Source of the DNA: Natronoarchaeum philippinense | GTDB lineage: Archaea > Halobacteriota > Halobacteria > Halobacteriales > Natronoarchaeaceae | Assembly: GCF_900215575.1 (NCBI RefSeq) | Contig: NZ_OBEJ01000003.1 | Coordinates: 372,001 to 436,000 of the forward strand | DNA length: 64,000 bases | Reading direction: 5' to 3' | Part shown: positions 1-64,000 of the stretch, in pieces | Position numbering within the stretch: the stretch's first letter is position 1 | Layout of the letters: each line of letters starts with the position of its first letter | Notes under the pieces: generated by a model | Seen by the model: only the letters and a program-made list of their open reading frames with translations | The model's database searches: none | What the model was told of the DNA's origin: nothing | Program-made: the position numbers and the translations under genes

Positions 1-1
1 C

Positions 2-940
2 CTCGCGGGCCTCGAAGCGCGCGGCTTCGTCGAGACCGAGGGGTTGCGCGTCGACTCCACCGCACTCGGAACGCTGGCCTCGAAGTACTACCTTCGCCTC
101 GACACTGCCAAACGATTTCACGACGTTGCCACCGGCGAGGAAATCGATGTCGACGCCGTCCTCGAAGCGGTGGCGACCGCCAGCGAGTTCGACTCGGTCA
201 ACGCCCGTTCCGCCGAGCGCGACGCCATCTCGGCGGTGCTGTCGGGCCAGACGGTCGGCGATGTCGACGCCGGCCAGCGCAAGGTGCTGGCGATCTTGCA
301 CTCCTCGATGACCGGCTCGACGCCGGCCGACCTCTCCAGCGACGCGTGGGTGATCCGCCAGAACGCGGTTCGGCTGCTCTCTTCGCTACAGGCCTTCTTC
401 GAGCGCTTCGCAGAGCCACGGGCAGCCAACCTCGCCCGGCGCGTCGAGGCGCGCCTCGAAAACGGCGTCAGCGACGACGCCGTCGGGCTGACCGCGGTCG
501 ATGGCATCGGCTCGGGCCGGGCGAGCAAACTGGCCTCCGAGGGACTGACGACGCCGGCGGACGTTCAGTCGGCCGGCGTGGATGGGTTAGTGGCCGCGGG
601 CCTCTCGGACGGCGTCGCCGAGCGCGTCGTCGACGCCGCCGGCGAGCTTCCCGTGGTCGGCATCGACTGGGGCGCCTTCCCCGACTCGATCGCGCAGGGC
701 GACAACGAGATGTGTGAAGTCACTGTGACCAACGCCGGCGAGGGCGCGCAGGCGGGCGTGCGCGTGACGGTCAACGGCGTCGAAATGACCGCCACCGAAG
801 CGTATCTCTCCCAGCCCGTCGAGGTGCCGGTCGGCGTCTTCGGCGGGTCGGAAAGCCCGATGGAGTTCACGGTCGAGGTCTGTTTCCCGGATCTGCCGCT
901 GTTGCCGGTGCGGGACTCGCGGACGGTGCGGGTGGAGTAG
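2..940 (+). CDS. Ski2-like DEAD/DEAH helicase, C-terminal part (5' end outside window)
   Basis: The reading frame is open to the left edge, so about 313 C-terminal residues are visible and the ATPase core is missing. What remains is a helical Sec63-like region, then a helix-hairpin-helix segment (VDGIGSGRASKLASEG, about residues 165-190 of the visible part), then a beta-rich Ig-like tail ending at the stop. This order is typical of the C-terminal half of haloarchaeal superfamily-2 helicases related to Ski2/Hel308. A TTG at 44 lies in frame but is unlikely to be the start, because similar sequence continues upstream of it. The stop abuts the stop of the convergent HAD gene. The helicase family is inferred only from this tail. 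Confidence 0.7.
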   Translation, partial: LAGLEARGFVETEGLRVDSTALGTLASKYYLRLDTAKRFHDVATGEEIDVDAVLEAVATASEFDSVNARSAERDAISAVLSGQTVGDVDAGQRKVLAILHSSMTGSTPADLSSDAWVIRQNAVRLLSSLQAFFERFAEPRAANLARRVEARLENGVSDDAVGLTAVDGIGSGRASKLASEGLTTPADVQSAGVDGLVAAGLSDGVAERVVDAAGELPVVGIDWGAFPDSIAQGDNEMCEVTVTNAGEGAQAGVRVTVNGVEMTATEAYLSQPVEVPVGVFGGSESPMEFTVEVCFPDLPLLPVRDSRTVRVE

Positions 941-1597
941 TCAGCTCGTCAGCTCCAACAACAGGCCGCGCAACTCCTGTGGGCCGTCTGCGACGTGATC
1001 GGCCGTCGAGAGATCCATCCCCTGATTGATCTCGGTCCGGTAACCGACGCTGGTCATTCCCGCGCGGTTCGCGGCTTCGACGCCGTTTTCGGAATCTTCG
1101 ACGGCGATGCACTCGCTCGGGTCGACGCCGACCTCCGCGGCTCCGATCTCGTACACTTCGGGTTCGGGCTTGCTCGGCCCGTCGATCTCGTTGCCGCTGA
1201 CGACGGCGTCGAAGTGCTCGTCGATGCCGAACCGGTCGACGACGATGCCGATCCAGTCCAGCGGCGACGAGGAGACGACGGCCGTTCGGACGCCGCGGTC
1301 GCGCAGGTCGTCGGCCAGCGCCTCGAACCCCTCCAGCAACTCGGCGTGCTCGTGGTACAGCTCCTCGGCGGCGTCCTCGTAGTAGGCCTCGAACTCCTCG
1401 CGACCCATATCGAGGTGTTCGCCGTAGTGTTCCTCGAGGTAGCCGTGGATCTCGCGGTAGTTCATCCCCGTGATCTCCTCGTCGTCGACGACGCCCTCGC
1501 CGACGGCCTCGGGCAGGACCTGCTCCTCTTCGAGTTCGACCCAGTACTCTTCGGAGTCGACCAGCACGCCGTCCATGTCGAACAACACTGCGTCCAT
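941..1597 (-). CDS. HAD-superfamily hydrolase (phosphoglycolate phosphatase / beta-phosphoglucomutase type)
   Basis: The 218-residue protein begins MDAVLFDMDGVLVDSE, which carries the DxD nucleophile motif of HAD phosphatases. It is followed by a helical cap (about residues 17-85), the motif II serine region VVSSSP, a lysine in KPEPEVY, and the acidic motif IAVEDSENGVEAA. I chose the ATG at 1597 because the DxD strand follows directly; an in-frame ATG further up would add 23 non-conserved residues. HAD enzymes hydrolyse phosphate esters of small metabolites in the cytoplasm. The substrate cannot be told from sequence. The gene stands alone, convergent with the helicase fragment. Confidence 0.85.
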   Translation of the reverse strand: MDAVLFDMDGVLVDSEEYWVELEEEQVLPEAVGEGVVDDEEITGMNYREIHGYLEEHYGEHLDMGREEFEAYYEDAAEELYHEHAELLEGFEALADDLRDRGVRTAVVSSSPLDWIGIVVDRFGIDEHFDAVVSGNEIDGPSKPEPEVYEIGAAEVGVDPSECIAVEDSENGVEAANRAGMTSVGYRTEINQGMDLSTADHVADGPQELRGLLLELTS

Positions 1598-1705
1598 TGT
1601 CGGGCAGTTCGTGACCGGGCGAGAAATACGCCTGAGAATCGGCAGGCTAGGCGGGGTTTCTGGCACCGCTACGACGCCGCAGAACGGGTAGCCCCCGAAT
1701 GGCCG

Positions 1706-2686
1706 TCAGGCCGGCTCTTCTTCGTACTCGGTGCGCTCTTTGAGCAGGTCGCGGAACTCGTCGGGGTTGTCGATCGACTCGGCCTCCTCGCGCTCGATGA
1801 GTGCGGTGCCGTCGACCGAGTCGCGCTTGGCGCTGTCGACGAAGTAGACCGAGCGGGTGCCGACGACCTCCCCGAGCGAGCCCATGATCCGGGCGCGTTT
1901 CTCGGCGGCGCGCGTGAACTTCGAGTGGCCCGTCAGGACGGTGCCCTCGACCGGCTGGGTGTCTTCGGCGTCCTCGCTGACGGCCTTGAACGGCGCTCGA
2001 AGCGTCGGATGCACGTCGTAGCCCGCACGGGTCATGACCGTCACCATGCGCTCGTCGTCGGGGTTGGCGTCGGGCTCGTTCGGCGTCGGGTCCTCGTCGC
2101 GGACCTCGTCGGCGCCTTCGAGCACGTCGACCGGGCTGGTCAGCCCGGAGCCGAACATCTCTTCGAGCTGCATCGCCACCTCGATCGAGGCGTTCATGCC
2201 GTCCTCGTACTTCGAGACGGTGCGCCGCGAGACGCCCAGCTCGGAGGCAAGTTGGCCGAGGCTCCAGCCGCGCTCCTCGCGCTTGTCTTCGAGAATTTCG
2301 CTGTCGATGCTGACGTACAGGCCGCCGGGGGCCGCGTAGATCAGCGGCGGGATGCCCTCGACGAACAGGTCCATCGCGGTATCCGGGCTCAGCGCCGGGA
2401 CGCCGTGGCGGAAGTAGACGACCTCGGGTTTGAGTTCCTCGTCGCGGGTCCGCAGGCCGAGCACCAGCGGCGTCGCGTCGAGGTACGCGCCGATGCGACG
2501 CATCTCTTGGCCCGTCTCGGCGTCGAAGGCGTCGACGTTGCGGAGGATCTTGAGCAACACCAGATCCTCTCCTCGGCGGGCCGCGATATCGAAGCTCCGC
2601 GGGCGGATCGCACAGCGGTCGCTCACCATAAAGCCCGCATCCTCGAGCATGGCGACGACGTTACCCACCAGCGCAGACCGGGACAT
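1706..2686 (-). CDS. Putative HTH-type (XRE/Cro-C1) transcriptional regulator
   Basis: The protein has 326 residues. The N-terminal part (about 1-110) looks like a nuclease-fold or sensor domain (motif [20 protein letters not shown]). It is followed by a Cro/C1 helix-turn-helix (about 120-175, [20 protein letters not shown]) and a C-terminal domain of unknown role. This arrangement is conserved as a one-copy archaeal family annotated as a putative HTH-type regulatory protein. The ATG at 2686 ([10 protein letters not shown]) is preferred because the in-frame extension to 2743 has no family-like sequence. A T-rich stretch upstream (around 2700-2715) could be its promoter. The target genes are unknown. 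Confidence 0.8.
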
Positions 2687-2776
2687 ACCCGTACGTAAGT
2701 AATTGGCCCTATTTAGGAATTGTGCCGTCTCTATCGCCCGCACGTCCGGTGATTACTCCCGTTCGTGGCAGATAGC

Positions 2777-3094
2777 TCACGCTCGGTCGGGCAACTCGAC
2801 GGTTTCGGGATCGGGCATCCACAGCAGGTCGATGGCGACGCCGAGCGTCAGCGGCGTCACGATGACGAGCACGATCGCTACCGTCCTGCCGCCGAGGTCG
2901 CCGCCGATCCCCAGTGGGCCGCTCAGGACGAGCGTGCTGGCGACCAGCAACATCGGAATGAACACGACGGTGTACACCGCCGACCCCCAGTCCGTATCCA
3001 GCCGAAGCCGGAAAAAGCGTGTCACGACCGCGGTAATCAGCGTATGGAGGGCGACGACGAACAGCAGTCCCAACACCGCACCGATGGTGGCCAT
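2777..3094 (-). CDS. Small haloarchaeal membrane protein, unknown function
   Basis: The 105-residue protein (start MATIGAVLGLLFVVAL) has about three hydrophobic segments: residues 1-24, 40-60 and 67-90. A short acidic C-terminal tail (PDPETVELPDRA) follows. I do not recognise a characterised family. It reads in the same direction as the opsin cluster but is 92 bases beyond the blh stop, so it may be the last gene of that transcription unit. The ATG at 3094 fits the hydrophobic N-terminus; longer in-frame versions run into the blh gene and are arginine-rich shadow sequence. Confidence 0.6.
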   Translation of the reverse strand: MATIGAVLGLLFVVALHTLITAVVTRFFRLRLDTDWGSAVYTVVFIPMLLVASTLVLSGPLGIGGDLGGRTVAIVLVIVTPLTLGVAIDLLWMPDPETVELPDRA

Positions 3095-3186
3095 ACCCCA
3101 CCTTCGGCGTCGCCGACCTTTTCGCTGTCGGAAGGCGACGCGTGGGCATCGGTGACACCTGTCGACCGCCAATGACGGTGACCGTG

Positions 3187-4287
3187 CTACGAGTCCCCCA
3201 CCTCGTATGTCGGAGATGCTCCACCGCCGCCGACACTTGTGGGGTTCCAGAGCCCCTGCCGACGATCCAGTGCGAAGACCACGATGGTGTGTGGAAGCGT
3301 CAACGCTGCAATAAACGCGAGATAGAGCCCCAGCGAGGACAGTGGTTCGCTCCCCGGTGCGACCACGACGTAACTCGCCGCGAGCACTGCGAGTGAAACT
3401 ACCGTCAACGGCGCGGCGTCGCGTCCGACGCGACCGAGCGCCCGCACGGATGCCCCCGACGAGAGCGCCGCCGCGCCCGCAGGATCGAGCGCCGCTAGCC
3501 TCCCGACGTGGCGCAGCGAATGCCACAGACAGAAGTACACGCCGATCGACAACAGCGGCGGCACCGTCCAGAAGTACGCCCACAGCAGCGCCGTTTCCCC
3601 CGCGTCGATCCGCCATCCGGTCGTGGCACCGGTTCGCCGGTAGCCGTCGGCTAGCGCAGCTATCGTGACCACGGCCAGTGCGATTCCAAGCGCGGATCGG
3701 AACGCCGGCGAGAACGGCCATGCGGGAATTTCCACCGCACCGAACGGGGCGGCCATCGCGGCAACGACTCGTCGGTACCACCCCGGAAACGCGAGCAACG
3801 GCACCACCATCGGAACGCCGCCCCGAACCGTCACAGCGAGTGCGCGTTGGCGTCGTGACCGGAGGTGTTCAGCGTCGACCAGCGCGACGAGCGAGTACAG
3901 ATCTCCCTGTCCCCAGTGGACCCACGTCAGCACCAGAAACGATACCGCAGCGAAGATCGGTGTGACCACCCAAACGGCGGCGTAGGCACTGCCGACGAGG
4001 AGATAGAGCCCGCCGACGCGGGCGAGCGATCTCCAACCGGGCCGTCTGCCGGCCGCGCGCGGCAACGCTAAGTGGTCGACAGCACCGTGGGGAACCCCCA
4101 ACACGACGAGGCTCGCGGCGAGCGGAACGAGCTGCAGTGCGAGCGACAGTGATCCCAGCGGCGCGACGATGTCCGCGCCCAGTACCAGTGCGACGGCCAC
4201 CCACGACGGAACGACGACCGTGCGGACCAAGGATCGGCGGACGGCGTCGTCTGCGAGTGTCGGCCGCCGACAGCCGGCCTCCGTCAC
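3187..4287 (-). CDS. blh: Brp/Blh family beta-carotene 15,15'-dioxygenase
   Basis: This 366-residue multi-pass membrane protein belongs to the Brp/Blh family, which splits beta-carotene into two retinals. Visible family marks are VPHGAVDHLALPR (about residues 65-77), LTWVHWGQGD, LWHSLRHVGRL and LTLPHTIVVFALDR; their histidines are the expected iron ligands. The start is a GTG at 4287 that overlaps the TGA stop of crtY, so the two are translationally coupled. A longer open frame to 5100 exists, but its upstream part is an arginine-rich out-of-frame shadow of crtY. Together with crtY and bop, it supplies the retinal chromophore of the rhodopsin encoded just upstream. Confidence 0.9.
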   Translation of the reverse strand: MTEAGCRRPTLADDAVRRSLVRTVVVPSWVAVALVLGADIVAPLGSLSLALQLVPLAASLVVLGVPHGAVDHLALPRAAGRRPGWRSLARVGGLYLLVGSAYAAVWVVTPIFAAVSFLVLTWVHWGQGDLYSLVALVDAEHLRSRRQRALAVTVRGGVPMVVPLLAFPGWYRRVVAAMAAPFGAVEIPAWPFSPAFRSALGIALAVVTIAALADGYRRTGATTGWRIDAGETALLWAYFWTVPPLLSIGVYFCLWHSLRHVGRLAALDPAGAAALSSGASVRALGRVGRDAAPLTVVSLAVLAASYVVVAPGSEPLSSLGLYLAFIAALTLPHTIVVFALDRRQGLWNPTSVGGGGASPTYEVGDS

Positions 4288-5003
4288 GTTCTGACCACCC
4301 ACTCGAACAGTACCAACCCCTGAACGACAAACAACGTAGTCACCAGAAAAAACAGGCCCTCTTCGACCGGTAATCCGAACACCGCCGCTCCGATCGTGTG
4401 CTGGTCGGAAAGCGTCCACGTGCCGGACCACAGAGCGACCCTGTCCGCGACACAGAGATACAGCGTCGGCACTGCGACGGCGACACCGACGGTACGGCGG
4501 GCCCGCCAGAGCACCGGCCAACCAAAGCCCCACTGCACCGCCAGCACCGGCCCGGCCCACGCGAGAATCGCCCCGAGATACAACGTCGTGCCGCCACGGA
4601 GTGCGAGCAGCGCACCGCCGACGCCGACGCCGACGCCCGCAAGAACGCCGACGACTCGGTCGGCACTCGATATCGATAGTCGGTCGGCCGTCGGGGCGGG
4701 CAACCGCCGGAGCCACAGCGCGGCCAGCACCGGCTGAACGAAAATGAACAGGTACTCCTCGACGGGGGCGTGCCAGACTCTCGCGGCGACGGCGCCGTCG
4801 CCGTACCACCACACGCCTCTGGCGATGAGGTAGTTGTCCCACGGCGTCGTGTACGCCAACGCGATCCCGACGATGAGCGCCGTGCCGACCCAGTTGCCCG
4901 ACGACCACGCTGATTCCTGTCGCACGACCGTCGTGAGTCCGAGCACGAGCAGCGCCGGCAGCAAAAACAACACGTGGAATTCGATGTACGTGATTGCTGT
5001 CAC
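4284..5003 (-). CDS. crtY: Lycopene beta-cyclase (CrtYcd-type membrane protein)
   Basis: The protein has 239 residues and about seven hydrophobic segments. It carries two repeated cyclase motifs: TTPWDNYLIARGVWWYG (about 52-68) followed by PVEEYLFIFVQP, and a second copy of the EE motif, GLPVEEGLFFLVTT (about 208-221). This is the fused form of the heterodimeric CrtYc/CrtYd cyclases found in haloarchaea and makes beta-carotene from lycopene in the membrane. The start is GTG at 5003, in a 100-base gap after the bop stop. The gene ends in a 4-base overlap with blh. Its position between bop and blh marks a retinal-synthesis operon. Confidence 0.9.
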   Translation of the reverse strand: MTAITYIEFHVLFLLPALLVLGLTTVVRQESAWSSGNWVGTALIVGIALAYTTPWDNYLIARGVWWYGDGAVAARVWHAPVEEYLFIFVQPVLAALWLRRLPAPTADRLSISSADRVVGVLAGVGVGVGGALLALRGGTTLYLGAILAWAGPVLAVQWGFGWPVLWRARRTVGVAVAVPTLYLCVADRVALWSGTWTLSDQHTIGAAVFGLPVEEGLFFLVTTLFVVQGLVLFEWVVRT

Positions 5004-5103
5004 AGGTCTCTCTCGTCGCAGTGTCGTGGCTGTGTGCGTCGGACGGGGCGATCCCGTACCGCGAGTGTGAATCCGAGACGACGGACGCGACGCCGGTCAC
5101 CAG

Positions 5104-5847
5104 TCAGGCCGTCGGCGTCGCGCGCTGGATCGTCCCCGCTTCGTCGAGGACGGCGTGGCTGCGGAGCAGGATGTACCCGAAGCCGGCCTTTGCAGTTAGG
5201 TCCAGAAGCGCAAACCCTGCCGTCTCGGCGGGCAGCCCGATGAGACCGAGCCCCTCGGTACCGACGATCCACCAGACTGGGTACGCCGCCCAGAGCACCG
5301 TCAGTAGATTCCGCAACTGGACGAACTTGCTCTGAGCTTCCGCCGAGAGGGCATCGGCCTGCTCGGAGAGCGCTCCGAACAGGAAGTAGAGCAACACCAC
5401 CAAGAACGCCGTGCTGACGCCCCACCAGATCAGCCGTTGTGCGCCGGCGGCGAACGCGCCGCCGTCGCCGGTCAGGGTGGCGATCGCTCCGGTGCCGATC
5501 ATCAAAACGTCGAGCCCGACCAGCGTCCCGATCGTGTTGCGATCGGCTCCGGCGAGCAGTCCGAGGTCGATCAGCAACAGCGGCGTGGTGAATATCCAGT
5601 CGGTGTATCGCGCCCAGTAGACGACGATCGTCTCGCCGCCGACCGTGACTTCGACTAGTCCGAATCCCAGTGCCATCGCAAGGTAGTTTACGAACGCGAT
5701 GGCGGTGATAAACGTCGTCACGATGTAGAATTTCTTTCGTCGGTCCTCCTCGACGCCCCAGCCGCGAGCGACGAAGTAGATCGTCGCGAGGAACATCCCT
5801 GCCGTGCCGAGCCACAGCCAGATGGCCTCGGAGCCTGGTTCGAGCAT
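5104..5847 (-). CDS. bop: Bacteriorhodopsin-type light-driven proton pump
   Basis: The 247-residue protein has seven membrane helices. Helix C reads [19 protein letters not shown], giving R80, D83, T87 and D94, which match R82, D85, T89 and D96 of Halobacterium bacteriorhodopsin. Helix G reads [11 protein letters not shown], with D216 and the retinal Schiff-base lysine K220. The proton-release pair is present as E198 and E208. Both the D85 and D96 equivalents are acidic, so this is an outward proton pump rather than a chloride pump or sensory rhodopsin. Leucine 91 at the L93 position suggests green-light absorption. The ATG at 5847 gives a leaderless arrangement with a TATA-like box about 30 bases upstream. 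Confidence 0.95.
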
Positions 5848-5873
5848 GGTACACCCGTAACTTCGTCTCAAAC

Positions 5874-5899
5874 CTGTAAATCGGTACTACCACACTGGT
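5874..5899 (-). promoter_or_regulatory. Putative bop promoter: TATA-like box and upstream palindrome
   Basis: Read on the minus strand, CGATTTACAG (5874-5883) sits about 30 bases before the bop ATG, the spacing expected for a leaderless haloarchaeal transcript. Ten or so bases further upstream lies ACCAGTGTGGT (5889-5899), a short inverted repeat at the place where the Bat-responsive upstream activator sequence lies in Halobacterium bop. The match to that activator sequence is partial, so its role is inferred from position. Confidence 0.45.
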
Positions 5900-5922
5900 C
5901 GGGCAATCCATGTAGGATTTTA

Positions 5923-8049
5923 TTAGCCGGACAGCTCGTCGCGTTCTTCGTAGAATGCGGCGACGAGTTTTCGCTCGGCGGCACGCAAGTGTTGGTGGAA
6001 CGTCGAACGCGTGATATCCATCGACTCCGCTAGCTCGTCGCCGGAGATCGGTCTCGGCCACTCGAAATAGTCGCTTGCGTACGCACGCCGGAGCGCACTC
6101 TGCTGACGGTCGGTGAGGCGTCCTTCCAGTCTCGCTGCGAACTCGCGTTGGGTCTCCGCGGGTCGGTCGCGCTCGCGATACGCAAGCAGGTCGACGCCCG
6201 GAAACCGTTCCGTGATCCGATCGGCGACCTCTCGTGCATCGTCGGTTTGAGAGACGCTGGCCGTCAGTCTCGCCCGGCTCGGATCGGCCACGATCGATCG
6301 CGTTTCGACGCCCCACTCGGCGAGCACCTCCACGACGAATGGCTCGCCGAACTTGATCTCCGCGAGGCAGCCGTCATCGGTGATCGTCGTGATATTCGCC
6401 GCCGCGATCTGCGGGAGCGCTGTAGCAGTCGCCTCCAGCCGTTGGGGATCTGCTCCGGTCACATCAACGAACGTCACCAACTGCCCGTCGGCGGCGCGGA
6501 CCGACCCAACGTACTCGACGTGACAGTCGAGGTCGTCTGCGAGCGAGACGACAAATAGGTCGCTCCCGAGAACGCCGAACTCCAGTTCCGCAACCGTGTC
6601 AGTCGTTAGTCGCTCTTCGCTTTCTCGTGCGTTGATCGCGGTGGCGATTGCTCGCCCGAGTGCGGTTAAGATCGCACGCTCGTGCTCTGCGAACACTCCT
6701 CGTTCGGCCGCGTAGACACAGAGGACGCCGTGGACGGTATCCCGATACGCCAGCGGTACGGCTGCCATCGACTGGAAGCGATCCGGCCAGTCGCCGCCGT
6801 GCAGTCGACCGCCGGGGCTGTTCGCGCTGTCTTGCACGACCGCGAGTTCGCGGTCGTCGATCGCCGTTCCGATCACCGTCTCGGGGCCGAACTCCACGTC
6901 GAGTTCGTCGACAAACTGCGCGTTTTGGCTCGTATCAGCCGCCGGGTGTACCTGATCGTTCACAACGTCGTAGTCGCCGATCCAAGCGAAGTCGTAGGGC
7001 TCGGCGTCACCGATCCGCTCGCAGATGTCGCCTATCATCTCTTCTCGGCAGGACGCCTCCACGAGCGTTTGGGTCACATCGAGGACGAGCCCGTCGATCC
7101 GATCGAGCAACCGTTCTAGCGTCTGGCGCTCGTTGTCGAGCGATTCGGCCCGCTGCCGAGCCGCGAACTGGGCCCGCTTTCGGTCCGTGATATCCGTCTG
7201 GAACCCGACGAAGTAGGCCAGTTCGTCGCCGTAGATCGGCGCGAGGTCGACCCGGTTCCAGAACATCCGTCCGTCTTTTCGATAGTTGATCAACTCCTCG
7301 CTGGCTGGCACGCCGGCATCGATCGCGTCTCGAAGTCGGTCGACCGGCTCGGACGCCGTCGCCGGGCCTTGAAGGAACCGACAGTTTTTCCCGAGTACTG
7401 TTGCCCGATCGTAGCCTGTCAGCCGTTCGAACGCCTCGTTGACGTAAATCAGTGGTTCGTCCTCACGCTGGGCATCGGCGATGGTAATGCCGACCGGTGC
7501 TTCGTCCATCGCTCGCTCTTTGAGCGCCATCGGAACCTCCTCGTCCGCCGATCCCGGAACATCGATGGTGCCTCGATTGTCGGGTCGCCGTTCCAGAAGC
7601 TCCGTCACCGTCTCGGCGAGCCGTTCGACACCGGCTGCCAGCGGCGGCTTGATGACGTACTCGGTGACTCCCGCTGAGAGTGCTGCACTGGCGAGTGTTT
7701 CGTCACCGTCCTCGACGAACAGGATGACAGGCATCGTCGGAAACCCCTCACGTACCGACGACAGCAGTTCGAGCCCGCCATCGTCCGGAAGGTCGTGCTC
7801 GCAGATTACACAGTCGATCGGCTTTCTAAGCACCAGTTCGCGCGCGCTCTCGGCGGTCCGTGCGGTCTCGACGACGGCGTCCCCGAACGCGGTAGAAACG
7901 GCCTCTACAGCTGCGTCGTCGGGATCGACGTACAGCAGATGGTCGGTTCTGCCGTCTGGGCTGACCATAGGCGTGCTGGCGGCATAGGCGGCCAAGTGCC
8001 TTGTTTCCGTAAGTATGCCATCGCAGGGGTAAGACTCCGTTTCCCCCAC
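5923..8049 (-). CDS. bat: Bacterio-opsin activator with receiver-like, LOV, GAF and HTH_10 domains
   Basis: Domains in order, numbered from the GTG at 8049 (708 aa): receiver-like (about 36-155), PAS of LOV type (about 175-292), GAF (about 330-470), Bat-family domain (about 480-640) and HTH_10 DNA-binding domain (about 645-700). The LOV domain carries the full flavin signature: GKNCRFLQ with C223, N255 in NYRKDG, N265 in FWN and Q284 in GFQTD. The receiver has E84 where the phosphorylated Asp is expected, while K134 is kept. An ATG at 7968 (MVSPDGRTDH) is an equally good start and gives 681 residues. Bat proteins activate bop transcription. This gene is 75 bases upstream of bop on the same strand. 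Confidence 0.9.
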   Translation of the reverse strand: MGETESYPCDGILTETRHLAAYAASTPMVSPDGRTDHLLYVDPDDAAVEAVSTAFGDAVVETARTAESARELVLRKPIDCVICEHDLPDDGGLELLSSVREGFPTMPVILFVEDGDETLASAALSAGVTEYVIKPPLAAGVERLAETVTELLERRPDNRGTIDVPGSADEEVPMALKERAMDEAPVGITIADAQREDEPLIYVNEAFERLTGYDRATVLGKNCRFLQGPATASEPVDRLRDAIDAGVPASEELINYRKDGRMFWNRVDLAPIYGDELAYFVGFQTDITDRKRAQFAARQRAESLDNERQTLERLLDRIDGLVLDVTQTLVEASCREEMIGDICERIGDAEPYDFAWIGDYDVVNDQVHPAADTSQNAQFVDELDVEFGPETVIGTAIDDRELAVVQDSANSPGGRLHGGDWPDRFQSMAAVPLAYRDTVHGVLCVYAAERGVFAEHERAILTALGRAIATAINARESEERLTTDTVAELEFGVLGSDLFVVSLADDLDCHVEYVGSVRAADGQLVTFVDVTGADPQRLEATATALPQIAAANITTITDDGCLAEIKFGEPFVVEVLAEWGVETRSIVADPSRARLTASVSQTDDAREVADRITERFPGVDLLAYRERDRPAETQREFAARLEGRLTDRQQSALRRAYASDYFEWPRPISGDELAESMDITRSTFHQHLRAAERKLVAAFYEERDELSG

Positions 8050-8118
8050 AGCCTGTGACCGTAACTCGCCGTTATAGCGAGCTCGAGGCGAACATCCGGT
8101 TTCTGACGGGGATGAATA

Positions 8119-8526
8119 TCAATCCACCAACTGCTGTAACTGCGCACGTCGCCGCTGTAGATCGACCTGCGCGTCGACCGCTGGATCGGACGCCAACCGA
8201 TCCAGCACGAGAAATACGTCGGTGCCGCCGGCTTCGAGCCGGTCGACCAGAAACTGGATCTCGGCTTTGTTGAGGACCAGCGATTCCAGCAGCCCGAGCA
8301 ACAACGCGACCCCTGTGGCGGCGTCCGGATCGGCCGGGAACGCGTCGTGGATCGACGCCGAACCGTCCGCGGCGTCGGCATCCTGCACGACGGCGTCGCG
8401 AGCGGGCGCGACAGTGAGACACGCCGGACAGATCGCTACCGTCGGTGCCTCCTCTGGTGCGCACTCGCGTAACTCGTCGGGGACCTCGAAGACGACGGCG
8501 TCGCCGCCGCAGGCGTCACAGCGCAT
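8119..8526 (-). CDS. Haloarchaeal zinc-ribbon-like protein (DUF6276-type)
   Basis: The 135-residue protein starts MRCDACGGDAVVFEVPDEL and has a second CxxC pair in ICPACLTV, so the first 45 residues form a likely zinc ribbon. A helical segment with LLLGLLESLVLNKAEIQFLV and an arginine/glutamine-rich end follow. I recognise the pattern as a small haloarchaea-only family, DUF6276; that name is from memory. The function is unknown. It lies between bat and the ATPase subunit D gene on the same strand. The start at 8526 places the first CxxC at the N-terminus. Confidence 0.7.
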   Translation of the reverse strand: MRCDACGGDAVVFEVPDELRECAPEEAPTVAICPACLTVAPARDAVVQDADAADGSASIHDAFPADPDAATGVALLLGLLESLVLNKAEIQFLVDRLEAGGTDVFLVLDRLASDPAVDAQVDLQRRRAQLQQLVD

Positions 8527-8595
8527 GCTCGACACGAGGGATCGAAGGAAGAAAAGCGCCCGGAGAAGACGGCGATCGAGAACGCGGTGATCCGC

Positions 8596-9288
8596 TCAGT
8601 CGTCGGCCTGCACGCGCTCGGGTTCGGTCTCGGCCGCAGCGAGTTCCTCTTCTTCCTCTTCGGCCTGTTCCTTTTTCTCCTTGATCTTCTTCATACGGAA
8701 GATCTCCTCGCGCTCTTGCTCTTCGAGTTTCTGCTCGATGTACTCTTGGTTCTCCTTGAGGTCGGGCAGGAGCTTGAACTCCAGAGCGTTGACGCGGCGC
8801 TTGGTGGTCTCGATCTCTTCGAGCATCTTCTTCATCGCCGTCTCGACTTCGGCGGCGAGGATGATCGACTCCAGCAGGTCCTCGTAGGCTTCCGCGGCCT
8901 CGTCGATGCGCGCGGAGGTGCCGAGCACGCCGTAGCCGCGCTGATCGAGGCTCTTTTTGACGCGCGTGGACTCGATCTGAGGCACGACGACGCCCATGAT
9001 GTTCTTGGACTCGGTCGTGATCTCGGGGTGTTCTTTGAGCGCGGCGGCGGCGCCCCGCACCGCAACGTCGCCCTCCATCGCGCGGGCCATGTCGATGGTC
9101 TTCTGGGCGTGCTGGTAGTCGCTTTCGAGGTTCGAACGAACGTCTTGGGCCTGGTCCAGAATGTCCATGAACTCCATGATCAGGCCGTCGCGCTTCTTCT
9201 CGAGCGTGTCGTGGCCTCGCTCGGAGAGCTCGATGCGATCCTCGATCGCCATCAGGTTCTTCCGAGTGGGTTTGACGTCTTTGGCCAT
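8596..9288 (-). CDS. atpD: A-type/V-type ATP synthase subunit D
   Basis: The 230-residue protein begins [19 protein letters not shown], which is the conserved N-terminus of archaeal AtpD. It is almost wholly helical, with long N- and C-terminal coiled coils expected to form the central rotor stalk, and the signature [14 protein letters not shown] near residue 165. The C-terminal tail is very acidic ([10 protein letters not shown]), a haloarchaeal extension. Subunit D couples ATP turnover in the A3B3 head to rotation of the membrane ring. The other atp genes are not in the window, so this subunit stands apart from the main operon, or the operon is elsewhere. Confidence 0.92.
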
Positions 9289-9439
9289 TTACCGGGTCTT
9301 TGTGGGCCGAGTCGGATAACTGTTTACAGACGTGGCGGGCGAACCGACCTGTCGCTACGCCCGGTGTCGCCGACCTTGCCCGTGCGTGCGGGGGACTTTT
9401 GGGCTGGTCTGTCGCCACCCTAGCGCGGGGGGAGACAGC

Positions 9440-9550
9440 ATGTGCCATCACCAAATAGACGAACGGGCCGACATCGAGGAGCTACTCGAAGATGCCGAGG
9501 CAGACGAGCACGTCGACCGCGAGGCCGCCGAAGCGCCGGCCGACGACTGA
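9440..9550 (+). CDS. Possible 36-residue acidic protein
   Basis: The reading frame MCHHQIDERADIEELLED continues to a stop at 9550. It contains an N-terminal Cys-His-His cluster that could bind a metal, then a very acidic helical tail typical of halophile proteins. A purine-rich GGAG lies five bases before the ATG (9431-9434), a fair ribosome binding site. It is 51 bases upstream of rnhB on the same strand. The acidic composition argues for translation, but at this length chance cannot be excluded. Confidence 0.45.
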   Translation: MCHHQIDERADIEELLEDAEADEHVDREAAEAPADD

Positions 9551-9601
9551 CCGGCTCTTTTTGCGAAACGACTTTGCGACGCCGGCGGTTGCTATTCCCC
9601 G

Positions 9602-10249
9602 ATGGAGTACGCCTTCGGTGCCGACGAGGCCGGTCGCGGTCCCGCGCTCGGGTCGATGTTCGTCGCGGCGGTCGCCGTCGACGATCGAGACGCCATTCCA
9701 GCGGGTGTCGACGACTCGAAGAAGCTCTCGCGAGCCCGCCGTGACGACCTCGCTGCCGCCCTCCGCGACGACGACCGCGTTCGGGCGTCGGTCGTCGAGG
9801 TTCCCACCGAGCGCATCGACGATCCGGCGACCGACATGAACGCGCTGACCGTCGACGCCCAGTCGACCGCGCTCGACGCCGTCGTCGAGGCCGGCCAGAG
9901 CGGTGTCGTCGACGCCTGCGATACTGACGCCGAGCGATTCGCCAGCCGCGTCGCCGACGGCGTCGACGCCGACGTTGCACTCCGCGCCGAACACGGCGCC
10001 GACGAGACCTACCCCGTCGTCAGCGCAGCCAGCGTGCTGGCCAAAGCCGCCCGCGACGACCACGTCGACGCGCTCGCGGCGACCTACGGTGAGGTCGGCA
10101 GCGGCTATCCGAGCGATCCGACCACGCGGACGTTTCTCAGCGAGTACGTCGAGACACACGGCGACTTGCCCGACTGCGCCCGCGAGAGCTGGGGCACCTG
10201 TCAGGACGCGCTGGCGGCGGCCGAACAGTCGGCGCTCGATCAGTTCTGA
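9602..10249 (+). CDS. rnhB: Ribonuclease HII
   Basis: The 215-residue protein begins MEYAFGADEAGRGPALGSM, where the DE pair of the GxDEAGRG motif binds catalytic metal. A further acidic residue lies in VDACDTD (about residue 100), and VSAASVLAKAARD and GSGYPSDPTTRTFL are conserved type-2 RNase H segments. The enzyme cuts the RNA strand of RNA/DNA hybrids, including single ribonucleotides in DNA and primers. The length is normal for the archaeal family. The upstream 36-residue ORF may share its transcript; SecD converges from the other side, with stops 36 bases apart. Confidence 0.93.
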   Translation: MEYAFGADEAGRGPALGSMFVAAVAVDDRDAIPAGVDDSKKLSRARRDDLAAALRDDDRVRASVVEVPTERIDDPATDMNALTVDAQSTALDAVVEAGQSGVVDACDTDAERFASRVADGVDADVALRAEHGADETYPVVSAASVLAKAARDDHVDALAATYGEVGSGYPSDPTTRTFLSEYVETHGDLPDCARESWGTCQDALAAAEQSALDQF

Positions 10250-10285
10250 CGCCGCGGCGAAACCGAACGACGGCGAAAAAAGCGC

Positions 10286-11866
10286 TCAGTTCTCGGTCTT
10301 GATCCGGCGCAGGATGTTCCCGTAGGCCGGTCGGGTGATGAACACGCCGATCAGCACGCCGAGGATCGTGATGATCGCAAAGCCGCGCAGATCGCCGAGC
10401 GAGAGCACAGCGAGCGGGCTCATGGCGATGATCGTCGTCGCGGCGGCGGCGCCGATCACCCAGAACGCCTTCTTGAACCGGCTGTCGAACACGCGCCCGG
10501 AGCTGACGCCGTCTTCGGACAGCACCTCGTCGGCGATGATGATCAGGTCGTCGACCCCGGTCCCGACGACCGCGATGAACCCGGCGACGTGGGAGAGGTC
10601 GATCGGCATCTTGATCGCCGCCGCGAAGCCGAGCAGGATGACGACTTCCGACAGCGCCGTCAGCGACATCGGCGCCGCGACGCGCGGGTTGCCGTAGCGC
10701 AGGAACACCACGAGCACGACCGTCAGCACCGCGATGAGGCCGGTGATCGCCGAACTGGTCCGGAACTGCTGGGCCTGTTCGGGCTGGATCTCGTAGCTAC
10801 TGGAGTTTTCGCCCAGATCGAGCTGGGCCGGGAGGCTCCCGGTCTGGATGCTTGTCTGGACTTCCTGTGCGCTCTGGCGGTCCGGCGTCGTGACTTGGAA
10901 GGTGGGCTGGCTGGCGAACTGGTCGCTTTCCATCAGGGTGCCGAGGTTGGGGTTCATCGTCAGGCCAGTCACCGTCTCGTCGTCGTAGACGATCAGCTGA
11001 CAGTAGCCCCACTGGCTGGGATCCGTGTTTTCGTTGTAATTACAGCCCGATCCCCGCTCGACGCTGCTTGCGATCCCCGTCTCGACCATGAGATCGGAGT
11101 AGTCGGCTGCGGCCGACTGCTTGAGCGTGACCGAGAAGCCGAACCCATCCTGATCGTCGAGATTCTCGACCTGCCCGACGTCTTTGATCTCGTCCTGTCG
11201 GAGCGCGATCTGCTGCTCGTAGCCGCTACCGTTGCCCGAGGCGTTGTCGGTCGGGTAGTGGGCGACGACTTGGACGACCCCGCGGTTCTGGAGCACGTCG
11301 CGCAACTCGGCGATGTCGACGTTCCGTCCGGGGGCTTCGATGACGAGGTACCAGTCGTCGCCGACTTGGACCTCGTTGACCGTGGCGCCGGTGAACCCGG
11401 TCGATTGGACCCGGGTCTCCAGCACCTCGATCATATCGTCGCGGGTCTCGGCGGTGACGCCGGTCCGCACCGAGAACGAGTCCGACGAGTGCCCGGTGGC
11501 TTCCAGCGCGGACTCTAGCTCGGCCGTGGTGACGTTGCCGCTGAACACCTCGACGGTCCCGTCCTGTGATTGGACTTGCACTCTGCCCAGATCGACCCCG
11601 AGTTGGTCCGCGATGGCTTGGGCTTCGTCGTTTTGCACGTCGACGTTCTCGGCGGTGACGCCGTCGACCGGCGCTCGCAGCCGCGCGCCGCCGCCGAGTT
11701 CGATGCCGTACTTGAGGTTCGTCGGCGTGTCGACCGCGGTCTCGTTGCCGCCGATGTCGTCGCCCAGCCCGGCGCCGGGGACAAAGAGGAAGAAACACGC
11801 CAGCGCGATCAGCGCGACGAGGATCGAGATCCGGAGGTTGTTCCGGACGAGCTCGATCGGCTTCAT
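10286..11866 (-). CDS. secD: Protein-export membrane protein SecD
   Basis: The 526-residue protein has one N-terminal membrane helix (about 14-30), a large exported domain with the YGIELGGGARL motif (D1 motif form), and five C-terminal helices including VGTGVDDLIIIADEVL, the conserved RND-type segment. Its start overlaps the secF stop by four bases, so the genes are coupled in the order secF-secD. SecDF uses the ion gradient to help pull proteins through the SecYE channel. The exported domain has the acidic, Asn/Ser/Thr-rich make-up of halophile surface proteins. No anomaly was seen. Confidence 0.93.
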   Translation of the reverse strand: MKPIELVRNNLRISILVALIALACFFLFVPGAGLGDDIGGNETAVDTPTNLKYGIELGGGARLRAPVDGVTAENVDVQNDEAQAIADQLGVDLGRVQVQSQDGTVEVFSGNVTTAELESALEATGHSSDSFSVRTGVTAETRDDMIEVLETRVQSTGFTGATVNEVQVGDDWYLVIEAPGRNVDIAELRDVLQNRGVVQVVAHYPTDNASGNGSGYEQQIALRQDEIKDVGQVENLDDQDGFGFSVTLKQSAAADYSDLMVETGIASSVERGSGCNYNENTDPSQWGYCQLIVYDDETVTGLTMNPNLGTLMESDQFASQPTFQVTTPDRQSAQEVQTSIQTGSLPAQLDLGENSSSYEIQPEQAQQFRTSSAITGLIAVLTVVLVVFLRYGNPRVAAPMSLTALSEVVILLGFAAAIKMPIDLSHVAGFIAVVGTGVDDLIIIADEVLSEDGVSSGRVFDSRFKKAFWVIGAAAATTIIAMSPLAVLSLGDLRGFAIITILGVLIGVFITRPAYGNILRRIKTEN

Positions 11867-12750
11867 CGCGCCACCCCCTCGAACTTGTACCAGCGAAGCA
11901 GGCTGAGATTGAGCATGTAGGTGTTCATCAGGTCGGCGCTCAGCCCGATCACGAGCACGAGGCCGATGTCGGCGAGCAGGCCGATGCCGAAGAACGTCGC
12001 CACGATCGTCATCACGGTCATCGCGGCGATCGAAGTGACGGTCATCGTCACGCCGGTCTCCATCGCCCGGCGGGTGCTCTCGTAGAACCCGCCGCGCCGA
12101 CGGAGGATGTGGTTGTTGAGCAGGATGTCCGAGTCGACGCTGTAACCGATCAGCATCAGTAGGGCGGCGACGGTACCGAGCGACAGCGGGATGCCGGCGA
12201 GGTTCATCGCCGCCAGCGGGATCATCACGTCGCTAAACGCCGAGATGACGATGGCGATGCTCGGGACGAACGACCGAAACAGGATGAATGCGATCGCGCT
12301 CATCCCGAGGAACGCGATCACGAGACCGTACAGCGCGAGCGTCTGGTTTTCGTTGCCGAACGTCGGCGGGATCGAACTCTCCTGTGAGACGACCTCGCCG
12401 TCGCTATCGCCGGGTGCTGGCTCTAAGTTCTCGTTTGCCTGCTGGGCCAGCGCCTCGGAGTCGCTCGACTGGAACTGGACGAGATACGTGTTGTCCTCGC
12501 CCCCGATCGTCGAGATCGACTCGACCTCCTGATCGAAGGCCCCTCTGATCTCCTCGGGGCTGTCTGCGGTCTGTAGCCGAAGTTCCGTCCCCCCGGCGAA
12601 GTCGATGCCGAGGGTGGCCGGGGCGCCGGTGACGATCCACCACCCCGCGATCACCACCAGCGCCACCGCCAGCACCGCCAGCGGCACCGCCGCGAGCTGG
12701 CGGTTCGTGTACCGGTCGTAGTCGATTTCCGGTACATCGAACTGAATCAT
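11863..12750 (-). CDS. secF: Protein-export membrane protein SecF
   Basis: The 295-residue protein has an N-terminal helix (about 19-40), the GIDFAGGTELRL motif of SecF just after it, an exported domain to about residue 140, and five helices with the conserved LIGYSVDSDILLNNHILR segment. It partners SecD, which follows with a four-base overlap. The ATG at 12750 (MIQFDVPEIDYDRY) fits archaeal SecF length. The upstream membrane-protein gene ends 87 bases away on the same strand and may be read together with it. Confidence 0.93.
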   Translation of the reverse strand: MIQFDVPEIDYDRYTNRQLAAVPLAVLAVALVVIAGWWIVTGAPATLGIDFAGGTELRLQTADSPEEIRGAFDQEVESISTIGGEDNTYLVQFQSSDSEALAQQANENLEPAPGDSDGEVVSQESSIPPTFGNENQTLALYGLVIAFLGMSAIAFILFRSFVPSIAIVISAFSDVMIPLAAMNLAGIPLSLGTVAALLMLIGYSVDSDILLNNHILRRRGGFYESTRRAMETGVTMTVTSIAAMTVMTIVATFFGIGLLADIGLVLVIGLSADLMNTYMLNLSLLRWYKFEGVAR

Positions 12751-12837
12751 ATGGCGCCACGTCGGTCGGGATTCCGAATAAGCCTTCTTATCTCTCCGGA
12801 GGAGAACCCCTCGCCACCGTTCGGACGCGTCCGCCGG

Positions 12838-14253
12838 TCACCCCTGCACGAACGGCGTCGCGCCGGTCGGCATCGACAGCAGCCACAGCGACAGCATCGT
12901 GTAGCCGACCATCACCGCGACGAAGGGGATCTGGCTTCGGATCGCCTGCAGGCGGCCGGGGAACAGATCGAACGACGCGGCGTGGGCCGCCCAGACCGCG
13001 AGCACGTGGCCCGCAAGCACGAAGCCGATATCGAGCAGGCCGAACCAGTCCGGCAGGACAAAGCGGGTGAACGCCGGCGGTGGCGGCGGCGAGAGCGGAC
13101 TCGTGATCGCGGTCCACAGCGACGGCGTCTGCGAGACGAAGAAGGCGAAGTAGTGCGCGAGGTGGTAGCCGCCCGCGATCGCCAGCAGCGAGGGTGCGAA
13201 CACCACCGCGAGCCGCCGGGCCGGAAGATACGTCTTCGCGCGGTCGCGCGAGCGCCGCGCGGCCAGCCGGAAGGCGCCGACAAAGAGGGCGAACCCGACG
13301 AGCACGAGCAGGAGATACGCCGCCGCTGGCGGGAGGCCGACGCCGACCAGCGCCCGCACCGTCGTCTCGCCCGGCGGCGTCACGACGAAGCCGCTCAGCG
13401 TCAGCTCCCAGACGAGCAACACGACGAAGGCAACGTCGGAGGCGTCCGTAACGAGATCAGTCTCGCGCAGTCGAGCGCCCGGCGGGCGCAGCGACCAGCC
13501 GTCGTCGGTGCGCTGGAGCGGGCCGACGGCGCCGTAGAAGCGAAACCACGCCGAGAGCGGGTCGACGTTTCGGGTCCACGCCTCCGGGCCGACCGCGACC
13601 GCGGCGCCGAGCGCAAGCGTCGAGTAGCAAAGCACCGCCCACGCGAGCGTCGACGGCGATTGGGTCAGCGGCGTCACGACTTCGAGCCAGATCAGCGCGA
13701 GCAGCGCCCCGACCGCGGGCCAGCGCTGCAGCGACTCGGGGTACTCGACGACGCCGCTTGGCAGCGCTTCGGCGGCGCGACGCCACGGATCCATCGCCGG
13801 CCACGGGTTCCCGACGGCGTACGCGACGATCGTTAGACCGGCCCGCCCGCCGACGAACACGACGAGCACGGCGAAGCTGGCGCTTCCGATCTGTGGTCCG
13901 GCCAATCCGGTGTAGACGACGAGCGCGAGCACCAGCACAGTGAGCGTCGTGCCGGCGCGGCCGAGCCACTCGCGTGCCGTCCGCGAGGACGGCAGCGACA
14001 GCGCCCACGAGTGAAACGTCGCCAGCAGCGCCCGGTCGGTCACCAGCATCGAGAGCATCCCCGAGGCCGCGATCGCCGCGCCGCCGGTCACCAAAAATAG
14101 CCACGTCGGCACCGAGACCTCGCTGCTTCCACCCTGCAGCCCGCTGACGACGTTACTGGCCGCCGCCGAGTCCGCGACCACCGCGATGGCGACCGCCAGT
14201 ACCACGGCGCCTGTCAGTGCACGCCGCCGTCCGCTCGATCGACCGGCTGGCAT
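12838..14253 (-). CDS. Multi-pass membrane protein of unknown function
   Basis: The 471-residue protein begins with a signal-like segment (SSGRRRALTGAVVLAVAIAVVA, split here only as a hydrophobic N-terminus) and has about ten further membrane helices. Histidines lie in helices or loops at FHSWALSL, GGYHLAHYFAFF and AGHVLAVWAAHAASFDLF, which could bind metal or haem, but this is only suggestive. A proline run (SPPPPPAF) joins two late helices. I do not recognise a characterised family. It precedes secF on the same strand with an 87-base gap. The ATG at 14253 gives a plausible exported N-terminus. Confidence 0.65.
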   Translation of the reverse strand: MPAGRSSGRRRALTGAVVLAVAIAVVADSAAASNVVSGLQGGSSEVSVPTWLFLVTGGAAIAASGMLSMLVTDRALLATFHSWALSLPSSRTAREWLGRAGTTLTVLVLALVVYTGLAGPQIGSASFAVLVVFVGGRAGLTIVAYAVGNPWPAMDPWRRAAEALPSGVVEYPESLQRWPAVGALLALIWLEVVTPLTQSPSTLAWAVLCYSTLALGAAVAVGPEAWTRNVDPLSAWFRFYGAVGPLQRTDDGWSLRPPGARLRETDLVTDASDVAFVVLLVWELTLSGFVVTPPGETTVRALVGVGLPPAAAYLLLVLVGFALFVGAFRLAARRSRDRAKTYLPARRLAVVFAPSLLAIAGGYHLAHYFAFFVSQTPSLWTAITSPLSPPPPPAFTRFVLPDWFGLLDIGFVLAGHVLAVWAAHAASFDLFPGRLQAIRSQIPFVAVMVGYTMLSLWLLSMPTGATPFVQG

Positions 14254-14321
14254 GTTCGTCTACACGAAGCCCTGCGAGCATCATGATCCTGTCGTCTTGC
14301 GGTGCTGCCGGCTCAGGTTGC

Positions 14322-14810
14322 TCAGAGCAGCGGCTCGCTCTGGCCGTACGTCGCCAGCACGACGACGGTGACGTAGGCGTCGGGATCGGCGTCCGCGCTG
14401 ACGATCTGGTACTCCGGCTCGCCAAATGCCCAGCTGCGAAGCTCTTGGCCCGCTTCGAGCCCGTCGACGACGCGCCGACTGATGCTGTCGGGTGACGCTC
14501 GACCTGCTGCCTCGTAAAACAGCCCGGGTCCGTCCTCGGATCGGACCCATCCAAGTCCGGCGCTGACGGTGGGATCGTCTGCGCTCGTCGGTGCCACGGT
14601 GGCGCGCCCTTCGACGACTGTTAGTCGATTCCCCGCGGGACCGAGTTCCGGCGCCGTCCCGACCGGGTCGATCTCCGCGCCGGCGGGAACCATCGAGGAG
14701 ACGGAGACGAGGTTGTAGTTTTCGACGCCGGCATCGGCCAGCGCGGCGTCGTACGACGCCATTTCGGTGGGGCCCTCGCCGGTGCCCCAGACGATCCGAA
14801 TCGTTTCCAT
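14322..14810 (-). CDS. pdaD: Pyruvoyl-dependent arginine decarboxylase
   Basis: The 162-residue protein has the family N-terminus IRIVWGTGEGPTEMASYDAAL and the self-cleavage site VSVSSMVPAGAEI, where cutting between S38 and S39 would make the pyruvoyl group. The C-terminal half holds GLFYEAAG with the expected catalytic glutamate. The enzyme makes agmatine from arginine. In archaea agmatine is needed to modify the tRNA that reads AUA codons, so the gene is usually essential. The length matches the family. It stands alone between the PAN gene and the membrane protein on the same strand. Confidence 0.9.
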   Translation of the reverse strand: METIRIVWGTGEGPTEMASYDAALADAGVENYNLVSVSSMVPAGAEIDPVGTAPELGPAGNRLTVVEGRATVAPTSADDPTVSAGLGWVRSEDGPGLFYEAAGRASPDSISRRVVDGLEAGQELRSWAFGEPEYQIVSADADPDAYVTVVVLATYGQSEPLL

Positions 14811-14921
14811 GCTTGTACGAAGCCCCGCGGCGGATAATGCGTTACGGATCGACGCTGACGGGGCTGGTCGGCCATCGAAGTGCTGTCGAGACCTTCACAA
14901 AAACAGTGCGACGCCGCGGCG

Positions 14922-16160
14922 TCAGTACGCGTAGTCGACGTAGCCCGTCGAGGTGATCGTGTCGCCGGCGTCGCCGTCCTCTTCGAGCTTCTCCATGGCT
15001 TCTTCGAAGTCTTCCATCCGGACCTCGGTGCGGCCGTCCCGGATCGCAAACATCCCCGCTTCGGTGGCGAGGCTCTCCAGCTCGGCGCCGCTTTTGCCGT
15101 CGGTCTGGCTGGCAAGCGCGGTGAAGTCGAGATCGTCCGAGAGGTTCATGTCGCGGGTGTGGATCTGGAGGATCTGCTCGCGGCCGTCGAAGTTCGGCTC
15201 TGGCACCTCGATGAGCCGATCGAACCGGCCGGGGCGGAGAATCGCCCGGTCGAGCATGTCGAAGCGGTTCGTCGCCGCGATGATGCGGACCTCGCCGCGG
15301 GTCTCGAAGCCGTCCATCTCCGAGAGCAGCTGCATCATCGTGCGCTGGACCTCGGCGTCGCCGGAGGTCTTGGACTCGGTGCGCTTGGCGGCGATGGCGT
15401 CGATCTCGTCGATGAAGATGATCGATGGCTCGCGCTCGGTCGCCAGCTCGAACAGGTCCCGGACCAGCCGCGACCCCTCGCCGATGAACTTGCGCACGAG
15501 TTCCGAGCCGGCCATCTTGATAAACGTCGCATCGGTCTCGTTGGCGACGGCCTTGGCCAGCATCGTCTTCCCGGTGCCCGGCGGGCCGTGTAGCAGGACG
15601 CCGCTGGGCGGGTCGATGCCCGCTTCCTCGAACCGTTCCGGTTCGACCAGCGGCTGCTCGACGGCTTCGCGCACCTCGCGGATCTGCTCGTCGATACCGC
15701 CGATGTCGTCGTAGGCGACCTCGGGCGACTCGTCGACCTCCATCGCCTGTGCGCGGGCGTCGGTCTCCTGATCGAGGACGGTCTGGATGCTAAACGAGTC
15801 GTTGACCGCGACCCGGTCGCCGGCCGAGAGCTCCTCGGACAGCGAGGGAGACACTTCGGTGAGCACCTCTTGGTTGTTGCCGTGCTGCTTGACGACGACC
15901 TCGCCGTCGGTGACCTCTTCGACGGTCGCGATGTACAGCGAGGACGTTTTGAGCGCCTCGTTCTCCCGTTCGAGGGTTTCTGCCTTCTCGCGAAGTTCTT
16001 CGCGCCGGCTGTCGGCGGCGTCCAGTTGCTCTGTGAGCTCCTCGTTGACCGTTAAAATGTCCGCGTAGTGCTCTTCGAGCGCCGCCAGCCGTTCCTCGTC
16101 GGACATCTCGGGATCGAGTTCGAGCCGGGGGCGGTCGGGAAGCGAGGGACTGTGCGCCAT
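14922..16160 (-). CDS. pan: Proteasome-activating nucleotidase (PAN)
   Basis: The 412-residue AAA ATPase has an N-terminal coiled coil (about 20-75), an OB-fold domain (SSLYIATVEEVTDGEVVVKQ onward, about 73-135), Walker A GPPGTGKT, Walker B IIFIDEIDAIA and the arginine-finger region LRPGRFDRLIEVP. It unfolds proteins and feeds them to the 20S proteasome. The C-terminus reads VDYAY. The HbYX motif that opens the proteasome gate needs Tyr as the second-last residue, but here that position is Ala. The start at 16160 gives a usual haloarchaeal N-terminus. Confidence 0.93.
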   Translation of the reverse strand: MAHSPSLPDRPRLELDPEMSDEERLAALEEHYADILTVNEELTEQLDAADSRREELREKAETLERENEALKTSSLYIATVEEVTDGEVVVKQHGNNQEVLTEVSPSLSEELSAGDRVAVNDSFSIQTVLDQETDARAQAMEVDESPEVAYDDIGGIDEQIREVREAVEQPLVEPERFEEAGIDPPSGVLLHGPPGTGKTMLAKAVANETDATFIKMAGSELVRKFIGEGSRLVRDLFELATEREPSIIFIDEIDAIAAKRTESKTSGDAEVQRTMMQLLSEMDGFETRGEVRIIAATNRFDMLDRAILRPGRFDRLIEVPEPNFDGREQILQIHTRDMNLSDDLDFTALASQTDGKSGAELESLATEAGMFAIRDGRTEVRMEDFEEAMEKLEEDGDAGDTITSTGYVDYAY

Positions 16161-16256
16161 TGGTTATCTTTGGTTGGGTCCCCACGTTAGAAGTGCCTTT
16201 TGGGTCCGGTAGGTCTCTCCCGCACCGAAGGCAGAAAAGCGTCGGTCAGAAAGGCG

Positions 16257-17159
16257 TTAGCCTTCCATCCCGCCGAACGACAGTCCGCTCTCGACGTAGC
16301 GCTGGGAGAAGAAGTAGATCAGCGCCACTGGTGTCGCGTAGACGAGCGCGTAGGCCGCGAACTGCGCCCACGGCGTCGCGAACTCGTCGGTCAGCGCGTA
16401 GAGTCCGACGGACAGCGGGTAGCCGTCGGCGCCCAACATCACCTGCGCGACGATGAACTCGTTCCAACCGGCGAGGAACGTGAAGATCAGCACCACTGCC
16501 AGACCGGGCTTGGTGAGGGGGAGGATGATCTCCCAGACGATCCGTCCGCGCGACGCGCCGTCCATGATGGCCGCTTCGGTGTAGGACTCGGGGATGTTGT
16601 CCATGAACGTCTTGAGCAACCACGTGTTGAACGGCACCGCACCGGCCGAGTAGAACATCGCAAGCGCGAGGTGGCTGTTCGTGATGCCGGCTGCGTTAAA
16701 GACCACGTACAGCGCGACCAGCGCCGCGATGCCCAGACCGCCGCCGACCTGCGTCAGCATTACGTAGCCGTACAGCAGGCCCTTGCGGCCCTTGAAGTCG
16801 TTCCGCGAGAGTGTGTACGCGCCGGGGATGATCAGCGCCATCGAGAACAGCACTGTCGGGATCGACAGCCGGAGGCTGTTGGCGAGATAGGAGTTAGTGA
16901 ACTGACGCCAGTACTCGCCGAGGCCGGCATTCGGGCCCGGATAGCTCTCGAAGAAGAAATTCGACTCCGTCCAGAGCCACCTGTAGGCGCTCAAGTTCCA
17001 CTGATCGGGCGACGCGAAGATGCCCTGACTGTAGAGGTTCGCGGCGGCCGTCCCGCCGGCGATCGTCTCCTGTACGTCTTCGACGACACGGATCGGCCAC
17101 CGCAGCGTGTGGACGATGTCGTCGCGCATACTCTCGAAGATGGATTCTCGCATGCTCAT
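16257..17159 (-). CDS. Sugar ABC transporter permease, MalG/CUT1 type
   Basis: The 300-residue protein has six membrane helices and the permease loop EAAIMDGASRGRIVWEIILPLTKPGLAVV, which contains the EAA-G consensus that contacts the ATPase. The ATG at 17159 overlaps the TGA of the upstream permease (ATGA), showing coupling. It is the last gene of the binding protein-permease-permease operon. The CUT1 subfamily imports oligosaccharides, polyols or glycerol phosphate. The nearby GH15 enzyme and TrmB regulator suggest a glucose-containing oligosaccharide, but the substrate is inferred. Confidence 0.88.
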   Translation of the reverse strand: MSMRESIFESMRDDIVHTLRWPIRVVEDVQETIAGGTAAANLYSQGIFASPDQWNLSAYRWLWTESNFFFESYPGPNAGLGEYWRQFTNSYLANSLRLSIPTVLFSMALIIPGAYTLSRNDFKGRKGLLYGYVMLTQVGGGLGIAALVALYVVFNAAGITNSHLALAMFYSAGAVPFNTWLLKTFMDNIPESYTEAAIMDGASRGRIVWEIILPLTKPGLAVVLIFTFLAGWNEFIVAQVMLGADGYPLSVGLYALTDEFATPWAQFAAYALVYATPVALIYFFSQRYVESGLSFGGMEG

Positions 17160-18121
17160 GCGTTTTGCACCCCGTCTGCGAGGCGGCCTTTCTTCACGTT
17201 GATCCACATGAACATCGCGATGAAGATCAGGGCGCTAACCATGATCGCTGAACCGAGGCCCATGTTCGACGGGACTCGTTGGAACGCTTCGCGATAGCCG
17301 TACACGAGGATCAACTCGTTCTTTCGTGCGGGGCCCCCCTCGTTGAACACGAACGGGACTAGGAACTGCTGGAACGACGCGGCGGCGGTCAGGATCGACG
17401 CGAACCAGACCGGGCGCTTGATCGCCGGCAGCGTCACGTGGACGAACCGGTGGAGATAGCCAGCCCCGTCGACCTTCGCGGCGTCGTGGAGCTCGCCGGA
17501 AACGTCCTGCAGCGCGCTCACGATGATGATCACCATGAACGGGTACGCCAACCACAACTCGGCGAGGACGTAGCTGGCAAAGGCCATCCAGCGATTGGCC
17601 AACCAGAGGATTGGATCCGGACTCCGTCCGAATATCTCCATGATGTTTATATAGAGCGTGTTCGCCAGCCCGAACCGGGCGTTACTGAACACGCTGCGCC
17701 ACACGGTGACCTTGAAGATCCCCGGGAGGCCAAGCGGAATGATCACGATGGCGCGCATGTACCGCTTGCCCTTGACGCGGTCGTGCGTCAGGACGAGCGC
17801 GACGAAGATACTGAACCCGATCTTCATCGACACCGACGAGAACACGAACAGCCACGTGATTCCCATCGACTGCCAGAACTGCGAGTCCTGTATCAGCGTG
17901 AGGTAGTTGTCGAGTGCGACGAACGTCCACTCGCTTCGAATCAGGTCCTCGGGCCCCTGTGCGTTAGTAAACGACAGGAACACCAGGTAAAACAGCGGGA
18001 ACAGCATGAACCCGGTGTACGCGAGGAGACCTGGCAGTGCAAGCAGTCCGGCTTTGTCGTCTTTCGACGGTAACCGGCTCTTTAACCAGGAACTGTCGGC
18101 GGTATCGCTAGACAGGCTCAT
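17156..18121 (-). CDS. Sugar ABC transporter permease, MalF/UgpA type
   Basis: The 321-residue protein has about six helices and the EAA-type loop ELHDAAKVDGAGYLHRFVHVTLP (about residues 217-239). It lacks the long extra domain of enteric MalF, like most archaeal CUT1 permeases. The start at 18121 is 21 bases after the binding-protein stop. It pairs with the MalG-type permease downstream to form the membrane channel. The ATPase partner is the divergent gene at 19787. Confidence 0.88.
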   Translation of the reverse strand: MSLSSDTADSSWLKSRLPSKDDKAGLLALPGLLAYTGFMLFPLFYLVFLSFTNAQGPEDLIRSEWTFVALDNYLTLIQDSQFWQSMGITWLFVFSSVSMKIGFSIFVALVLTHDRVKGKRYMRAIVIIPLGLPGIFKVTVWRSVFSNARFGLANTLYINIMEIFGRSPDPILWLANRWMAFASYVLAELWLAYPFMVIIIVSALQDVSGELHDAAKVDGAGYLHRFVHVTLPAIKRPVWFASILTAAASFQQFLVPFVFNEGGPARKNELILVYGYREAFQRVPSNMGLGSAIMVSALIFIAMFMWINVKKGRLADGVQNA

Positions 18122-18142
18122 AAAAAATTAATAGATACTGGG

Positions 18143-19372
18143 TTATTCTTCCCAGTTGCTACGAACGGTCTCGGCGGCCTCGTCGAACCGGGAGTCGATG
18201 TTGGCGCCGTCGAGCAGCACTGCGTTCATTGCGTCCTCGGTCGGCGTCCAGACGGCGCTCATCTTGGGGTGGTTCGGCATGGCGATGCCGCCCTCGTACG
18301 AGCCCTTGAATCCGGACACCTGCTCGCCGAGTTCGCTGGTGTCGATCGAGCTGAGCACCGGAACGCTGCTGTGTGCCTCGGCGTAGGCCTTCTGTCGCTC
18401 TGCGCTGGTCGAGATCCACTCGGCGTAGCTGAGCGCGGAGTCACGACGGTCTTCGTCGTCGCCCATGCGGGCCGAGAAGTACCACATCGAGGTACCCGTG
18501 TAGGGGCTCGGCGTGTTGCCGTCGACGGTGGGGAAGGAGGTGACACCGACGTCGATGCCGCTCTCCTCGAAGGTGCCGATGATCCACGGTCCGTTAACGG
18601 CGAACGGAGCGTTCCCGCTCTGGAAGACCTGCTGTTGCGGGCCGGGGTTGACGTCCTGCGGGATGTACGGCCAGATGCGATCGCGGACGAACTCCATCCC
18701 GTCTTTGGTCTCGTCGAGGTCGAGGCCGGTGACGCCCTCGCCGTCGTCGTTAACTTGGAAGTAGTAGCCGCCGAAGGCGTGCATCCAAGCGCTGGCGAAG
18801 TATGCGTTGATCGGGTGCGAGAGACCGTACTTGCCGTTGTTCGGGTCGTTGTACTCCTGCATGATCGACTCCATCTCCGAGAACGTCTCGGGCGGGGAGT
18901 CGATCATGTCCTTGTTGTACAGCAGCGTCACCGTCTCACCGGAGACCGGCAGGCCGATGGTCGCGCTGCCACCGTTGACGTTGATGGCCTGCACGGCGGC
19001 CTCGCTGAACTGCTCGGAGGGGTTGATGCTCAGGTCGTCGCTGGCGTCGTACAGGAAGTCCCGCTCCCAGTGGCCGCCGGCCCAGTCCTGTGCCCAGCGG
19101 TACATCTCGGGGCCGTCGCCCGAGGCCAGCGTCGTCTCGACGCGGTTCCGGAGGTCGCCGGTCTTCTCGGCTCGGACGTCGGCGTCCTCGTTGCTGTTGT
19201 AGGTGTCGAGACTCTCGCTGAACGTCTCGATTTCGGACTCTGTCATCGAGTGCCAGAGCATCGCGTCGCCTTGGCTTCCGCCGCCACCGCCGCCTAGGAA
19301 GCCGAGACAGCCCGACAGGGTGCTTGCCGCCGCAATACCACTCGCGCCTTTCAGTACGCTGCGTCTATCCAT
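18143..19372 (-). CDS. Sugar-binding lipoprotein of an ABC transporter (Tat-exported)
   Basis: The protein begins MDRRSVLKGASGIAAASTLSGCLG: a twin-arginine motif, a short hydrophobic stretch and a lipobox whose cysteine would be lipid-anchored. A glycine-rich linker follows and then a type-1 extracellular solute-binding fold (MLWHSMTESEIETF, NGPWIIGTFEESGIDVGV). The overall length is about 409 residues. The first in-frame ATG at 19378 would add only two residues. It leads the operon with the two permeases. A TATA-like TTAAATAC on the minus strand lies about 40 bases upstream, implying a short leader. Confidence 0.88.
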   Translation of the reverse strand: MDRRSVLKGASGIAAASTLSGCLGFLGGGGGGSQGDAMLWHSMTESEIETFSESLDTYNSNEDADVRAEKTGDLRNRVETTLASGDGPEMYRWAQDWAGGHWERDFLYDASDDLSINPSEQFSEAAVQAINVNGGSATIGLPVSGETVTLLYNKDMIDSPPETFSEMESIMQEYNDPNNGKYGLSHPINAYFASAWMHAFGGYYFQVNDDGEGVTGLDLDETKDGMEFVRDRIWPYIPQDVNPGPQQQVFQSGNAPFAVNGPWIIGTFEESGIDVGVTSFPTVDGNTPSPYTGTSMWYFSARMGDDEDRRDSALSYAEWISTSAERQKAYAEAHSSVPVLSSIDTSELGEQVSGFKGSYEGGIAMPNHPKMSAVWTPTEDAMNAVLLDGANIDSRFDEAAETVRSNWEE

Positions 19373-19786
19373 TGGCATGGATGAATTGTTGATGAATAAT
19401 GTCTTCGCGTATTTAATTGTTTGGATTATCCATCCACCTTCGTTTGCCGCTGGAACCGATCTATCAATTGTTCAGAGGTGTCCGGTTCCTAACGGCTGGC
19501 CGCATATAACACTATCTATAATGCTAGATTCTGTCGTCCGATCGGGGATGACAGTTGTCCGCACGTGACCAGTACGGTGCGACTGACGGGACTTAGCGTT
19601 TGCGTGTGCGGCTCGTGACGTTGTTTTGTGTTCATTTACTTCTCACGTATGAGCGCGCAGCGGTAGCCTCGTCTACATTTACTGTCTGGGGTGACTCCGG
19701 TGTGCTGAGAACTGCGAGGAACTTGTTCCTCTCGGCTTAGCTCGTTTGGGCAAGAGTTATACGCCTCGATACCACCAAAAATAATA
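19373..19786. promoter_or_regulatory. Divergent promoter region of the sugar transporter genes
   Basis: This 414-base gap separates the binding-protein operon (minus) from the ATPase gene (plus). TATA-like elements are TTAAATAC on the minus strand near 19411-19418 and GTTATACG on the plus strand at 19756-19763, the latter 29 bases before the ATG, so the ATPase mRNA is likely leaderless. The middle holds no convincing ORF. I could not see a clean TACT-N7/8-GAGTA palindrome of the kind bound by Halobacterium TrmB. Confidence 0.5.
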
Positions 19787-20929
19787 ATGGCAAGCATCAC
19801 GGTTGAGAACCTTCGCAAGGAGTACGACGCCGGCAGTATCGTGGCAGTCGACGACCTGTCCCTCGAGATCCCCGACGGTGAGTTTGTCACTGTCGTCGGT
19901 CCCTCGGGCTGTGGGAAGACGACGACACTGCGGATGCTCGCCGGGCTCGAACGCGCGACTGACGGAAAGATCTACATCGGCGACGAGGACGTCACCGACA
20001 TCCACGCCAAGAACCGCGACGTGGCGATGGTGTTCCAGAACTACGCGCTGTACCCCCACAAAACGGTGTTCGAGAACATGGAGTTCGGCCTCCGGATGAG
20101 CACCGACATGGGTCCCGACGAGCGCCGCGAGCGCGTCCGCGACGCAGCCGAGATGATGGGCATCGAGGAGCTGCTGTCCGACAAGCCCGACGAGCTTTCG
20201 GGCGGACAGAAACAGCGCGTCGCACTTGGCCGTGCGATCGTCCGCGAACCCGAAGTGTTCCTGTTCGACGAGCCGCTCAGCAATCTCGACGCCAAGCTTC
20301 GGACGACGATGCGGACCGAGATCCAGCGTCTGCAAAACCAGTTCGGCGTCACCTCCATCTACGTCACCCACGACCAGGAGGAAGCGATGACGATGGGCGA
20401 TCGGATCGTCATCCTCAACGACGGCAAGCTCCAGCAGACCGGCGCGCCCAAAGAGGTCTACGAGAACCCCGTCAACGAGTTCGTCGGCGGCTTCATCGGC
20501 TCGCCGAGCATGAACTTCCTCGAAGTCGAAGCCACCGCGTCCGGCGGCGGCATCGACCTGACGGGTGTCAACGGCAACTTCCAGTACCACCTCAGCTCTG
20601 AGTACGTACAGGGGCTCGACCAAGACATCAGCGGCTCTCGCTTTACGCTCGGCATCCGTCCGGAGAACGTCTACCCGACCAACGCCGCCAGCAACAAGTC
20701 GTTCACCACGACGGTCGAAGTCATCGAACCCGTCGGCAGCGACAACTACCTCCACCTCGACGTTGGCGAGGACTTCATCGCGCGCGTCGACGCCGACGTC
20801 GAGCCCGAGGACGGCGATTCGATCGAGCTTTCATTCGACGAACATCACATCCACCTGTTCTCGCCCGATACCGGTGTCGACGTGCTGTCCGGCGAGGCAG
20901 CCCGGACGGCCGCCACGGTTTCGGACTAA
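19787..20929 (+). CDS. Sugar ABC transporter ATP-binding protein, MalK/UgpC type
   Basis: The 380-residue protein has Walker A GPSGCGKTTTLRML (about 38-51), the Q-loop near VFQNYALYPHKTV, signature LSGGQKQRVALGRAI, Walker B VFLFDEPLSNLDAKL, and a C-terminal TOBE/OB regulatory domain (about 235-380, LGIRPENVY). These are the marks of the CUT1 shared ATPase. It reads away from the binding-protein and permease genes across a shared promoter region and very likely powers that transporter. Confidence 0.92.
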   Translation: MASITVENLRKEYDAGSIVAVDDLSLEIPDGEFVTVVGPSGCGKTTTLRMLAGLERATDGKIYIGDEDVTDIHAKNRDVAMVFQNYALYPHKTVFENMEFGLRMSTDMGPDERRERVRDAAEMMGIEELLSDKPDELSGGQKQRVALGRAIVREPEVFLFDEPLSNLDAKLRTTMRTEIQRLQNQFGVTSIYVTHDQEEAMTMGDRIVILNDGKLQQTGAPKEVYENPVNEFVGGFIGSPSMNFLEVEATASGGGIDLTGVNGNFQYHLSSEYVQGLDQDISGSRFTLGIRPENVYPTNAASNKSFTTTVEVIEPVGSDNYLHLDVGEDFIARVDADVEPEDGDSIELSFDEHHIHLFSPDTGVDVLSGEAARTAATVSD

Positions 20930-21062
20930 GCCGTCGCGCCCGTCGTCTCCTGTTGCAGCGGTTTTTCTTTCATTTTCCGAACGATGTCCACAGCGACGCC
21001 ATCGCGTCGCAGTCGCGTCGCTGTGCGGTAGCGAACGCGCGCCGAAAATCGGTGTTGCCGTT

Positions 21063-23099
21063 TTAGTCGTCCGCGAGCACCGGCTCCTCGTCGGCGATCG
21101 AGTCGCAGGCCCGAAGCTCGGTGTCGGTCGCCAGACGGAGTGCGTGGGGCCAGCCCAGCGGCGTCGCGCTGTCGGGCGTCCCGTCGTCGAACAGCTGTTC
21201 GGGGAGGTAGCCGCTGTCGAGACACAGCGGGCCGTCCGGCGCGATCACGTCGAGGAGATCGACCGCGCGGTCGAACGCGTCGCCCGCGGCGTCGTGGTCG
21301 TACTCCTCCAGGAGCGCGCCGAGCTTGGTCGCGGCGTTGGCCGCCCACGCCGTCGAGACTGTCCAGATCTTCTCGTCGGCCTGCTCGCGGCGGCGCCACG
21401 GATCGTCTTCGAACCGGACGACACCTCGAACGTCGCTGTCGTCGGGATCACGATACAGTCCGTCGATCGTCGTCTCGACGTGGCTGATCAGGCGCTCGAC
21501 CCGCTCGTCGTCGATGTCGTCGACCGCCGCGTACTCGCGGTGGGCGTCGGCCAGCGCGAGCGCGCTGGAGTCGAGTCGCTCGTCGAGTTCGTCGTCGTCG
21601 AGACGCAGGGCGTACGCGCCGCGGTCGTCCATCCAGAGCTGGTCGACGGCCTCGTAGACGGCGTTGGCGCCCTCGCGCGCGCGTTCTGCGAGCGCGTCGT
21701 CGACCGGCGCGCGAGCGATCGCCGCATAGGCGTGCAGGAACGTCGCCGCGGTGTGGGCGAACTGACCGGTCATGTTTTCCCACGCGTTCTGTGCGGTCTG
21801 GGGCAGTCCGTCGTCGTCGGTCGTCGCTTCGAGGCCGTCGAGTGCGCGCTCGATCGTCGCCTCGACCTGTGCAGGATCGTCGGGCTCGCCGAGTCGGAGA
21901 TACGTCGCGAGGAAGGCGGCGACGCTTCCGGTCTGATCGGCCTGATAATCGGCGCCGTCGGTCGATTCGAGCCGTCCGTGGGCCCACCCGGGTGCGATCT
22001 CGCCGTCGTCGGGCCAGACGCGATGTGGCCACGTGCCGTCCGGGCGCTGGGTGTCGGCGTAGAACTGCGCGCTCGCTTCGTGGAAGCCGCCGAGGTCGAG
22101 GTCGGTTCGCTCGTCGGCTTCGAGCAGGAATCGTGCGATTTCGCCGTCGTCGCGGAACCACGTGTAGCCGTACCCGCCGGAGTAGGCGTACATCGGATCG
22201 AAGTCGGGACCGGCGATCCGTGCGCCGGACTCACACGACAGCAAGCTGAGCACGCGAAGGTCGTCGGTCGCGCCGCAGTCACCCGACAGTCCGGTGTCCC
22301 AGTTCGGTCGCTGGCGGACGCCGGCGCGTTCGATCGCATCGGCGTCGTGGTCGGTCGCCAGCGAGCGCGTCCGGTCGAGCGCCTCGGGACGGTCGACCTC
22401 GTCGACCGAGGTCAGGAGCGTGGCAAACGTCACGTCGCCGTCGTCGCCGAGCGGTGCGACGGCGTACACCGTCCCGCCGAGTTTGTTCTCCTCGTAGCGC
22501 CCGTCGTCGACGATGCGCGGGAACGTGACAGGATCGTCCTCGGACAGGACTTCGTCGATCTGCTCGGGCACCTGTCCCATGATCTCGTCGAACCCGGTCG
22601 ACGCCGAGAGAAAGTCGTGTTCTTTTCGGTGGAACACTTCGACGGCATCGCCGTGGTCGAGCTGTGCGAGCTGTGCGCCCGTGTCGTCGGGCGAGAACGT
22701 CGCAGAGACGCAGACGGCGTCGACTGTCTCGTCGTCGACGGCGACGTTCGTAACGTGGCCGTCACCGAGTGTCAGATCACGCTGGACGACGGTCGTGCCG
22801 TCGATAGTTCGTTCCGTCTCGACGATCGCAGTGTCGTCGACGTACTCCTGTCGCTCGGCGTCGTACTCGTCGAACCACCGGATATCGTCGCCGGTGTGCA
22901 GGCCAAAGCGCAGGTGCTCGATGCCGCCGAACCCCGTCAGAGGATACGAGAAATCCCGTAGCGATCCGTCGGGACCGACGTGGACGAGTCGATCGTCGAG
23001 ACCAGAGAAGATGCCGGCAGTCGACCGACGCTCCCCCGGGAACGCGGTCTCGCTGCCACGCCGCTCTTTGTAGTCCCGTAGCGCTGTCCGCAGTTTCAT
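21063..23099 (-). CDS. Glycoside hydrolase family 15 (glucoamylase-type)
   Basis: The 678-residue protein has an N-terminal beta-rich super-sandwich domain (about 1-270) and a C-terminal (alpha/alpha)6 barrel with GYTWFRDDGEIARFL and GYLPEQLFDDG; the Glu in LPEQ is where GH15 enzymes have the catalytic base. No signal peptide is seen (start MKLRTALRDYKERR), so it works inside the cell on imported oligosaccharides, releasing glucose, or possibly on trehalose as some archaeal GH15 enzymes do. A TATA-like TTTATAGTC on the minus strand is about 27 bases before the start. It is divergent from the TrmB gene. Confidence 0.88.
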   Translation of the reverse strand: MKLRTALRDYKERRGSETAFPGERRSTAGIFSGLDDRLVHVGPDGSLRDFSYPLTGFGGIEHLRFGLHTGDDIRWFDEYDAERQEYVDDTAIVETERTIDGTTVVQRDLTLGDGHVTNVAVDDETVDAVCVSATFSPDDTGAQLAQLDHGDAVEVFHRKEHDFLSASTGFDEIMGQVPEQIDEVLSEDDPVTFPRIVDDGRYEENKLGGTVYAVAPLGDDGDVTFATLLTSVDEVDRPEALDRTRSLATDHDADAIERAGVRQRPNWDTGLSGDCGATDDLRVLSLLSCESGARIAGPDFDPMYAYSGGYGYTWFRDDGEIARFLLEADERTDLDLGGFHEASAQFYADTQRPDGTWPHRVWPDDGEIAPGWAHGRLESTDGADYQADQTGSVAAFLATYLRLGEPDDPAQVEATIERALDGLEATTDDDGLPQTAQNAWENMTGQFAHTAATFLHAYAAIARAPVDDALAERAREGANAVYEAVDQLWMDDRGAYALRLDDDELDERLDSSALALADAHREYAAVDDIDDERVERLISHVETTIDGLYRDPDDSDVRGVVRFEDDPWRRREQADEKIWTVSTAWAANAATKLGALLEEYDHDAAGDAFDRAVDLLDVIAPDGPLCLDSGYLPEQLFDDGTPDSATPLGWPHALRLATDTELRACDSIADEEPVLADD

Positions 23100-23275
23100 C
23101 GTTCCGACACAGCGTCCGGACGACTATAAACATTGTTGAAATACTAATTCACGGTTTGTTAGGCTGAACCCTGCCGAGTGGCGGCTTCGGCTCCGGTTTC
23201 CGACGGTCCCGCCTCCAGCGGTCGGTCCTTGCCCTTTATTAACTCCGGCGAGCAAGAGTGAGGTAGTCAATACTC

Positions 23276-24343
23276 ATGGATGAACGGGGGCTTACCGATC
23301 TGCTCTCTCAGTTCGGCCTCTCGGAGAAGGAGATCGACACGTATCTGGCGATACTGGACAGAGGTGAAGCGAAGGCGAGCGACATCGCAGCCGACGCGGA
23401 CGTTTCCAAGCGATACGTCTACAGCATCAGCGAGGAGCTAGAGGAGCGCGGCTTCGTGGAAGTCAACGATCACTCGGTGCCGACGATGATCAAGGCGCGG
23501 CCGCCCTCCGAGGTGATCGATCGGCTCAGTGGGACGATCGAGACGATCGAGCCCGAACTCGAACAGCGATACACCAGCACCGACGAGGAGATCGAGCAGT
23601 TCGAGGTGATCAAATCCCGACCGACGGTGTTAAAACGCATCGAGACGCTGCTGGAGTCGGCCGAGGAGGAGGTGACGATGACCCTTCCGGCCTCGCTTCT
23701 GAGTCAGATCCAGCCGACGCTGCGCGAGACGGTCGACCGGGGCGTGCTGGTGTTGCTGTTGCTCAGCGGTCCGGAAGCCGAGAACTACCCGATCGAGCAA
23801 CTCGATGGCGTCGCCAGCGCCGTCCGGGTGTGGCACGCTCGCGCGCCGCTGATGCTCACTGTCGACCGATCGCTGGGTCTGATCGCACCAAACGATATGC
23901 TAACCCAGTCCAACAGCGAGTCCAACGCCATCTCGCTAGCACAACGCCAGCTCGTGCCCGTGCTGACCGGCTCGTTCCTCGGCAACTACTGGCCGGTCGC
24001 CGAGGAGCTGTACGTCGATCGCGCGCGCGAGTTGCCGCTGACGACCAGCGACTTCCGCAACGCCGTCTTGCAGGTCGCGCTTCGCAAGCAGCAAGGCGAT
24101 GACATCGTCGCAACCGTTCGCGGCCGTCCGGTCGCAACCGAAAACGGCGAGGACACGATCGAGGGCGAAGTCGTCGGCGTCCGGCAGGGGCTGGTCAAAC
24201 CCGCGACCAACTCCTTCCCTGTCGAGAATGCATTCACCGTCGACACCGGTAACCAGCGCTTTACCGTCGGCGGCGAGGGCGCGTTCGTCGAGGACTACGA
24301 GGCTCACGAAGTCATTCTGGAACGGTCCGAGGACGCCGAGTAG
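23276..24343 (+). CDS. TrmB-family sugar-sensing transcriptional regulator
   Basis: The 355-residue protein has a TrmB winged helix (about 1-80, GLSEKEIDTYLAILDRGEA, DVSKRYVYSISEELEERGFV), a coiled linker (about 85-115) and a C-terminal sugar-binding domain. TrmB proteins bind DNA and release or change it on binding maltose, glucose or trehalose. It lies beside GH15 and the CUT1 transporter, which are the expected targets. A TTTATTAA element at 23235-23242 lies about 36 bases before the ATG. Confidence 0.88.
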   Translation: MDERGLTDLLSQFGLSEKEIDTYLAILDRGEAKASDIAADADVSKRYVYSISEELEERGFVEVNDHSVPTMIKARPPSEVIDRLSGTIETIEPELEQRYTSTDEEIEQFEVIKSRPTVLKRIETLLESAEEEVTMTLPASLLSQIQPTLRETVDRGVLVLLLLSGPEAENYPIEQLDGVASAVRVWHARAPLMLTVDRSLGLIAPNDMLTQSNSESNAISLAQRQLVPVLTGSFLGNYWPVAEELYVDRARELPLTTSDFRNAVLQVALRKQQGDDIVATVRGRPVATENGEDTIEGEVVGVRQGLVKPATNSFPVENAFTVDTGNQRFTVGGEGAFVEDYEAHEVILERSEDAE

Positions 24344-24358
24344 CTGCTCCCGGCCGCC

Positions 24359-26149
24359 TCAGAGCAACTCGGCCATCTCGTCGAGTCGGTCGTCGTACGT
24401 CGACAGCGCCGACTCGATCGGATCGGACGAGCGCATATCGACGCCGGCGTCGGCGAGCAGTTCCAGCGGATACTCTCTGGAGCCTCGCTCGAGGAACTCC
24501 AGATACCGGTCGGCGGCGTCGTCGCCGTCCGAAAGAATGCCGTTAGCCAGCGCGACGGCGGCGCTGATGCCAGTGCTGTACTGGTAGACGTAGTACGCCC
24601 GGTAGAAGTGCGGGATCCGCATCCACTCGCGAGCGGCCCGGTCGTCGAGCGCGGCCGGCTCGTAGAATCGCCCTTTCAGATCCTGATACAGCTCGTCGAG
24701 CCGGTCCGGCGTGAGCGCGCCCCCTTCCTCGACGATTTCGTGGGCGCGGTGCTCGAACTCCGCGAACATCGTCTGGCGGTACAGCGTCGACCGGAACCGC
24801 TCTAGGTACTCGTTGAGGACGTGTCGGCGGAACGTCGGGTCCTCGACGGTTTCCAAGAGGTGCTCGGTCAGCAGCGCCTCGTTGACGGTGCTTGCGACCT
24901 CGGCGGTGAAGATCTCGTAGTCGCTGTAGACGTAGGGCTGGTTCTCACTGGTGTACTGGGAGTGCAGCGAGTGGCCCAGTTCGTGGGCCAGCGTGTACAT
25001 CGAGCTCACGTCGTCCTGATAGTTCATCAGGATAAACGGCTGGGTGTCGTAGGTCCCCCCCGAGTACGCGCCCGACTGCTTGCCCCGGTTCTCGTACACG
25101 TCGACCCACCGCGAATCCAGCCCCTCGTCGACGCGGGACTGGTAGTCCTCGCCGAGCGCGCCGACGGCCTCGACGACGTGCTCGCGGGCTTCCTCGTAGG
25201 GGACTTCGGGGCTCTCGGTCTCGGTCATCGGCATGTAGATGTCCCACATCCGAAGTTCGTCGACGCCGAGAGCTTTCCGCTTGAGTTCGGCGTGGCGGTG
25301 GAGCTTGTCGAGGTTGTCGTCGACCGTCGACAGCAGCGTGTCGTAGACGTCAACGGGGACGTTCGGGCCGTGCATCGCCGCCTCGCGGGCAGTGTCGTAG
25401 TTGCGCGCCTGCGCGAGCTTCACGTCCGCGGTGACGCTCTTGGAGTAGGCGGTTGCGACCGTGTTGCGGATCTCGGCCCACTCGTCGTAGAACTGCTCGT
25501 AGACTTCTCGCCGGAACTCGCGGTTCGGGCGCTTCTGGAGGTTCGTGAAGTTCGCCAGCGAGATCTCGACGGCGTCGCCGTCGGGGTCTTCGACGGTCGG
25601 GAACTCCACGTCGGCGTTGGTCAGGATGTTGTAGAGTTCGCCGGGTGAGCCCGTCACCTCAGAGAGGTCGGCCAGCAGCCCCTCGATTTCGGCCGATCGG
25701 GTGTGGGGCTTCATCCGCATGACGTCGTCGACGTAGTGCTCGTACACGTCCAGCCCTTCTGTCGACTCGATCATCGCGTCGAGTTCCTCGCGGTCCATCG
25801 CCTGCAGTTCCGGCTCGACGAAACTCGCCGCGCTGGCGGCCTCGGCGCCGAGCGACTGGGCGCGCGTGGTCATCGCCTGATACTCTTGGTCGCGCGTGTC
25901 CTCGTCGCGTCGCATCCGCGCGTACGCCGAAATCTGCTGGACCGAGCGCATCACCGACTCGTAGCGCTCGAACAGTTCCAGCAGCGTCTCGCCGTCGGCG
26001 GCCGCCTCGCCCTCGTAGCTGGCCAGTTCCTCGATCTCGGACTGTGTCTCCTCGTAGGCGGCTTCCCAGTCGTCGTCGCTCGCGTAGATGCTCTCGAGAT
26101 CCCACTTGTACTCGGCGTCGATCTCGGAGCGTTCGGGTACCGAACTCAT
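24359..26149 (-). CDS. pepF: Oligoendopeptidase F (M3 family zinc peptidase)
   Basis: The 596-residue protein has the zinc site HELGHSLHSQYTS (HExxH, about residues 390-402) with a downstream glutamate in FTAEVASTVNEALL, the third ligand of M3 peptidases. The helical N-terminal half and the length match PepF. It degrades peptides of roughly 7-17 residues in the cytoplasm. Its stop converges on the TrmB gene, with 15 bases between the two stops. The start MSSVPERSEIDAEYKWDL matches the usual N-terminal motif 'KWDLESIY'. Confidence 0.92.
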   Translation of the reverse strand: MSSVPERSEIDAEYKWDLESIYASDDDWEAAYEETQSEIEELASYEGEAAADGETLLELFERYESVMRSVQQISAYARMRRDEDTRDQEYQAMTTRAQSLGAEAASAASFVEPELQAMDREELDAMIESTEGLDVYEHYVDDVMRMKPHTRSAEIEGLLADLSEVTGSPGELYNILTNADVEFPTVEDPDGDAVEISLANFTNLQKRPNREFRREVYEQFYDEWAEIRNTVATAYSKSVTADVKLAQARNYDTAREAAMHGPNVPVDVYDTLLSTVDDNLDKLHRHAELKRKALGVDELRMWDIYMPMTETESPEVPYEEAREHVVEAVGALGEDYQSRVDEGLDSRWVDVYENRGKQSGAYSGGTYDTQPFILMNYQDDVSSMYTLAHELGHSLHSQYTSENQPYVYSDYEIFTAEVASTVNEALLTEHLLETVEDPTFRRHVLNEYLERFRSTLYRQTMFAEFEHRAHEIVEEGGALTPDRLDELYQDLKGRFYEPAALDDRAAREWMRIPHFYRAYYVYQYSTGISAAVALANGILSDGDDAADRYLEFLERGSREYPLELLADAGVDMRSSDPIESALSTYDDRLDEMAELL

Positions 26150-26227
26150 GTGCGAACGGTTGTCTGTCGCTGTGGTAAGTCTTGCCTCTCCGGCGACGTA
26201 CGGTCGCGTCCCGCCTTTGTTGGGAGA

Positions 26228-27049
26228 TCAGCCCTCGCCGATCCCGGCTTCGATCTGGCCCGCGACGCGCGCGCCGGCCGCCCGGTCGAGCCGCTTTTCT
26301 CGAAACACTTCGCGGGCGCTCGCCGCCGCCTCGGCGTCGACATCGAATGCCACGCCCGGATAGGACACGTCGGTGAGCACGAGCGGGTACGGCGGCGCCG
26401 GGCCGACGCCCTCGGGCCCGTCGATCGGGTCGGCGCCGAGCACGCGCTCGATCTTCTCCCGACCAGCCTCGCCGCTGGCGACCTCGCGGACCAGCGCGAC
26501 GACCCGCCGAACGAGCTGCCGACAGAAGCCGCCGGCGCGCAGCGTGAGGACGAAAAACGGCGAGTCGACGCGCAACGACGCCGACAGCTCCCGAACCGTG
26601 TTCTCGTCGTCGTTCGTCAGGTTGTGGAAGTCGTGGCGGCCCGTCAGCTCCTCTATGGCCGTCCGCGCTCGCTCGGTGTCGGCGTCAGCCGCGTGGAGCC
26701 AGTAGGTGTACGTTCGGCGCTCGGCGTGGTGGGTCGCGTGAAACGCCTCGTCGACCTCGGCGCTGGCCCACGCTCGGACGCTGGCCGGAAGCTCGCTGTT
26801 GAACGCGGCGGGCGTCAGCCACTCGGGCGCCTCGAACGCGATCGTCTGTGCCAGCGCTGAGACGCCGGCGTCGGTTCGACCGGCCGCCGCGTAGCCGGGT
26901 GGAACGTCGCGCTCGCTCCCGTCTTCCGCGTCGACGACGCCGAGCCCCGACAGCGCGTCGAGGAGTTCGCCCTCGACGGTCGGCACGTCCGGCTGGCGCT
27001 GGAAGCCGTAGTACGGCCGGCCGTCGTAGGCGATCCGGTAGGCCCGCAT
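26228..27049 (-). CDS. truA: tRNA pseudouridine synthase TruA
   Basis: The 273-residue protein begins MRAYRIAYDGRPYYGFQRQP and carries AAGRTDAGVSALAQ, with the catalytic aspartate of TruA, plus LRAGGFCRQLVRRVVALV later. The enzyme makes pseudouridine at positions 38-40 of tRNA anticodon stems. The ATG is directly next to the stop of the xylose-dehydrogenase-like gene, so both are probably on one mRNA. The length is normal. Confidence 0.93.
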   Translation of the reverse strand: MRAYRIAYDGRPYYGFQRQPDVPTVEGELLDALSGLGVVDAEDGSERDVPPGYAAAGRTDAGVSALAQTIAFEAPEWLTPAAFNSELPASVRAWASAEVDEAFHATHHAERRTYTYWLHAADADTERARTAIEELTGRHDFHNLTNDDENTVRELSASLRVDSPFFVLTLRAGGFCRQLVRRVVALVREVASGEAGREKIERVLGADPIDGPEGVGPAPPYPLVLTDVSYPGVAFDVDAEAAASAREVFREKRLDRAAGARVAGQIEAGIGEG

Positions 27050-28123
27050 CTACCGCAACTCGACCGGCTCGCCCGTCTCGGCGGACTCGTGGATCGCCCG
27101 GATGATGCGCATGTCCGCGAGGCCGTGGCGTCCGTCCGGCCCAATCTCGGCGTCCCCGAGCACCCGATCCGAGAAGTAATCGAACAGCTCCAGCACCTCG
27201 CGCTCGGCGTCGAACTCCCGGTGGTCGATGTCGACGACGAGGTCGCCCCGGGTGAGTCGGAGCGAACATTCGCCGTGGAACGCCGGATCGAGTTCGATCT
27301 GCCCCTCGGTGCCCGTGATCTTGAGCTGGGTGTCGACCTGCGCGTTCTGACTCGTCGTGGTGACCATCCGCACGTCGTCCTCGAACGCCAGCAGCGACGA
27401 GGAGCGCTCGTCGGGAACGTCCTCGAAGGCGTCGTGGAGCGAGGACATCCGGGACTCGACGGCGACCGGCTCGCGGCCGAGCAGGTACCTGGTCGTGTTG
27501 ATCGAGTAGATGCCGAGATCCATCACCGACGTGCCGTAGCCCGACACGTCGGGATCGAGCCGCCACTGATCGGGGTCGGGGATCATCTCCAAGAGCCGCT
27601 GGCTGTTGTGGCCCTGTACGGTCGCCGGCTCGCCGATGAAGCCGTTCTCGATCAGCTCGCGGGCTCGCCGCACCGCCGGCTCCGTGTGCATTCGGTAGGC
27701 GATCATCAGCGGCACGTCGGCGTCCTCGCAGTGCTCGACCATGGCTTCGGCGCGCTCGACGGTCGCCTCCATCGGCTTCTCGCACAGCACCGCCTTCCCG
27801 AGGTCCGCGGCCGTCTCGACGTACTCCCGGTGGTAGGCGTTCGGCGTCCCGACGTACACTGCGTCGTAGTCGTCGGCGGCCGCGCCCTCGTGGTACTGCT
27901 CGTAGCTGATCCCCCGCTCGACGTTTTCCTCGTCGGCGATGCGTTCTGCCTTCTCGGTCGAACTGCTCACGAGCACGGCCACCTCGCCGAACTCCGAGCG
28001 CTCGATCGCCGGGATGGCGACGTCTCTGGTCCACCAGCCGATTCCGACGAGCGCGTACCGAACGGTTCCGTCTTCGATCGTCTGCCAATCCCGATCGTCG
28101 TACCCGTCGAGCCACTGTTGCAT
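27050..28123 (-). CDS. Gfo/Idh/MocA oxidoreductase, D-xylose 1-dehydrogenase (NADP+) type
   Basis: The 357-residue protein has an N-terminal Rossmann motif ALVGIGWWTRDVAIPAI, the family EKP motif in VLCEKPMEATVERA, and a C-terminal alpha/beta dimerisation domain. The stretch DWQTIEDGTVRYALVG closely resembles the haloarchaeal D-xylose 1-dehydrogenase (Gfo6) of Haloarcula and Haloferax. That enzyme oxidises xylose to xylonolactone. The ATG at 28123 is used; the open frame extends further but only as antisense shadow of the dehydratase. A TATA-like GTTTATCC on the minus strand lies about 27 bases upstream. Substrate choice (xylose or another aldose) is inferred. Confidence 0.85.
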   Translation of the reverse strand: MQQWLDGYDDRDWQTIEDGTVRYALVGIGWWTRDVAIPAIERSEFGEVAVLVSSSTEKAERIADEENVERGISYEQYHEGAAADDYDAVYVGTPNAYHREYVETAADLGKAVLCEKPMEATVERAEAMVEHCEDADVPLMIAYRMHTEPAVRRARELIENGFIGEPATVQGHNSQRLLEMIPDPDQWRLDPDVSGYGTSVMDLGIYSINTTRYLLGREPVAVESRMSSLHDAFEDVPDERSSSLLAFEDDVRMVTTTSQNAQVDTQLKITGTEGQIELDPAFHGECSLRLTRGDLVVDIDHREFDAEREVLELFDYFSDRVLGDAEIGPDGRHGLADMRIIRAIHESAETGEPVELR

Positions 28124-28226
28124 GACTCGACGTGCGGCCGCGGCCGGGATAAACGTTGACGCACGGCGACGCCCCGCTGACGGTGGGTTTTTCTCGGGGC
28201 GCAGCGAACACCCGCCCGATTGATAA

Positions 28227-29377
28227 TGGAGATCACCGATTACGAACTGTTCGAGGTGCCCCCGCGCTGGCTCTTCTTGAAGATCACGACCAGCGACGGC
28301 ACCGTCGGCTGGGGCGAGCCCGTCGTCGAGGGGCGCGCGAAGACGGTCCGTGGCGCTGTCGAGGAGCTGCTGGACGACTACCTGCTCGGCGAGGACCCGC
28401 TCCGGATCGAACACCACTGGCAGCGGCTCTATCGGGGCGGGTTCTATCGCGGCGGCCCCGTGCTCATGTCTGCGATCGCCGGCATCGACCAAGCCCTGTG
28501 GGACATCAAGGGCAAGCACTACGGCGCGCCGGTCTACGACCTGCTGGGCGGCGCCGCCCGCGACCGCGTGCGCGTCTACCAGTGGATCGGCGGCGACCGG
28601 CCGGCCGATGTCGGCGACGCCGCCGCCGAGAAAGTCGACGCCGGCTTCGACGCACTGAAGATGAACGGGACGCCCGAACTCCGGCGCATCGACAACCCCG
28701 CCGCCGTCGACGCCGCTAGGAACCGCATCGCCGAGGTCCGGGAGGCCGTCGGGGACGAGGTCGACATCGGCGTCGACTTCCACGGCCGCGTCGCCAAGTC
28801 GATGGCAAAGCGACTCGTCGAGGCGCTGGAACCCTACGAGCCGATGTTCATCGAGGAGCCGGTTCTCCCCGAGCACAACGACGCCTTACCCGAGATCGCC
28901 CAGCACACGACGACGCCGATCGCAACGGGCGAGCGGATGTACTCGCGCTGGGACTTCAAGGAGGTCTTCGAGCAGGGCGTCGTCGACCTGATCCAACCGG
29001 ATCTCTCCCACGCCGGCGGCATCACCGAGGTCAAGAAGATCGCGTCGATAGCCGAGGCCTACGACGTGGCGATGGCGCCCCACTGCCCGCTCGGGCCGCT
29101 CGCGCTGGCGTCGTGCATTCAGGTCGACGCGTGTACGCCCAACGTCCTGATTCAAGAACAGAGTCTGGACATCCACTACAACGAGACCAGCGACGTGCTC
29201 GACTATCTCGCCGATCCCGGCGTGTTCGAGTACGACGACGGCTACGTCGATCTCCCGACCGAGCCCGGTCTCGGCGTCGAGATCGACGAGGCGGTCGTCC
29301 GCGAGCGCGCCGAGCAGGAGGTCGACTGGCACAACCCGGTCTGGACCCACGACGACGGCAGCGTCGCCGAGTGGTAA
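28227..29377 (+). CDS. dgoD: Enolase-superfamily sugar-acid dehydratase (D-galactonate dehydratase type)
   Basis: The protein begins MEITDYELFEVPPRWLFLKI. The ATG is at 28227, with longer in-frame starts at most two residues upstream. It is very similar along its whole length to bacterial DgoD (PPRWLFLKI, YRGGFYRGGPVLMSAIAGID, APHCPLGPLALASC, NPVWTHDDGSVAEW). The metal-binding acids are in GVDFHGR, FIEEPV and GERMYSR, and the catalytic histidine is in MAPHCPLG. DgoD removes water from galactonate to give 2-keto-3-deoxygalactonate. In haloarchaea related enzymes act on gluconate or xylonate, and the divergent xylose-dehydrogenase-like gene makes xylonate a real alternative. Confidence 0.85.
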
Positions 29378-29402
29378 GCGGTCGCGTAGTGCGAACCGCG
29401 CT

Positions 29403-29452
29403 GCGGCGTCGAGACGCCGCGGCGTGAACTCACGTCGGCGTCGAGACGCCGA
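29403..29452. terminator. Two tandem palindromes between convergent genes
   Basis: GCGGCGTCGAGACGCCGC (29403-29420) and TCGGCGTCGAGACGCCGA (29435-29452) are perfect 8-base-arm palindromes with the same core GGCGTCGAGACGCC, spaced 14 bases apart. They fill the gap between the dgoD stop (29377) and the S9 peptidase stop (29458). The place and symmetry fit a two-way transcription barrier, but no poly-T run follows. Confidence 0.5.
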
Positions 29453-29457
29453 CCGAC

Positions 29458-31311
29458 TCAGACGTGCTCGTCGAAGAACGCCGCGATCGCCGAGTACGCC
29501 TCGATCTTGTTCTCCAACTTCGTGAACCCGTGGCCCTCGTCGTCGAAAATGAGCTTGCGCGTCGGGACGCCCTGCGATTTGGCCTCCTCGACGATCTGCT
29601 CGGCCTCGCCGACTGGCACTCTGGGATCGTTCGCGCCGTGGAGAACGAACAACGGCGCTGCGATCTGCTCGACGGTGTTGATCGGACTGATCGACTCCAA
29701 GAACTCCCGGTCGTCGTCGAGCGATCCGTACTCGGCTTCCCGCAGCTCGCGGCGCCACTCGCCGGTGTTTTCGAGGAAGGTGACGAAGTTGGCGATGCCG
29801 ACAACATCGACGCCGGCCGCCCAGAGGTCGGGGTACTCGGTCATGCACGCCAAGACCATGAACCCGCCGTAGGACCCGCCCATGACGGCGATTCGGTCGG
29901 GATCGACCGCCGGATGATCGTGGAGCCACTCCACGCCGGCCCGCACGTCTCTCACCGAGTCCATCCGATTTCGAACGTCGTCGAGGTGGGTGTACTCCCG
30001 GCCGTAGCCCGAGGAGCCGCGGACGTTGGGCTCGAAGATCGCGTACCCCCGATCGAGGAAGTACTGCTTGACCGAGCTAAACGAGGGCCGGCGCTGGCTC
30101 TCGGGACCGCCGTGGATGTCGACGATGACGGGGACGCCGTCGGCCGATTCGCCGGTGGCGTCAACCCCGCTTTCGGCATCCTCCGGCAGCGTGAGATACG
30201 CGGGGATGTCGAGTCGGTCGAAGCTCTCGAAGCGCACCAGTTCGGGCTCACGGAACGTCTCGCGGGGGATCCCCGCAGTCGGCGCGTCGGTCCAGCGCTC
30301 GGCGTCGCCCGTCTCGAAGTCGACGACGTAGGCGTTCGTGTTGGTTCCTCGCCCGCTGGCCGTGACGGCGTATCGGTCGCCCGCCGGCCCGAAGTCGACG
30401 CCGCCGGCGGTGCCACCGGGCAGGTCCGGCGCCGGAACCTCCTCGATCTCGGTCGGTCCGACGAGTTCGCCCGCCGTGAGTTCGGTGTAGCCGTCGACGT
30501 TGCGCGAGTAGACGAGGCGCCCGGTGTCGGCGTCGAGCGCGATGCCGTCGACGTTCCAGTCGCCGCCCGACCGGACGACGCCGAGGTCGCCCGAGCCGAG
30601 ATCGAGCCGGGCGAGATAGAGGGTGTCCGCCCCCTCGTCAGTCACCAGATAGACTGCGTCGCCTTCCGGCCCCCACTCGACGCTCTGGTAGCGCACGTCG
30701 CCGTCGTGGGTCGTGACGTGCTCGATCTCTCCCGACTCGATGTCGAGCACGTGCAGGTCGTGGTCGAAACTCGATCGCGCTTCGTGAACGAGCAGGCGCT
30801 CGTCGTCGGGGCTCCAGCCGGCGACAGAGAGCCAGCCCGAGCCCTCGTGGACGAGTTCGGCGTCCGGGCCGCGCTCGTCACGGCCCTGCACGTACACGTC
30901 GAAGACGGCTTCGTCGCGCCGGTTCGAGGCGAATGCGAAGCGCTCGCCGTCGCTGGACCAGCCGCCCCAGCGGTGTTTCGCACGAGCGCCGCCACGGTGT
31001 TTCACGTCGGGCGTCGCGGTCACGTTCTCGATAGTCCCGTCGTCGGCATCCAACAGGAACAACTGCTGGCGCTCGTTGCCGCCCTCGTCCATCCCGAACG
31101 CCAACTCGGCGCGCTCGGGCGACCAGTCGACGAAGGTGACGCGCTCCTCGGAGAAGGTGCGCTGGGTCGGCCACTGTCGGGCGCCGTCGAGCGTCCACAC
31201 CTGCGGGACGCCGGTGGTGTCCATCAGGAAGGCGAGACGCTCGCCCTCGGGGCCGAACGAGGAGCCGTATGCGCTGCGGACGTTGAGATACCGGTCGATC
31301 GAGTAAGCCAT
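29458..31311 (-). CDS. S9-family serine peptidase (prolyl oligopeptidase/acylaminoacyl peptidase type)
   Basis: The 617-residue protein has an N-terminal WD40-like beta-propeller (about 1-350, repeated SPDDERLL/SxDGERFAF strands) and a C-terminal alpha/beta hydrolase domain with nucleophile GGSYGGFM, aspartate in HGANDPRVPV and histidine in DEGHGFTK. This triad is complete. There is no signal peptide, so it is cytoplasmic and cleaves short peptides. The ATG at 31311 (MAYSIDRYLNVRSA) is preferred over a start six residues earlier. Its 3' end faces dgoD. Confidence 0.9.
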   Translation of the reverse strand: MAYSIDRYLNVRSAYGSSFGPEGERLAFLMDTTGVPQVWTLDGARQWPTQRTFSEERVTFVDWSPERAELAFGMDEGGNERQQLFLLDADDGTIENVTATPDVKHRGGARAKHRWGGWSSDGERFAFASNRRDEAVFDVYVQGRDERGPDAELVHEGSGWLSVAGWSPDDERLLVHEARSSFDHDLHVLDIESGEIEHVTTHDGDVRYQSVEWGPEGDAVYLVTDEGADTLYLARLDLGSGDLGVVRSGGDWNVDGIALDADTGRLVYSRNVDGYTELTAGELVGPTEIEEVPAPDLPGGTAGGVDFGPAGDRYAVTASGRGTNTNAYVVDFETGDAERWTDAPTAGIPRETFREPELVRFESFDRLDIPAYLTLPEDAESGVDATGESADGVPVIVDIHGGPESQRRPSFSSVKQYFLDRGYAIFEPNVRGSSGYGREYTHLDDVRNRMDSVRDVRAGVEWLHDHPAVDPDRIAVMGGSYGGFMVLACMTEYPDLWAAGVDVVGIANFVTFLENTGEWRRELREAEYGSLDDDREFLESISPINTVEQIAAPLFVLHGANDPRVPVGEAEQIVEEAKSQGVPTRKLIFDDEGHGFTKLENKIEAYSAIAAFFDEHV

Positions 31312-31356
31312 GGGCGACCTTGCCCGCACTGGCAGATATGGATTCGGGTGGTCGCG

Positions 31357-32727
31357 TCAGTCGAGGCCGTCGGCGACCTCGTCCTCGATCGTGTCGATGC
31401 CGTCGACGATGCTGTCGCGCTCGAAGTACAGCAGCTCGATGGCTACGACCACCGCCGCGACCGCGACGACGACGAAGAACGTGCCCCGTTCGGCCGACCA
31501 GAGATGCCACAACAGCAGGACGAAAAACACCGCGGTGCCGCCGATCCCCGCCGCCGGAATCACCGGCGTGATCGACTCGTGGTCCCGCTGTTGGAACGCC
31601 AGATAGCTCATCGCCCCGAACACCGCCAGAAACGCCAGCGAGCCGAACGAGGTGATGCCGTTGAGGCTGCCGTAGGCGGTGAACGCGGCCGCGAGCGCGC
31701 CGAAGATCAGGATGGTTCGGGAGGGCGCGCCGTCGGCGCCGGCCCGACCGGTTTCGTCGGGCAAGAGCCCGTCGCTGATCATCCCCTTGGCGAAGTGGGC
31801 CGAGGAAAACAGCGTCCCGTTGATCGCGCTGCCGGTCGAGAAGATGGCTGCGATCGCGACGATCACGAAGCCGATTTCGCCCGGCAGGATAGGGTTGACG
31901 GCGTTGGCCAGCGCCCGTTCGGGATGGGCCTGAATCACCTCTCGAGAGGCCAGACTGGTGACGATGATGGCGATCAGTCCGTCGATGACGATGGTGGCGA
32001 CGATCGAGTAGTAGATCGCTTTCGGGACGTTTTCCTCCGGATTCTTAATGCTCTCTTGGTCGTAGATGATCAACTGCCAGCCTTGGAACGAGACGAAAGA
32101 AACTGCCGTCGCCATGATCACCGGCGACACCTCCGCGATGGTTGAGGTGCCGAACGTCAGCGCGGCGTTGGTCGCCCCGTACCACACGCCCAGCGCGCCG
32201 AACGCCAGCAGGACGGCGACTTTGATGCCGACGAGCGCGACCTCGGTCGTCCCGGTCGCCTGCGCGCCGACGAGGTTGAGCGCGACGAACAGCCCGACGG
32301 CCGCCACCGAGTACGCCGGCCGAACGAGTTGTTCACCTAGCGGCACGGCGTCGAGCACGAACGGCGGCGTCAGGGCGACCGCGAAGCTCCCGAAGGCGTA
32401 GGCGTACATCGCCATCGCCCCGACGTAGCCGAACAGGAGCGTCCAGCCGACGATCCCGGCCACGTCGTCGTTGTCGACGTACTCTTCGAGTTGCGAGACC
32501 GAGCCGCCCCGGCGCTCGCCGATTGCGTTGAGCTTGACGTAAGAGTAGGCCGCGCACATCGACACCAGACTCGCAAGCGTGAACGCGAGCCACGAGGCGG
32601 CCCCGGCGATCGTCGCAACGACGCCAAGCACCGCGAAGACGCCGCCGCCGATCATCCCTCCGACCGAGATCGATACAGCGCCCCAGAACCCGAGCTTGCC
32701 GTCGGCTTGCTCGCCCATACGCGTCAA
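31357..32727 (-). CDS. APC-superfamily amino-acid permease
   Basis: The 456-residue protein has about twelve membrane helices, beginning LGFWGAVSISVGGMIGGGVFAVLG, which is the glycine-rich first helix of APC transporters. Two small acidic/polar tails are exposed. It takes up or exchanges amino acids or amines with the sodium or proton gradient; the substrate cannot be told. The start is 45 bases upstream of the S9 peptidase start on the same strand, so peptide breakdown and amino-acid transport could share regulation. Confidence 0.85.
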   Translation of the reverse strand: MTRMGEQADGKLGFWGAVSISVGGMIGGGVFAVLGVVATIAGAASWLAFTLASLVSMCAAYSYVKLNAIGERRGGSVSQLEEYVDNDDVAGIVGWTLLFGYVGAMAMYAYAFGSFAVALTPPFVLDAVPLGEQLVRPAYSVAAVGLFVALNLVGAQATGTTEVALVGIKVAVLLAFGALGVWYGATNAALTFGTSTIAEVSPVIMATAVSFVSFQGWQLIIYDQESIKNPEENVPKAIYYSIVATIVIDGLIAIIVTSLASREVIQAHPERALANAVNPILPGEIGFVIVAIAAIFSTGSAINGTLFSSAHFAKGMISDGLLPDETGRAGADGAPSRTILIFGALAAAFTAYGSLNGITSFGSLAFLAVFGAMSYLAFQQRDHESITPVIPAAGIGGTAVFFVLLLWHLWSAERGTFFVVVAVAAVVVAIELLYFERDSIVDGIDTIEDEVADGLD

Positions 32728-32864
32728 AGCGTGCCAGAGAAGCCTTCTATATCTTGCGTACCGGGCAATCGTCTCCCCCAGCGTAGACGCGCCGCACTCT
32801 GGAACCCCCGCGTCGGCGCCCGAAAATACCGGGATTTTTAATAGATCGTTTCATCAGGCGTGGT

Positions 32865-33926
32865 ATGCGCGTCGCGCTGGTTTCGTTGACGACTACGCAC
32901 CACCGTGACGCCGCCCCGGAACGGCGGCTTCGACAGGTGGCGATGACGCTGGCGGGGCGCGGTCACGACGTGCACGTCTTCTGTGCGAAGTGGTGGGACG
33001 GCACCGACAACACCGTCGAGGACGATGAACTGACCTATCACGCGGTGACGCTCGATCGAACGGCGCGCCAGTCGTTCTTGCTCCGGGTGCCGGTCATGCT
33101 CGCTCGCGCTGACCCCGATATCGTCCACGCCGGCGCTCGGTACCCGCCCGCGATCACCGCCGCGAGCATCGGTGCGACGCTCGCCCGGACGCCGCTTTTG
33201 GCTGACTGGTACGACCCCGACGGCGCCGACGGCGGCTTTCTCACTCGCCGCGCGCTGTCTGCCCCCGACCGCATCGTGACGCCCTCGCGGCTCGTCCGGA
33301 CGCGGTTGCGCGAGCACGGCGCCGACATGGAGCGCCTGCAGGTCGTGCCCAACGCCGTCGACTTCGACCTGATCCGATCGACCGACCCGGCCGACGAGCG
33401 CCACGTCGTCTACGCCCGCCGTCTCGACGAGGGGGCCAACGTCGAGAGCCTACTACTCGGACTGGCCGAACTGCGGGACTTCGAGTGGTCGGCGACTGTG
33501 ATCGGCGACGGTCCGGCCCGCGAGTCCTACGAACAGCAGGCCCGCGACCTGCGCATCGACGACCGGATCGACTTCGTCGGCGAACTCTCCCGCGAGGAGC
33601 GGGTGTCGATCTATCGAAACGCCCACGTGTTCGTCCAGACGGCCCACCAGTGTCGCTTCGCCACGGAACTGGCGTGGGCGCTCGCGTGTGGCTGCGTCGG
33701 CATCGTCGAGTACCACGCCGATTCGAGCGCCCACGAACTCGTCGAAGGGCGCGAACGCGGGTTCCGGACGACCAGCGAGCAGGAACTGGCCGACGCCATC
33801 CGCGAGGCCGGCGAGATGGAGTCGCTGACCGTCGACGAGGAGTTTGCTGGATTCGGCACCGACGCCGTGCTCGATCAGTACCTCGACCTGTACCGCGATC
33901 TCAGAGCGCAGTACGGCCTGCTGTAG
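32865..33926 (+). CDS. GT4-family glycosyltransferase
   Basis: The 353-residue protein has a GT-B fold: an N-terminal acceptor-binding domain starting MRVALVSLTTTHHRDAAPERRL and a C-terminal donor-binding domain with VVYARRLDEGANVESLLLGLAEL and ATVIGDGPARESYEQQARDL. The EX7E region is replaced by ELAWALACGCVGIVEYHADSS. Such enzymes add sugars to lipids, glycoproteins or polysaccharides at the inner membrane face. No other glycosylation gene is nearby. A TATA-like TTTTTAATAG lies about 30 bases before the ATG (around 32834-32843), giving a leaderless mRNA. Confidence 0.82.
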   Translation: MRVALVSLTTTHHRDAAPERRLRQVAMTLAGRGHDVHVFCAKWWDGTDNTVEDDELTYHAVTLDRTARQSFLLRVPVMLARADPDIVHAGARYPPAITAASIGATLARTPLLADWYDPDGADGGFLTRRALSAPDRIVTPSRLVRTRLREHGADMERLQVVPNAVDFDLIRSTDPADERHVVYARRLDEGANVESLLLGLAELRDFEWSATVIGDGPARESYEQQARDLRIDDRIDFVGELSREERVSIYRNAHVFVQTAHQCRFATELAWALACGCVGIVEYHADSSAHELVEGRERGFRTTSEQELADAIREAGEMESLTVDEEFAGFGTDAVLDQYLDLYRDLRAQYGLL

Positions 33927-34301
33927 CGCGGTACCGGCGTCGCTCCCTTTCCGTTGCCTGTCGCGGTTTCTCCCCGCTAGCGGTCGCTGGGGGCAGGCAC
34001 AAACGAGCAGGATAGAAGTGGTCGCAGGCTGCTGGCGACCACCAAGCGAGTGGAGCACCCGGCGGTCGGCTGGCGGCCTACGGATCGGGACTGTACAACT
34101 CGGACGCGATCTCTGGTATCCTGTTCCGGATCGGGCTCACCTCCATGTTGGTTGTTATCTCTTAACACGACTGAGCACAAGTAACTTTCTTAATACACCT
34201 TATTCTGATCCAAAGAGGATTGACGAACACTGTGTATTAATTTGCGTATTTAGACAAACAATAAGTACTGTCGCAGTCTAAGGCACATACGGTAACAAAT
34301 T
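33927..34301. other. Intergenic region with nested inverted repeats
   Basis: This 375-base gap contains no convincing ORF. CAGGATA (34008-34014) and TATCCTG (34117-34123) could close a stem around about 100 bases that include a perfect 8-base hairpin GTGGTCGC/GCGACCAC (34018-34025, 34035-34042) and a short GATCG/CGATC pair. This might be a structured RNA or part of the glycosyltransferase 3' end. From 34150 on, the DNA becomes AT-rich and probably holds the promoter for the gene at 34302. Confidence 0.35.
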
Positions 34302-34490
34302 ATGTCGAACGCGCAGTCCGGTCCCACCGATCCCGTCCAGTTTGGCGAACTCGAACACGTCACCGTCGCAAACGACGGCGAGCCCACTACGTGTACGATC
34401 TTCCCACGAGAGTGCTCCGAGGAGAAGCTCGTCACCCACTGGATCACGGCCGACCAGTCGGCGTTCGTCCCGCTCGACAAGCATCAGTGA
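34302..34490 (+). CDS. Small haloarchaeal protein (DUF7511-type)
   Basis: The 62-residue protein MSNAQSGPTDPVQFG... contains CTIFPRECSEEKLVTHWI followed by TADQSAFVPL. The pattern 'CTIxP....EE.L.T.W.TAD...FV.L' recurs in a haloarchaeal family of unknown function that I recall as DUF7511. It is probably cytoplasmic, with two cysteines about 9 residues apart. The AT-rich upstream region supports its own promoter. Its stop faces the folCP stop 15 bases away. Confidence 0.7.
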   Translation: MSNAQSGPTDPVQFGELEHVTVANDGEPTTCTIFPRECSEEKLVTHWITADQSAFVPLDKHQ

Positions 34491-34505
34491 CTGCCGGACG
34501 CCGGC

Positions 34506-36950
34506 CTACTCGTCGGCGTCGCGCGACGCCGCCGCGGCGACGTTGACCGCGGCGACGTTTTCTCTCACGTCGTGGACGCGCAGGATGTCGGCACCCCGAT
34601 CCGCTGCCAGCGCCGAGGCCGCGACCGTCGGCGGGCCGCGCTCGCCGGCCGACTGCCCGCTCAGCGCGAACATCGACTTGTGCGAGTGGCCGATCAACAC
34701 CGGACAGCCGAAAGCGTCGAACTCGTCGGCCCGATCCAGCAACTCGAACGCTTCGGCGGGCGATTTCGCAAAGCCAAGCCCCGGATCGACGATGATCTGC
34801 TCGCGGTCGAGGCCGGCCTTCTCGGCCAGCAGGACGCGCTCTCGCAACTGATCGATCACGTCCTCGACGACGTCGTCGTACTCGACATCCGTGTCGGGAT
34901 CGACGGGCGCGTTCACGCTGTGCATCACCACGATCGGGGCGTCGTACTCGGCGGCGACGAATCGCATCTCGGGGTCTTCGAGCCCCGATACGTCGTTGAG
35001 GATATCCGCGCCGGCTTCCAGCGCCGCGCGAGCCACTTCTGCCCGACGGGTGTCGACCGACACCATGGCGTCCAGATCGGCGATGCGCTCGACGACCGGG
35101 ACGACCCGTTCGATCTCGGCGTCGACGGGCACCGGCTCGGCGCCCGGCCGGGTGCTCTCGCCGCCCACGTCGATGATGTCGGCGCCTTCGGCGACGATCT
35201 GCTCGGCCCGCGCGACGGCGTCCTCGACGGCGTCGTACTCGCCGCCGTCGTGGAAGCTATCGGGCGTGACGTTCAGGATGCCCATCACCGCGGTGCCGTC
35301 CTCCCACGGGTAGCCCCGACCTGCCGACTCGTCGTCGAGATCGAGCGCCGTTCGGACCTCCTCGGCGAGCGTTTCGAGCCCGTCCGAGCGGTCGTCGAGC
35401 ACATCTGTGAGAGCCTCGAACTGGTCGAGCGTCCCCAGCAACACGGCGTCGACGACGGTGTCCTGTTCGCTTAGTTCCGAGACCGCGCACTCGCCGCCGA
35501 CCCTGAGCAGCTCTTCTTTGAGCTGGCGGGCCTGTGCCGTCCGGACGCGCGTCTTCAGCACTCGGTGGACGCCCTCGCCGGCGACGCGCTCGATCTCGCC
35601 CTCCCGAACGCTGGCGCCGTCGAGCATGTCCCGGGCGCCCTCACGCGTCCGCACGCGCTTTGGAATCTGCAGGCGCGACCAGCGCGTTCTGGCCTCGGCG
35701 ACGGCAAAGAGCGACCCCGTCACCAGCACGCAGTCGTTCTCGCCGGCCGCATCGAGCGTCTCGGCGACGGCGTCCTCGACCGCACCGCCCGTCTTGACTG
35801 TCTCCGCGCCGGCGTGCTCGAACACGTCCGCCAGCACCGCGGGGTCTTCCGCGCGATCGAGGTCTGGCTCACAGGTCACAACGCGATCGGGCGTCGGCAG
35901 CGCGGCGGCCATCTCGGCGTGGTCCTTGTCGTGCATCGCGCCGAAGACGACGTGGAGGTCGTCGTACTCGAACTCGCCGAGGGCGTCGGCGAGCTTCTCG
36001 CAGGCGCCGGGATTGTGCGCGCCGTCGAGCACGACCAGCGGCTCCCGTTCGAGCACCTCGAACCGGCCGGGCCAGTGGGCCTGTCGGAGCCCCCGCTCGA
36101 TCGCCGCGTCGGCGACCGGACCGTCGCCGAGTCGCTCGCCGATCTGTCTGGCCAGCGTCGCGGCGATGCCGGCGTTGTCGGCCTGATGGGCGCCGACCGT
36201 CGGAACGCGCGCATCGACCGCCCAGTCCGGCCCCTCGATCGAGACGGCCGCCTCGGCGTGGTTCGTCCGGCCGCCGTAGGTCGGCACCACGTCGCCGTCC
36301 GGACCGACCGTGACGACATCGTCGGCGACCTCGCGGATCGCCGCGACGGCGTCGCCCTCGGCGCCGGTGACGAGCGGCGCGTCGGCCGGCGCCACGTGAG
36401 CCTTGTCGCGGGCGATCTCGGGAATCGTATCGCCCAGTACGTCGGTGTGTTCGAGCGTCACGGTCGTCACCGCGCTGGCGACGGGATCGACGACGCTGGT
36501 CGCGTCCAGCTTGCCGCCGATGCCCACTTCGAGCACGGCCACGTCCACGTCTCGGCGCGCGAACTGCCACAGCGCCATCGCGGTCGTCGCCTCGAAGAAA
36601 GTCGGCGAGGCGCCGTCGGCGCCCTTCTCGCGGACGTAGTCCTCGATGTCGTCGGCGAACTCCGCGACGGCGGCCCGCTGGATCTTCCGCCCGTCGACGC
36701 GGATCCGCTCGCGCAGGTCCTCCAGATGCGGCGAGGTAAAGAGGCCGACCGTCAGTCCGGTCTCGCGCAGGATCGACTCGACCATCTTGGCGGTCGAGCC
36801 CTTCCCGTTCGAGCCCGCGATCTGCACGCAGGCCAGTCCCTCGTGGGGGTCGTCGAGATGCGAGAGGAGATCGGCGGTCGACTCGATGCCCGGACGCGGG
36901 CCGAACCGCCGCAGATCGTAGAGGAAGTTCGCCGCGTCGTGGAACTTCAT
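34506..36950 (-). CDS. folCP: Bifunctional folylpolyglutamate synthase / dihydropteroate synthase
   Basis: This is an 814-residue fusion. The N-terminal FolC/Mur-ligase part (about 1-430) has the P-loop GSNGKGSTAKMVESIL and KLDATSVVDP. The C-terminal dihydropteroate synthase (about 535-814) has MGILNVTPDSFHDGG and IIDVGGESTRPGAEPV. Roughly 100 residues join the two (QARQLKEELLRVGGE). The protein would make dihydropteroate and add glutamate tails to folate. The fusion is known in haloarchaea. Fusing an early and a late step suggests channelled or co-regulated folate synthesis. No anomaly was seen in either active site. Confidence 0.92.
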   Translation of the reverse strand: MKFHDAANFLYDLRRFGPRPGIESTADLLSHLDDPHEGLACVQIAGSNGKGSTAKMVESILRETGLTVGLFTSPHLEDLRERIRVDGRKIQRAAVAEFADDIEDYVREKGADGASPTFFEATTAMALWQFARRDVDVAVLEVGIGGKLDATSVVDPVASAVTTVTLEHTDVLGDTIPEIARDKAHVAPADAPLVTGAEGDAVAAIREVADDVVTVGPDGDVVPTYGGRTNHAEAAVSIEGPDWAVDARVPTVGAHQADNAGIAATLARQIGERLGDGPVADAAIERGLRQAHWPGRFEVLEREPLVVLDGAHNPGACEKLADALGEFEYDDLHVVFGAMHDKDHAEMAAALPTPDRVVTCEPDLDRAEDPAVLADVFEHAGAETVKTGGAVEDAVAETLDAAGENDCVLVTGSLFAVAEARTRWSRLQIPKRVRTREGARDMLDGASVREGEIERVAGEGVHRVLKTRVRTAQARQLKEELLRVGGECAVSELSEQDTVVDAVLLGTLDQFEALTDVLDDRSDGLETLAEEVRTALDLDDESAGRGYPWEDGTAVMGILNVTPDSFHDGGEYDAVEDAVARAEQIVAEGADIIDVGGESTRPGAEPVPVDAEIERVVPVVERIADLDAMVSVDTRRAEVARAALEAGADILNDVSGLEDPEMRFVAAEYDAPIVVMHSVNAPVDPDTDVEYDDVVEDVIDQLRERVLLAEKAGLDREQIIVDPGLGFAKSPAEAFELLDRADEFDAFGCPVLIGHSHKSMFALSGQSAGERGPPTVAASALAADRGADILRVHDVRENVAAVNVAAAASRDADE

Positions 36951-37103
36951 ACTCGCACGTCTGGTGCCGCGCGCTTTAGCGTGTCGGAAGGGACTGTCGG
37001 CGCGTCGCGCCGCGGTAGATATCCGATGTCGTTTTGCTGTGACGCCCCACTCTCGACGGCCGCGAACGCCACAGTTTTGTCCTCAAAATACAATATTGAG
37101 CCG

Positions 37104-37475
37104 ATGAGCAGCATTCGTCCGAAGGAACTCGACGACCGCCTCGATTCGTCGGGCGACGAGCCGTTTGTCCTCGATATTCGCCCGGCGTCGGCGTTCGAGT
37201 CCGGAGCGATCGACCGGAGCCGGAACGTCCCCGTGTACAACGAACTGCGCCGCGGCGACGAGTCGGCGCTGCGCGACCGGCTCGGGGACGTGCCGACCGA
37301 CCGGGACATCGTCGTCGTGTGTAAGATGGGCGTCGTCGCCAAGCGAGCGACGAGCGTCCTCAGAGACGAGGGGTACGATGCGTCGACGCTGCTCGGCGGG
37401 ATGAGCGGTTGGAAGGGGTATCAGAACGGCTCGCTGGGCTACAAGCTCCGATCGCTTCTCTGGAGTATCCGGTAG
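37104..37475 (+). CDS. Rhodanese-domain protein
   Basis: The 123-residue single-domain protein begins MSSIRPKELDDRLDSSGDEP. It has the CH2A-like FVLDIRPASAFESGAI and the active-site loop VVVCKMGVVAKRA with the persulfide-forming cysteine. Rhodaneses carry sulfur between donors and acceptors such as thiolation or molybdopterin enzymes. The ATG at 37104 is chosen because the longer frame upstream is antisense to folCP. A T/A-rich stretch AAAATACAATATT (37085-37097) just before it probably contains the promoter. Confidence 0.85.
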   Translation: MSSIRPKELDDRLDSSGDEPFVLDIRPASAFESGAIDRSRNVPVYNELRRGDESALRDRLGDVPTDRDIVVVCKMGVVAKRATSVLRDEGYDASTLLGGMSGWKGYQNGSLGYKLRSLLWSIR

Positions 37476-37593
37476 CCCCCGGGGACCGGTCGGTAGGCAG
37501 TTCGGCGCACTGCCGACGGAGAGTGTCGACCCCGTTGGGCCAACCGGCTGCGTGTCGACGCCGCGTACGATTCGCAGGCTACGTGCCGACGCC

Positions 37594-38109
37594 CTACAGC
37601 GATCGCGCGACCAGCTCGCCCCACGTCTCGAACCCGTGCCGTCGGTAGAACGCTCGCGCGCGCTCGTTGCCCGGATCGACATCGAGCACCAGTCGGTCGA
37701 GCGGGAGGTCCTGTCGCTCGGCGGTCTCGACGGCGGCGTCGAGCAGGTCGTCGGCGACGCCGGTGCCGCGGTAGGGTTCGCGGACGTAAATCTCGTTGAG
37801 CACCGCGGCGTCCCAGATCATCGTCAGTTCCTCGGGGAGGACGAAGACGTAGCCAGCGAGGGCGTCGCCGGCCGCCGCGGACGCAGCGGCGTCGCCGTCG
37901 CCCTCCGCGACGTGGATACAGCCCGCGTCGTTCGCCACGCAGTCGCCGACCCACTCGCGGTAGCGCTGCCGGTACTCGCCGTCGAGTTTCGCCTCGTAGG
38001 CCGCCGCCTTGTCGTCGCCGCCGGTGCTCGCGCCGAGTTCGCGCTCGAAGGCTCGCTTGAGCTCCCAGAGCGCGTCGGCGTCGTCGGGGTGTTCATAGCG
38101 CCTGACCAT
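37594..38109 (-). CDS. GNAT-family N-acetyltransferase
   Basis: The 171-residue protein starts MVRRYEHPDDADALWELK and has the acetyl-CoA loop LNEIYVREPYRGTGVADDLL, a variant of the Q/RxxGxG/A motif, and the C-terminal NERARAFYRRHGFETWGE typical of GNATs. The substrate is unknown. The ATG at 38109 is preferred; the in-frame 33-residue extension is low-complexity and overlaps the intergenic region. The gene follows the MATE transporter on the same strand. Confidence 0.85.
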   Translation of the reverse strand: MVRRYEHPDDADALWELKRAFERELGASTGGDDKAAAYEAKLDGEYRQRYREWVGDCVANDAGCIHVAEGDGDAAASAAAGDALAGYVFVLPEELTMIWDAAVLNEIYVREPYRGTGVADDLLDAAVETAERQDLPLDRLVLDVDPGNERARAFYRRHGFETWGELVARSL

Positions 38110-38176
38110 GCCCCCGGTCGGCGACGCGATGACGAAAAGCTCCCGGCTCGACGCCGCCGGCGCCGCGCCGCCGAGT

Positions 38177-39703
38177 TCAGTCGTCGACGAACTCGGTGTC
38201 ATCTTCACGGGGCGATGCCGGGCGACGGCCCGAGTCGCTCGTCGCGTCGGCGGTTTCGGCGTCGCCGCCGGCCGGCTTCCTCCCCGGCCGCTCGCGCTCT
38301 TCGACGACGCCCTCGCGCCACGTTCCCCGTCGGAACCACGCCACCGCGATCACGAAGGAGAGGACGGCGCCGACCGAGAACGCCCACCAGATCCCCTCGA
38401 CGCCGATGCCGAAGCTCACCAGCGCGAGCCCGGTTCCTGGGATCGGCACCGCCCACGAGAACGCCAGCACGAGCGCGACGGGCACTCGGAAGGCCCACCG
38501 CGAGAGGATCGACAGCGCCATGGCGATCTTGGTGTCGCCCGCGCCGCGGAAGCCGCCCTGAATTACCATCACACCGCCGAAGAATGCCCAGAACGGCGCG
38601 ATGACCCGGAGGAACACGACGCCCTCGGCGATCACCGCGGGATCGTCGATGAACACGCCGATCGCCTGTGCTGGGAACGCGAACACGAGCGCGGCGGCGG
38701 CCCCGAGCAGCGCCATCGTCGCCGCGGTGGCGACCCACGTGACTCTTGCGGCCCGGTCGGGCGTCTTCGCGCCGAGGTTCTGGCCGACGCCGGTCGCGGT
38801 GGCCTGCCCGACCGCGCCCGCCACGCTCCACGTGATCGACATCAGCCGGATGCCGATGCCGTAGGCCGCGGTCGGCGTCGTGCCAAAGCGGGCGACGAAC
38901 CCGGCCATCACGACCGACGCGAAACTGCGCGCCCAGCCGTCTAACGTCGCCGGATAGCCGATATCGACCAGTTTCCGGAGGATGCCGACATCGGGCCGCA
39001 GATCGCCCGGCCGGAGTCGGACGCCGAAGCCGCCCCGCAACAGCACGTAGATGCCCGCGACCGTCGCCGCGCCCCGCGAGATGAACGTTGCGACGGCGGC
39101 GCCGAAGGTGCCCCACGCCGGGAACGGCCCCCACCCGAGCACGAAGAACGGATCGATCACGACGTTCAGCCCCGCCGACAGCAGGACGAGCCACATCGCG
39201 GTCTTGGTGTCGCCGGCCCCCTGCAGCGACGCCCGAAACGCGAAAAAGAGGAACGTAAACGGCAACGTGAGGAAGATCACCTCGATGTACGCCAGCGCTT
39301 CGACGAACACGTCGCCGCGCGCACCAAGCAGCGTGAGCAGCGGGCCCCGGAATGCGAGGCCGACGGCCGCGAGCGTGAGCGACACAGCAAGCGTCAGCAA
39401 GATTGTCTGGGCGACGACGCGGTCGGCCTGCCGGTCGTTGCCCCCGCCGACGTGCTGTGAGACCAGCGCGATCGTCGCGGCGGTGATCCCCATCGCCGTC
39501 GAGACGAACATCCACGACAGCGGGAACATCAGCGACACCGCCGCGACGGCGTCGCGGCCCACGCGCCCCACCCAGAACATGTCCGCGACGTTGTAGACCG
39601 TCTGGAGCAGATTCCCCAGCACCAGCGGCCACGCCATCTGGCCGAGCTTGGGCGGGATCGCCCCCGTCGTCATGTCGACGCGTTTGCGGTCGGTCTCTGC
39701 CAC
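38177..39703 (-). CDS. MATE-family multidrug efflux transporter
   Basis: The 508-residue protein has twelve hydrophobic segments in two related halves. MATE marks include LVLGNLLQTVYNVADMFWVGRVG in the first half (about 22-44) and GQATATGVGQNLGAK near the centre. The last 50 residues are an acidic and arginine-rich tail specific to this protein. MATE pumps export drugs or metabolites with sodium or protons. A later start (MTTGAIPPKLGQMAWP) is also possible. Confidence 0.88.
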   Translation of the reverse strand: MAETDRKRVDMTTGAIPPKLGQMAWPLVLGNLLQTVYNVADMFWVGRVGRDAVAAVSLMFPLSWMFVSTAMGITAATIALVSQHVGGGNDRQADRVVAQTILLTLAVSLTLAAVGLAFRGPLLTLLGARGDVFVEALAYIEVIFLTLPFTFLFFAFRASLQGAGDTKTAMWLVLLSAGLNVVIDPFFVLGWGPFPAWGTFGAAVATFISRGAATVAGIYVLLRGGFGVRLRPGDLRPDVGILRKLVDIGYPATLDGWARSFASVVMAGFVARFGTTPTAAYGIGIRLMSITWSVAGAVGQATATGVGQNLGAKTPDRAARVTWVATAATMALLGAAAALVFAFPAQAIGVFIDDPAVIAEGVVFLRVIAPFWAFFGGVMVIQGGFRGAGDTKIAMALSILSRWAFRVPVALVLAFSWAVPIPGTGLALVSFGIGVEGIWWAFSVGAVLSFVIAVAWFRRGTWREGVVEERERPGRKPAGGDAETADATSDSGRRPASPREDDTEFVDD

Positions 39704-39792
39704 GAGTCAGTCCGACTGACGGGGCCACGGCGCTTAAGCGCCGTCCTCGGCGGCGGGATTGCCGGCTCGGGGCGGCCGGCGCGGCGCAGCGA

Positions 39793-40014
39793 TCAGAGGT
39801 GCCGACGGAACGAACAGCGGTTGCACGAAAGCACGCCGCCGCGGGCGCTGACCCAGCCACGTTCACAGACGGTGCACTCCCATCCCCGCGGCGTGGTCGC
39901 GGCCACCTGCCGTTCGAGTCGCCGCAGCCGCTGGTCCATTCGAGTGAGCTGCTCCGCTAACTCTCGGAGCTGTTCGTCGATCTCCTCGGTGCTGGCTGGT
40001 CGAACGGATTTCAT
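39793..40014 (-). CDS. Small coiled-coil / zinc-ribbon protein
   Basis: The 73-residue protein has an N-terminal helix likely to form a coiled coil (EEIDEQLRELAEQLTRMDQR, with more leucine/arginine heptads to about residue 40). A C-terminal zinc ribbon follows with ECTVCERGW and LSCNRCSF, two CxxC pairs. The family is not recognised. It is probably an oligomer that binds nucleic acid or protein. The start MKSVRPAST at 40014 is chosen; an ATG three residues earlier is equally possible. Confidence 0.65.
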   Translation of the reverse strand: MKSVRPASTEEIDEQLRELAEQLTRMDQRLRRLERQVAATTPRGWECTVCERGWVSARGGVLSCNRCSFRRHL

Positions 40015-40209
40015 CGCGGTCACGAGTGCCGGTAGGCGAGCGGACGAGATGAACTAGCCGCTCGGCGTCGGCGTCGAACGGACCGGAGAAAAAACACGAC
40101 CGGCCGGCGACAGCTCTCGCCGCGGCGCTGGCGGCACCGCGTCGAGGCGGTCGAGATCGGCGTCTCCCGTTCCGAACGGCTCAAATATCCCCCGCGAGTA
40201 CAGACGTGC

Positions 40210-42261
40210 GTGTCACGGCAGGTCCAACAGGTCGACACGCTGTTCCTCCACGAGTCGCAGGGGGATTACTACGTCGTCGTCCGACGGGACGACAAGCGGC
40301 TGTTCCGCGCGCGCCTCGACCTCAAGGAGACCTCGGCGGGGCCACGCCCCGGCCGATTCCGGATCAAGGACGGCTCCAGCGAGGAGCCGCGCAACCCCGA
40401 TGAGTTCGTCGACATCGCGCGGATGGCCGACCGCATCCGTATCTCCGAGCAGACCGCCCCCGAGCACCGCGACCGACTCCGCGAGATGCTCGACGGCTAC
40501 CAGCTCTCGGCGAAAGTCGTCCGGACCTGCCGGATCTGCGCCTCGGCGGGGCGATACTCCCCGCTGACCAGCGAGACAGCGATCAAGAAAGACGACGAGC
40601 ACGTCTGTCCCGACTGCGCGAAGAAGGAACTCGAACGCGAACTCTCCTATCAGGGCGGGCTGACGAGCTCGGCCCGGGACCGGCTCGAAGAGCTCCTGCT
40701 GGAGGTCCAAGACTTAGAACGCATCACGAATCTCCTGCAGGGCGAACTCGATCCCGACCTGACGAAGTTCGACGAGATCTCGGCGACGACCGACGAGATC
40801 GACCCGGTCCCGGTCGACTCGCTGAACCTCCACCCCGGCATCCAGAACATGCTCGAAGGCCGGTTCGACACGCTCCTACCGGTCCAGAGCCTCGCGGTCG
40901 AGAACGGCCTTCTGGACGGCGACGACCAACTCGTCGTGAGCGCGACGGCGACGGGCAAGACGCTCGTCGGCGAGATGACCGGGATCGACCGCGTGCTCAA
41001 CGGCAAGGGGACGATGCTGTTTCTCGTCCCCCTCGTCGCGCTGGCCAACCAGAAGCACGAGGACTTCGAAGAGGAGTACGGCGACATGGTCGACGTGTCG
41101 ATCCGCGTCGGCGCGAGCCGCGTCAAGGACAACGGCGAGCGGTTCGACCCCAACGCCGACGTGATCGTCGGCACCTACGAGGGGATCGACCACGCGCTCA
41201 GGACTGGGCGCGATCTCGGCGACATCGGGACGGTCGTCATCGACGAGGTCCACACGCTCAAAGAGGACGAGCGGGGCCACCGCCTCGACGGGCTGATCTC
41301 GCGGCTCAAACACTACACCGAGCAGCGCGAGCAACGGCGCCAAGACTACCACGGCGCCCAGTACATCTACCTCTCGGCGACGGTCGGGAACCCCCACGAA
41401 CTCGCCCAAGGGCTGCGAGCCAACCTCGTCGAGTTCGAGGAGCGCCCGGTGCCGATCGAGCGCCACGTCACCTTCGCCGACCAGCAAGAGAAGACCCGAC
41501 TGGAGAACAAACTCGTCCGGCGGGAGTTCGACAGCAAGTCCTCGAAGGGGTATCGCGGCCAGACGATCATCTTCACTAACTCGCGGCGGCGCTGTCACGA
41601 GATCAGCCGCAAACTGGAGTACGAGTCGGCGCCGTACCACGCCGGACTCGACTACGGCCAGCGAAAGTCCGTCGAGCGAAAGTTCGGCAATCAGGATCTC
41701 GCGGCGGTCGTCACGACGGCCGCACTGGCTGCGGGGGTCGACTTCCCGGCCTCGCAGGTGATCTTCGACACGCTCGCTATGGGCATCGAGTGGCTCTCGG
41801 TCCAAGAGTTCCACCAGATGCTCGGGCGGGCGGGGCGTCCCGACTACCACGACAAAGGGACGGTGTACGTGCTCGTCGAACCCGACACATCCTATCACTC
41901 CAGCATGGAGATGTCCGAGGACGAGGTGGCGTTCAAGCTCCTCAAAGGCGAGATGGAAGACGTGCAAACGGTGTACGACGAGCGCGCCGCCGTCGAGGAG
42001 ACGCTGGCCAACGTCACCGTCGCCGGTAAGGGCGCAAAGCGGCTCAACGACCGGATGCTCGGCGACGTTCCGACTAAGCACGCGCTGGGCAAACTGTTGG
42101 AGTACGAGTTTATCGACGGCTTCGAGCCCACCGACCTCGGGCGGGCCGTCACAACCCACTTCCTCTCGCCGGGCGACGCGTTCACGATGATCGACGGCAT
42201 CCGGAAGGACAAACACCCCTACGACATCGTCGCCGACATCGAACTGAAAGACGAGTTCTGA
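40210..42261 (+). CDS. DEAD/DEAH-box helicase with N-terminal zinc-finger (DUF5814-type) region
   Basis: The 683-residue protein has an N-terminal domain (about 1-200) with a CxxC pair (TCRICAS) and a second one (CPDCAKK) about 30 residues later, then a Ski2-like helicase core: Walker A SATATGKTLVGEM, DEVH box, LSATVG, and motif VI region QMLGRAGRPDYHDKG. The end (VADIELKDEF) lacks a Sec63-like extension. The N-terminal region is what I recall as DUF5814, seen in haloarchaea. The start is a GTG at 40210. It is likely a DNA or RNA helicase in repair or RNA turnover. Confidence 0.85.
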   Translation: MSRQVQQVDTLFLHESQGDYYVVVRRDDKRLFRARLDLKETSAGPRPGRFRIKDGSSEEPRNPDEFVDIARMADRIRISEQTAPEHRDRLREMLDGYQLSAKVVRTCRICASAGRYSPLTSETAIKKDDEHVCPDCAKKELERELSYQGGLTSSARDRLEELLLEVQDLERITNLLQGELDPDLTKFDEISATTDEIDPVPVDSLNLHPGIQNMLEGRFDTLLPVQSLAVENGLLDGDDQLVVSATATGKTLVGEMTGIDRVLNGKGTMLFLVPLVALANQKHEDFEEEYGDMVDVSIRVGASRVKDNGERFDPNADVIVGTYEGIDHALRTGRDLGDIGTVVIDEVHTLKEDERGHRLDGLISRLKHYTEQREQRRQDYHGAQYIYLSATVGNPHELAQGLRANLVEFEERPVPIERHVTFADQQEKTRLENKLVRREFDSKSSKGYRGQTIIFTNSRRRCHEISRKLEYESAPYHAGLDYGQRKSVERKFGNQDLAAVVTTAALAAGVDFPASQVIFDTLAMGIEWLSVQEFHQMLGRAGRPDYHDKGTVYVLVEPDTSYHSSMEMSEDEVAFKLLKGEMEDVQTVYDERAAVEETLANVTVAGKGAKRLNDRMLGDVPTKHALGKLLEYEFIDGFEPTDLGRAVTTHFLSPGDAFTMIDGIRKDKHPYDIVADIELKDEF

Positions 42262-42268
42262 CGCTCTC

Positions 42269-42829
42269 CTACAACAGCCCGTCTTCCCGCGCCAGCAAAA
42301 TCGCGTTCAGCGTCGCGTCGTTCGTCGGATTCTCGCGGGCGACCGACAGGGCGTCTTCGACCGGGACGGACCGGACTTCCAGAAATTCGTTGTCGTCGAG
42401 GTCGGGCTCGACGGGCTCTAACCCCTCTGCGAAGACGATGCCACGGTCGTGACGCAACACGCCGGTGGCGACCTTGTACTCTTGGAGCAGCGAGACGCCG
42501 GCGGGGTCGAACCCGGTCTCCTCGCGGAGTTCCCGAGCGCCGGCAGTCGTGTAGGACTCGCCGTCCTCGACGATGCCGGCCGGAAGTTCCAGTTGAGACT
42601 CGCGGATCGTCGGCCGGTACTGCTCGACGAAGACGACCTCCTCGCCGGTCGAGGCGACGATGACGACCGCCGGCGGAAGCTCCGCCCAGTAATAGTCTTT
42701 CTCGGTGCCGTCTGGCTGTTCGACGCGGTCGTACCCGCCCGTGTACCAGCCCGTCTCGTACTCGGTCGCCGAGTCGACGATCGGCCACTCGTGGTCCGAC
42801 GCCGCAGGACCGGCTTCGTTGTCGGTCAT
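42269..42829 (-). CDS. NUDIX hydrolase (ADP-ribose pyrophosphatase type)
   Basis: The 186-residue protein has the Nudix box GIVEDGESYTTAGARELREE followed by TGFDPAGV, a good match to GX5EX7REUXEEXGU. The preceding EEVVFVEQYRPTIRESQLELPAG resembles ADP-ribose pyrophosphatases. It hydrolyses nucleoside diphosphate-X compounds in a metal-dependent way. Its stop faces the helicase stop. It is the last of a set of minus-strand small genes that begins at 44154. Confidence 0.88.
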   Translation of the reverse strand: MTDNEAGPAASDHEWPIVDSATEYETGWYTGGYDRVEQPDGTEKDYYWAELPPAVVIVASTGEEVVFVEQYRPTIRESQLELPAGIVEDGESYTTAGARELREETGFDPAGVSLLQEYKVATGVLRHDRGIVFAEGLEPVEPDLDDNEFLEVRSVPVEDALSVARENPTNDATLNAILLAREDGLL

Positions 42830-42872
42830 CTACTCGGATCCTCGCAGGCGATCGACTCGGGCCTGTCGGTTC

Positions 42873-42933
42873 GACGCCGAGCGTCGGTGTCGGACTGCGT
42901 CTCAGTTTGGGATCGGATCGACGCCGAGCGTCG
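42873..42933. repeat. Two copies of a short palindrome between same-strand genes
   Basis: CGACGCCGAGCGTCG (6-base arms, 3-base loop) occurs at about 42872-42886 and again at 42919-42933 in the 129-base gap between the NUDIX start and the next gene's stop. The core GAGCGTCGGCGTC is found again after thrS near 47414. The repeats may be terminators or dispersed small palindromes. Confidence 0.4.
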
Positions 42934-42958
42934 GCGTCCGAACGCACCGGCGACTGGG

Positions 42959-43237
42959 CTACTCCTCGCGCTCCCGAACGGTGAACTGCTCGAACCCGCC
43001 GAAGGCCAACCCGAGCGCGCCCATCCACCAATTCCAGCGCTCGCTCGGGGTACCCCGTGGGGCGTCGGACAGATTGTCGACGACGACCTCGACGGTGAGT
43101 TCGTGGTCGGCGGTCTCGGCGAACCGCCCCGAATCGGCGAGGTCGCGGGCCTGTCGGACCACTACCCGACGCTCGGCGGCGGTGCCGCCGAAGGCGGTTT
43201 CGAGGCGCGCGTCGAGGCGGTCGTCGTCGAGACTCAT
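42959..43237 (-). CDS. Small haloarchaeal protein of unknown function
   Basis: The 92-residue protein begins MSLDDDRLDARLETAFGGTAAERRVVVRQARDLAD (helical, charged) and has one hydrophobic stretch, WWMGALGLAFGGF, near residue 75 that could be a short membrane or amphipathic segment. No family is recognised. It is 16 bases after the next gene's stop on the same strand, so probably co-transcribed with the DUF5809- and DUF5810-like genes. Confidence 0.6.
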   Translation of the reverse strand: MSLDDDRLDARLETAFGGTAAERRVVVRQARDLADSGRFAETADHELTVEVVVDNLSDAPRGTPSERWNWWMGALGLAFGGFEQFTVREREE

Positions 43238-43253
43238 TAGTTACTCGTCGGCG

Positions 43254-43670
43254 TCACTCCGCGATGATCTCCCGGTAGATGCGGCCGTAGGCCTGCCGGC
43301 GCAGCGTTCCGACGGCCGCGGTCTCCTCGTCTTGGAACGTCGCGGCGACGGCCTCGTCGTCGGGGCCGGCGTGCCAGACGACGTTGTCGACGTTTTCGCT
43401 CCCCAGTACCGTCACCTCGCCGTCGTAGGATTCGTCCCACTCCTCGAACTCCTCGCTCGTGCCGATTCGTACTTTCAGCAGCGAGGCGAACATGGCGTCC
43501 CGCGCGGTCTCGACCACGTCGGCGTCGACGCGCTCGTCGTACTCCTCGGCGCCGAGCTCCATCGCCTTCGCTACTTCCTTGACCAGCACCTGCGCGCCCG
43601 GCCCGACGGACTCGTAGGCCTCGTGTACGTCGGCCGCGCTCTCGGGTGCGAGAAAGCCGTCTGCGTGCAT
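43254..43670 (-). CDS. Haloarchaeal conserved protein (DUF5809-type)
   Basis: The 138-residue protein begins MHADGFLAPESAADVHEAYESVGP and ends RQAYGRIYREIIAE. It is acidic and soluble with no cysteine motif. I recall this pattern as DUF5809, a haloarchaea-only family of unknown function. It lies 25 bases after the DUF5810-like gene on the same strand; the two are neighbours in other haloarchaea as far as I remember. Confidence 0.7.
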   Translation of the reverse strand: MHADGFLAPESAADVHEAYESVGPGAQVLVKEVAKAMELGAEEYDERVDADVVETARDAMFASLLKVRIGTSEEFEEWDESYDGEVTVLGSENVDNVVWHAGPDDEAVAATFQDEETAAVGTLRRQAYGRIYREIIAE

Positions 43671-43695
43671 ACGCGATTACTCGCGCGCCGGACAG

Positions 43696-44154
43696 TTACC
43701 CGTTGTCGTTCGCGTCGTCGGCTTCGGCGTCGCCCTCGTCGGCGTCCGCCGTCTCTCCGTCGTCGGCCAGCATCTGCTCGGTCATCTCCCGGGCCTCGGC
43801 CATCACCTCTTGGGCCTCGCCGGTGAGGTTCCCCCGCCCCGCGCCGCCGGATTGGCGGGCGAGTTCCTGCTCGAACGGCGTTTCATCGGGCGCGGCGGCG
43901 CCGTGTTGGTGGTCGCCGTGATCGTGCTGGTTGTCGGACGTGTCGTCGAAAATCTGTGGAAACTCCGTTTCGGGGACGGCGTCGACGACTTCCGGGGCGA
44001 GGTCGTCGGGGTTGGACTCCTCCCAGCCCGGCGCGTGCTCGTCGAGCCACGCCTCGTGGTCCTCGCGCCCGAGCATCGCGGTGAACGCGAGGTGGTTCGC
44101 CAAGTGCTCCCCGTCGGCTTGCGGCGCCTCGCAGACCGGACAGGCGTATCCCAT
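43696..44154 (-). CDS. Haloarchaeal zinc-finger protein (DUF5810-type)
   Basis: The 152-residue protein begins MGYACPVCEAPQADGEHLANHLAFTAM, where CxxC and two histidines make a C2H2-like zinc site. A histidine-rich stretch (DNQHDHGDHQHG, about residues 74-85) and a very acidic tail (ADEGDAEADDANDNG) follow. I recall the family as DUF5810. It is the first gene of the minus-strand set down to the NUDIX gene. The function is unknown. Confidence 0.7.
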   Translation of the reverse strand: MGYACPVCEAPQADGEHLANHLAFTAMLGREDHEAWLDEHAPGWEESNPDDLAPEVVDAVPETEFPQIFDDTSDNQHDHGDHQHGAAAPDETPFEQELARQSGGAGRGNLTGEAQEVMAEAREMTEQMLADDGETADADEGDAEADDANDNG

Positions 44155-44564
44155 ATCCGGTGGGTGGGTTCGCGGCGTGAAAAGGGTTCAGACTGGACGT
44201 GTACTCGCTGGACCGGTGGCCTCGACCGCGGATTCTCTGTGATACAGTGTATCCGCAGCGGCCGGGCGCGGCGTTCATGCCGCGCCCACGGGGAAGGGCA
44301 GGCCTGCGGTCGCGGTCCCTTGGAGGACTGAAAGGGCGAGGGCCGGTGTCCGGTTTTCACGCGGCTCTATCCGAGTGTAGCGAGGATATCCGCGTGAAAA
44401 CCGGACAGCGGGCCGAGGGCTTTCGGAATGTTCTGGATACACCCGGTAGCTAAAACTGCTAAAAGTAGTCCGAAGGCGTTCACAGCCATTTCGCCCGAAA
44501 TCCACCTCCAATTCTCTGAATCCGTTCCACGTCGCTTATACTCCCCCCACGACGAGAGTCTCGC
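44155..44564. other. Intergenic region with a long palindromic element and pyrE promoter
   Basis: This 410-base gap has no convincing ORF. The core is a perfect 17-base inverted repeat GTCCGGTTTTCACGCGG (44348-44364) with CCGCGTGAAAACCGGAC (44390-44406). The loop carries TATCC/GGATA (44369-44373, 44384-44388). Outside the core, GGCC/GGCC and CTGAAAG/CTTTCGG extend the hairpin to about 44328-44427. Two GCTAAAA copies follow (44449-44464). TTATAC at 44536-44541 lies 27 bases before the pyrE ATG and is the likely leaderless promoter. Confidence 0.6.
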
Positions 44565-45089
44565 ATGGCAAACGACGAGCTCATCGCGGCCCTGCGAGAC
44601 GCCGACGCCGTCCAGTACGGAGAGTTCGAGCTCTCCCACGGCGGCACCAGCGAGTACTACGTGGACAAGTACCTCTTCGAGACCGACCCCCACTGTCTCG
44701 GCCTGATCGCCGAGGCGTTCGCCGAGCGCCTCGACGACGACAAGCTGGCGGGCGTCGCGCTCGGCGCCGTCCCGCTGGTCGCGGTCACCAGCGTCGAGAC
44801 GGAACTGCCCTACGTCATCGCGCGCAAGCAAAAGAAGGAGTACGGCACCGCGAACCTGATCGAGGGCGAACTCGAAGAGGGCGAGGAGGTCGTCGTCCTC
44901 GAAGACATCGCCACCACCGGCCAGAGCGCCGTCGACGCCGTCGAGGCGCTGCGCGAGGCCGGCGCGGAGGTCAATCGCGCGCTCGTCGTCGTCGACCGAC
45001 AGGAGGGCGGCGCGGAGAACCTCGCCGAGGTCGACGTGGAACTGGAGTCGCTGGTCACCGCCGAGGACCTGCTCGCGGACGACCAGTAA
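44565..45089 (+). CDS. pyrE: Orotate phosphoribosyltransferase
   Basis: The 174-residue protein has the PRPP loop [19 protein letters not shown] and the flexible-loop lysines of [16 protein letters not shown], both typical of OPRTase. The N-terminus reads [22 protein letters not shown], with the substrate motif seen in archaeal PyrE. It makes OMP from orotate and PRPP in pyrimidine synthesis. The ATG lies 27 bases after a TATA box, so the mRNA should be leaderless. No other pyr gene is adjacent. Confidence 0.92.
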
Positions 45090-45118
45090 ACGACCCATAC
45101 CTACCGAGTAGCGGCCGG

Positions 45119-45125
45119 ATTACTA
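45119..45125 (+). promoter_or_regulatory. TATA-like element before the tRNA-like gene
   Basis: ATTACTA lies 29-35 bases upstream of the first base of the tRNA-Gly-like gene, the spacing of haloarchaeal tRNA promoters. The match is weak. Confidence 0.3.
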
Positions 45126-45153
45126 CACGCCACGTCGCCGTAGCTCGGTTTGC

Positions 45154-45225
45154 GCGATGGTGGTGTAGCAGCGAACACACGGTCCCTCCAGGACCGGAAC
45201 GCAGGTGCGAGTCCTGCCCATCGCA
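45154..45225 (+). tRNA. tRNA-Gly(UCC)-like gene with altered invariant loop bases
   Basis: All four arms pair perfectly: acceptor GCGATGG/CCATCGC with discriminator A, D arm GTGT/ACAC, anticodon arm CGGTC/GACCG, T arm GCAGG/CCTGC. The 5' part GCGATGGTGGTGTAG matches haloarchaeal tRNA-Gly. The anticodon would be UCC. However, the D loop AGCAGCGA lacks the GG pair, position 33 is C instead of U (loop CCTCCAG), and the T loop TGCGAGT has G at position 55. U8, A14, G15-C48, C56 and A58 are kept. It may be a normal but divergent tRNA, a tRNA with a special role, or a decaying copy with intact stems. Confidence 0.6.
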
Positions 45226-45404
45226 TCGCTCTCCCGCGGACCGTGCCGGGTACCGGTTCGCAACGCTTTTGCTGTCGCCTCCAGTACGGGCAGGTACAGA
45301 TGGCAGGTGTCTGCTTTACATCGGGTGCTGCCCCTTCCTACTCCCGTGTGTAGACGCCTGCCCGTTTTCCCGCTGGCAACCCCTGGCCAGCCGGAGGTAT
45401 ATCA
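45226..45404 (+). promoter_or_regulatory. Structured leader of thrS with terminator-like hairpin and SD
   Basis: CGGGCAGG (45287-45294) pairs perfectly with CCTGCCCG (45357-45364), which is followed at once by TTTT. Inside are GTCT/AGAC (45309-45312, 45352-45355) and CGGG/CCCG (45322-45325, 45343-45346). A second hairpin GCTGGC/GCCAGC (45372-45377, 45386-45391) ends one base before GGAGGT (45393-45398), the ribosome binding site seven bases before the thrS ATG. This looks like an attenuator-type leader, an unusual design for a haloarchaeon where leaderless mRNAs prevail. Confidence 0.5.
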
Positions 45405-47354
45405 ATGTCACAGGACGCAGATTCCCAGGATCAGATCGTAGTAGTGCTCCCCGACGGCTCCGAGCTCGACGTTCCGCGCGGGGCGACGCTCGAAGATGTC
45501 GCCTTCGAGATCGGCCCCGGCCTCGGTCGGGACACCGCCGGCGGCCGGATCGACGGCGAACTCGTCGGCAAGGAAGTCCCCGTCACCGAGGACGGCGCCG
45601 AGATCGAACTCGTCACGGAAGACAGCGACGAGTACGTCCGCGTGCTGCGCCACACCGCTTCGCACTGTCTCGCGCAGGCTGTCCAGCGGCTCTACGACGA
45701 TGTGGAACTCGCTATCGGGCCGCCGACCGACGACGGCTTCTACTACGACTTCGACGATCTCGACATCGACGAAGACGATCTGGAAGACATCCTCGCGGAG
45801 ATGGAGGAGATCATCGACGCCGACTACGAGGTCGAGTACGAACAGGTCTCGATCGAGGAAGCCCGCGAGCGCCTGCAGGGCCAGCCCTACAAGCTCGAAC
45901 TCTTGGAGGAACTCGCCGAGGAGGGCGAGACCGTCTCCTTCTACAGTCAGGGCGAGTGGGAGGACCTCTGTAAGGGCCCCCACGTCGACTCGACGGGCGA
46001 GATCGGCGCCGTCGACCTGCTGGAGATCGCCGCCGCGTACTGGCGCGGCGACGAGGAGAACCCGATGCAGACCCGGATCTACGGCACCGCCTTCGAGTCC
46101 CAAGAGGATCTGGAGGCGTTCAAGGAGCGACGCCGCGAGGCCGAGCGCCGCGACCACCGGAAGATCGGTTCCGAGATGGACCTGTTCTCGATCCAGGATG
46201 TCACCGGTCCCGGTCTCCCTCTGTATCACCCCGCGGGCAAGACTATCCTCCGCGAGCTGGAGTCGTTCGTCGAGTCGCTCAACCTCGACGCCGGCTACGA
46301 GTACGTCGAGACGCCCCACGTGTTCAAGACCGACCTCTGGAAGGAGAGCGGTCACTACGAGAACTATCAGGACGACATGTTCGTCTTCGACGTCGACGAC
46401 GACGAGTACGGGCTCAAGCCGATGAACTGCCCGGGCCACGCGACGATCTTCGACGACAGCTCGTGGTCGTATCGTGACCTGCCGATGCGCTACGCCGAGA
46501 ACGGGAAGGTCTACCGAAAGGAACAGCGCGGCGAGCTCTCGGGCCTCTCACGCGTTTGGGCCTTTACGATCGACGACGGTCACCTGTTCGTCCGCCCGGA
46601 CCAGATCGAGCGCGAGGTCGAACAGACGATGGACATGATCGACGAGGTGCTCTCGACGTTCGATCTGGACTACGACGTTGCGCTGGCGACCCGCCCCGAG
46701 AAGAGCGTCGGCTCCGACGAGATCTGGGAGCGCGCCGAGTCTCAGCTCCGTGACGTGCTCGACCGCCGGAACCTCGACTACGAGGTCGAGGAGGGCGACG
46801 GCGCCTTCTACGGCCCGAAGATCGACTTCGGCTTCGAGGACGCCATCGGACGCCACTGGGACGGCCCCACGGTCCAACTGGACTTCAACATGCCCGAGCG
46901 CTTCGACCTGAGCTACGTCGGCGAGGACAACGAGTCCCACAAGCCGGTGATGATCCACCGCGCGCTGTACGGCAGCTACGAGCGCTTCTTTATGGTGTTG
47001 ATCGAGCACTACGCCGGCAACTTCCCGCTCTGGCTCGCCCCCGAGCAGGTCCGCGTGCTGCCGATCAGCGACGACAACCTCGGCTACGCCCACCGCGTCA
47101 AAAACGAGTTCGACGAGTTCCGCGTCGAGGTCGACGGCCGCGACTCGACGATCGAGCGCAAGATCCGGGCGGCCCACGAGGACCGCGTGCCGTACATGAT
47201 CGTCGTCGGCGACGACGAAGAGGAAGACGGCAACATCTCCGTGCGCGACCGCTTCGAGGACCAGGAGTACGACGTCGAGATCGACGCGTTCCGCGACCAC
47301 CTCCGGAGCGAGCGCTCGGAGAAACGGACCGAACCGGACTTCCTGCAGGATTGA
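45405..47354 (+). CDS. thrS: Threonyl-tRNA synthetase with TGS and editing domains
   Basis: The 649-residue protein has a TGS domain (about 10-70), an N2 editing domain with [15 protein letters not shown] (HxxxH) and [12 protein letters not shown], a class II catalytic core with [10 protein letters not shown] (a zinc-binding cysteine) and the C-terminal anticodon domain (about 540-640). The TGS-plus-N2 layout is the bacterial/eukaryal form, not the archaeal form with a DTD-like editing domain, so the gene was probably acquired by an ancestor from bacteria. It is preceded by a structured leader and a strong GGAGGT ribosome binding site. Confidence 0.94.
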
Positions 47355-47459
47355 GCGCCGGCGTCCAGCAGACTGTCTTCGCGGACGCCCACGACGACCG
47401 TCGTCTTCGTCGGTCGAGCGTCGGCGTCAGAAACCGTGCCGTCGTGCTAGACGTGGGCG

Positions 47460-48035
47460 TCAGAACAGCGTAATCGCACCGCCGAGAATGACGACCGTCA
47501 CGAGCAACCGGCCGAGGCTTCCGAGAAACGTCGCGAGTGCGAACTTGCCGTAGTCCTCTTCGAGGATGGCGAAGGCGTAGATCGAGATCGTGTCCGGGAA
47601 AAAGGGAACACAAAGCGCCAGCGCCATCCCGGCGTAGCCGTACTGCCGGGCCAGTTCGACGGTCCGATTCTCCGACCATTCGACGATATCGAACCGGGAG
47701 CGGCGCAACCGTCGGATGATCGGCCCGGACTCTTTGGCTTCCTGCCCGATGTGAAAGGCAAAGAGGCTCCCGACCGCCTTGCCCGAGGCGCTGACCAGCA
47801 TGATCGATCCTAGACTCGCCCACGCGGGAATCCCGAGATCGAGCGGCGCCGCGAGCACGACTTCGCTGGGGCCGGGCAGCGCGAAGGCGATGAGAAACGA
47901 GTACGCGAAGATGATCCCCATGCCGGGCCAGCCGGTCGCGGTTTCGACGGCTGCCAGCGTCCCATCGACGATTGTCTCGAAAAGGTCGGTGAGCACGACG
48001 GGGGCCTCGATCGCCAGTGCGAACACGTGATACAT
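47460..48035 (-). CDS. VTT/DedA-like (YqaA-type) membrane protein
   Basis: The 191-residue protein has about five hydrophobic segments and family motifs IAFALPGPSEVVLAAPLDLG and ASGKAVGSLFAFHIG. Such VTT-domain proteins are thought to help scramble or flip lipids or affect membrane homeostasis. A TATA-like TTTAC on the minus strand near 48052-48056 is about 18-20 bases upstream of the start, a little close for a leaderless mRNA. It is divergent from the phosphoribosyltransferase-like gene. Confidence 0.8.
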   Translation of the reverse strand: MYHVFALAIEAPVVLTDLFETIVDGTLAAVETATGWPGMGIIFAYSFLIAFALPGPSEVVLAAPLDLGIPAWASLGSIMLVSASGKAVGSLFAFHIGQEAKESGPIIRRLRRSRFDIVEWSENRTVELARQYGYAGMALALCVPFFPDTISIYAFAILEEDYGKFALATFLGSLGRLLVTVVILGGAITLF

Positions 48036-48243
48036 TCACGTTCAGGCCGCTCGTAAATCTTCGTATTTCGACGAGCGTCGGCGCGATGCCGCAGCCATCC
48101 CTTGGCGCGCCGCCGTCGCGGCGGTGATGTCGTCCACGTCGGCGTCCAGCCGCCCCGTAACCGTCGGGACTGTCACGGTCTTGCACAGAGTCGCGCTCGT
48201 TTCGCACCGAAACCACCATAGTTGTGGAATCATGCCTATACGT

Positions 48244-48954
48244 ATGAATCGCGCAGAGAAGGCCGCCCTCCAGTTGCGGGCCGTCTCCGTGCTTCGGATG
48301 CTCAAGGAGACCCGCACGTACGACGAACTCGCGGCGCTGACGGAGTTGCCTGCCGGCGATCTCAACCGCTACGTCAACGGACACGTCCTTCCGAGCGACG
48401 ACCGCGCTCGGGAGGTCGTCTCCGGCGTCGGTCGCGACGCGCTGGCCGACGAACTCGAACGCCGTGTCACCACCGACGAGGAAGGCTACGTCGACAACTC
48501 CGGCGCGGTGTTCGACCAGTCGTTTCTGGATCTGGTCGCGCCGATCGCCGCCGAGACGTTCGAGTTCGATCGCCCCGATGTCGTGCTGACGGCGGCGACC
48601 GACGGCATCACGCTCGCGGCCGCGATGGCGAGCTACTACGGCGTGCGCTGTGCCTACGCCAAGCAGTCCAAAGAGACCGCCGTCGAGGAGTTCATCGAGT
48701 CACGCCAGCGTCTTCAGTCCGGCATCGAACTCACGTACTACCTGCCCGCCGCGTCGATCGACGCCGGCGAGACGGTGCTGGTCGTCGACGATCTGATCCG
48801 GTCGGGCGAAACTCAGGAGCTACTGCTTGATATCACCGAACGAGCCGGTGCCGATGTCGGCGGCGTCTTCACCCTGATCGCCGTGGGAACCGACGGCGTC
48901 GAACGCGCGCGCGAGCGGACCGACGCGCCGGTCGGCGCGCTGGTGGAGTTCTAA
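48244..48954 (+). CDS. Phosphoribosyltransferase-domain protein with N-terminal HTH
   Basis: The 236-residue protein has an N-terminal helix-turn-helix-like part (about 1-60, ETRTYDELAALTELPAGDLNRYVNG) and a type I phosphoribosyltransferase domain with the PRPP motif TVLVVDDLIRSGETQEL (about 180-196). This layout is like PurR of Bacillus or the archaeal GfcR, where the domain senses a metabolite and the HTH binds DNA. It is not clearly GfcR, whose N-terminus differs. It may instead be an enzyme salvaging purines. Earlier starts exist in frame, but the ATG at 48244 begins the conserved part (MNRAEKAALQLRAV). Confidence 0.75.
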   Translation: MNRAEKAALQLRAVSVLRMLKETRTYDELAALTELPAGDLNRYVNGHVLPSDDRAREVVSGVGRDALADELERRVTTDEEGYVDNSGAVFDQSFLDLVAPIAAETFEFDRPDVVLTAATDGITLAAAMASYYGVRCAYAKQSKETAVEEFIESRQRLQSGIELTYYLPAASIDAGETVLVVDDLIRSGETQELLLDITERAGADVGGVFTLIAVGTDGVERARERTDAPVGALVEF

Positions 48955-49026
48955 GCGACTGCGGCGTCAGCCTGCGGCATTTCGCGCCGCTTCCGTACTC
49001 TTGCTCACGGTGTTTTCTCACAGCCG

Positions 49027-49295
49027 TGCAAGGGATGGGATTCGAACTACGTCCGAGGACCTGCGCGTCGGCGCAGAACCTCGGCCTACTTCGAATCCCA
49101 ACGTCTGCCGCACACGGCGCTCACGTCCGTTCGCGTCGAGAGGAGTGCGAGGGATGGGATTCGAACTACGCGGAGACGGTCGCGCTCACATCCGTTCGCG
49201 CGCTGCGACTCCTCTCGTTCGAATCCCAACGTCTGCCGCACACGGCGCTCACGTCCGTTCGCGCCGAGAGGAGTGCGAGGGATGGGATTCGAACC
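49027..49295. repeat. Palindromic duplications of the tRNA-Leu 3' end
   Basis: The sequence TGCRAGGGATGGGATTCGAA, the complement of the tRNA-Leu T arm and acceptor end, occurs three times: 49027-49046, 49146-49165 and within the tRNA gene at 49274-49293. A 78-base block at 49090-49167 is repeated at 49218-49295 with two differences, a 128-base period. Each extra copy is the left arm of a hairpin TGGGATTCGAA/TTCGAATCCCA: 49036-49100, with inner stems CCGAGG/CCTCGG and CTGCGC/GCGCAG, and 49155-49228. The gap from 48955 to 49273 holds no gene. Confidence 0.8.
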
Positions 49296-49358
49296 CATGG
49301 ACCCCTACGGGAGCGGATCTTAAGTCCGCCGCGTTTGGCCTAGCTCAGCCACCCTCGC
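49274..49358 (-). tRNA. tRNA-Leu(UAA)
   Basis: On the minus strand the 85-base gene has acceptor GCGAGGG/CCCTCGC with discriminator A, the D-arm segment TGGCTGAGCTAGGCCA, an anticodon stem GCGGA/TCCGC with loop CTTAAGA (anticodon UAA), a long class II variable arm (CTCCCGTAGGGGT), and a canonical T arm ATGGG-TTCGAAT-CCCAT. No CCA is encoded. It reads UUA codons, which are rare in GC-rich haloarchaea. Confidence 0.93.
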
Positions 49359-49405
49359 GCAGAAGGCAGATGCGGATTGTCCCCGGGCCGGCAAGTGGGT
49401 TTCGC

Positions 49406-49750
49406 TTACCAGTCGACCGACAGCGTGCCGTCGCCGTCGGGGTCGGGTGAGATCTCCTCGTCCGTCCGACGGTCGATGACGTGGATACAGCCGTCGCCTT
49501 TCTTCGCGGGACAGACTTCGGCGGCGCGGATGTTGTGGTCGAGGTCGTCCTCGGAGACGTAGTACGAGCCGGGCTTTGCCATCCCGCTTTTGAGGTCCAT
49601 CTCCCAGTTTTTCGAGACCTCGGCGCACTTGCCCGCGCCGAAGCACTTGTTCGCCTCGAAGATGATCTTGTAGGGCTTGTCCTCGATCGAGGGTGCATCG
49701 TCGCCGCCCACGTCGCTTGGCTCTTGGATCTCCGCGTCGAGGTCGCTCAT
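49406..49750 (-). CDS. Single-cluster ferredoxin, probably [3Fe-4S]
   Basis: The 114-residue protein has KCFGAGKCAEV (C36, C42) and AAEVCPAKKGDGC (C80, C88). In CxxCxxC ferredoxins the middle ligand would be residue 39; here it is Ala, so a [3Fe-4S] cluster or a non-cysteine ligand is likely. Acidic N- and C-terminal tails fit a halophile. It could supply electrons to the nitrite/sulfite reductase at 57057, but the link is only by nearness. The start is MSDLDAEIQ at 49750. Confidence 0.82.
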   Translation of the reverse strand: MSDLDAEIQEPSDVGGDDAPSIEDKPYKIIFEANKCFGAGKCAEVSKNWEMDLKSGMAKPGSYYVSEDDLDHNIRAAEVCPAKKGDGCIHVIDRRTDEEISPDPDGDGTLSVDW

Positions 49751-49808
49751 TACTCGTATGAAAGGAGGGGGCCGCCTTTCGCGTTACGGTTCGGCCGACG
49801 ACCGGACG

Positions 49809-50648
49809 TCAGTCGTCGTTCGATGCCGCGCCGCGGGCGGCGTTGGTCACGACGTTGTCCTCCATGCTCCACTTGTACTCGACGCCGTACGACGTCGAGA
49901 TGTAGTAGTAGACGGCGCCCAGACAGAGCACGCCGCTGGCGACGTTGCCCGCGGTGACGACCGCGATGTTGTAGGCCATCCCCGACCACGAGACAGCGGG
50001 GTCGGCGATCGGCAGGAGGTTCGCGGAGGTCAGGATCGCCATGTTGGCGATGCTGTGCTCGAAGCCGGCGCCGATGAACACCAGCAGGCACCAGAAGATC
50101 ATGATGAGCTTGGCGACCGGGTTCTCGAGGCGGAAGTTGCACCAGACCGCCAGCACGATCAGCCAGTTACACAGCATCGCACGCAGGAACAACTCGGTGG
50201 GCGCCATCGTCATCTTGGCGGCGCCGATCGCCGCGAACGGTTCGGTCGGAAGCGTGCCCGAGCCGACCAGCATCGCCGCGATGATCACCGAGCCGATGAG
50301 GTTGCCGAGCCACGAGAACGCCCACACTTTCAGCGTCGCCCCCGAGTTCACGCGCCCGGTGAGCTGCCCGATCGTCATGATCATCGCGTTGCCGGTGAAC
50401 AACTCGGAACCGGCCATGATGACCAGCGACAGCGCGATCCCGAAGCTGGCGCCCATTACTATGCCTTGGAACGGCGCGAACTGCGTTCCCATGAGATCGC
50501 CCGCGAAGATGAACGCGATCGCCACACCGAAGCCGAGGTACGCCCCCGCAAGCGCCGAATGCGCCAAGTACGCTGGGAGGCTGTTGCCGATCAGTTCCAT
50601 CTGAGCGGCGGCGGCGTCGGCGACATCCTCGATAGTTTCCCGGTACAT
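49809..50648 (-). CDS. Formate/nitrite transporter (FNT) family channel
   Basis: The 279-residue protein starts MYRETIEDVADAAAAQM and has six membrane helices with FNT motifs GAYLGFGVAIAF, GSELFTGNAM and GNLIGSVIIAAML. FNT pentamers carry formate, nitrite or hydrosulfide. The nitrite/sulfite reductase nearby makes nitrite a fair guess. The ATG at 50648 is preceded by GGAGGAG seven bases upstream, so the mRNA has a leader, with a TATA-like GTGTAAAAAC on the minus strand near 50704-50713. Confidence 0.88.
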   Translation of the reverse strand: MYRETIEDVADAAAAQMELIGNSLPAYLAHSALAGAYLGFGVAIAFIFAGDLMGTQFAPFQGIVMGASFGIALSLVIMAGSELFTGNAMIMTIGQLTGRVNSGATLKVWAFSWLGNLIGSVIIAAMLVGSGTLPTEPFAAIGAAKMTMAPTELFLRAMLCNWLIVLAVWCNFRLENPVAKLIMIFWCLLVFIGAGFEHSIANMAILTSANLLPIADPAVSWSGMAYNIAVVTAGNVASGVLCLGAVYYYISTSYGVEYKWSMEDNVVTNAARGAASNDD

Positions 50649-51072
50649 CGTTATCTCCTCCCCGCGATCCACGACGGATGCGAACACTTCGACGTTTGCA
50701 TCGTTTTTACACGATCTGCGCTAATTTCGATCATTTGAACTCGATTTGGCTGAACAAACGAACACATAAAGGACTACTCCTTGGATGCTTCTTTCCCCCT
50801 TGGTGTCTATTATGACACATAGGTCGTATTATCCGTTTCATCGACGTATCTACCGTTCGTCGACATCGACACGATTACCGAACCACGGCCTGTGCGGCTC
50901 GACCGGCCGGTTTTCGATATCGTGTCCCGACGCCACTCTCTCTTTAGTTGATGTTCGTAGCCTAAACACGAGAGAACACCAAAATACTCCTAATATTTTG
51001 AAATTTATTACCAGAGCATTCACTTATACCAGCAAAACGGTTTAATACGACTCTCCCAACCGTCCTGATGCG
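50649..51072. promoter_or_regulatory. Divergent promoter region of FNT and cyanase
   Basis: The 424-base gap is AT-rich at both ends. TTTAATAC at 51041-51048 lies about 30 bases before the cyanase ATG (leaderless). On the minus strand GTGTAAAAAC (about 50704-50713) is the likely FNT TATA element. The middle has no ORF or clear repeat. Confidence 0.5.
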
Positions 51073-51537
51073 ATGATCCCACGCGACGAGCTGAACGACA
51101 AGACCGAGACGCGCAGCAAGATCCTCGCGGCCAAAGAGGAGAAAGGACTGACCTTCGCCGACATCGCCGACCAAGTCGGCGGCGACAAGACGTTCCTCGC
51201 GTCGGCGACCTACGACGCCGCGAGCATGACCAAAGACGACGCGATGGCGTTCGCCGAGGTACTCGACCTCGGCAGCGATGTCATCTCGGACCTCCAGAAG
51301 CCGCCGATGAAGGGCCAAGGCGAGCCGACGATTCCGTCTGACCCCTGTCTCTACAGACTCTACGAGGTCCCCCAAGTGTACGGGCCCGCGATCAAGGCGC
51401 TCATCCACGAGGAGTTCGGCGACGGGATCATGAGCGCGATCGACTTCGAGGTTAGCGTCGACAAGGAGCCCCACCCGGAGGGCGACCACGTCGTCATCAC
51501 GTACGACGGGAAATTCCTGCCGTACAAGCGCTGGTAG
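51073..51537 (+). CDS. cynS: Cyanase (cyanate hydratase)
   Basis: The 154-residue protein has an N-terminal helical HTH-like domain and a C-terminal catalytic domain. R95, E98 and S121 (in LYRLYEVPQVYG and GIMSAIDFEV) match the E. coli catalytic trio R96, E99 and S122. The decameric enzyme turns cyanate and bicarbonate into ammonia and two CO2. The length matches the family. It is divergent from the FNT channel. The nearby DAB carbon pump could supply its bicarbonate. A leaderless start is likely. Confidence 0.93.
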   Translation: MIPRDELNDKTETRSKILAAKEEKGLTFADIADQVGGDKTFLASATYDAASMTKDDAMAFAEVLDLGSDVISDLQKPPMKGQGEPTIPSDPCLYRLYEVPQVYGPAIKALIHEEFGDGIMSAIDFEVSVDKEPHPEGDHVVITYDGKFLPYKRW

Positions 51538-51789
51538 ACGCCGCCGTACCGTAGCCGACTTCTTCTTTCGGATTCTATCGCTGACGGCCCGTTACCGAGA
51601 TTGGTTCTATCTGGTCAATAGAGGGCGAATATCTATCAGAGTGGGGGGGCAGATAATTCACCCGTTATCGGTGTCAACTACTCAGATGTATCTTTGGACC
51701 CTTCCTTACTGATATCGGTGACGGTTAACTGGCGCTGAAGCGGCGTTGCAGGCTGATCGGTGGAGACGATCTTCCTCAATCGGTAGTGG

Positions 51790-52506
51790 TCACTCCGCTC
51801 CCTTGACATACTTCTGTCGGCTGTACAGTAGTAGGCCGACTCCGACGAGGGCTGTCAGTACACGGCGAACCAGTTCGGCCTTGTCATTATCGTGGCCCTG
51901 GACACCGGCGCGTACCTGCCGGTAGAACGTGTCCTCGTGTTCGACGAATCCGTAGTGGTTGGTCCAGTAGCGCCAGCCAGCAATCGGATCCTCCGTCCGA
52001 AGGGTTCCACGTTCGAATAGGCGTTGGGACTCGGGTGGGAAGGACTCGGCGTCGATCGCAGTCATGCCCATTGCAGTCTGATTCGAGACGGGATCAAGAT
52101 GCAACCGGTTAGATCCGTTGTCGAGGTAGTCGCTCTGGGGAGCGTAGAACTGATTGGTCGCCTCGAAATATACGAGCTGATTGTTCCAAGCGCGGGTCTG
52201 TGGACTCGTATTGTTGCCCCCGATGACGACTGGTCCATCCTCGTGCACTCCTACGGCGAACTGACACTGCGCCTCCGTCCATCCATCAGCCGAATCGGTC
52301 GAGGCGTCCCAGCAGGCTAGCACCTCGTCAGAAGCGACGAGTTCGAGCGGCCAGTCTGAATCTGGGGAGACCTCCGCTACCTCGTAGGAGTACGTCCGGT
52401 CACTGGTCCCTATCGGCGCAAACGCGGCGGCAGCCACCAAGGCGCCCCCGAGGGCGATAACCAACAGGATGCGATCGTGGGCAGAGAGCCACCCGGAGAA
52501 CCTCAT
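51790..52506 (-). CDS. Membrane-anchored protein with external domain, unknown function
   Basis: The 238-residue protein starts MRFSGWLSAHDRILLVIALGGALV (first membrane segment, about 12-34), has a long polar region with NxT/NxS sites (GGNNTS, NGSNR, SNQT) of the kind glycosylated outside haloarchaeal cells, and ends with a second membrane segment (VLTALVGVGLLLYS, about 220-232). No family is recognised. The codon and residue use is less acidic than its neighbours. The ATG at 52506 fits the first membrane helix. It is 167 bases from the dabB stop on the same strand. Confidence 0.65.
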   Translation of the reverse strand: MRFSGWLSAHDRILLVIALGGALVAAAAFAPIGTSDRTYSYEVAEVSPDSDWPLELVASDEVLACWDASTDSADGWTEAQCQFAVGVHEDGPVVIGGNNTSPQTRAWNNQLVYFEATNQFYAPQSDYLDNGSNRLHLDPVSNQTAMGMTAIDAESFPPESQRLFERGTLRTEDPIAGWRYWTNHYGFVEHEDTFYRQVRAGVQGHDNDKAELVRRVLTALVGVGLLLYSRQKYVKGAE

Positions 52507-52673
52507 CGTTGATCGATTCGGGGAACTTTGGTAAAAATCTAGTCTATATTTCTGCGGTCGGTCGTGAGTTCTATCGATCTGGTCCAGCGGAACGGTAGAT
52601 GCGCACATCTACTGACTGCCTGTTTCACGCCGAACTCAGCACACAAGATAAGAGGTTCATACCCCAGATAGCC

Positions 52674-54110
52674 CTACTTATCTCTCGTCGGAACCGTCGC
52701 CGGATCCGGCTGCGAGGAGTTCAACAGCGCGACGTAGAGCCGTCCGCTCTCGCGGTGCCAGCCCGCTTCGAGCGCGACGTGTCCGAGCACGAACAGCCCC
52801 AACACGAGCCAGTGGATCGGCGTCATCTCCAGATGGGGGTGGATCATCGGCAGCCCGGCCATCATCGCCGAGATGCCGTTGTAAATACCGGCGTACACCG
52901 CGATGGTTGGCAGTAGGGCCAGCGGGATACCGACAGCTCGGGCGAGCGGCGACAGTGCGGTCTGGTCGAGCACCGAACGAGTCCCGCGCAACGCCGACAG
53001 CACGACGATCGCCGTCAGGAACACGCCCGTTCCCGGCCCGGTCAGGCTCTTGCCGGTGAGGCTGGCGAACAGCACGCCCGCTGCGATCGCCGCCACGACG
53101 CCGACGGCGAGTCGAATCGCCGTCGACCCGGCTCCCGATTTCGTCGTCTTCGGCGGGACTTTCTCGACGCGCGAGCCGACCGAGAGGAACATGTACGCCT
53201 TGTAGAACCCGTGGACGATCAGGTGCGTGACGGCCGCGGCGAAAAATCCCAGCCCGCACTGGAGGATCATGAATCCCATCTGGGCGACCGTCGAGCACCC
53301 GAGTCGACCCTTGGCGGAGGGCTTGACCAGCATCCACGCCTGCGCGATCAGCGCACTGCTCGCGCCGGCGACGACGATCACCAGCATGATCGCGGCGTCG
53401 CCGGCGAACACGGGCGCCAGCCGACTCAACAAGACGCCGCCGGCGTTGACGAACCCGGCGTGCATCATCGCCGAAGCGGGCGTCGGCGCCGTCATCGAGG
53501 ACAACAACCAGCCGTGAAACGGCACCAGCGCTGACTGGATCATCGCGGCACCCAGCACCAGCCCCGCGGCGACCGTCGTCGTCTCGGTCGAGAGCGCGTC
53601 GACGCTCGCCAGAATCTCCGAGATTGCGGTCTCGCCGGTGGCCAACGCCAGCACCGCCAGTCCGGCCGCGAGCAGACCGCTTCCGGCGAGGAAGTACCGG
53701 CGTGCGAGACGGCCGGCGGCGTGGGCTTCCGGCCACCCGCGGAGATGGCCGATCAGGTCCGCCATGATCAGTCCCATCGACAGCCACGCCAGCACGAACA
53801 GGGCGACGTGGTCGGCGACGGTCACCACCATAACGACGAGCGTCAGCGCGAACACGAGGCCGAAAAAGCGATCGACGCGTTCGTCGGCCGCCATGTACCG
53901 GCGCGAGAAGCTGTGAACGATCCCGCTGAAGAAGGCGACGGCGACCCACATCACCGCCGTCAAGCCGTCGGCGCGGACAACGCCGTCGATCTCCCAGCCA
54001 CCGGATCGCGTCGTCCAGATGGCCAACCCCAGGTTGACGACGAACAGCAACCAGACGAGACGACTCAGTACCATCGGCAACCGGACGCCGCTCCTTCCGT
54101 TTTCGGACAT
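52674..54110 (-). CDS. dabB: DabB: proton-conducting membrane subunit of an inorganic-carbon pump
   Basis: The 478-residue protein has about fourteen membrane helices and belongs to the NuoL/MrpA proton-conducting family (GIVHSFSRRYMAADERVDRFFGLVF; HGWLLSSMTAPTPASAMMHAGFVNAGGVLL). The latter is the conserved antiporter segment. Family members paired with a DUF2309 protein are DabB of the DAB pump, which couples proton movement to CO2 hydration. The dabA gene lies just upstream on the same strand with a 165-base gap. Confidence 0.85.
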   Translation of the reverse strand: MSENGRSGVRLPMVLSRLVWLLFVVNLGLAIWTTRSGGWEIDGVVRADGLTAVMWVAVAFFSGIVHSFSRRYMAADERVDRFFGLVFALTLVVMVVTVADHVALFVLAWLSMGLIMADLIGHLRGWPEAHAAGRLARRYFLAGSGLLAAGLAVLALATGETAISEILASVDALSTETTTVAAGLVLGAAMIQSALVPFHGWLLSSMTAPTPASAMMHAGFVNAGGVLLSRLAPVFAGDAAIMLVIVVAGASSALIAQAWMLVKPSAKGRLGCSTVAQMGFMILQCGLGFFAAAVTHLIVHGFYKAYMFLSVGSRVEKVPPKTTKSGAGSTAIRLAVGVVAAIAAGVLFASLTGKSLTGPGTGVFLTAIVVLSALRGTRSVLDQTALSPLARAVGIPLALLPTIAVYAGIYNGISAMMAGLPMIHPHLEMTPIHWLVLGLFVLGHVALEAGWHRESGRLYVALLNSSQPDPATVPTRDK

Positions 54111-54275
54111 CAGTTTCTGTTCGGTGTGTGTCCAACTAGCGGGTTAAAACCTCTGTATAACTCAACTCTTGGTGGTATAATTCCTAAAACAAAGCAAAGA
54201 TTGGGGATCTAGTGTACAAATGTGCCTCTGTGTTGGGAGACAGGGACGACGCGGCGGCGAACTCTTCGACCCGCT

Positions 54276-56861
54276 TCAGTCGGCCGAAACCGGCTGCGTA
54301 GGCGTCGACGATTCGGTCTGTTCGGATTCCCACTCCAGCTCGCCCCGGTAGTGGAACACGGCGTCCCCCCGCTCGGGATCCAGTACGCTCAGCTTCAGCC
54401 ACTCGTTGTCGAACAGCTCCCGGAGCCCGTCGTTGCGCTCCAGAATGGCCTCGACGCGCTCGACCGGCGCCTGCAGCAGCGTCGTCGGACGCAGCGGGGA
54501 GTGGTAGGCCGCCCCGTCGTCGTCGTGGAGCGACTGGAAGGGCAGCCCCATCCGCAGGTCGCCGCCGTTGCCTTGGTAGACGCCGATCTTCCCGACGGGG
54601 TTGTGCGTGACTTTCGTGCCGCTGCCGTACACGTCGTTGTCGACCGTCGAGAAGTAGTACTGCGCGCTGATCATCTGGACGACGACCAGCGGGCCGACGA
54701 GGATGTTCTCTAGGGCCTCTCCATCGGGATCGGTCGCCCAGTCGTAGGTGTGGAGGAACGCGCGGCCGTCGAGGTCGACGCCGCTGGTCAGTTCGCGCCG
54801 TCCGACGACGAACCCGGCGTTGCCAGAGAGTCCGATCTCCGGGCGTGGCTCGGCCCAGTCGGCCGCCCGGCGCTCGGTCTCCCGGACGGGATCGCTCGGC
54901 TCGGCGCCGTCGATCGTTTCGATGCGCTCGGCGGCGGCGCCGCCCCGAGCAGTTTCGAGATCGCGCTCCAATCGTTCGAACGTCTCGGCACGCTCGGCCC
55001 GAAGGTCATCGTCCGCAAAGAGCGTAATCTCGTCGGTGGTGGTGTCGTGCTCGGCGGCGACGAAGACCGTCTCGTCGGGAATCTCGATCCCGCGTTCGGC
55101 GAGTTGCGACCGCACCGCCGGCTCGTTGCAGATCGACGCCAGCGTCCGGGCGTTCGGGACGCCGGAGCTACCCGCGCAGGCGCCACAGTCGATGCTCGAT
55201 TTGTAGGGGTTGTTGACGGTCTGGCTGGCGTGGCCCGCGAAGACGACCAGCGGGGCGAACTCGTCCCACCCCATCAGGTCGAACGCCGCCTCGGCGTAGA
55301 ACGCCTGCTGCTCGGTCGAGATGCCACGGGGGAGCCCGTCGGCTTCGACCTGTAAGTGCTCGCCGGCGTCCCCTCGGACGGTCTCATCGGGGGCGTCCCC
55401 TCCGGCCGGTCCGACCTCTGCGTCGGCGTCGTCGGCGTCCGGCGGGTCGACGGCGGGCTCGCAAAACTCCGGCTCGTCCGGCGATCCCGCGCCGTCGCGC
55501 AGGTCGTACATCGACGAGGGAAGCAGGGTCCGCGCGGCCAGCGCTGCGCCGAAGAAACCACCGGCGCCCTCGACGAAGCCGAACGCGCCGGCAACGTCGT
55601 TCTTGAGCGACTTCATCAGCTTGTGACCCGCGTGGGACAAGTCGTGCCATCGGTCGTGGCGCTCGGCCTCGCCGTCGGCCGTCGCGCGCTCGTCGATCCG
55701 GTGTTTCGGTTCCGCGATCACCGGACAGGAGTCGGTCGAGACGTGCTCGCCGTACCCCTCGTGACGGATCGGCACGCCGAAGAAGCCGGCGTATCCGTGG
55801 GTCTCGTAGGGGCCGGTGGCTTCGAGATGCCGGCGGATGATCTCCGAACGGGTGTCGATGCAGAACACGAACTGGGCGGCGGGGCCGTCGCTCGTTGCTC
55901 CGGTCCCCGCGTCGGCGTCGCCAGCGGTGTTTGCCTCCGCCTCGACGTTGTCCGGGTGCTGTGCTTCCGCGTCTTCGGATGCCCTGACGGCGTCGACGAG
56001 TTCCTGCCGGTAGCTCTCCTCCCACGCGTCCAGCCACACCGCGGCCGGGGGCCGGTCCTCGACGGCGTCCGAACGGCGCTCGCCCTGCGGCGCGATCGGC
56101 TCGCCGAGATGTTTGGCGAGGATCAGGCGGGCGGCGAGGTAGTCGATCAGCGTGATCGGGTAGGCGTCCTGCCACGGGTTGTTGTCGTCGCCCTCGCGCT
56201 GTTTGATCAGGCCGGTCCAGCCCGGCAGCGCCGCCAGATGGTGCTCGAATGTGGCTTCCCACCGCTCTTCGGGAACGTCCGCGAGGGCGACGTACAGCGC
56301 CTCCATCGCGGTGTCGGGTAGGTCGGTCAGTCGATCGCGATAGAACTCCCCGACCGGCGTGGTCGCGGCCGGAATCTCGTCGTCGTACGGCGCCAACTCG
56401 CGCCAGGCCTCGTAGAACCCCCGTTCCCGATTCGGCATGGCCCACGCCGTCTCGCCTTGATCGAGGAAGGCGGCGAGCCACTTCGAAAGCAGTCGATCGA
56501 GCAGGTCGTCGGACGAGTTGTGCCCCTCGTCGGGCGTCTCCTCGTCCATCCGATCGAGCACGGTTTCGGGGTCGGCGTCGATACCGGCGTCGTCCAGTCG
56601 CTCGGTCAGTACGGTGGGATCGATCTCGCCGCGCTCCCAAGCGCGACGAAAGTACTCGGCGCTCGGGTACCCTTGGCCGCCGTAGAGCTCCTCGCCTTGG
56701 GCGACGGCGTCCTCGAAGGGGAGGTCCTCGAAACCGGCCAGTGGATTGGCCGCCACGTCCGCGTACAGCGGCCAGACCCGGCCGATGCTCTCGGCGGCGT
56801 TGTCGACTCGCGCGCGTACCGAGTTCGGATCCATGAACTCTGAGCGGTCAGTGTCTTCCAT
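54276..56861 (-). CDS. dabA: DabA: carbonic-anhydrase-like subunit of an inorganic-carbon pump (DUF2309)
   Basis: The 861-residue protein has the DUF2309 zinc site: C334 and D336 in FVFCIDTRSE and H544 and C559 in FAGHASQTVN...SIDCGAC. The spacings (2 and 15) equal those of Halothiobacillus DabA (C351, D353, H524, C539). The protein is cytoplasmic on the membrane and hydrates CO2 to bicarbonate one way, driven through DabB. Haloarchaeal acidic inserts (about 290-325 and 470-500) lengthen it. The start at 56861 or the ATG at 56834 (MDPNSVRARVD) is possible. Confidence 0.9.
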   Translation of the reverse strand: MEDTDRSEFMDPNSVRARVDNAAESIGRVWPLYADVAANPLAGFEDLPFEDAVAQGEELYGGQGYPSAEYFRRAWERGEIDPTVLTERLDDAGIDADPETVLDRMDEETPDEGHNSSDDLLDRLLSKWLAAFLDQGETAWAMPNRERGFYEAWRELAPYDDEIPAATTPVGEFYRDRLTDLPDTAMEALYVALADVPEERWEATFEHHLAALPGWTGLIKQREGDDNNPWQDAYPITLIDYLAARLILAKHLGEPIAPQGERRSDAVEDRPPAAVWLDAWEESYRQELVDAVRASEDAEAQHPDNVEAEANTAGDADAGTGATSDGPAAQFVFCIDTRSEIIRRHLEATGPYETHGYAGFFGVPIRHEGYGEHVSTDSCPVIAEPKHRIDERATADGEAERHDRWHDLSHAGHKLMKSLKNDVAGAFGFVEGAGGFFGAALAARTLLPSSMYDLRDGAGSPDEPEFCEPAVDPPDADDADAEVGPAGGDAPDETVRGDAGEHLQVEADGLPRGISTEQQAFYAEAAFDLMGWDEFAPLVVFAGHASQTVNNPYKSSIDCGACAGSSGVPNARTLASICNEPAVRSQLAERGIEIPDETVFVAAEHDTTTDEITLFADDDLRAERAETFERLERDLETARGGAAAERIETIDGAEPSDPVRETERRAADWAEPRPEIGLSGNAGFVVGRRELTSGVDLDGRAFLHTYDWATDPDGEALENILVGPLVVVQMISAQYYFSTVDNDVYGSGTKVTHNPVGKIGVYQGNGGDLRMGLPFQSLHDDDGAAYHSPLRPTTLLQAPVERVEAILERNDGLRELFDNEWLKLSVLDPERGDAVFHYRGELEWESEQTESSTPTQPVSAD

Positions 56862-57056
56862 CCACTCTGGACGAATCTTTCGTATCAGTTAAAATCTCTG
56901 TATATTCATAGTAATATATGGCACAGAACCTAAAATACTGGTGAATTGTTGGGGCGAGATCATACGCCAGCCACCGCTGGCCGACACGAACACGACAGGA
57001 TGCCAAAACTAGTCTCCGCAACGGCGTCGCTCCGGGACGCCGCCCCGCGATCGGCG

Positions 57057-58868
57057 TCAGTCGGCGTTCAACGGCTCGCCCTCGGGGCCGGTCGGCGCCG
57101 GGCTCTCGCCGTCGGCGAAGGGGTACCACGACTGTTTGGCGTCGTTCAGGCATGGGTCTTCGTAGCCGTCGACCTCCTCGGGTTCGGCCAGTTCGATCAG
57201 CGCTTCCTCGCCGGTCGCTTCGACCCACTGACGGAACGTCTGGCCCTCCTGTCGGTGGGCAGCGAACGCTTCGGAGAGGTTCTTGATCAGTCCCGGCACC
57301 TCGTCGGCAGGGACGCGCTGGCGGACCCAGTCGATAAACGTCGGTTCCTCGCCGATGCCGCCGCCGACGCCGACGTCCATCGCCTCGACCATCTCGCCGT
57401 CTTTCCGAGCGCGCATTCCCTGCAGGCCGATGTCGGCGGTCATCGCCTGCCCGCAGTCGGCCGTACAGCCGGAGTAGTGGATCTTGATCGTCCGAACGTC
57501 GTCTTGCAGGTCGACGTTCTCGCGGAGCCAGCGCAGCATCCGGGCCATCCGCGCCTTGGTTTCGGTCAGCGCGAGCGAGCAGAACTCGGTGCCCGTGCAG
57601 GCGACGCCGCCGCGCTGGAACGGGCTCGGCTCGGGAGCGTGGGTTTCGAGCAGCGGCTCGGCGAGCAGGTCGTCGAGGGCCTCGTCGGGAACGTCGACGA
57701 CGATCGGGTTCTGCCGGCGGGTGAGTCGGACCTCGCCGCTGCCGTACTCGTCGGCGAGGTCGGCCAGTTCGATCGCCTCGTCGGCGGTGATCCGGCCGAC
57801 CGGCACGCTCAGGCCGACGTAGTTGCGCCCGTCGGGCTGATCGTGGACGCCGACGTGATCGGACTTACCCGCTTGAATCGGCCGCCCCGCGTTGTAGGTG
57901 TACTCCTCGCGGACGTCCTCGCCGGCCTCCCGGAGTTCGAAGTCGACGTAGTGCTCTTGGAGAACTTTCCGGATCTTGGTCGTGCCCCAGTCGTCGACGA
58001 AAAAGCGCGCCCGGTTTTTGTTGCGGTTCTGGCGGTTCCCGAGCGCGTGGTACAGCTCGACGAAGCCACGCACCAGCTCGTAGGCGTTGTCCGGGGTGAC
58101 GAAGATGTCGAGTTCGCGGGCCTCGCGCGGCTCGCGCCCGCCCAGTCCGCCGCCGACGCGGACGTTGAACCCGCGCACTGCGTCGCCGCCGTCAGACTCG
58201 TCTGACGGGCCTCCGGCTCCGCCGGAGACGTCGATCTCCTTTTCGGCCGGTTCGAGTCCCACGTCGTTGATCGAGTCCTGCGCGCAGCCCTCACAGCAGC
58301 CCGTGACGCTGATGTTGAACTTCCTAGGCATGTTCGCCAGCGCGTCGTCGCCGCGCAGATCCTCTTGGAGCCGATCGAGCAGCGCCCGCGTCTCGACGAG
58401 TTCGTTCTCGTCTTTGCCGGCGACCGGACAGCCAGAGATGTTGCGCATCGTATCCCCGCCCGCAGACCGCGTGGTGACGCCGACCGACTCCAGCTTTTCC
58501 CAAATCTCGGGGATGTCTTCGAGCTTGAGCCAGTGGAGCTGGACCGACTGGCGCGTCGTCAGGTCGATCCACGCGTCGCCGAACTCGGGGTTTTCGGCCG
58601 GGCCGACAGCGTACTCGCGGGCGACCTCCCCGATCGCCCGGAGCTGGCCGGGTTCGAGTATGCCGTCGCAGTTCGTCAGCCGCATCATGAAGTAGCTCTC
58701 TTGGCCCGAGCGCTGGTGGAACACGCCCCAGAACTTGAACCGGGAGAACCACATGTCCCGCTCGTCCTCGGGGATCGACTCCCAGCCCTCCTCCGCGAAC
58801 TCCAGCAGCTTCTCGCGTACTTCGTCGCCGTACATCCCGTCTTTCCACGTCTCTTTTTTGTTTGCCAT
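57057..58868 (-). CDS. nirA: Ferredoxin-dependent nitrite/sulfite reductase
   Basis: The 603-residue protein has the two repeated ferredoxin-like and catalytic halves of siroheme reductases. The [4Fe-4S]/siroheme cysteines are in ACTGTEFCSLALTETK (C-x5-C) and SGCTADCGQAMTADIG (C-x3-C). A glycine/serine-rich linker (VSGGAGGPSDESDGGD) is a local insertion. It reduces nitrite or sulfite with electrons from ferredoxin. Co-location with cyanase and FNT favours nitrite, but sulfite cannot be excluded. The start MANKKETWKDGMYGDEV fits. Confidence 0.88.
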   Translation of the reverse strand: MANKKETWKDGMYGDEVREKLLEFAEEGWESIPEDERDMWFSRFKFWGVFHQRSGQESYFMMRLTNCDGILEPGQLRAIGEVAREYAVGPAENPEFGDAWIDLTTRQSVQLHWLKLEDIPEIWEKLESVGVTTRSAGGDTMRNISGCPVAGKDENELVETRALLDRLQEDLRGDDALANMPRKFNISVTGCCEGCAQDSINDVGLEPAEKEIDVSGGAGGPSDESDGGDAVRGFNVRVGGGLGGREPREARELDIFVTPDNAYELVRGFVELYHALGNRQNRNKNRARFFVDDWGTTKIRKVLQEHYVDFELREAGEDVREEYTYNAGRPIQAGKSDHVGVHDQPDGRNYVGLSVPVGRITADEAIELADLADEYGSGEVRLTRRQNPIVVDVPDEALDDLLAEPLLETHAPEPSPFQRGGVACTGTEFCSLALTETKARMARMLRWLRENVDLQDDVRTIKIHYSGCTADCGQAMTADIGLQGMRARKDGEMVEAMDVGVGGGIGEEPTFIDWVRQRVPADEVPGLIKNLSEAFAAHRQEGQTFRQWVEATGEEALIELAEPEEVDGYEDPCLNDAKQSWYPFADGESPAPTGPEGEPLNAD

Positions 58869-59212
58869 GGTTGGGGTATGTCGTCTGTATTGAGTCCTGC
58901 GGATGGATCAACCAAACGTCCGCATTTTCACGAGAAATAGTATTGCTTGTCAACTTATATGCGTGGCTCTTTAACAAATTTGGTTATGTCGGCGTTCGTC
59001 GAGGGAACGTCGAATGTTCTAGGACCTAAGTGATCTTCGAGCACTTCTCCGCGGAATCTCTCGGCGGGTCGACGGCGTCGTAGTGACCGAACGTCGACCC
59101 GGTCGCGATTGACATGAACGAGGTGTGCGAATCGGGTCTATCTCCTCCGCGTGCCATCGATGAGTGAGTTGGCTCCCTTTTCGGCCGGCCTAAATCGCTG
59201 CTCCTATATATG
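58869..59212. promoter_or_regulatory. Divergent region of nirA and the binding-lipoprotein gene
   Basis: This gap holds AT-rich promoter sequence for nirA (minus strand, CATATAAG near 58955-58962, about 90 bases before the start) and TATATAT at 59205-59211 for the plus-strand gene. TAGGACCTA (59020-59028) is a second copy of the TAGG/CCTA half-sites of the operator at 59213. No ORF is seen. Confidence 0.45.
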
Positions 59213-59228
59213 TTTAGGAGGGCCTAAA
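59213..59228 (+). promoter_or_regulatory. Palindromic operator, DtxR-like (TTTAGG-N4-CCTAAA)
   Basis: TTTAGGAGGGCCTAAA has perfect 6-base arms and starts two bases after the TATATAT box (59205-59211), so a bound repressor would block the transcription start. The half-site TTAGG is that of DtxR/IdeR-type metal-dependent repressors, which haloarchaea possess. The embedded GGAGG also serves as ribosome binding site for the ATG at 59233. Confidence 0.55.
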
Positions 59229-59232
59229 AAAC

Positions 59233-60375
59233 ATGACTCGACGATCGTATGAAGCAACGACGCGACGACAGTTCGTAAAAATCGGGGCGGGAACCGCCCT
59301 CGCGACCGGGGCCGCTGGTTGCATCGGCGAGACCGATAGCTCGTCGAGCGATGGATCGTACTCCGTGATGATGGCGCCGATGGGCGAGGTCGAGTTCGAG
59401 TCGGTGCCCGAGTCCTGGATGGCGTACTTCAGCACCTACGGCGACATGGCGATCGCGCTGGGGCAACTGGACGGGCTGGAGGGGCTGATCTTCACCGATA
59501 ACTGGCCGCTGGCGTTCTACGACTACCTCCCCGACTTCGACATGTCGTTCGACGACATCCCGCAACTGATGGGCGAGAACGGCATCGACAAGGAGCTGTT
59601 CTACGAGATGGACAGCGATGTCCACCTGTTCGATCCCAACTTCATCCAGCTTCTCGACGACACGTGGACCGACGAGGACTTCGAGGAGATCGCGACCCAA
59701 GTCGGCCCCATCGTCGGTAACTCGATTCGGCGCCGCGGCGAGGACTGGCACGACTACGAGTACTACTCGCTGTACGAGGCATTCGAGAAGATCGCTACCG
59801 TCTTCGACGAGCGCGAGCGCTACGACGAACTCGCCAGCGTCCATGACGAGTTCATCTCGGGTCTTCAGGATGAGCTACCGCCGGAATCGGAGCGCCCGGA
59901 GATCGGTCTCGTTTCGGTCAACTCCGACTTCGAGGGCGGGTCGTTCTACACCTATCCGATCACCGAGGGCAACGGCAAGAAGCAGTACCACGAGCTGGGT
60001 ATCCGCGACGCCTTCGCCAAACACATCGACGGCGGCTACGCCAAGTGGGACTACGAGCAACTGCTCGATGTCGATCCGGACATCATCGTGTTTTCCTACG
60101 GCTTCTCGCACGTCTCGACCGAGGAGTTCGAGCAGCGTATCCAGCAGATGCACAACGACCCCGCCGGCAGCAAACTCTCGGCCGTCCAGAACGATCGCCT
60201 CTACCGCGGCGGTACTTCCTACCAAGGGCCGATCATCAACCTGTTCCAGACAGAGGCAGCCGCCAAACAGTTCTACCCAGACACGTTCGGCGAGTGGAAC
60301 GGGCTGGATTCATTCTCCTCGAACCCGCTGTTCGACCGGCAAGCGGTCGCTGATGTTGTGAACGGCGAGTTCTAG
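59233..60375 (+). CDS. Tat-exported binding lipoprotein of an iron/siderophore-type ABC transporter
   Basis: The 380-residue protein begins with a twin-arginine signal (TTRRQFVKIGAGTALATG) and a lipobox AAGCIGE. The rest is a helical-backbone type III binding fold: an N-terminal lobe, a long linker helix, and a C-terminal lobe with DVDPDIIVFSYGFSHVS and NDRLYRGGTSYQGP. Binding proteins of this class capture ferric siderophores, haem or cobalamin. The DtxR-like operator directly upstream favours iron. No permease or ATPase gene follows in the window. Confidence 0.82.
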   Translation: MTRRSYEATTRRQFVKIGAGTALATGAAGCIGETDSSSSDGSYSVMMAPMGEVEFESVPESWMAYFSTYGDMAIALGQLDGLEGLIFTDNWPLAFYDYLPDFDMSFDDIPQLMGENGIDKELFYEMDSDVHLFDPNFIQLLDDTWTDEDFEEIATQVGPIVGNSIRRRGEDWHDYEYYSLYEAFEKIATVFDERERYDELASVHDEFISGLQDELPPESERPEIGLVSVNSDFEGGSFYTYPITEGNGKKQYHELGIRDAFAKHIDGGYAKWDYEQLLDVDPDIIVFSYGFSHVSTEEFEQRIQQMHNDPAGSKLSAVQNDRLYRGGTSYQGPIINLFQTEAAAKQFYPDTFGEWNGLDSFSSNPLFDRQAVADVVNGEF

Positions 60376-60441
60376 CGCAGCGGCGCCGCTCTGGGTATCG
60401 AGTTCTAAAGAAACGCTCGGTGTGTTATCGAGCAGCGACGC

Positions 60442-60990
60442 TTACTCGTCGTGGACCGTCACGGACTCCAGCAGGACTTCCTCGTTGGGGTTGTCCTGCG
60501 CGTCGGTCGGCAGCGCGCCGATCTCCTCGACCACGTCCATCCCATCTACGACCTTGCCGAAGACGGCGTGGCGGCCGTCGAGGTGGGGCTGGGCGTCCAG
60601 CGTGATGAAAAACTGCGAGCCGTTCGTGTTCGGGCCGCTGTTGGCCATCGAGAGCACGCCGGGGCCGTCGTGAGAGAGGTCGTCGTGGAACTCGTCTTCG
60701 AACTCGTAGCCGGGGCCGCCCCGTCCGGTGCCGGTCGGATCGCCGCCCTGAATCATGAAGTCGGCGATGACGCGGTGGAACGGAACGTCGTTGTACAGCG
60801 CGTCGCCCCGGACCTCGCCGCTCTGGGGGTCTTCCCACGTCGTCGTCTCGGGCGCGGGCTCGTCGTTCGCGGCGGGGTCGTGCTCCGCGAGGTTGACGAA
60901 GTTCTCGACGGTCGTGGGCACCTTCTCGTCGTACAGTTCGACGTCGATGTCGCCGTGGGTCGTGTGCAGCGTGGCAGTCAGATCGCTCAT
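60442..60990 (-). CDS. Cyclophilin-type peptidyl-prolyl cis-trans isomerase
   Basis: The 182-residue protein starts [23 protein letters not shown] and has the cyclophilin core [21 protein letters not shown] and [25 protein letters not shown], including the catalytic arginine in FHRV. A 20-residue acidic insert ([18 protein letters not shown]) lies before the core, a haloarchaeal trait. It speeds folding of proteins at proline bonds in the cytoplasm. The ATG at 60990 matches family length. Confidence 0.9.
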
Positions 60991-61281
60991 AACTCGACCG
61001 ACGGCCGTCGTACTGAAAAAGGCTTGCAGTATCGCCGCGACGCCGCGGGCGGGGCCGCTCTCGGTCCGAAAGGCCGACTTACGCTCTCCGCCAGCGGCCA
61101 CTGCGCTCGTAGGCCGCCCCGTCGCCCGACGCCGGCAGCACGTAGCGTCGACCTGAAAGCCGACGCTAGCCTGTCCGTTCGGGACCGTTCGCGCAACACC
61201 CTCCGTATAACAATCCGACTCCCGGCCGTAGTCTCACCGACTGCGCCGGGGCACGCCGTTTCCTCGGACGCCGCCAGCACC
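60991..61281. other. Intergenic region, upstream of cyclophilin and the zinc-ribbon gene
   Basis: GC-rich sequence without a convincing gene. GTATAAC at 61205-61211 could be the promoter for the small genes that follow. I see no strong repeat. Confidence 0.35.
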
Positions 61282-61356
61282 ATGTCGATACGATCTCACT
61301 GCGACTCGACCACTGTACCGACGCCGCAACCGACCGCCGTCTCCGGGGGTGACTGA
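61282..61356 (+). CDS. Possible 24-residue leader ORF
   Basis: The frame MSIRSHCDSTTVPTPQPTAV and four more residues ends two bases before the GTG start of the zinc-ribbon gene. A TATA-like GTATAAC lies about 70 bases upstream. The spacing suggests translational coupling, or chance; composition is not strongly acidic. Weak call. Confidence 0.25.
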   Translation: MSIRSHCDSTTVPTPQPTAVSGGD

Positions 61357-61358
61357 GC

Positions 61359-61517
61359 GTGGCAACCGTCGACCGCAGAAGCGTCCTCCAGAAACTCGAA
61401 GGCAAGGAGTGCCCGTGGACCGAAGACTGCACGGGCACGCTCGAACGCGGCCGATACAAGGGCGACGAAGCGCTCGTCTGTCCCGACTGCGACACGCCGA
61501 TCGTCCGGATCTGGTAG
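61359..61517 (+). CDS. 52-residue zinc-ribbon protein (HVO_A0556-like)
   Basis: The protein begins with GTG (VATVDRRSVLQKLEGKECPW) and ends GDEALVCPDCDTPIVRIW. Cysteines in KECPWTEDC and LVCPDC make a four-cysteine zinc ribbon. Its pattern (LEGK.CP...G.L....YKG..A.VC..C.TP..R.W) is a tiny haloarchaeal family. GGGGGTGA (61345-61352) supplies a ribosome binding site. It is too short for many gene finders. The function is unknown; tiny zinc-ribbon proteins in haloarchaea have roles in regulation and biofilm behaviour. Confidence 0.75.
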   Translation: MATVDRRSVLQKLEGKECPWTEDCTGTLERGRYKGDEALVCPDCDTPIVRIW

Positions 61518-61526
61518 CGACGCCGC

Positions 61527-62450
61527 CTACCGGATCTCGGCTAGTTCCGGTAGCGGCGCCGCGGCGTCGTCCGGCGGCGCCGCGAACCGATCGGGGTGGA
61601 ACAGCCCCGCCAGATACTCCAACGTCTCGACCAGCCGCGGCCCCGGTCGGTTGGCGTACTCGTGGCCGTCCAGCGCGAACGCTCGGCCGGTCTCGACGGC
61701 TCGGAGGTCCGACCAGCCAGCACGGTCGGTGAGGTCGTCGAGATTTTCGCGGGTCTGGTCCAGATCGAAGCCACAGGGTGCCGCGACCAGCACGTCCGGG
61801 TCGTGCTCGCGGATCTCGGCCCACTCGCGGGGCCGCGAGCGCGCGCCGTGCTCTGCGAGGCCGTACTCGCCGCCGGCCCACTCGACGAGTTCGGGTATCC
61901 AGTGGCCCGCGACCATCACCGGATCGAGCCAGTCGAGGATCGCCACTTCGGGCCGCTCGGCGTCGGGAATCTCGGCGGTTCGCTCGCGCACGGCGTCGAT
62001 CCGGGCTTCGAGGTCGGCGACAACGTCGGCTGCTCGCTCCGCGCGGCCGGTCGCTCGCCCGATCCGTTCGATATCGTCGAGCACGTCGCCGACGCTGTGG
62101 GGATCGGTGGTCAGGATCTCTGGGTCGGCGTCGATCCGATCGACTGCGTCCTCGACGAGCACCGAGTCGACCGCACAGACGTCACAGATCCCCTGCGTGA
62201 CGATCAGGTCGGGGTCGACCCGATCGAGCGCCGCGATGTCGATCTCGTAGACGCCGCCGGCGCGCTCGGCGTCGAGCACCTGCGCGTCGATCTCGGCGCT
62301 GCTCGCGCCGGCGTCGATCCGCGAGCGGTTGATCGACGGCTTCGCCGCGGCCGCGGGCGGCACGTCACACTCGTGTGAGACGCCGACGGGCCCGATCCCC
62401 AGCGCGTAGGCGATCTCGGTCGCCGAGGGCAGCAGGGTGACGACGTTCAT
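61527..62450 (-). CDS. BtuF-like cobalamin/metal binding protein, no signal peptide
   Basis: The 307-residue protein starts MNVVTLLPSATEIAYALGIG and has the type III binding fold (VYEIDIAALDRVDPDLIVTQ; DVLVAAPCGFDLDQTRENL). There is no signal peptide or lipobox, so it stays inside the cell, unlike transport partners. Such cytoplasmic BtuF-like proteins are common in haloarchaea and may store or hand over cobalamin. Cysteines in SHECDVPP and GICDVCAVDS suggest metal or cofactor contact. The ATG at 62450 begins the fold. Confidence 0.8.
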   Translation of the reverse strand: MNVVTLLPSATEIAYALGIGPVGVSHECDVPPAAAAKPSINRSRIDAGASSAEIDAQVLDAERAGGVYEIDIAALDRVDPDLIVTQGICDVCAVDSVLVEDAVDRIDADPEILTTDPHSVGDVLDDIERIGRATGRAERAADVVADLEARIDAVRERTAEIPDAERPEVAILDWLDPVMVAGHWIPELVEWAGGEYGLAEHGARSRPREWAEIREHDPDVLVAAPCGFDLDQTRENLDDLTDRAGWSDLRAVETGRAFALDGHEYANRPGPRLVETLEYLAGLFHPDRFAAPPDDAAAPLPELAEIR

Positions 62451-62555
62451 GCCTCGACTCTGGGCCGGCGCGGTGTTAAATCCGCGCACGCGGCGGCGTC
62501 AGGACGCCGACCGGTGGACGCGGGCATTTATCCGACGTGCTCGCCACCTCTCGGT

Positions 62556-62873
62556 ATGACCGATCTGGAGACCCGCGAGCAGTACGAGGCGCTGATCGAC
62601 GACCTCGCGGCCGACGCCCGCGAGCGCTCGCCCGGCGAGCCGACCACCGACGACTGCTGGGACAGCGTCGCCGCGTTCGTGCCCGAGTTGAGTGGGCCGG
62701 TCTGTGCCCGCGTCCTCGAACTGTCCGATAGCGATCCGGACGCGGAACTCGTCGAGCACGTCACCGACGCTCGGGACTCCGACGCCGCCGAGCATCAGCG
62801 CGCCGAGGCCGTGACGGTGCTCCTGCAGGACGTGGAACTGCGCCTCAGCGACGCCGACACGGAAGAGAACTAA
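62556..62873 (+). CDS. Small acidic helical protein, unknown function
   Basis: The 105-residue protein (MTDLETREQYEALIDDLAAD...) is wholly helical and very acidic, with two cysteines. No family is recognised. A TATA-like TTTATCC at 62527-62533 lies about 26 bases before the ATG at 62556, supporting a leaderless real gene. It is divergent from the BtuF-like gene and convergent with the PINc ATPase. Confidence 0.65.
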   Translation: MTDLETREQYEALIDDLAADARERSPGEPTTDDCWDSVAAFVPELSGPVCARVLELSDSDPDAELVEHVTDARDSDAAEHQRAEAVTVLLQDVELRLSDADTEEN

Positions 62874-62894
62874 TCGCGGCCGCTGTCGGCTGCT

Positions 62895-64000
62895 TCAGGA
62901 CGGGACGACGGTGATCTGTCGCCGGCGGTCGATCGCACGCTCTAACTCCTCGGCGATGGCGCTGCCGCGCGAGACCTGCACCTCGCCGCCGCGGCTCACC
63001 GTCGCGGTGAAGAGATACTCCTCGTCGGCCTGCACTTCGACGGTCTCGCCGGCGTGGCCCTCGACGGGCACGATCACGTGCTGGGAGGTGATCTCGGGCT
63101 GGACGATCTGGCCGGGCTGGCCGCCCGAGGCGTCGCCGCCGCCGGACTGTCCGCCCGCACCGCCGCTACCCGAACCGGCGCCCGGCGGCTTCTCGTCGTG
63201 GGTGCGAACGTCGATGTCGATCCCAAGTCTGTTCTCCACGTCCTGAATGCGTCCGCCGCCTTTGCCGATGACCGTCGAGATGTCGTCGTCCTCGACGTAC
63301 ACCACGGCGCTGTTTTGACTCTTGAGTTCCACGTCGACGTGGCCCCGAGCGATCGACCGAATTTCGCGTTCGATCTCTTGACGGGCGATCCGGTCGACGC
63401 CGGCCTCGTCGCCGTCGTCCTCGTCGTTCAGCGGGACGGTGACGACCTGCCGGTTGAACGTGTAGATCTCGTAGGCGGGTTCGCCCGTCTCGAAGTCCTT
63501 GATGACGATTACCGGGCGGGCGAGGTCCTCTTCCATCAGGCCGTGGGGGACCTTCACCTCGGTCGCCACGTCGTAGACGGTGTGGACCTCGCCGGCCTCG
63601 ATGTAGACGACGGTGTCGACGACCTGTGGGATCATGCCGAGCTCGACCCGGCCGACCAGCCGCTGGAGGGCGTCGATCGCGCGCGTCGCGTGGACGACGC
63701 CGATCATGCCGACGCCGGCCAGCCGCATGTCCGCGAACACCTCGAAGTCGTCGGTCTTTCGCACCTCGTCGTAGATGGTGTAGTCGGGCCGGACCATCAG
63801 CAGCGAGTCGGCCGTCATCGCCATCTCGCCGCCCAGCTCTGTGTACTGAGTAATTTCAGGCCCGACCTGCAGGTCACGCGGCTTCTCCATCGTCTTGACG
63901 GAGTAGTCGCTGTCGACGAGGAAGTGCGCGACAGCTTGGGCGAACGTCGACTTCCCGGCGCCGGGGGATCCCGAGATGAGGATGCCGCGCTGGCGCTCTT
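62895..64000 (-). CDS. PINc/VapC-type ATPase with KH domain, C-terminal part (5' end outside window)
   Basis: The frame is open to the right window edge, so the N-terminal PIN domain is not visible. Visible from the edge: Walker A ILISGSPGAGKSTFAQAV, Walker B-like and Asp-box regions, then DYTIYDEVRKTDDFEVFADMRLAGVGM, a KH domain (DDISTVIGKGGGRIQDVENRLG), a Gly/Ser linker and a C-terminal beta-rich domain. This is the archaeal PilT N-terminus/ATPase/KH family linked to RNA processing or ribosome maturation. About 368 residues are present. Confidence 0.85.
   Translation of the reverse strand, partial: ERQRGILISGSPGAGKSTFAQAVAHFLVDSDYSVKTMEKPRDLQVGPEITQYTELGGEMAMTADSLLMVRPDYTIYDEVRKTDDFEVFADMRLAGVGMIGVVHATRAIDALQRLVGRVELGMIPQVVDTVVYIEAGEVHTVYDVATEVKVPHGLMEEDLARPVIVIKDFETGEPAYEIYTFNRQVVTVPLNDEDDGDEAGVDRIARQEIEREIRSIARGHVDVELKSQNSAVVYVEDDDISTVIGKGGGRIQDVENRLGIDIDVRTHDEKPPGAGSGSGGAGGQSGGGDASGGQPGQIVQPEITSQHVIVPVEGHAGETVEVQADEEYLFTATVSRGGEVQVSRGSAIAEELERAIDRRRQITVVPS

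Follow-up and report, generated by a model that had tools for sequence, protein, structure and literature searches.

An extra, deviant tRNA-Gly(UCC) gene lies at 45154-45225 on the forward strand of the window, by which we mean the whole stretch of 64,000 nucleotides analysed here. Judging from comparison with related sequences, the gene is under purifying selection and not in decay, and relatives of it exist in at least four further lineages of haloarchaea: Haloarcula pelagica, Natrinema, the genus g74 of family f7, and a genome of family f5 (G101). Its product may well be a glycylated tRNA that is kept off translation and acts apart from the ribosome, as glycyl donor or as signal. Somewhat more tentatively, we propose that haloarchaea evolved, independently of staphylococci, and shared horizontally a dedicated family of glycyl-donor tRNAs, which would be the first in Archaea.

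Bacteria are known to reserve some tRNAs for uses other than translation, chiefly the making of cell-wall peptides. In the open-access literature no isoacceptor set aside in this way turned up for Archaea. The preliminary description of the gene, made from the sequence, knew of no haloarchaeal parallel; a family of like design has now been found in this group.

A deviant gene beside ordinary tRNA-Gly genes

ARAGORN calls a tRNA-Gly(UCC) with boundaries at exactly 45154-45225 (+), and the CCA end is not encoded. The call is backed by the fold, by identity with a copy in the same genus and by a covariance model. From 5' to 3' the gene consists of the acceptor strand GCGATGG, TG, the D arm GTGT-AGCAGCGA-ACAC, a single A, the anticodon arm CGGTC-CCTCCAG-GACCG, GAAC, the T arm GCAGG-TGCGAGT-CCTGC, the acceptor strand CCATCGC and a final A. 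All four stems are paired throughout, as the preliminary description had claimed, and the minimum free energy structure is the cloverleaf, with a C32-G38 pair in addition to the anticodon stem (-32.7 kcal/mol, z -2.8).

The D loop AGCAGCGA (45167-45174, +) is without G18G19, and is best read as having G18 changed to A and G19 retained. The anticodon loop (45185-45191, +) is C32 C33 U34 C35 C36 A37 G38, where 32 and 38 form a Watson-Crick pair in the predicted fold. The T arm (45201-45217, +) has A51-U63 in its stem, and its loop is T-G55-CGAGT. The absence of the D-loop GG, C33 and G55, all three pointed out before, are thus seen in the sequence. The D-loop GG and U33 are both present in each of the 44 further distinct tRNA sequences examined from the window's own genome, G000 (haloarchaeal, 3.16 Mb in 11 contigs), and the window gene alone has a T loop that starts with T-G-C.

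The same genome has ordinary tRNA-Gly genes for UCC (L009), CCC (L003) and GCC (L014). The window gene is therefore not the only one for UCC but an extra, deviant isoacceptor, and the second UCC gene of the genome is an ordinary one. The two differ at positions 33 and 38; in the relatives from Natrinema and g74, position 32 differs from the ordinary UCC gene as well. At 51:63 a G-C pair is present in the genome's ordinary tRNA-Gly and in the ordinary copies listed for other carriers, while A51-U63 is found also in this genome's tRNA-Asn and in one tRNA-Leu. The Rfam tRNA model does not report the window gene even at E<=10, and gives two of its relatives 51-52 bits.

A second ARAGORN call in the window, a 94-nt tRNA-Pro(CGG) at 54839-54932, is without Rfam support and is probably a false positive within coding DNA.

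Conservation within the genus and the neighbouring genes

In the one other genome of the genus that was compared (G001) the gene lies in the same place, in the order pyrE, tRNA, thrS, and 68 of 72 bases are identical. Of the four changed positions, two belong to an acceptor pair that is compensated (U5-A68 to C5-G68) and two lie in the variable loop. The flanks are diverged: 13/22 bases are identical before the gene and 19/37 after it, the latter with 24 gap columns, and fourfold sites differ by 20% in pyrE and by 27% in thrS. Just beyond the 22 bases before the gene, the alignment of the two genomes has a conserved box, CATACCTACCGAGTAGCGGCCGGATTACTACACGCCA (45095-45131, +), with 31/33 identical bases at 45099-45131. 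It contains a TATA-like TTACTAC about 30 nt 5' of the tRNA gene and is the probable promoter.

Near-identity with a compensatory change between diverged flanks, together with the conserved box, argues that the gene is under purifying selection and very probably transcribed. The earlier claim of selection on the fold is accordingly borne out, and it extends to the odd loops. That the changes are unique to this strain, which would be a sign of decay, is ruled out by the G001 copy and by the relatives in further lineages.

Upstream of the gene lies a phosphoribosyltransferase, probably pyrE (44565-45089, +; Pfam PF00156), which is the neighbour in G001 as well. Downstream, thrS (45405-47354, +; from Pfam) has its own conserved leader at about 45296-45404, seen in a leader alignment. 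The position just before thrS had been noted and is correct, but it has no evident meaning: the relatives of the tRNA sit elsewhere, the thrS genes of other genera have no tRNA upstream, the leader element intervenes, and the tRNA has an upstream box of its own. A link to thrS, be it through the leader or as a tRNA mimic, was therefore dismissed.

The leader (window 45296-45404) is an observation in its own right. It is conserved in 17 of 30 haloarchaeal thrS loci (ATGG[CT]AGGTG..CTTTACA..), and can be read as an ORF of 13-18 aa, M[AV]G[VG]xFT.... Further, it has an inner hairpin and an outer arm, GG[CT]AGGTG opposite CACCT[GA]CC, with apparent covariation of C/T and G/A. It is without an Rfam match and is a candidate regulatory leader of threonyl-tRNA synthetase.

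A patchy family with a conserved anatomy

The first relative came from a blastn search of plasmid records: a Haloarcula pelagica plasmid carries a full-length one (80.6%), which led on to plasmid copies in Natrinema versiforme and N. zhouii. In a pattern scan of the 125 genomes of family f7, copies are found in four of the six genomes of genus g74 and in genus g9 (Natrinema), where G186 has three and G318 two; some of the copies have the anticodon GCC. With a covariance model built from four members, the members score 81-95 bits (92.4 for the window gene), compared with 58-67 for the ordinary Gly tRNAs of its genome, and the partly broken N. zhouii copy scores 62.8. Genome-scale searches with the model, which scored up to a set number of candidates in each genome at a high cut-off and may miss weaker members, covered 146 genomes of family f4, 170 of family f5 and 391 drawn evenly from the class, and added only H. 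pelagica (G431), G101 and G152. The relative in G101 lacks the GG and has one extra base in the T stem. From the searches for relatives, L112 was set aside as a chance match, L133 and L134 as ordinary tRNA-Gly(GCC), and H35 as a tRNA-Leu.

The exact D-loop pattern of the window gene is found in the two genus members only among 292 haloarchaeal genomes, and GTDB-wide it gave only bacterial chance matches. A pattern with a flexible D loop found the same two members among 391 genomes; it missed Natrinema and g74 because their anticodon-loop sequence differs. No match to a virus-borne copy was obtained in viral contigs, searched with exact patterns, or in phage records. Horizontal spread is suggested by the distribution of the family: only a few per cent of genomes carry a member, in a patchy pattern and in part on plasmids. 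Ordinary UCC genes are present in every other carrier checked except G101, where blastn found a CCC gene only, so that the relative may not be an extra copy there.

The relatives were aligned in 11 rows, a small number of related sequences. In this alignment 97.5% of cells are paired, while slid structures drop to 30-58%, and compensatory changes occur in 9 of 22 stem pairs. The covariation score, 0.360, exceeds that of shuffles (0.164), and none of 500 shuffles reaches it. These statistics support a selected fold, short of proof.

Common to all relatives are the loss of G18, a G-C or C-G pair at 32:38, a weak 51:63 pair, and C35, C36 and G3-C70. The 32:38 pair is C-G in three and G-C in eight of the 11, and 51:63 is A-U in eight and G-U in three. 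The D loops of the family are AGCAGCGA, AGCGTA and AGTAGAA; in each of them G18 can be read as lost, by change to A or by deletion, while the position of G19 still holds a G. Since C56 is invariant while position 55 is U or G, the alignment fits a loss of the 18-55 contact with the 19-56 contact retained. U8, A14, G15, C48, U54 and A58 are invariant. Of the three changes first described, the loss of GG thus extends to all relatives, while the other two are confined to some lineages: C33 is seen in the window genus and H. pelagica, G55 in the window genus, Natrinema and G101, and U33 and U55 are retained in several relatives.

N. versiforme (L094) and G186 (L115) share nearly the same upstream DNA and what looks like one plasmid locus, yet the first has U34 and the second G34 at the wobble position. 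As the wobble base drifts while C35 and C36 stay, the codon read does not appear to be what is conserved.

Could the genes be decaying tRNA copies? In the N. zhouii copy three acceptor pairs are broken and ARAGORN makes no call, and the extra T-stem base in G101 also points this way. In four g74 species, however, all 70 of 70 bases of the gene are the same and 52/60 upstream bases are invariant, against 92/240 further upstream, 27/60 just downstream and 67/240 downstream. A tRNA-Gly copy in G370 that does look decayed (GCGCGGGTAGTC..., L166/L172) has, by contrast, mismatched stems. With the compensatory changes and the conserved upstream boxes, these observations make a pseudogene origin very improbable, and for the window gene they contradict it.

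One extra tRNA-Gly(UCC) stands somewhat apart. In G152 (L126:1501-1571, minus strand, 1.2 kb from a tRNA-Gly(GCC)) the GG, U33 and U55 are retained, yet the G32-C38 pair and A51-U63 are present. It is a possible intermediate or forerunner toward the family without GG.

Glycine identity and a proposed role outside translation

For the archaeal tRNA-Gly of A. pernix the glycine determinants of GlyRS have been measured as C35, C36, C2-G71 and G3-C70, with A73 unneeded (PMC9976931). In the haloarchaeal family C35, C36 and G3-C70 are found in 11/11 relatives and C2-G71 in 9/11, with one compensated U2-A71 in g74; N73 is G in some Natrinema copies.

It should be considered whether the tRNA fold is merely borrowed, so that the RNA would donate no glycine but give rise to tRNA fragments, or else act as a regulator or as a decoy that binds, for instance, a modification enzyme or GlyRS. 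Fold and loops are selected, no user of the tRNA turned up, and the genes sit in unrelated genomic places, as such a role would allow. The retained C35, C36 and acceptor determinants, including the compensated U2-A71, fit charging instead, and G73 is harmless to this argument as the A. pernix enzyme has no need of A73. We regard a borrowed fold as improbable.

If, instead, the tRNA donates glycine or acts as a signal away from the ribosome, the steps may be the following. It would be transcribed from its own promoter in the conserved box, and charged by GlyRS through C35, C36, C2-G71 and G3-C70, all of which the window gene keeps. The loss of G18 would remove the 18-55 contact of the elbow, after which U55 may have changed to G in three lineages. 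The weak 51:63 pair of the T stem would lower binding of the elongation factor, a rule measured with bacterial EF-Tu and here carried over to aEF1A of the host; it should matter most for the weakly bound glycine. The 32:38 pair would narrow the anticodon loop, and U33 is also lost in two lineages. Together the three alterations would work against use by the ribosome, and the charged tRNA could build up, available to a tRNA-dependent, non-ribosomal reaction as a glycyl donor or a signal.

A precedent exists in Staphylococcus aureus, where three of five tRNA-Gly are non-proteogenic and act as donors for FemX, FemA and FemB in the pentaglycine bridges (PMC4052509). In the non-proteogenic tRNA-Gly of staphylococci the GG is lost, the strong EF-Tu pair G51-C63 is replaced by A51-U63, and 49:65 is A-U (PMC4052509). 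The window tRNA resembles them in being extra beside ordinary copies, in not keeping G18G19, in A51-U63 and in its intact fold. It differs in having G-C at 49:65, in the 32:38 pair of the haloarchaeal family and in the variable wobble base of its relatives. The S. epidermidis cell-wall tRNA-Gly reportedly has GUGC instead of GTPsiC, to which G55 would correspond. The loss of G18G19 and A51-U63 in the two groups are evidently convergent. The staphylococcal parallel drawn in the preliminary description therefore holds for the GG and also for A51-U63, which it had not mentioned; the cell-wall role is not to be taken literally, as FemAB (PF02388) has no match in G000 or G001.

That the window gene encodes a minor isoacceptor of the ordinary kind, which is charged and serves the ribosome with its odd loops tolerated, is a view to which we give little credence. 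tRNA-Pyl has a short D loop without G18G19, no TPsiC and a lengthened anticodon stem, and yet serves translation (PMC7609411). Loss of GG and a longer anticodon stem, both seen in the window tRNA together with an altered T loop, thus do not by themselves exclude translation; many mitochondrial tRNAs also function without GG, and the G152 copy with GG, U33 and U55 could be a forerunner. However, tRNA-Pyl has a CUA anticodon, a single base between acceptor and D stem and its own synthetase, whereas the window family has Gly anticodons (UCC or GCC) and Gly acceptor determinants. The ordinary UCC gene makes the window gene redundant, several independent changes all go toward poorer translation, and the wobble base is not conserved.

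A serious, though still unlikely, alternative is that the family provides a spare, translation-competent tRNA-Gly which resists a tRNA-cleaving toxin or defence nuclease through its anticodon loop (32, 33, 38) and is spread by plasmids or former mobile elements. Anticodon-loop changes in phage tRNAs have been proposed to resist host nucleases (PMC10264068). Like these, the haloarchaeal family is mobile and patchy with a changed anticodon loop: the loop is changed in all members, both UCC and GCC versions exist, and plasmids of H. pelagica, N. versiforme and N. zhouii carry copies. Unlike in the phage tRNAs, the body of the tRNA is changed too, and the copies lie on plasmids and chromosomes, with none found in viral collections. 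The D-loop and T-stem changes lie outside the anticodon loop and should cost translation, and decoding suffers where U33 is lost, as in two lineages.

The non-ribosomal reading is favoured by the coexistence of ordinary UCC, CCC and GCC genes in the own genome, and by the selection, the compensated pairs, the glycylation determinants, the weak 51:63 pair and the drifting wobble base. Against it stand the precedent of tRNA-Pyl, A51-U63 in tRNA-Asn and tRNA-Leu, and U33 and U55 in several relatives, as well as the lack of a FemAB match in the two genus genomes and of a neighbour gene common between genera.

Neighbour genes are syntenic only inside g74 and between the Natrinema loci. FemAB was discarded as the user, as PF02388 has no match in the two genus genomes and elsewhere gave weak partial matches only, in carriers and non-carriers alike. 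GNAT genes were dismissed as partners for being too common: one lies upstream in g74, and others are 6-7 kb from the tRNA in two plasmids. The N. versiforme plasmid pNVE500 has a complete EF-1 alpha gene (L094:22280-23551) about 10 kb from the odd tRNA, 90-91% identical to the chromosomal EF-1 alpha of G000 and G001. As a partner this paralogue was rejected, since it is absent from the other two plasmids and G000 and G001 have no second close EF-1 alpha.

If the proposal is true, the two changes also seen in staphylococci, G18 loss and A51-U63 with glycine identity kept, would amount to a convergent design rule, and would point to an undiscovered enzyme in haloarchaea that consumes Gly-tRNA. 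The signature could let tRNA finders flag such genes rather than call an extra tRNA-Gly.

Two other tRNA-like RNAs are seen in the own genome, L079 (G000:C4:60900-60979) and L085 (G000:C2:782996-783094). Both have an ordinary acceptor stem, D arm and T loop and are without an anticodon loop; the middle is a UUCG-capped stem with an extra hairpin in one and a long arm in the other, and the Rfam tRNA model gives them 48 and 44 bits.
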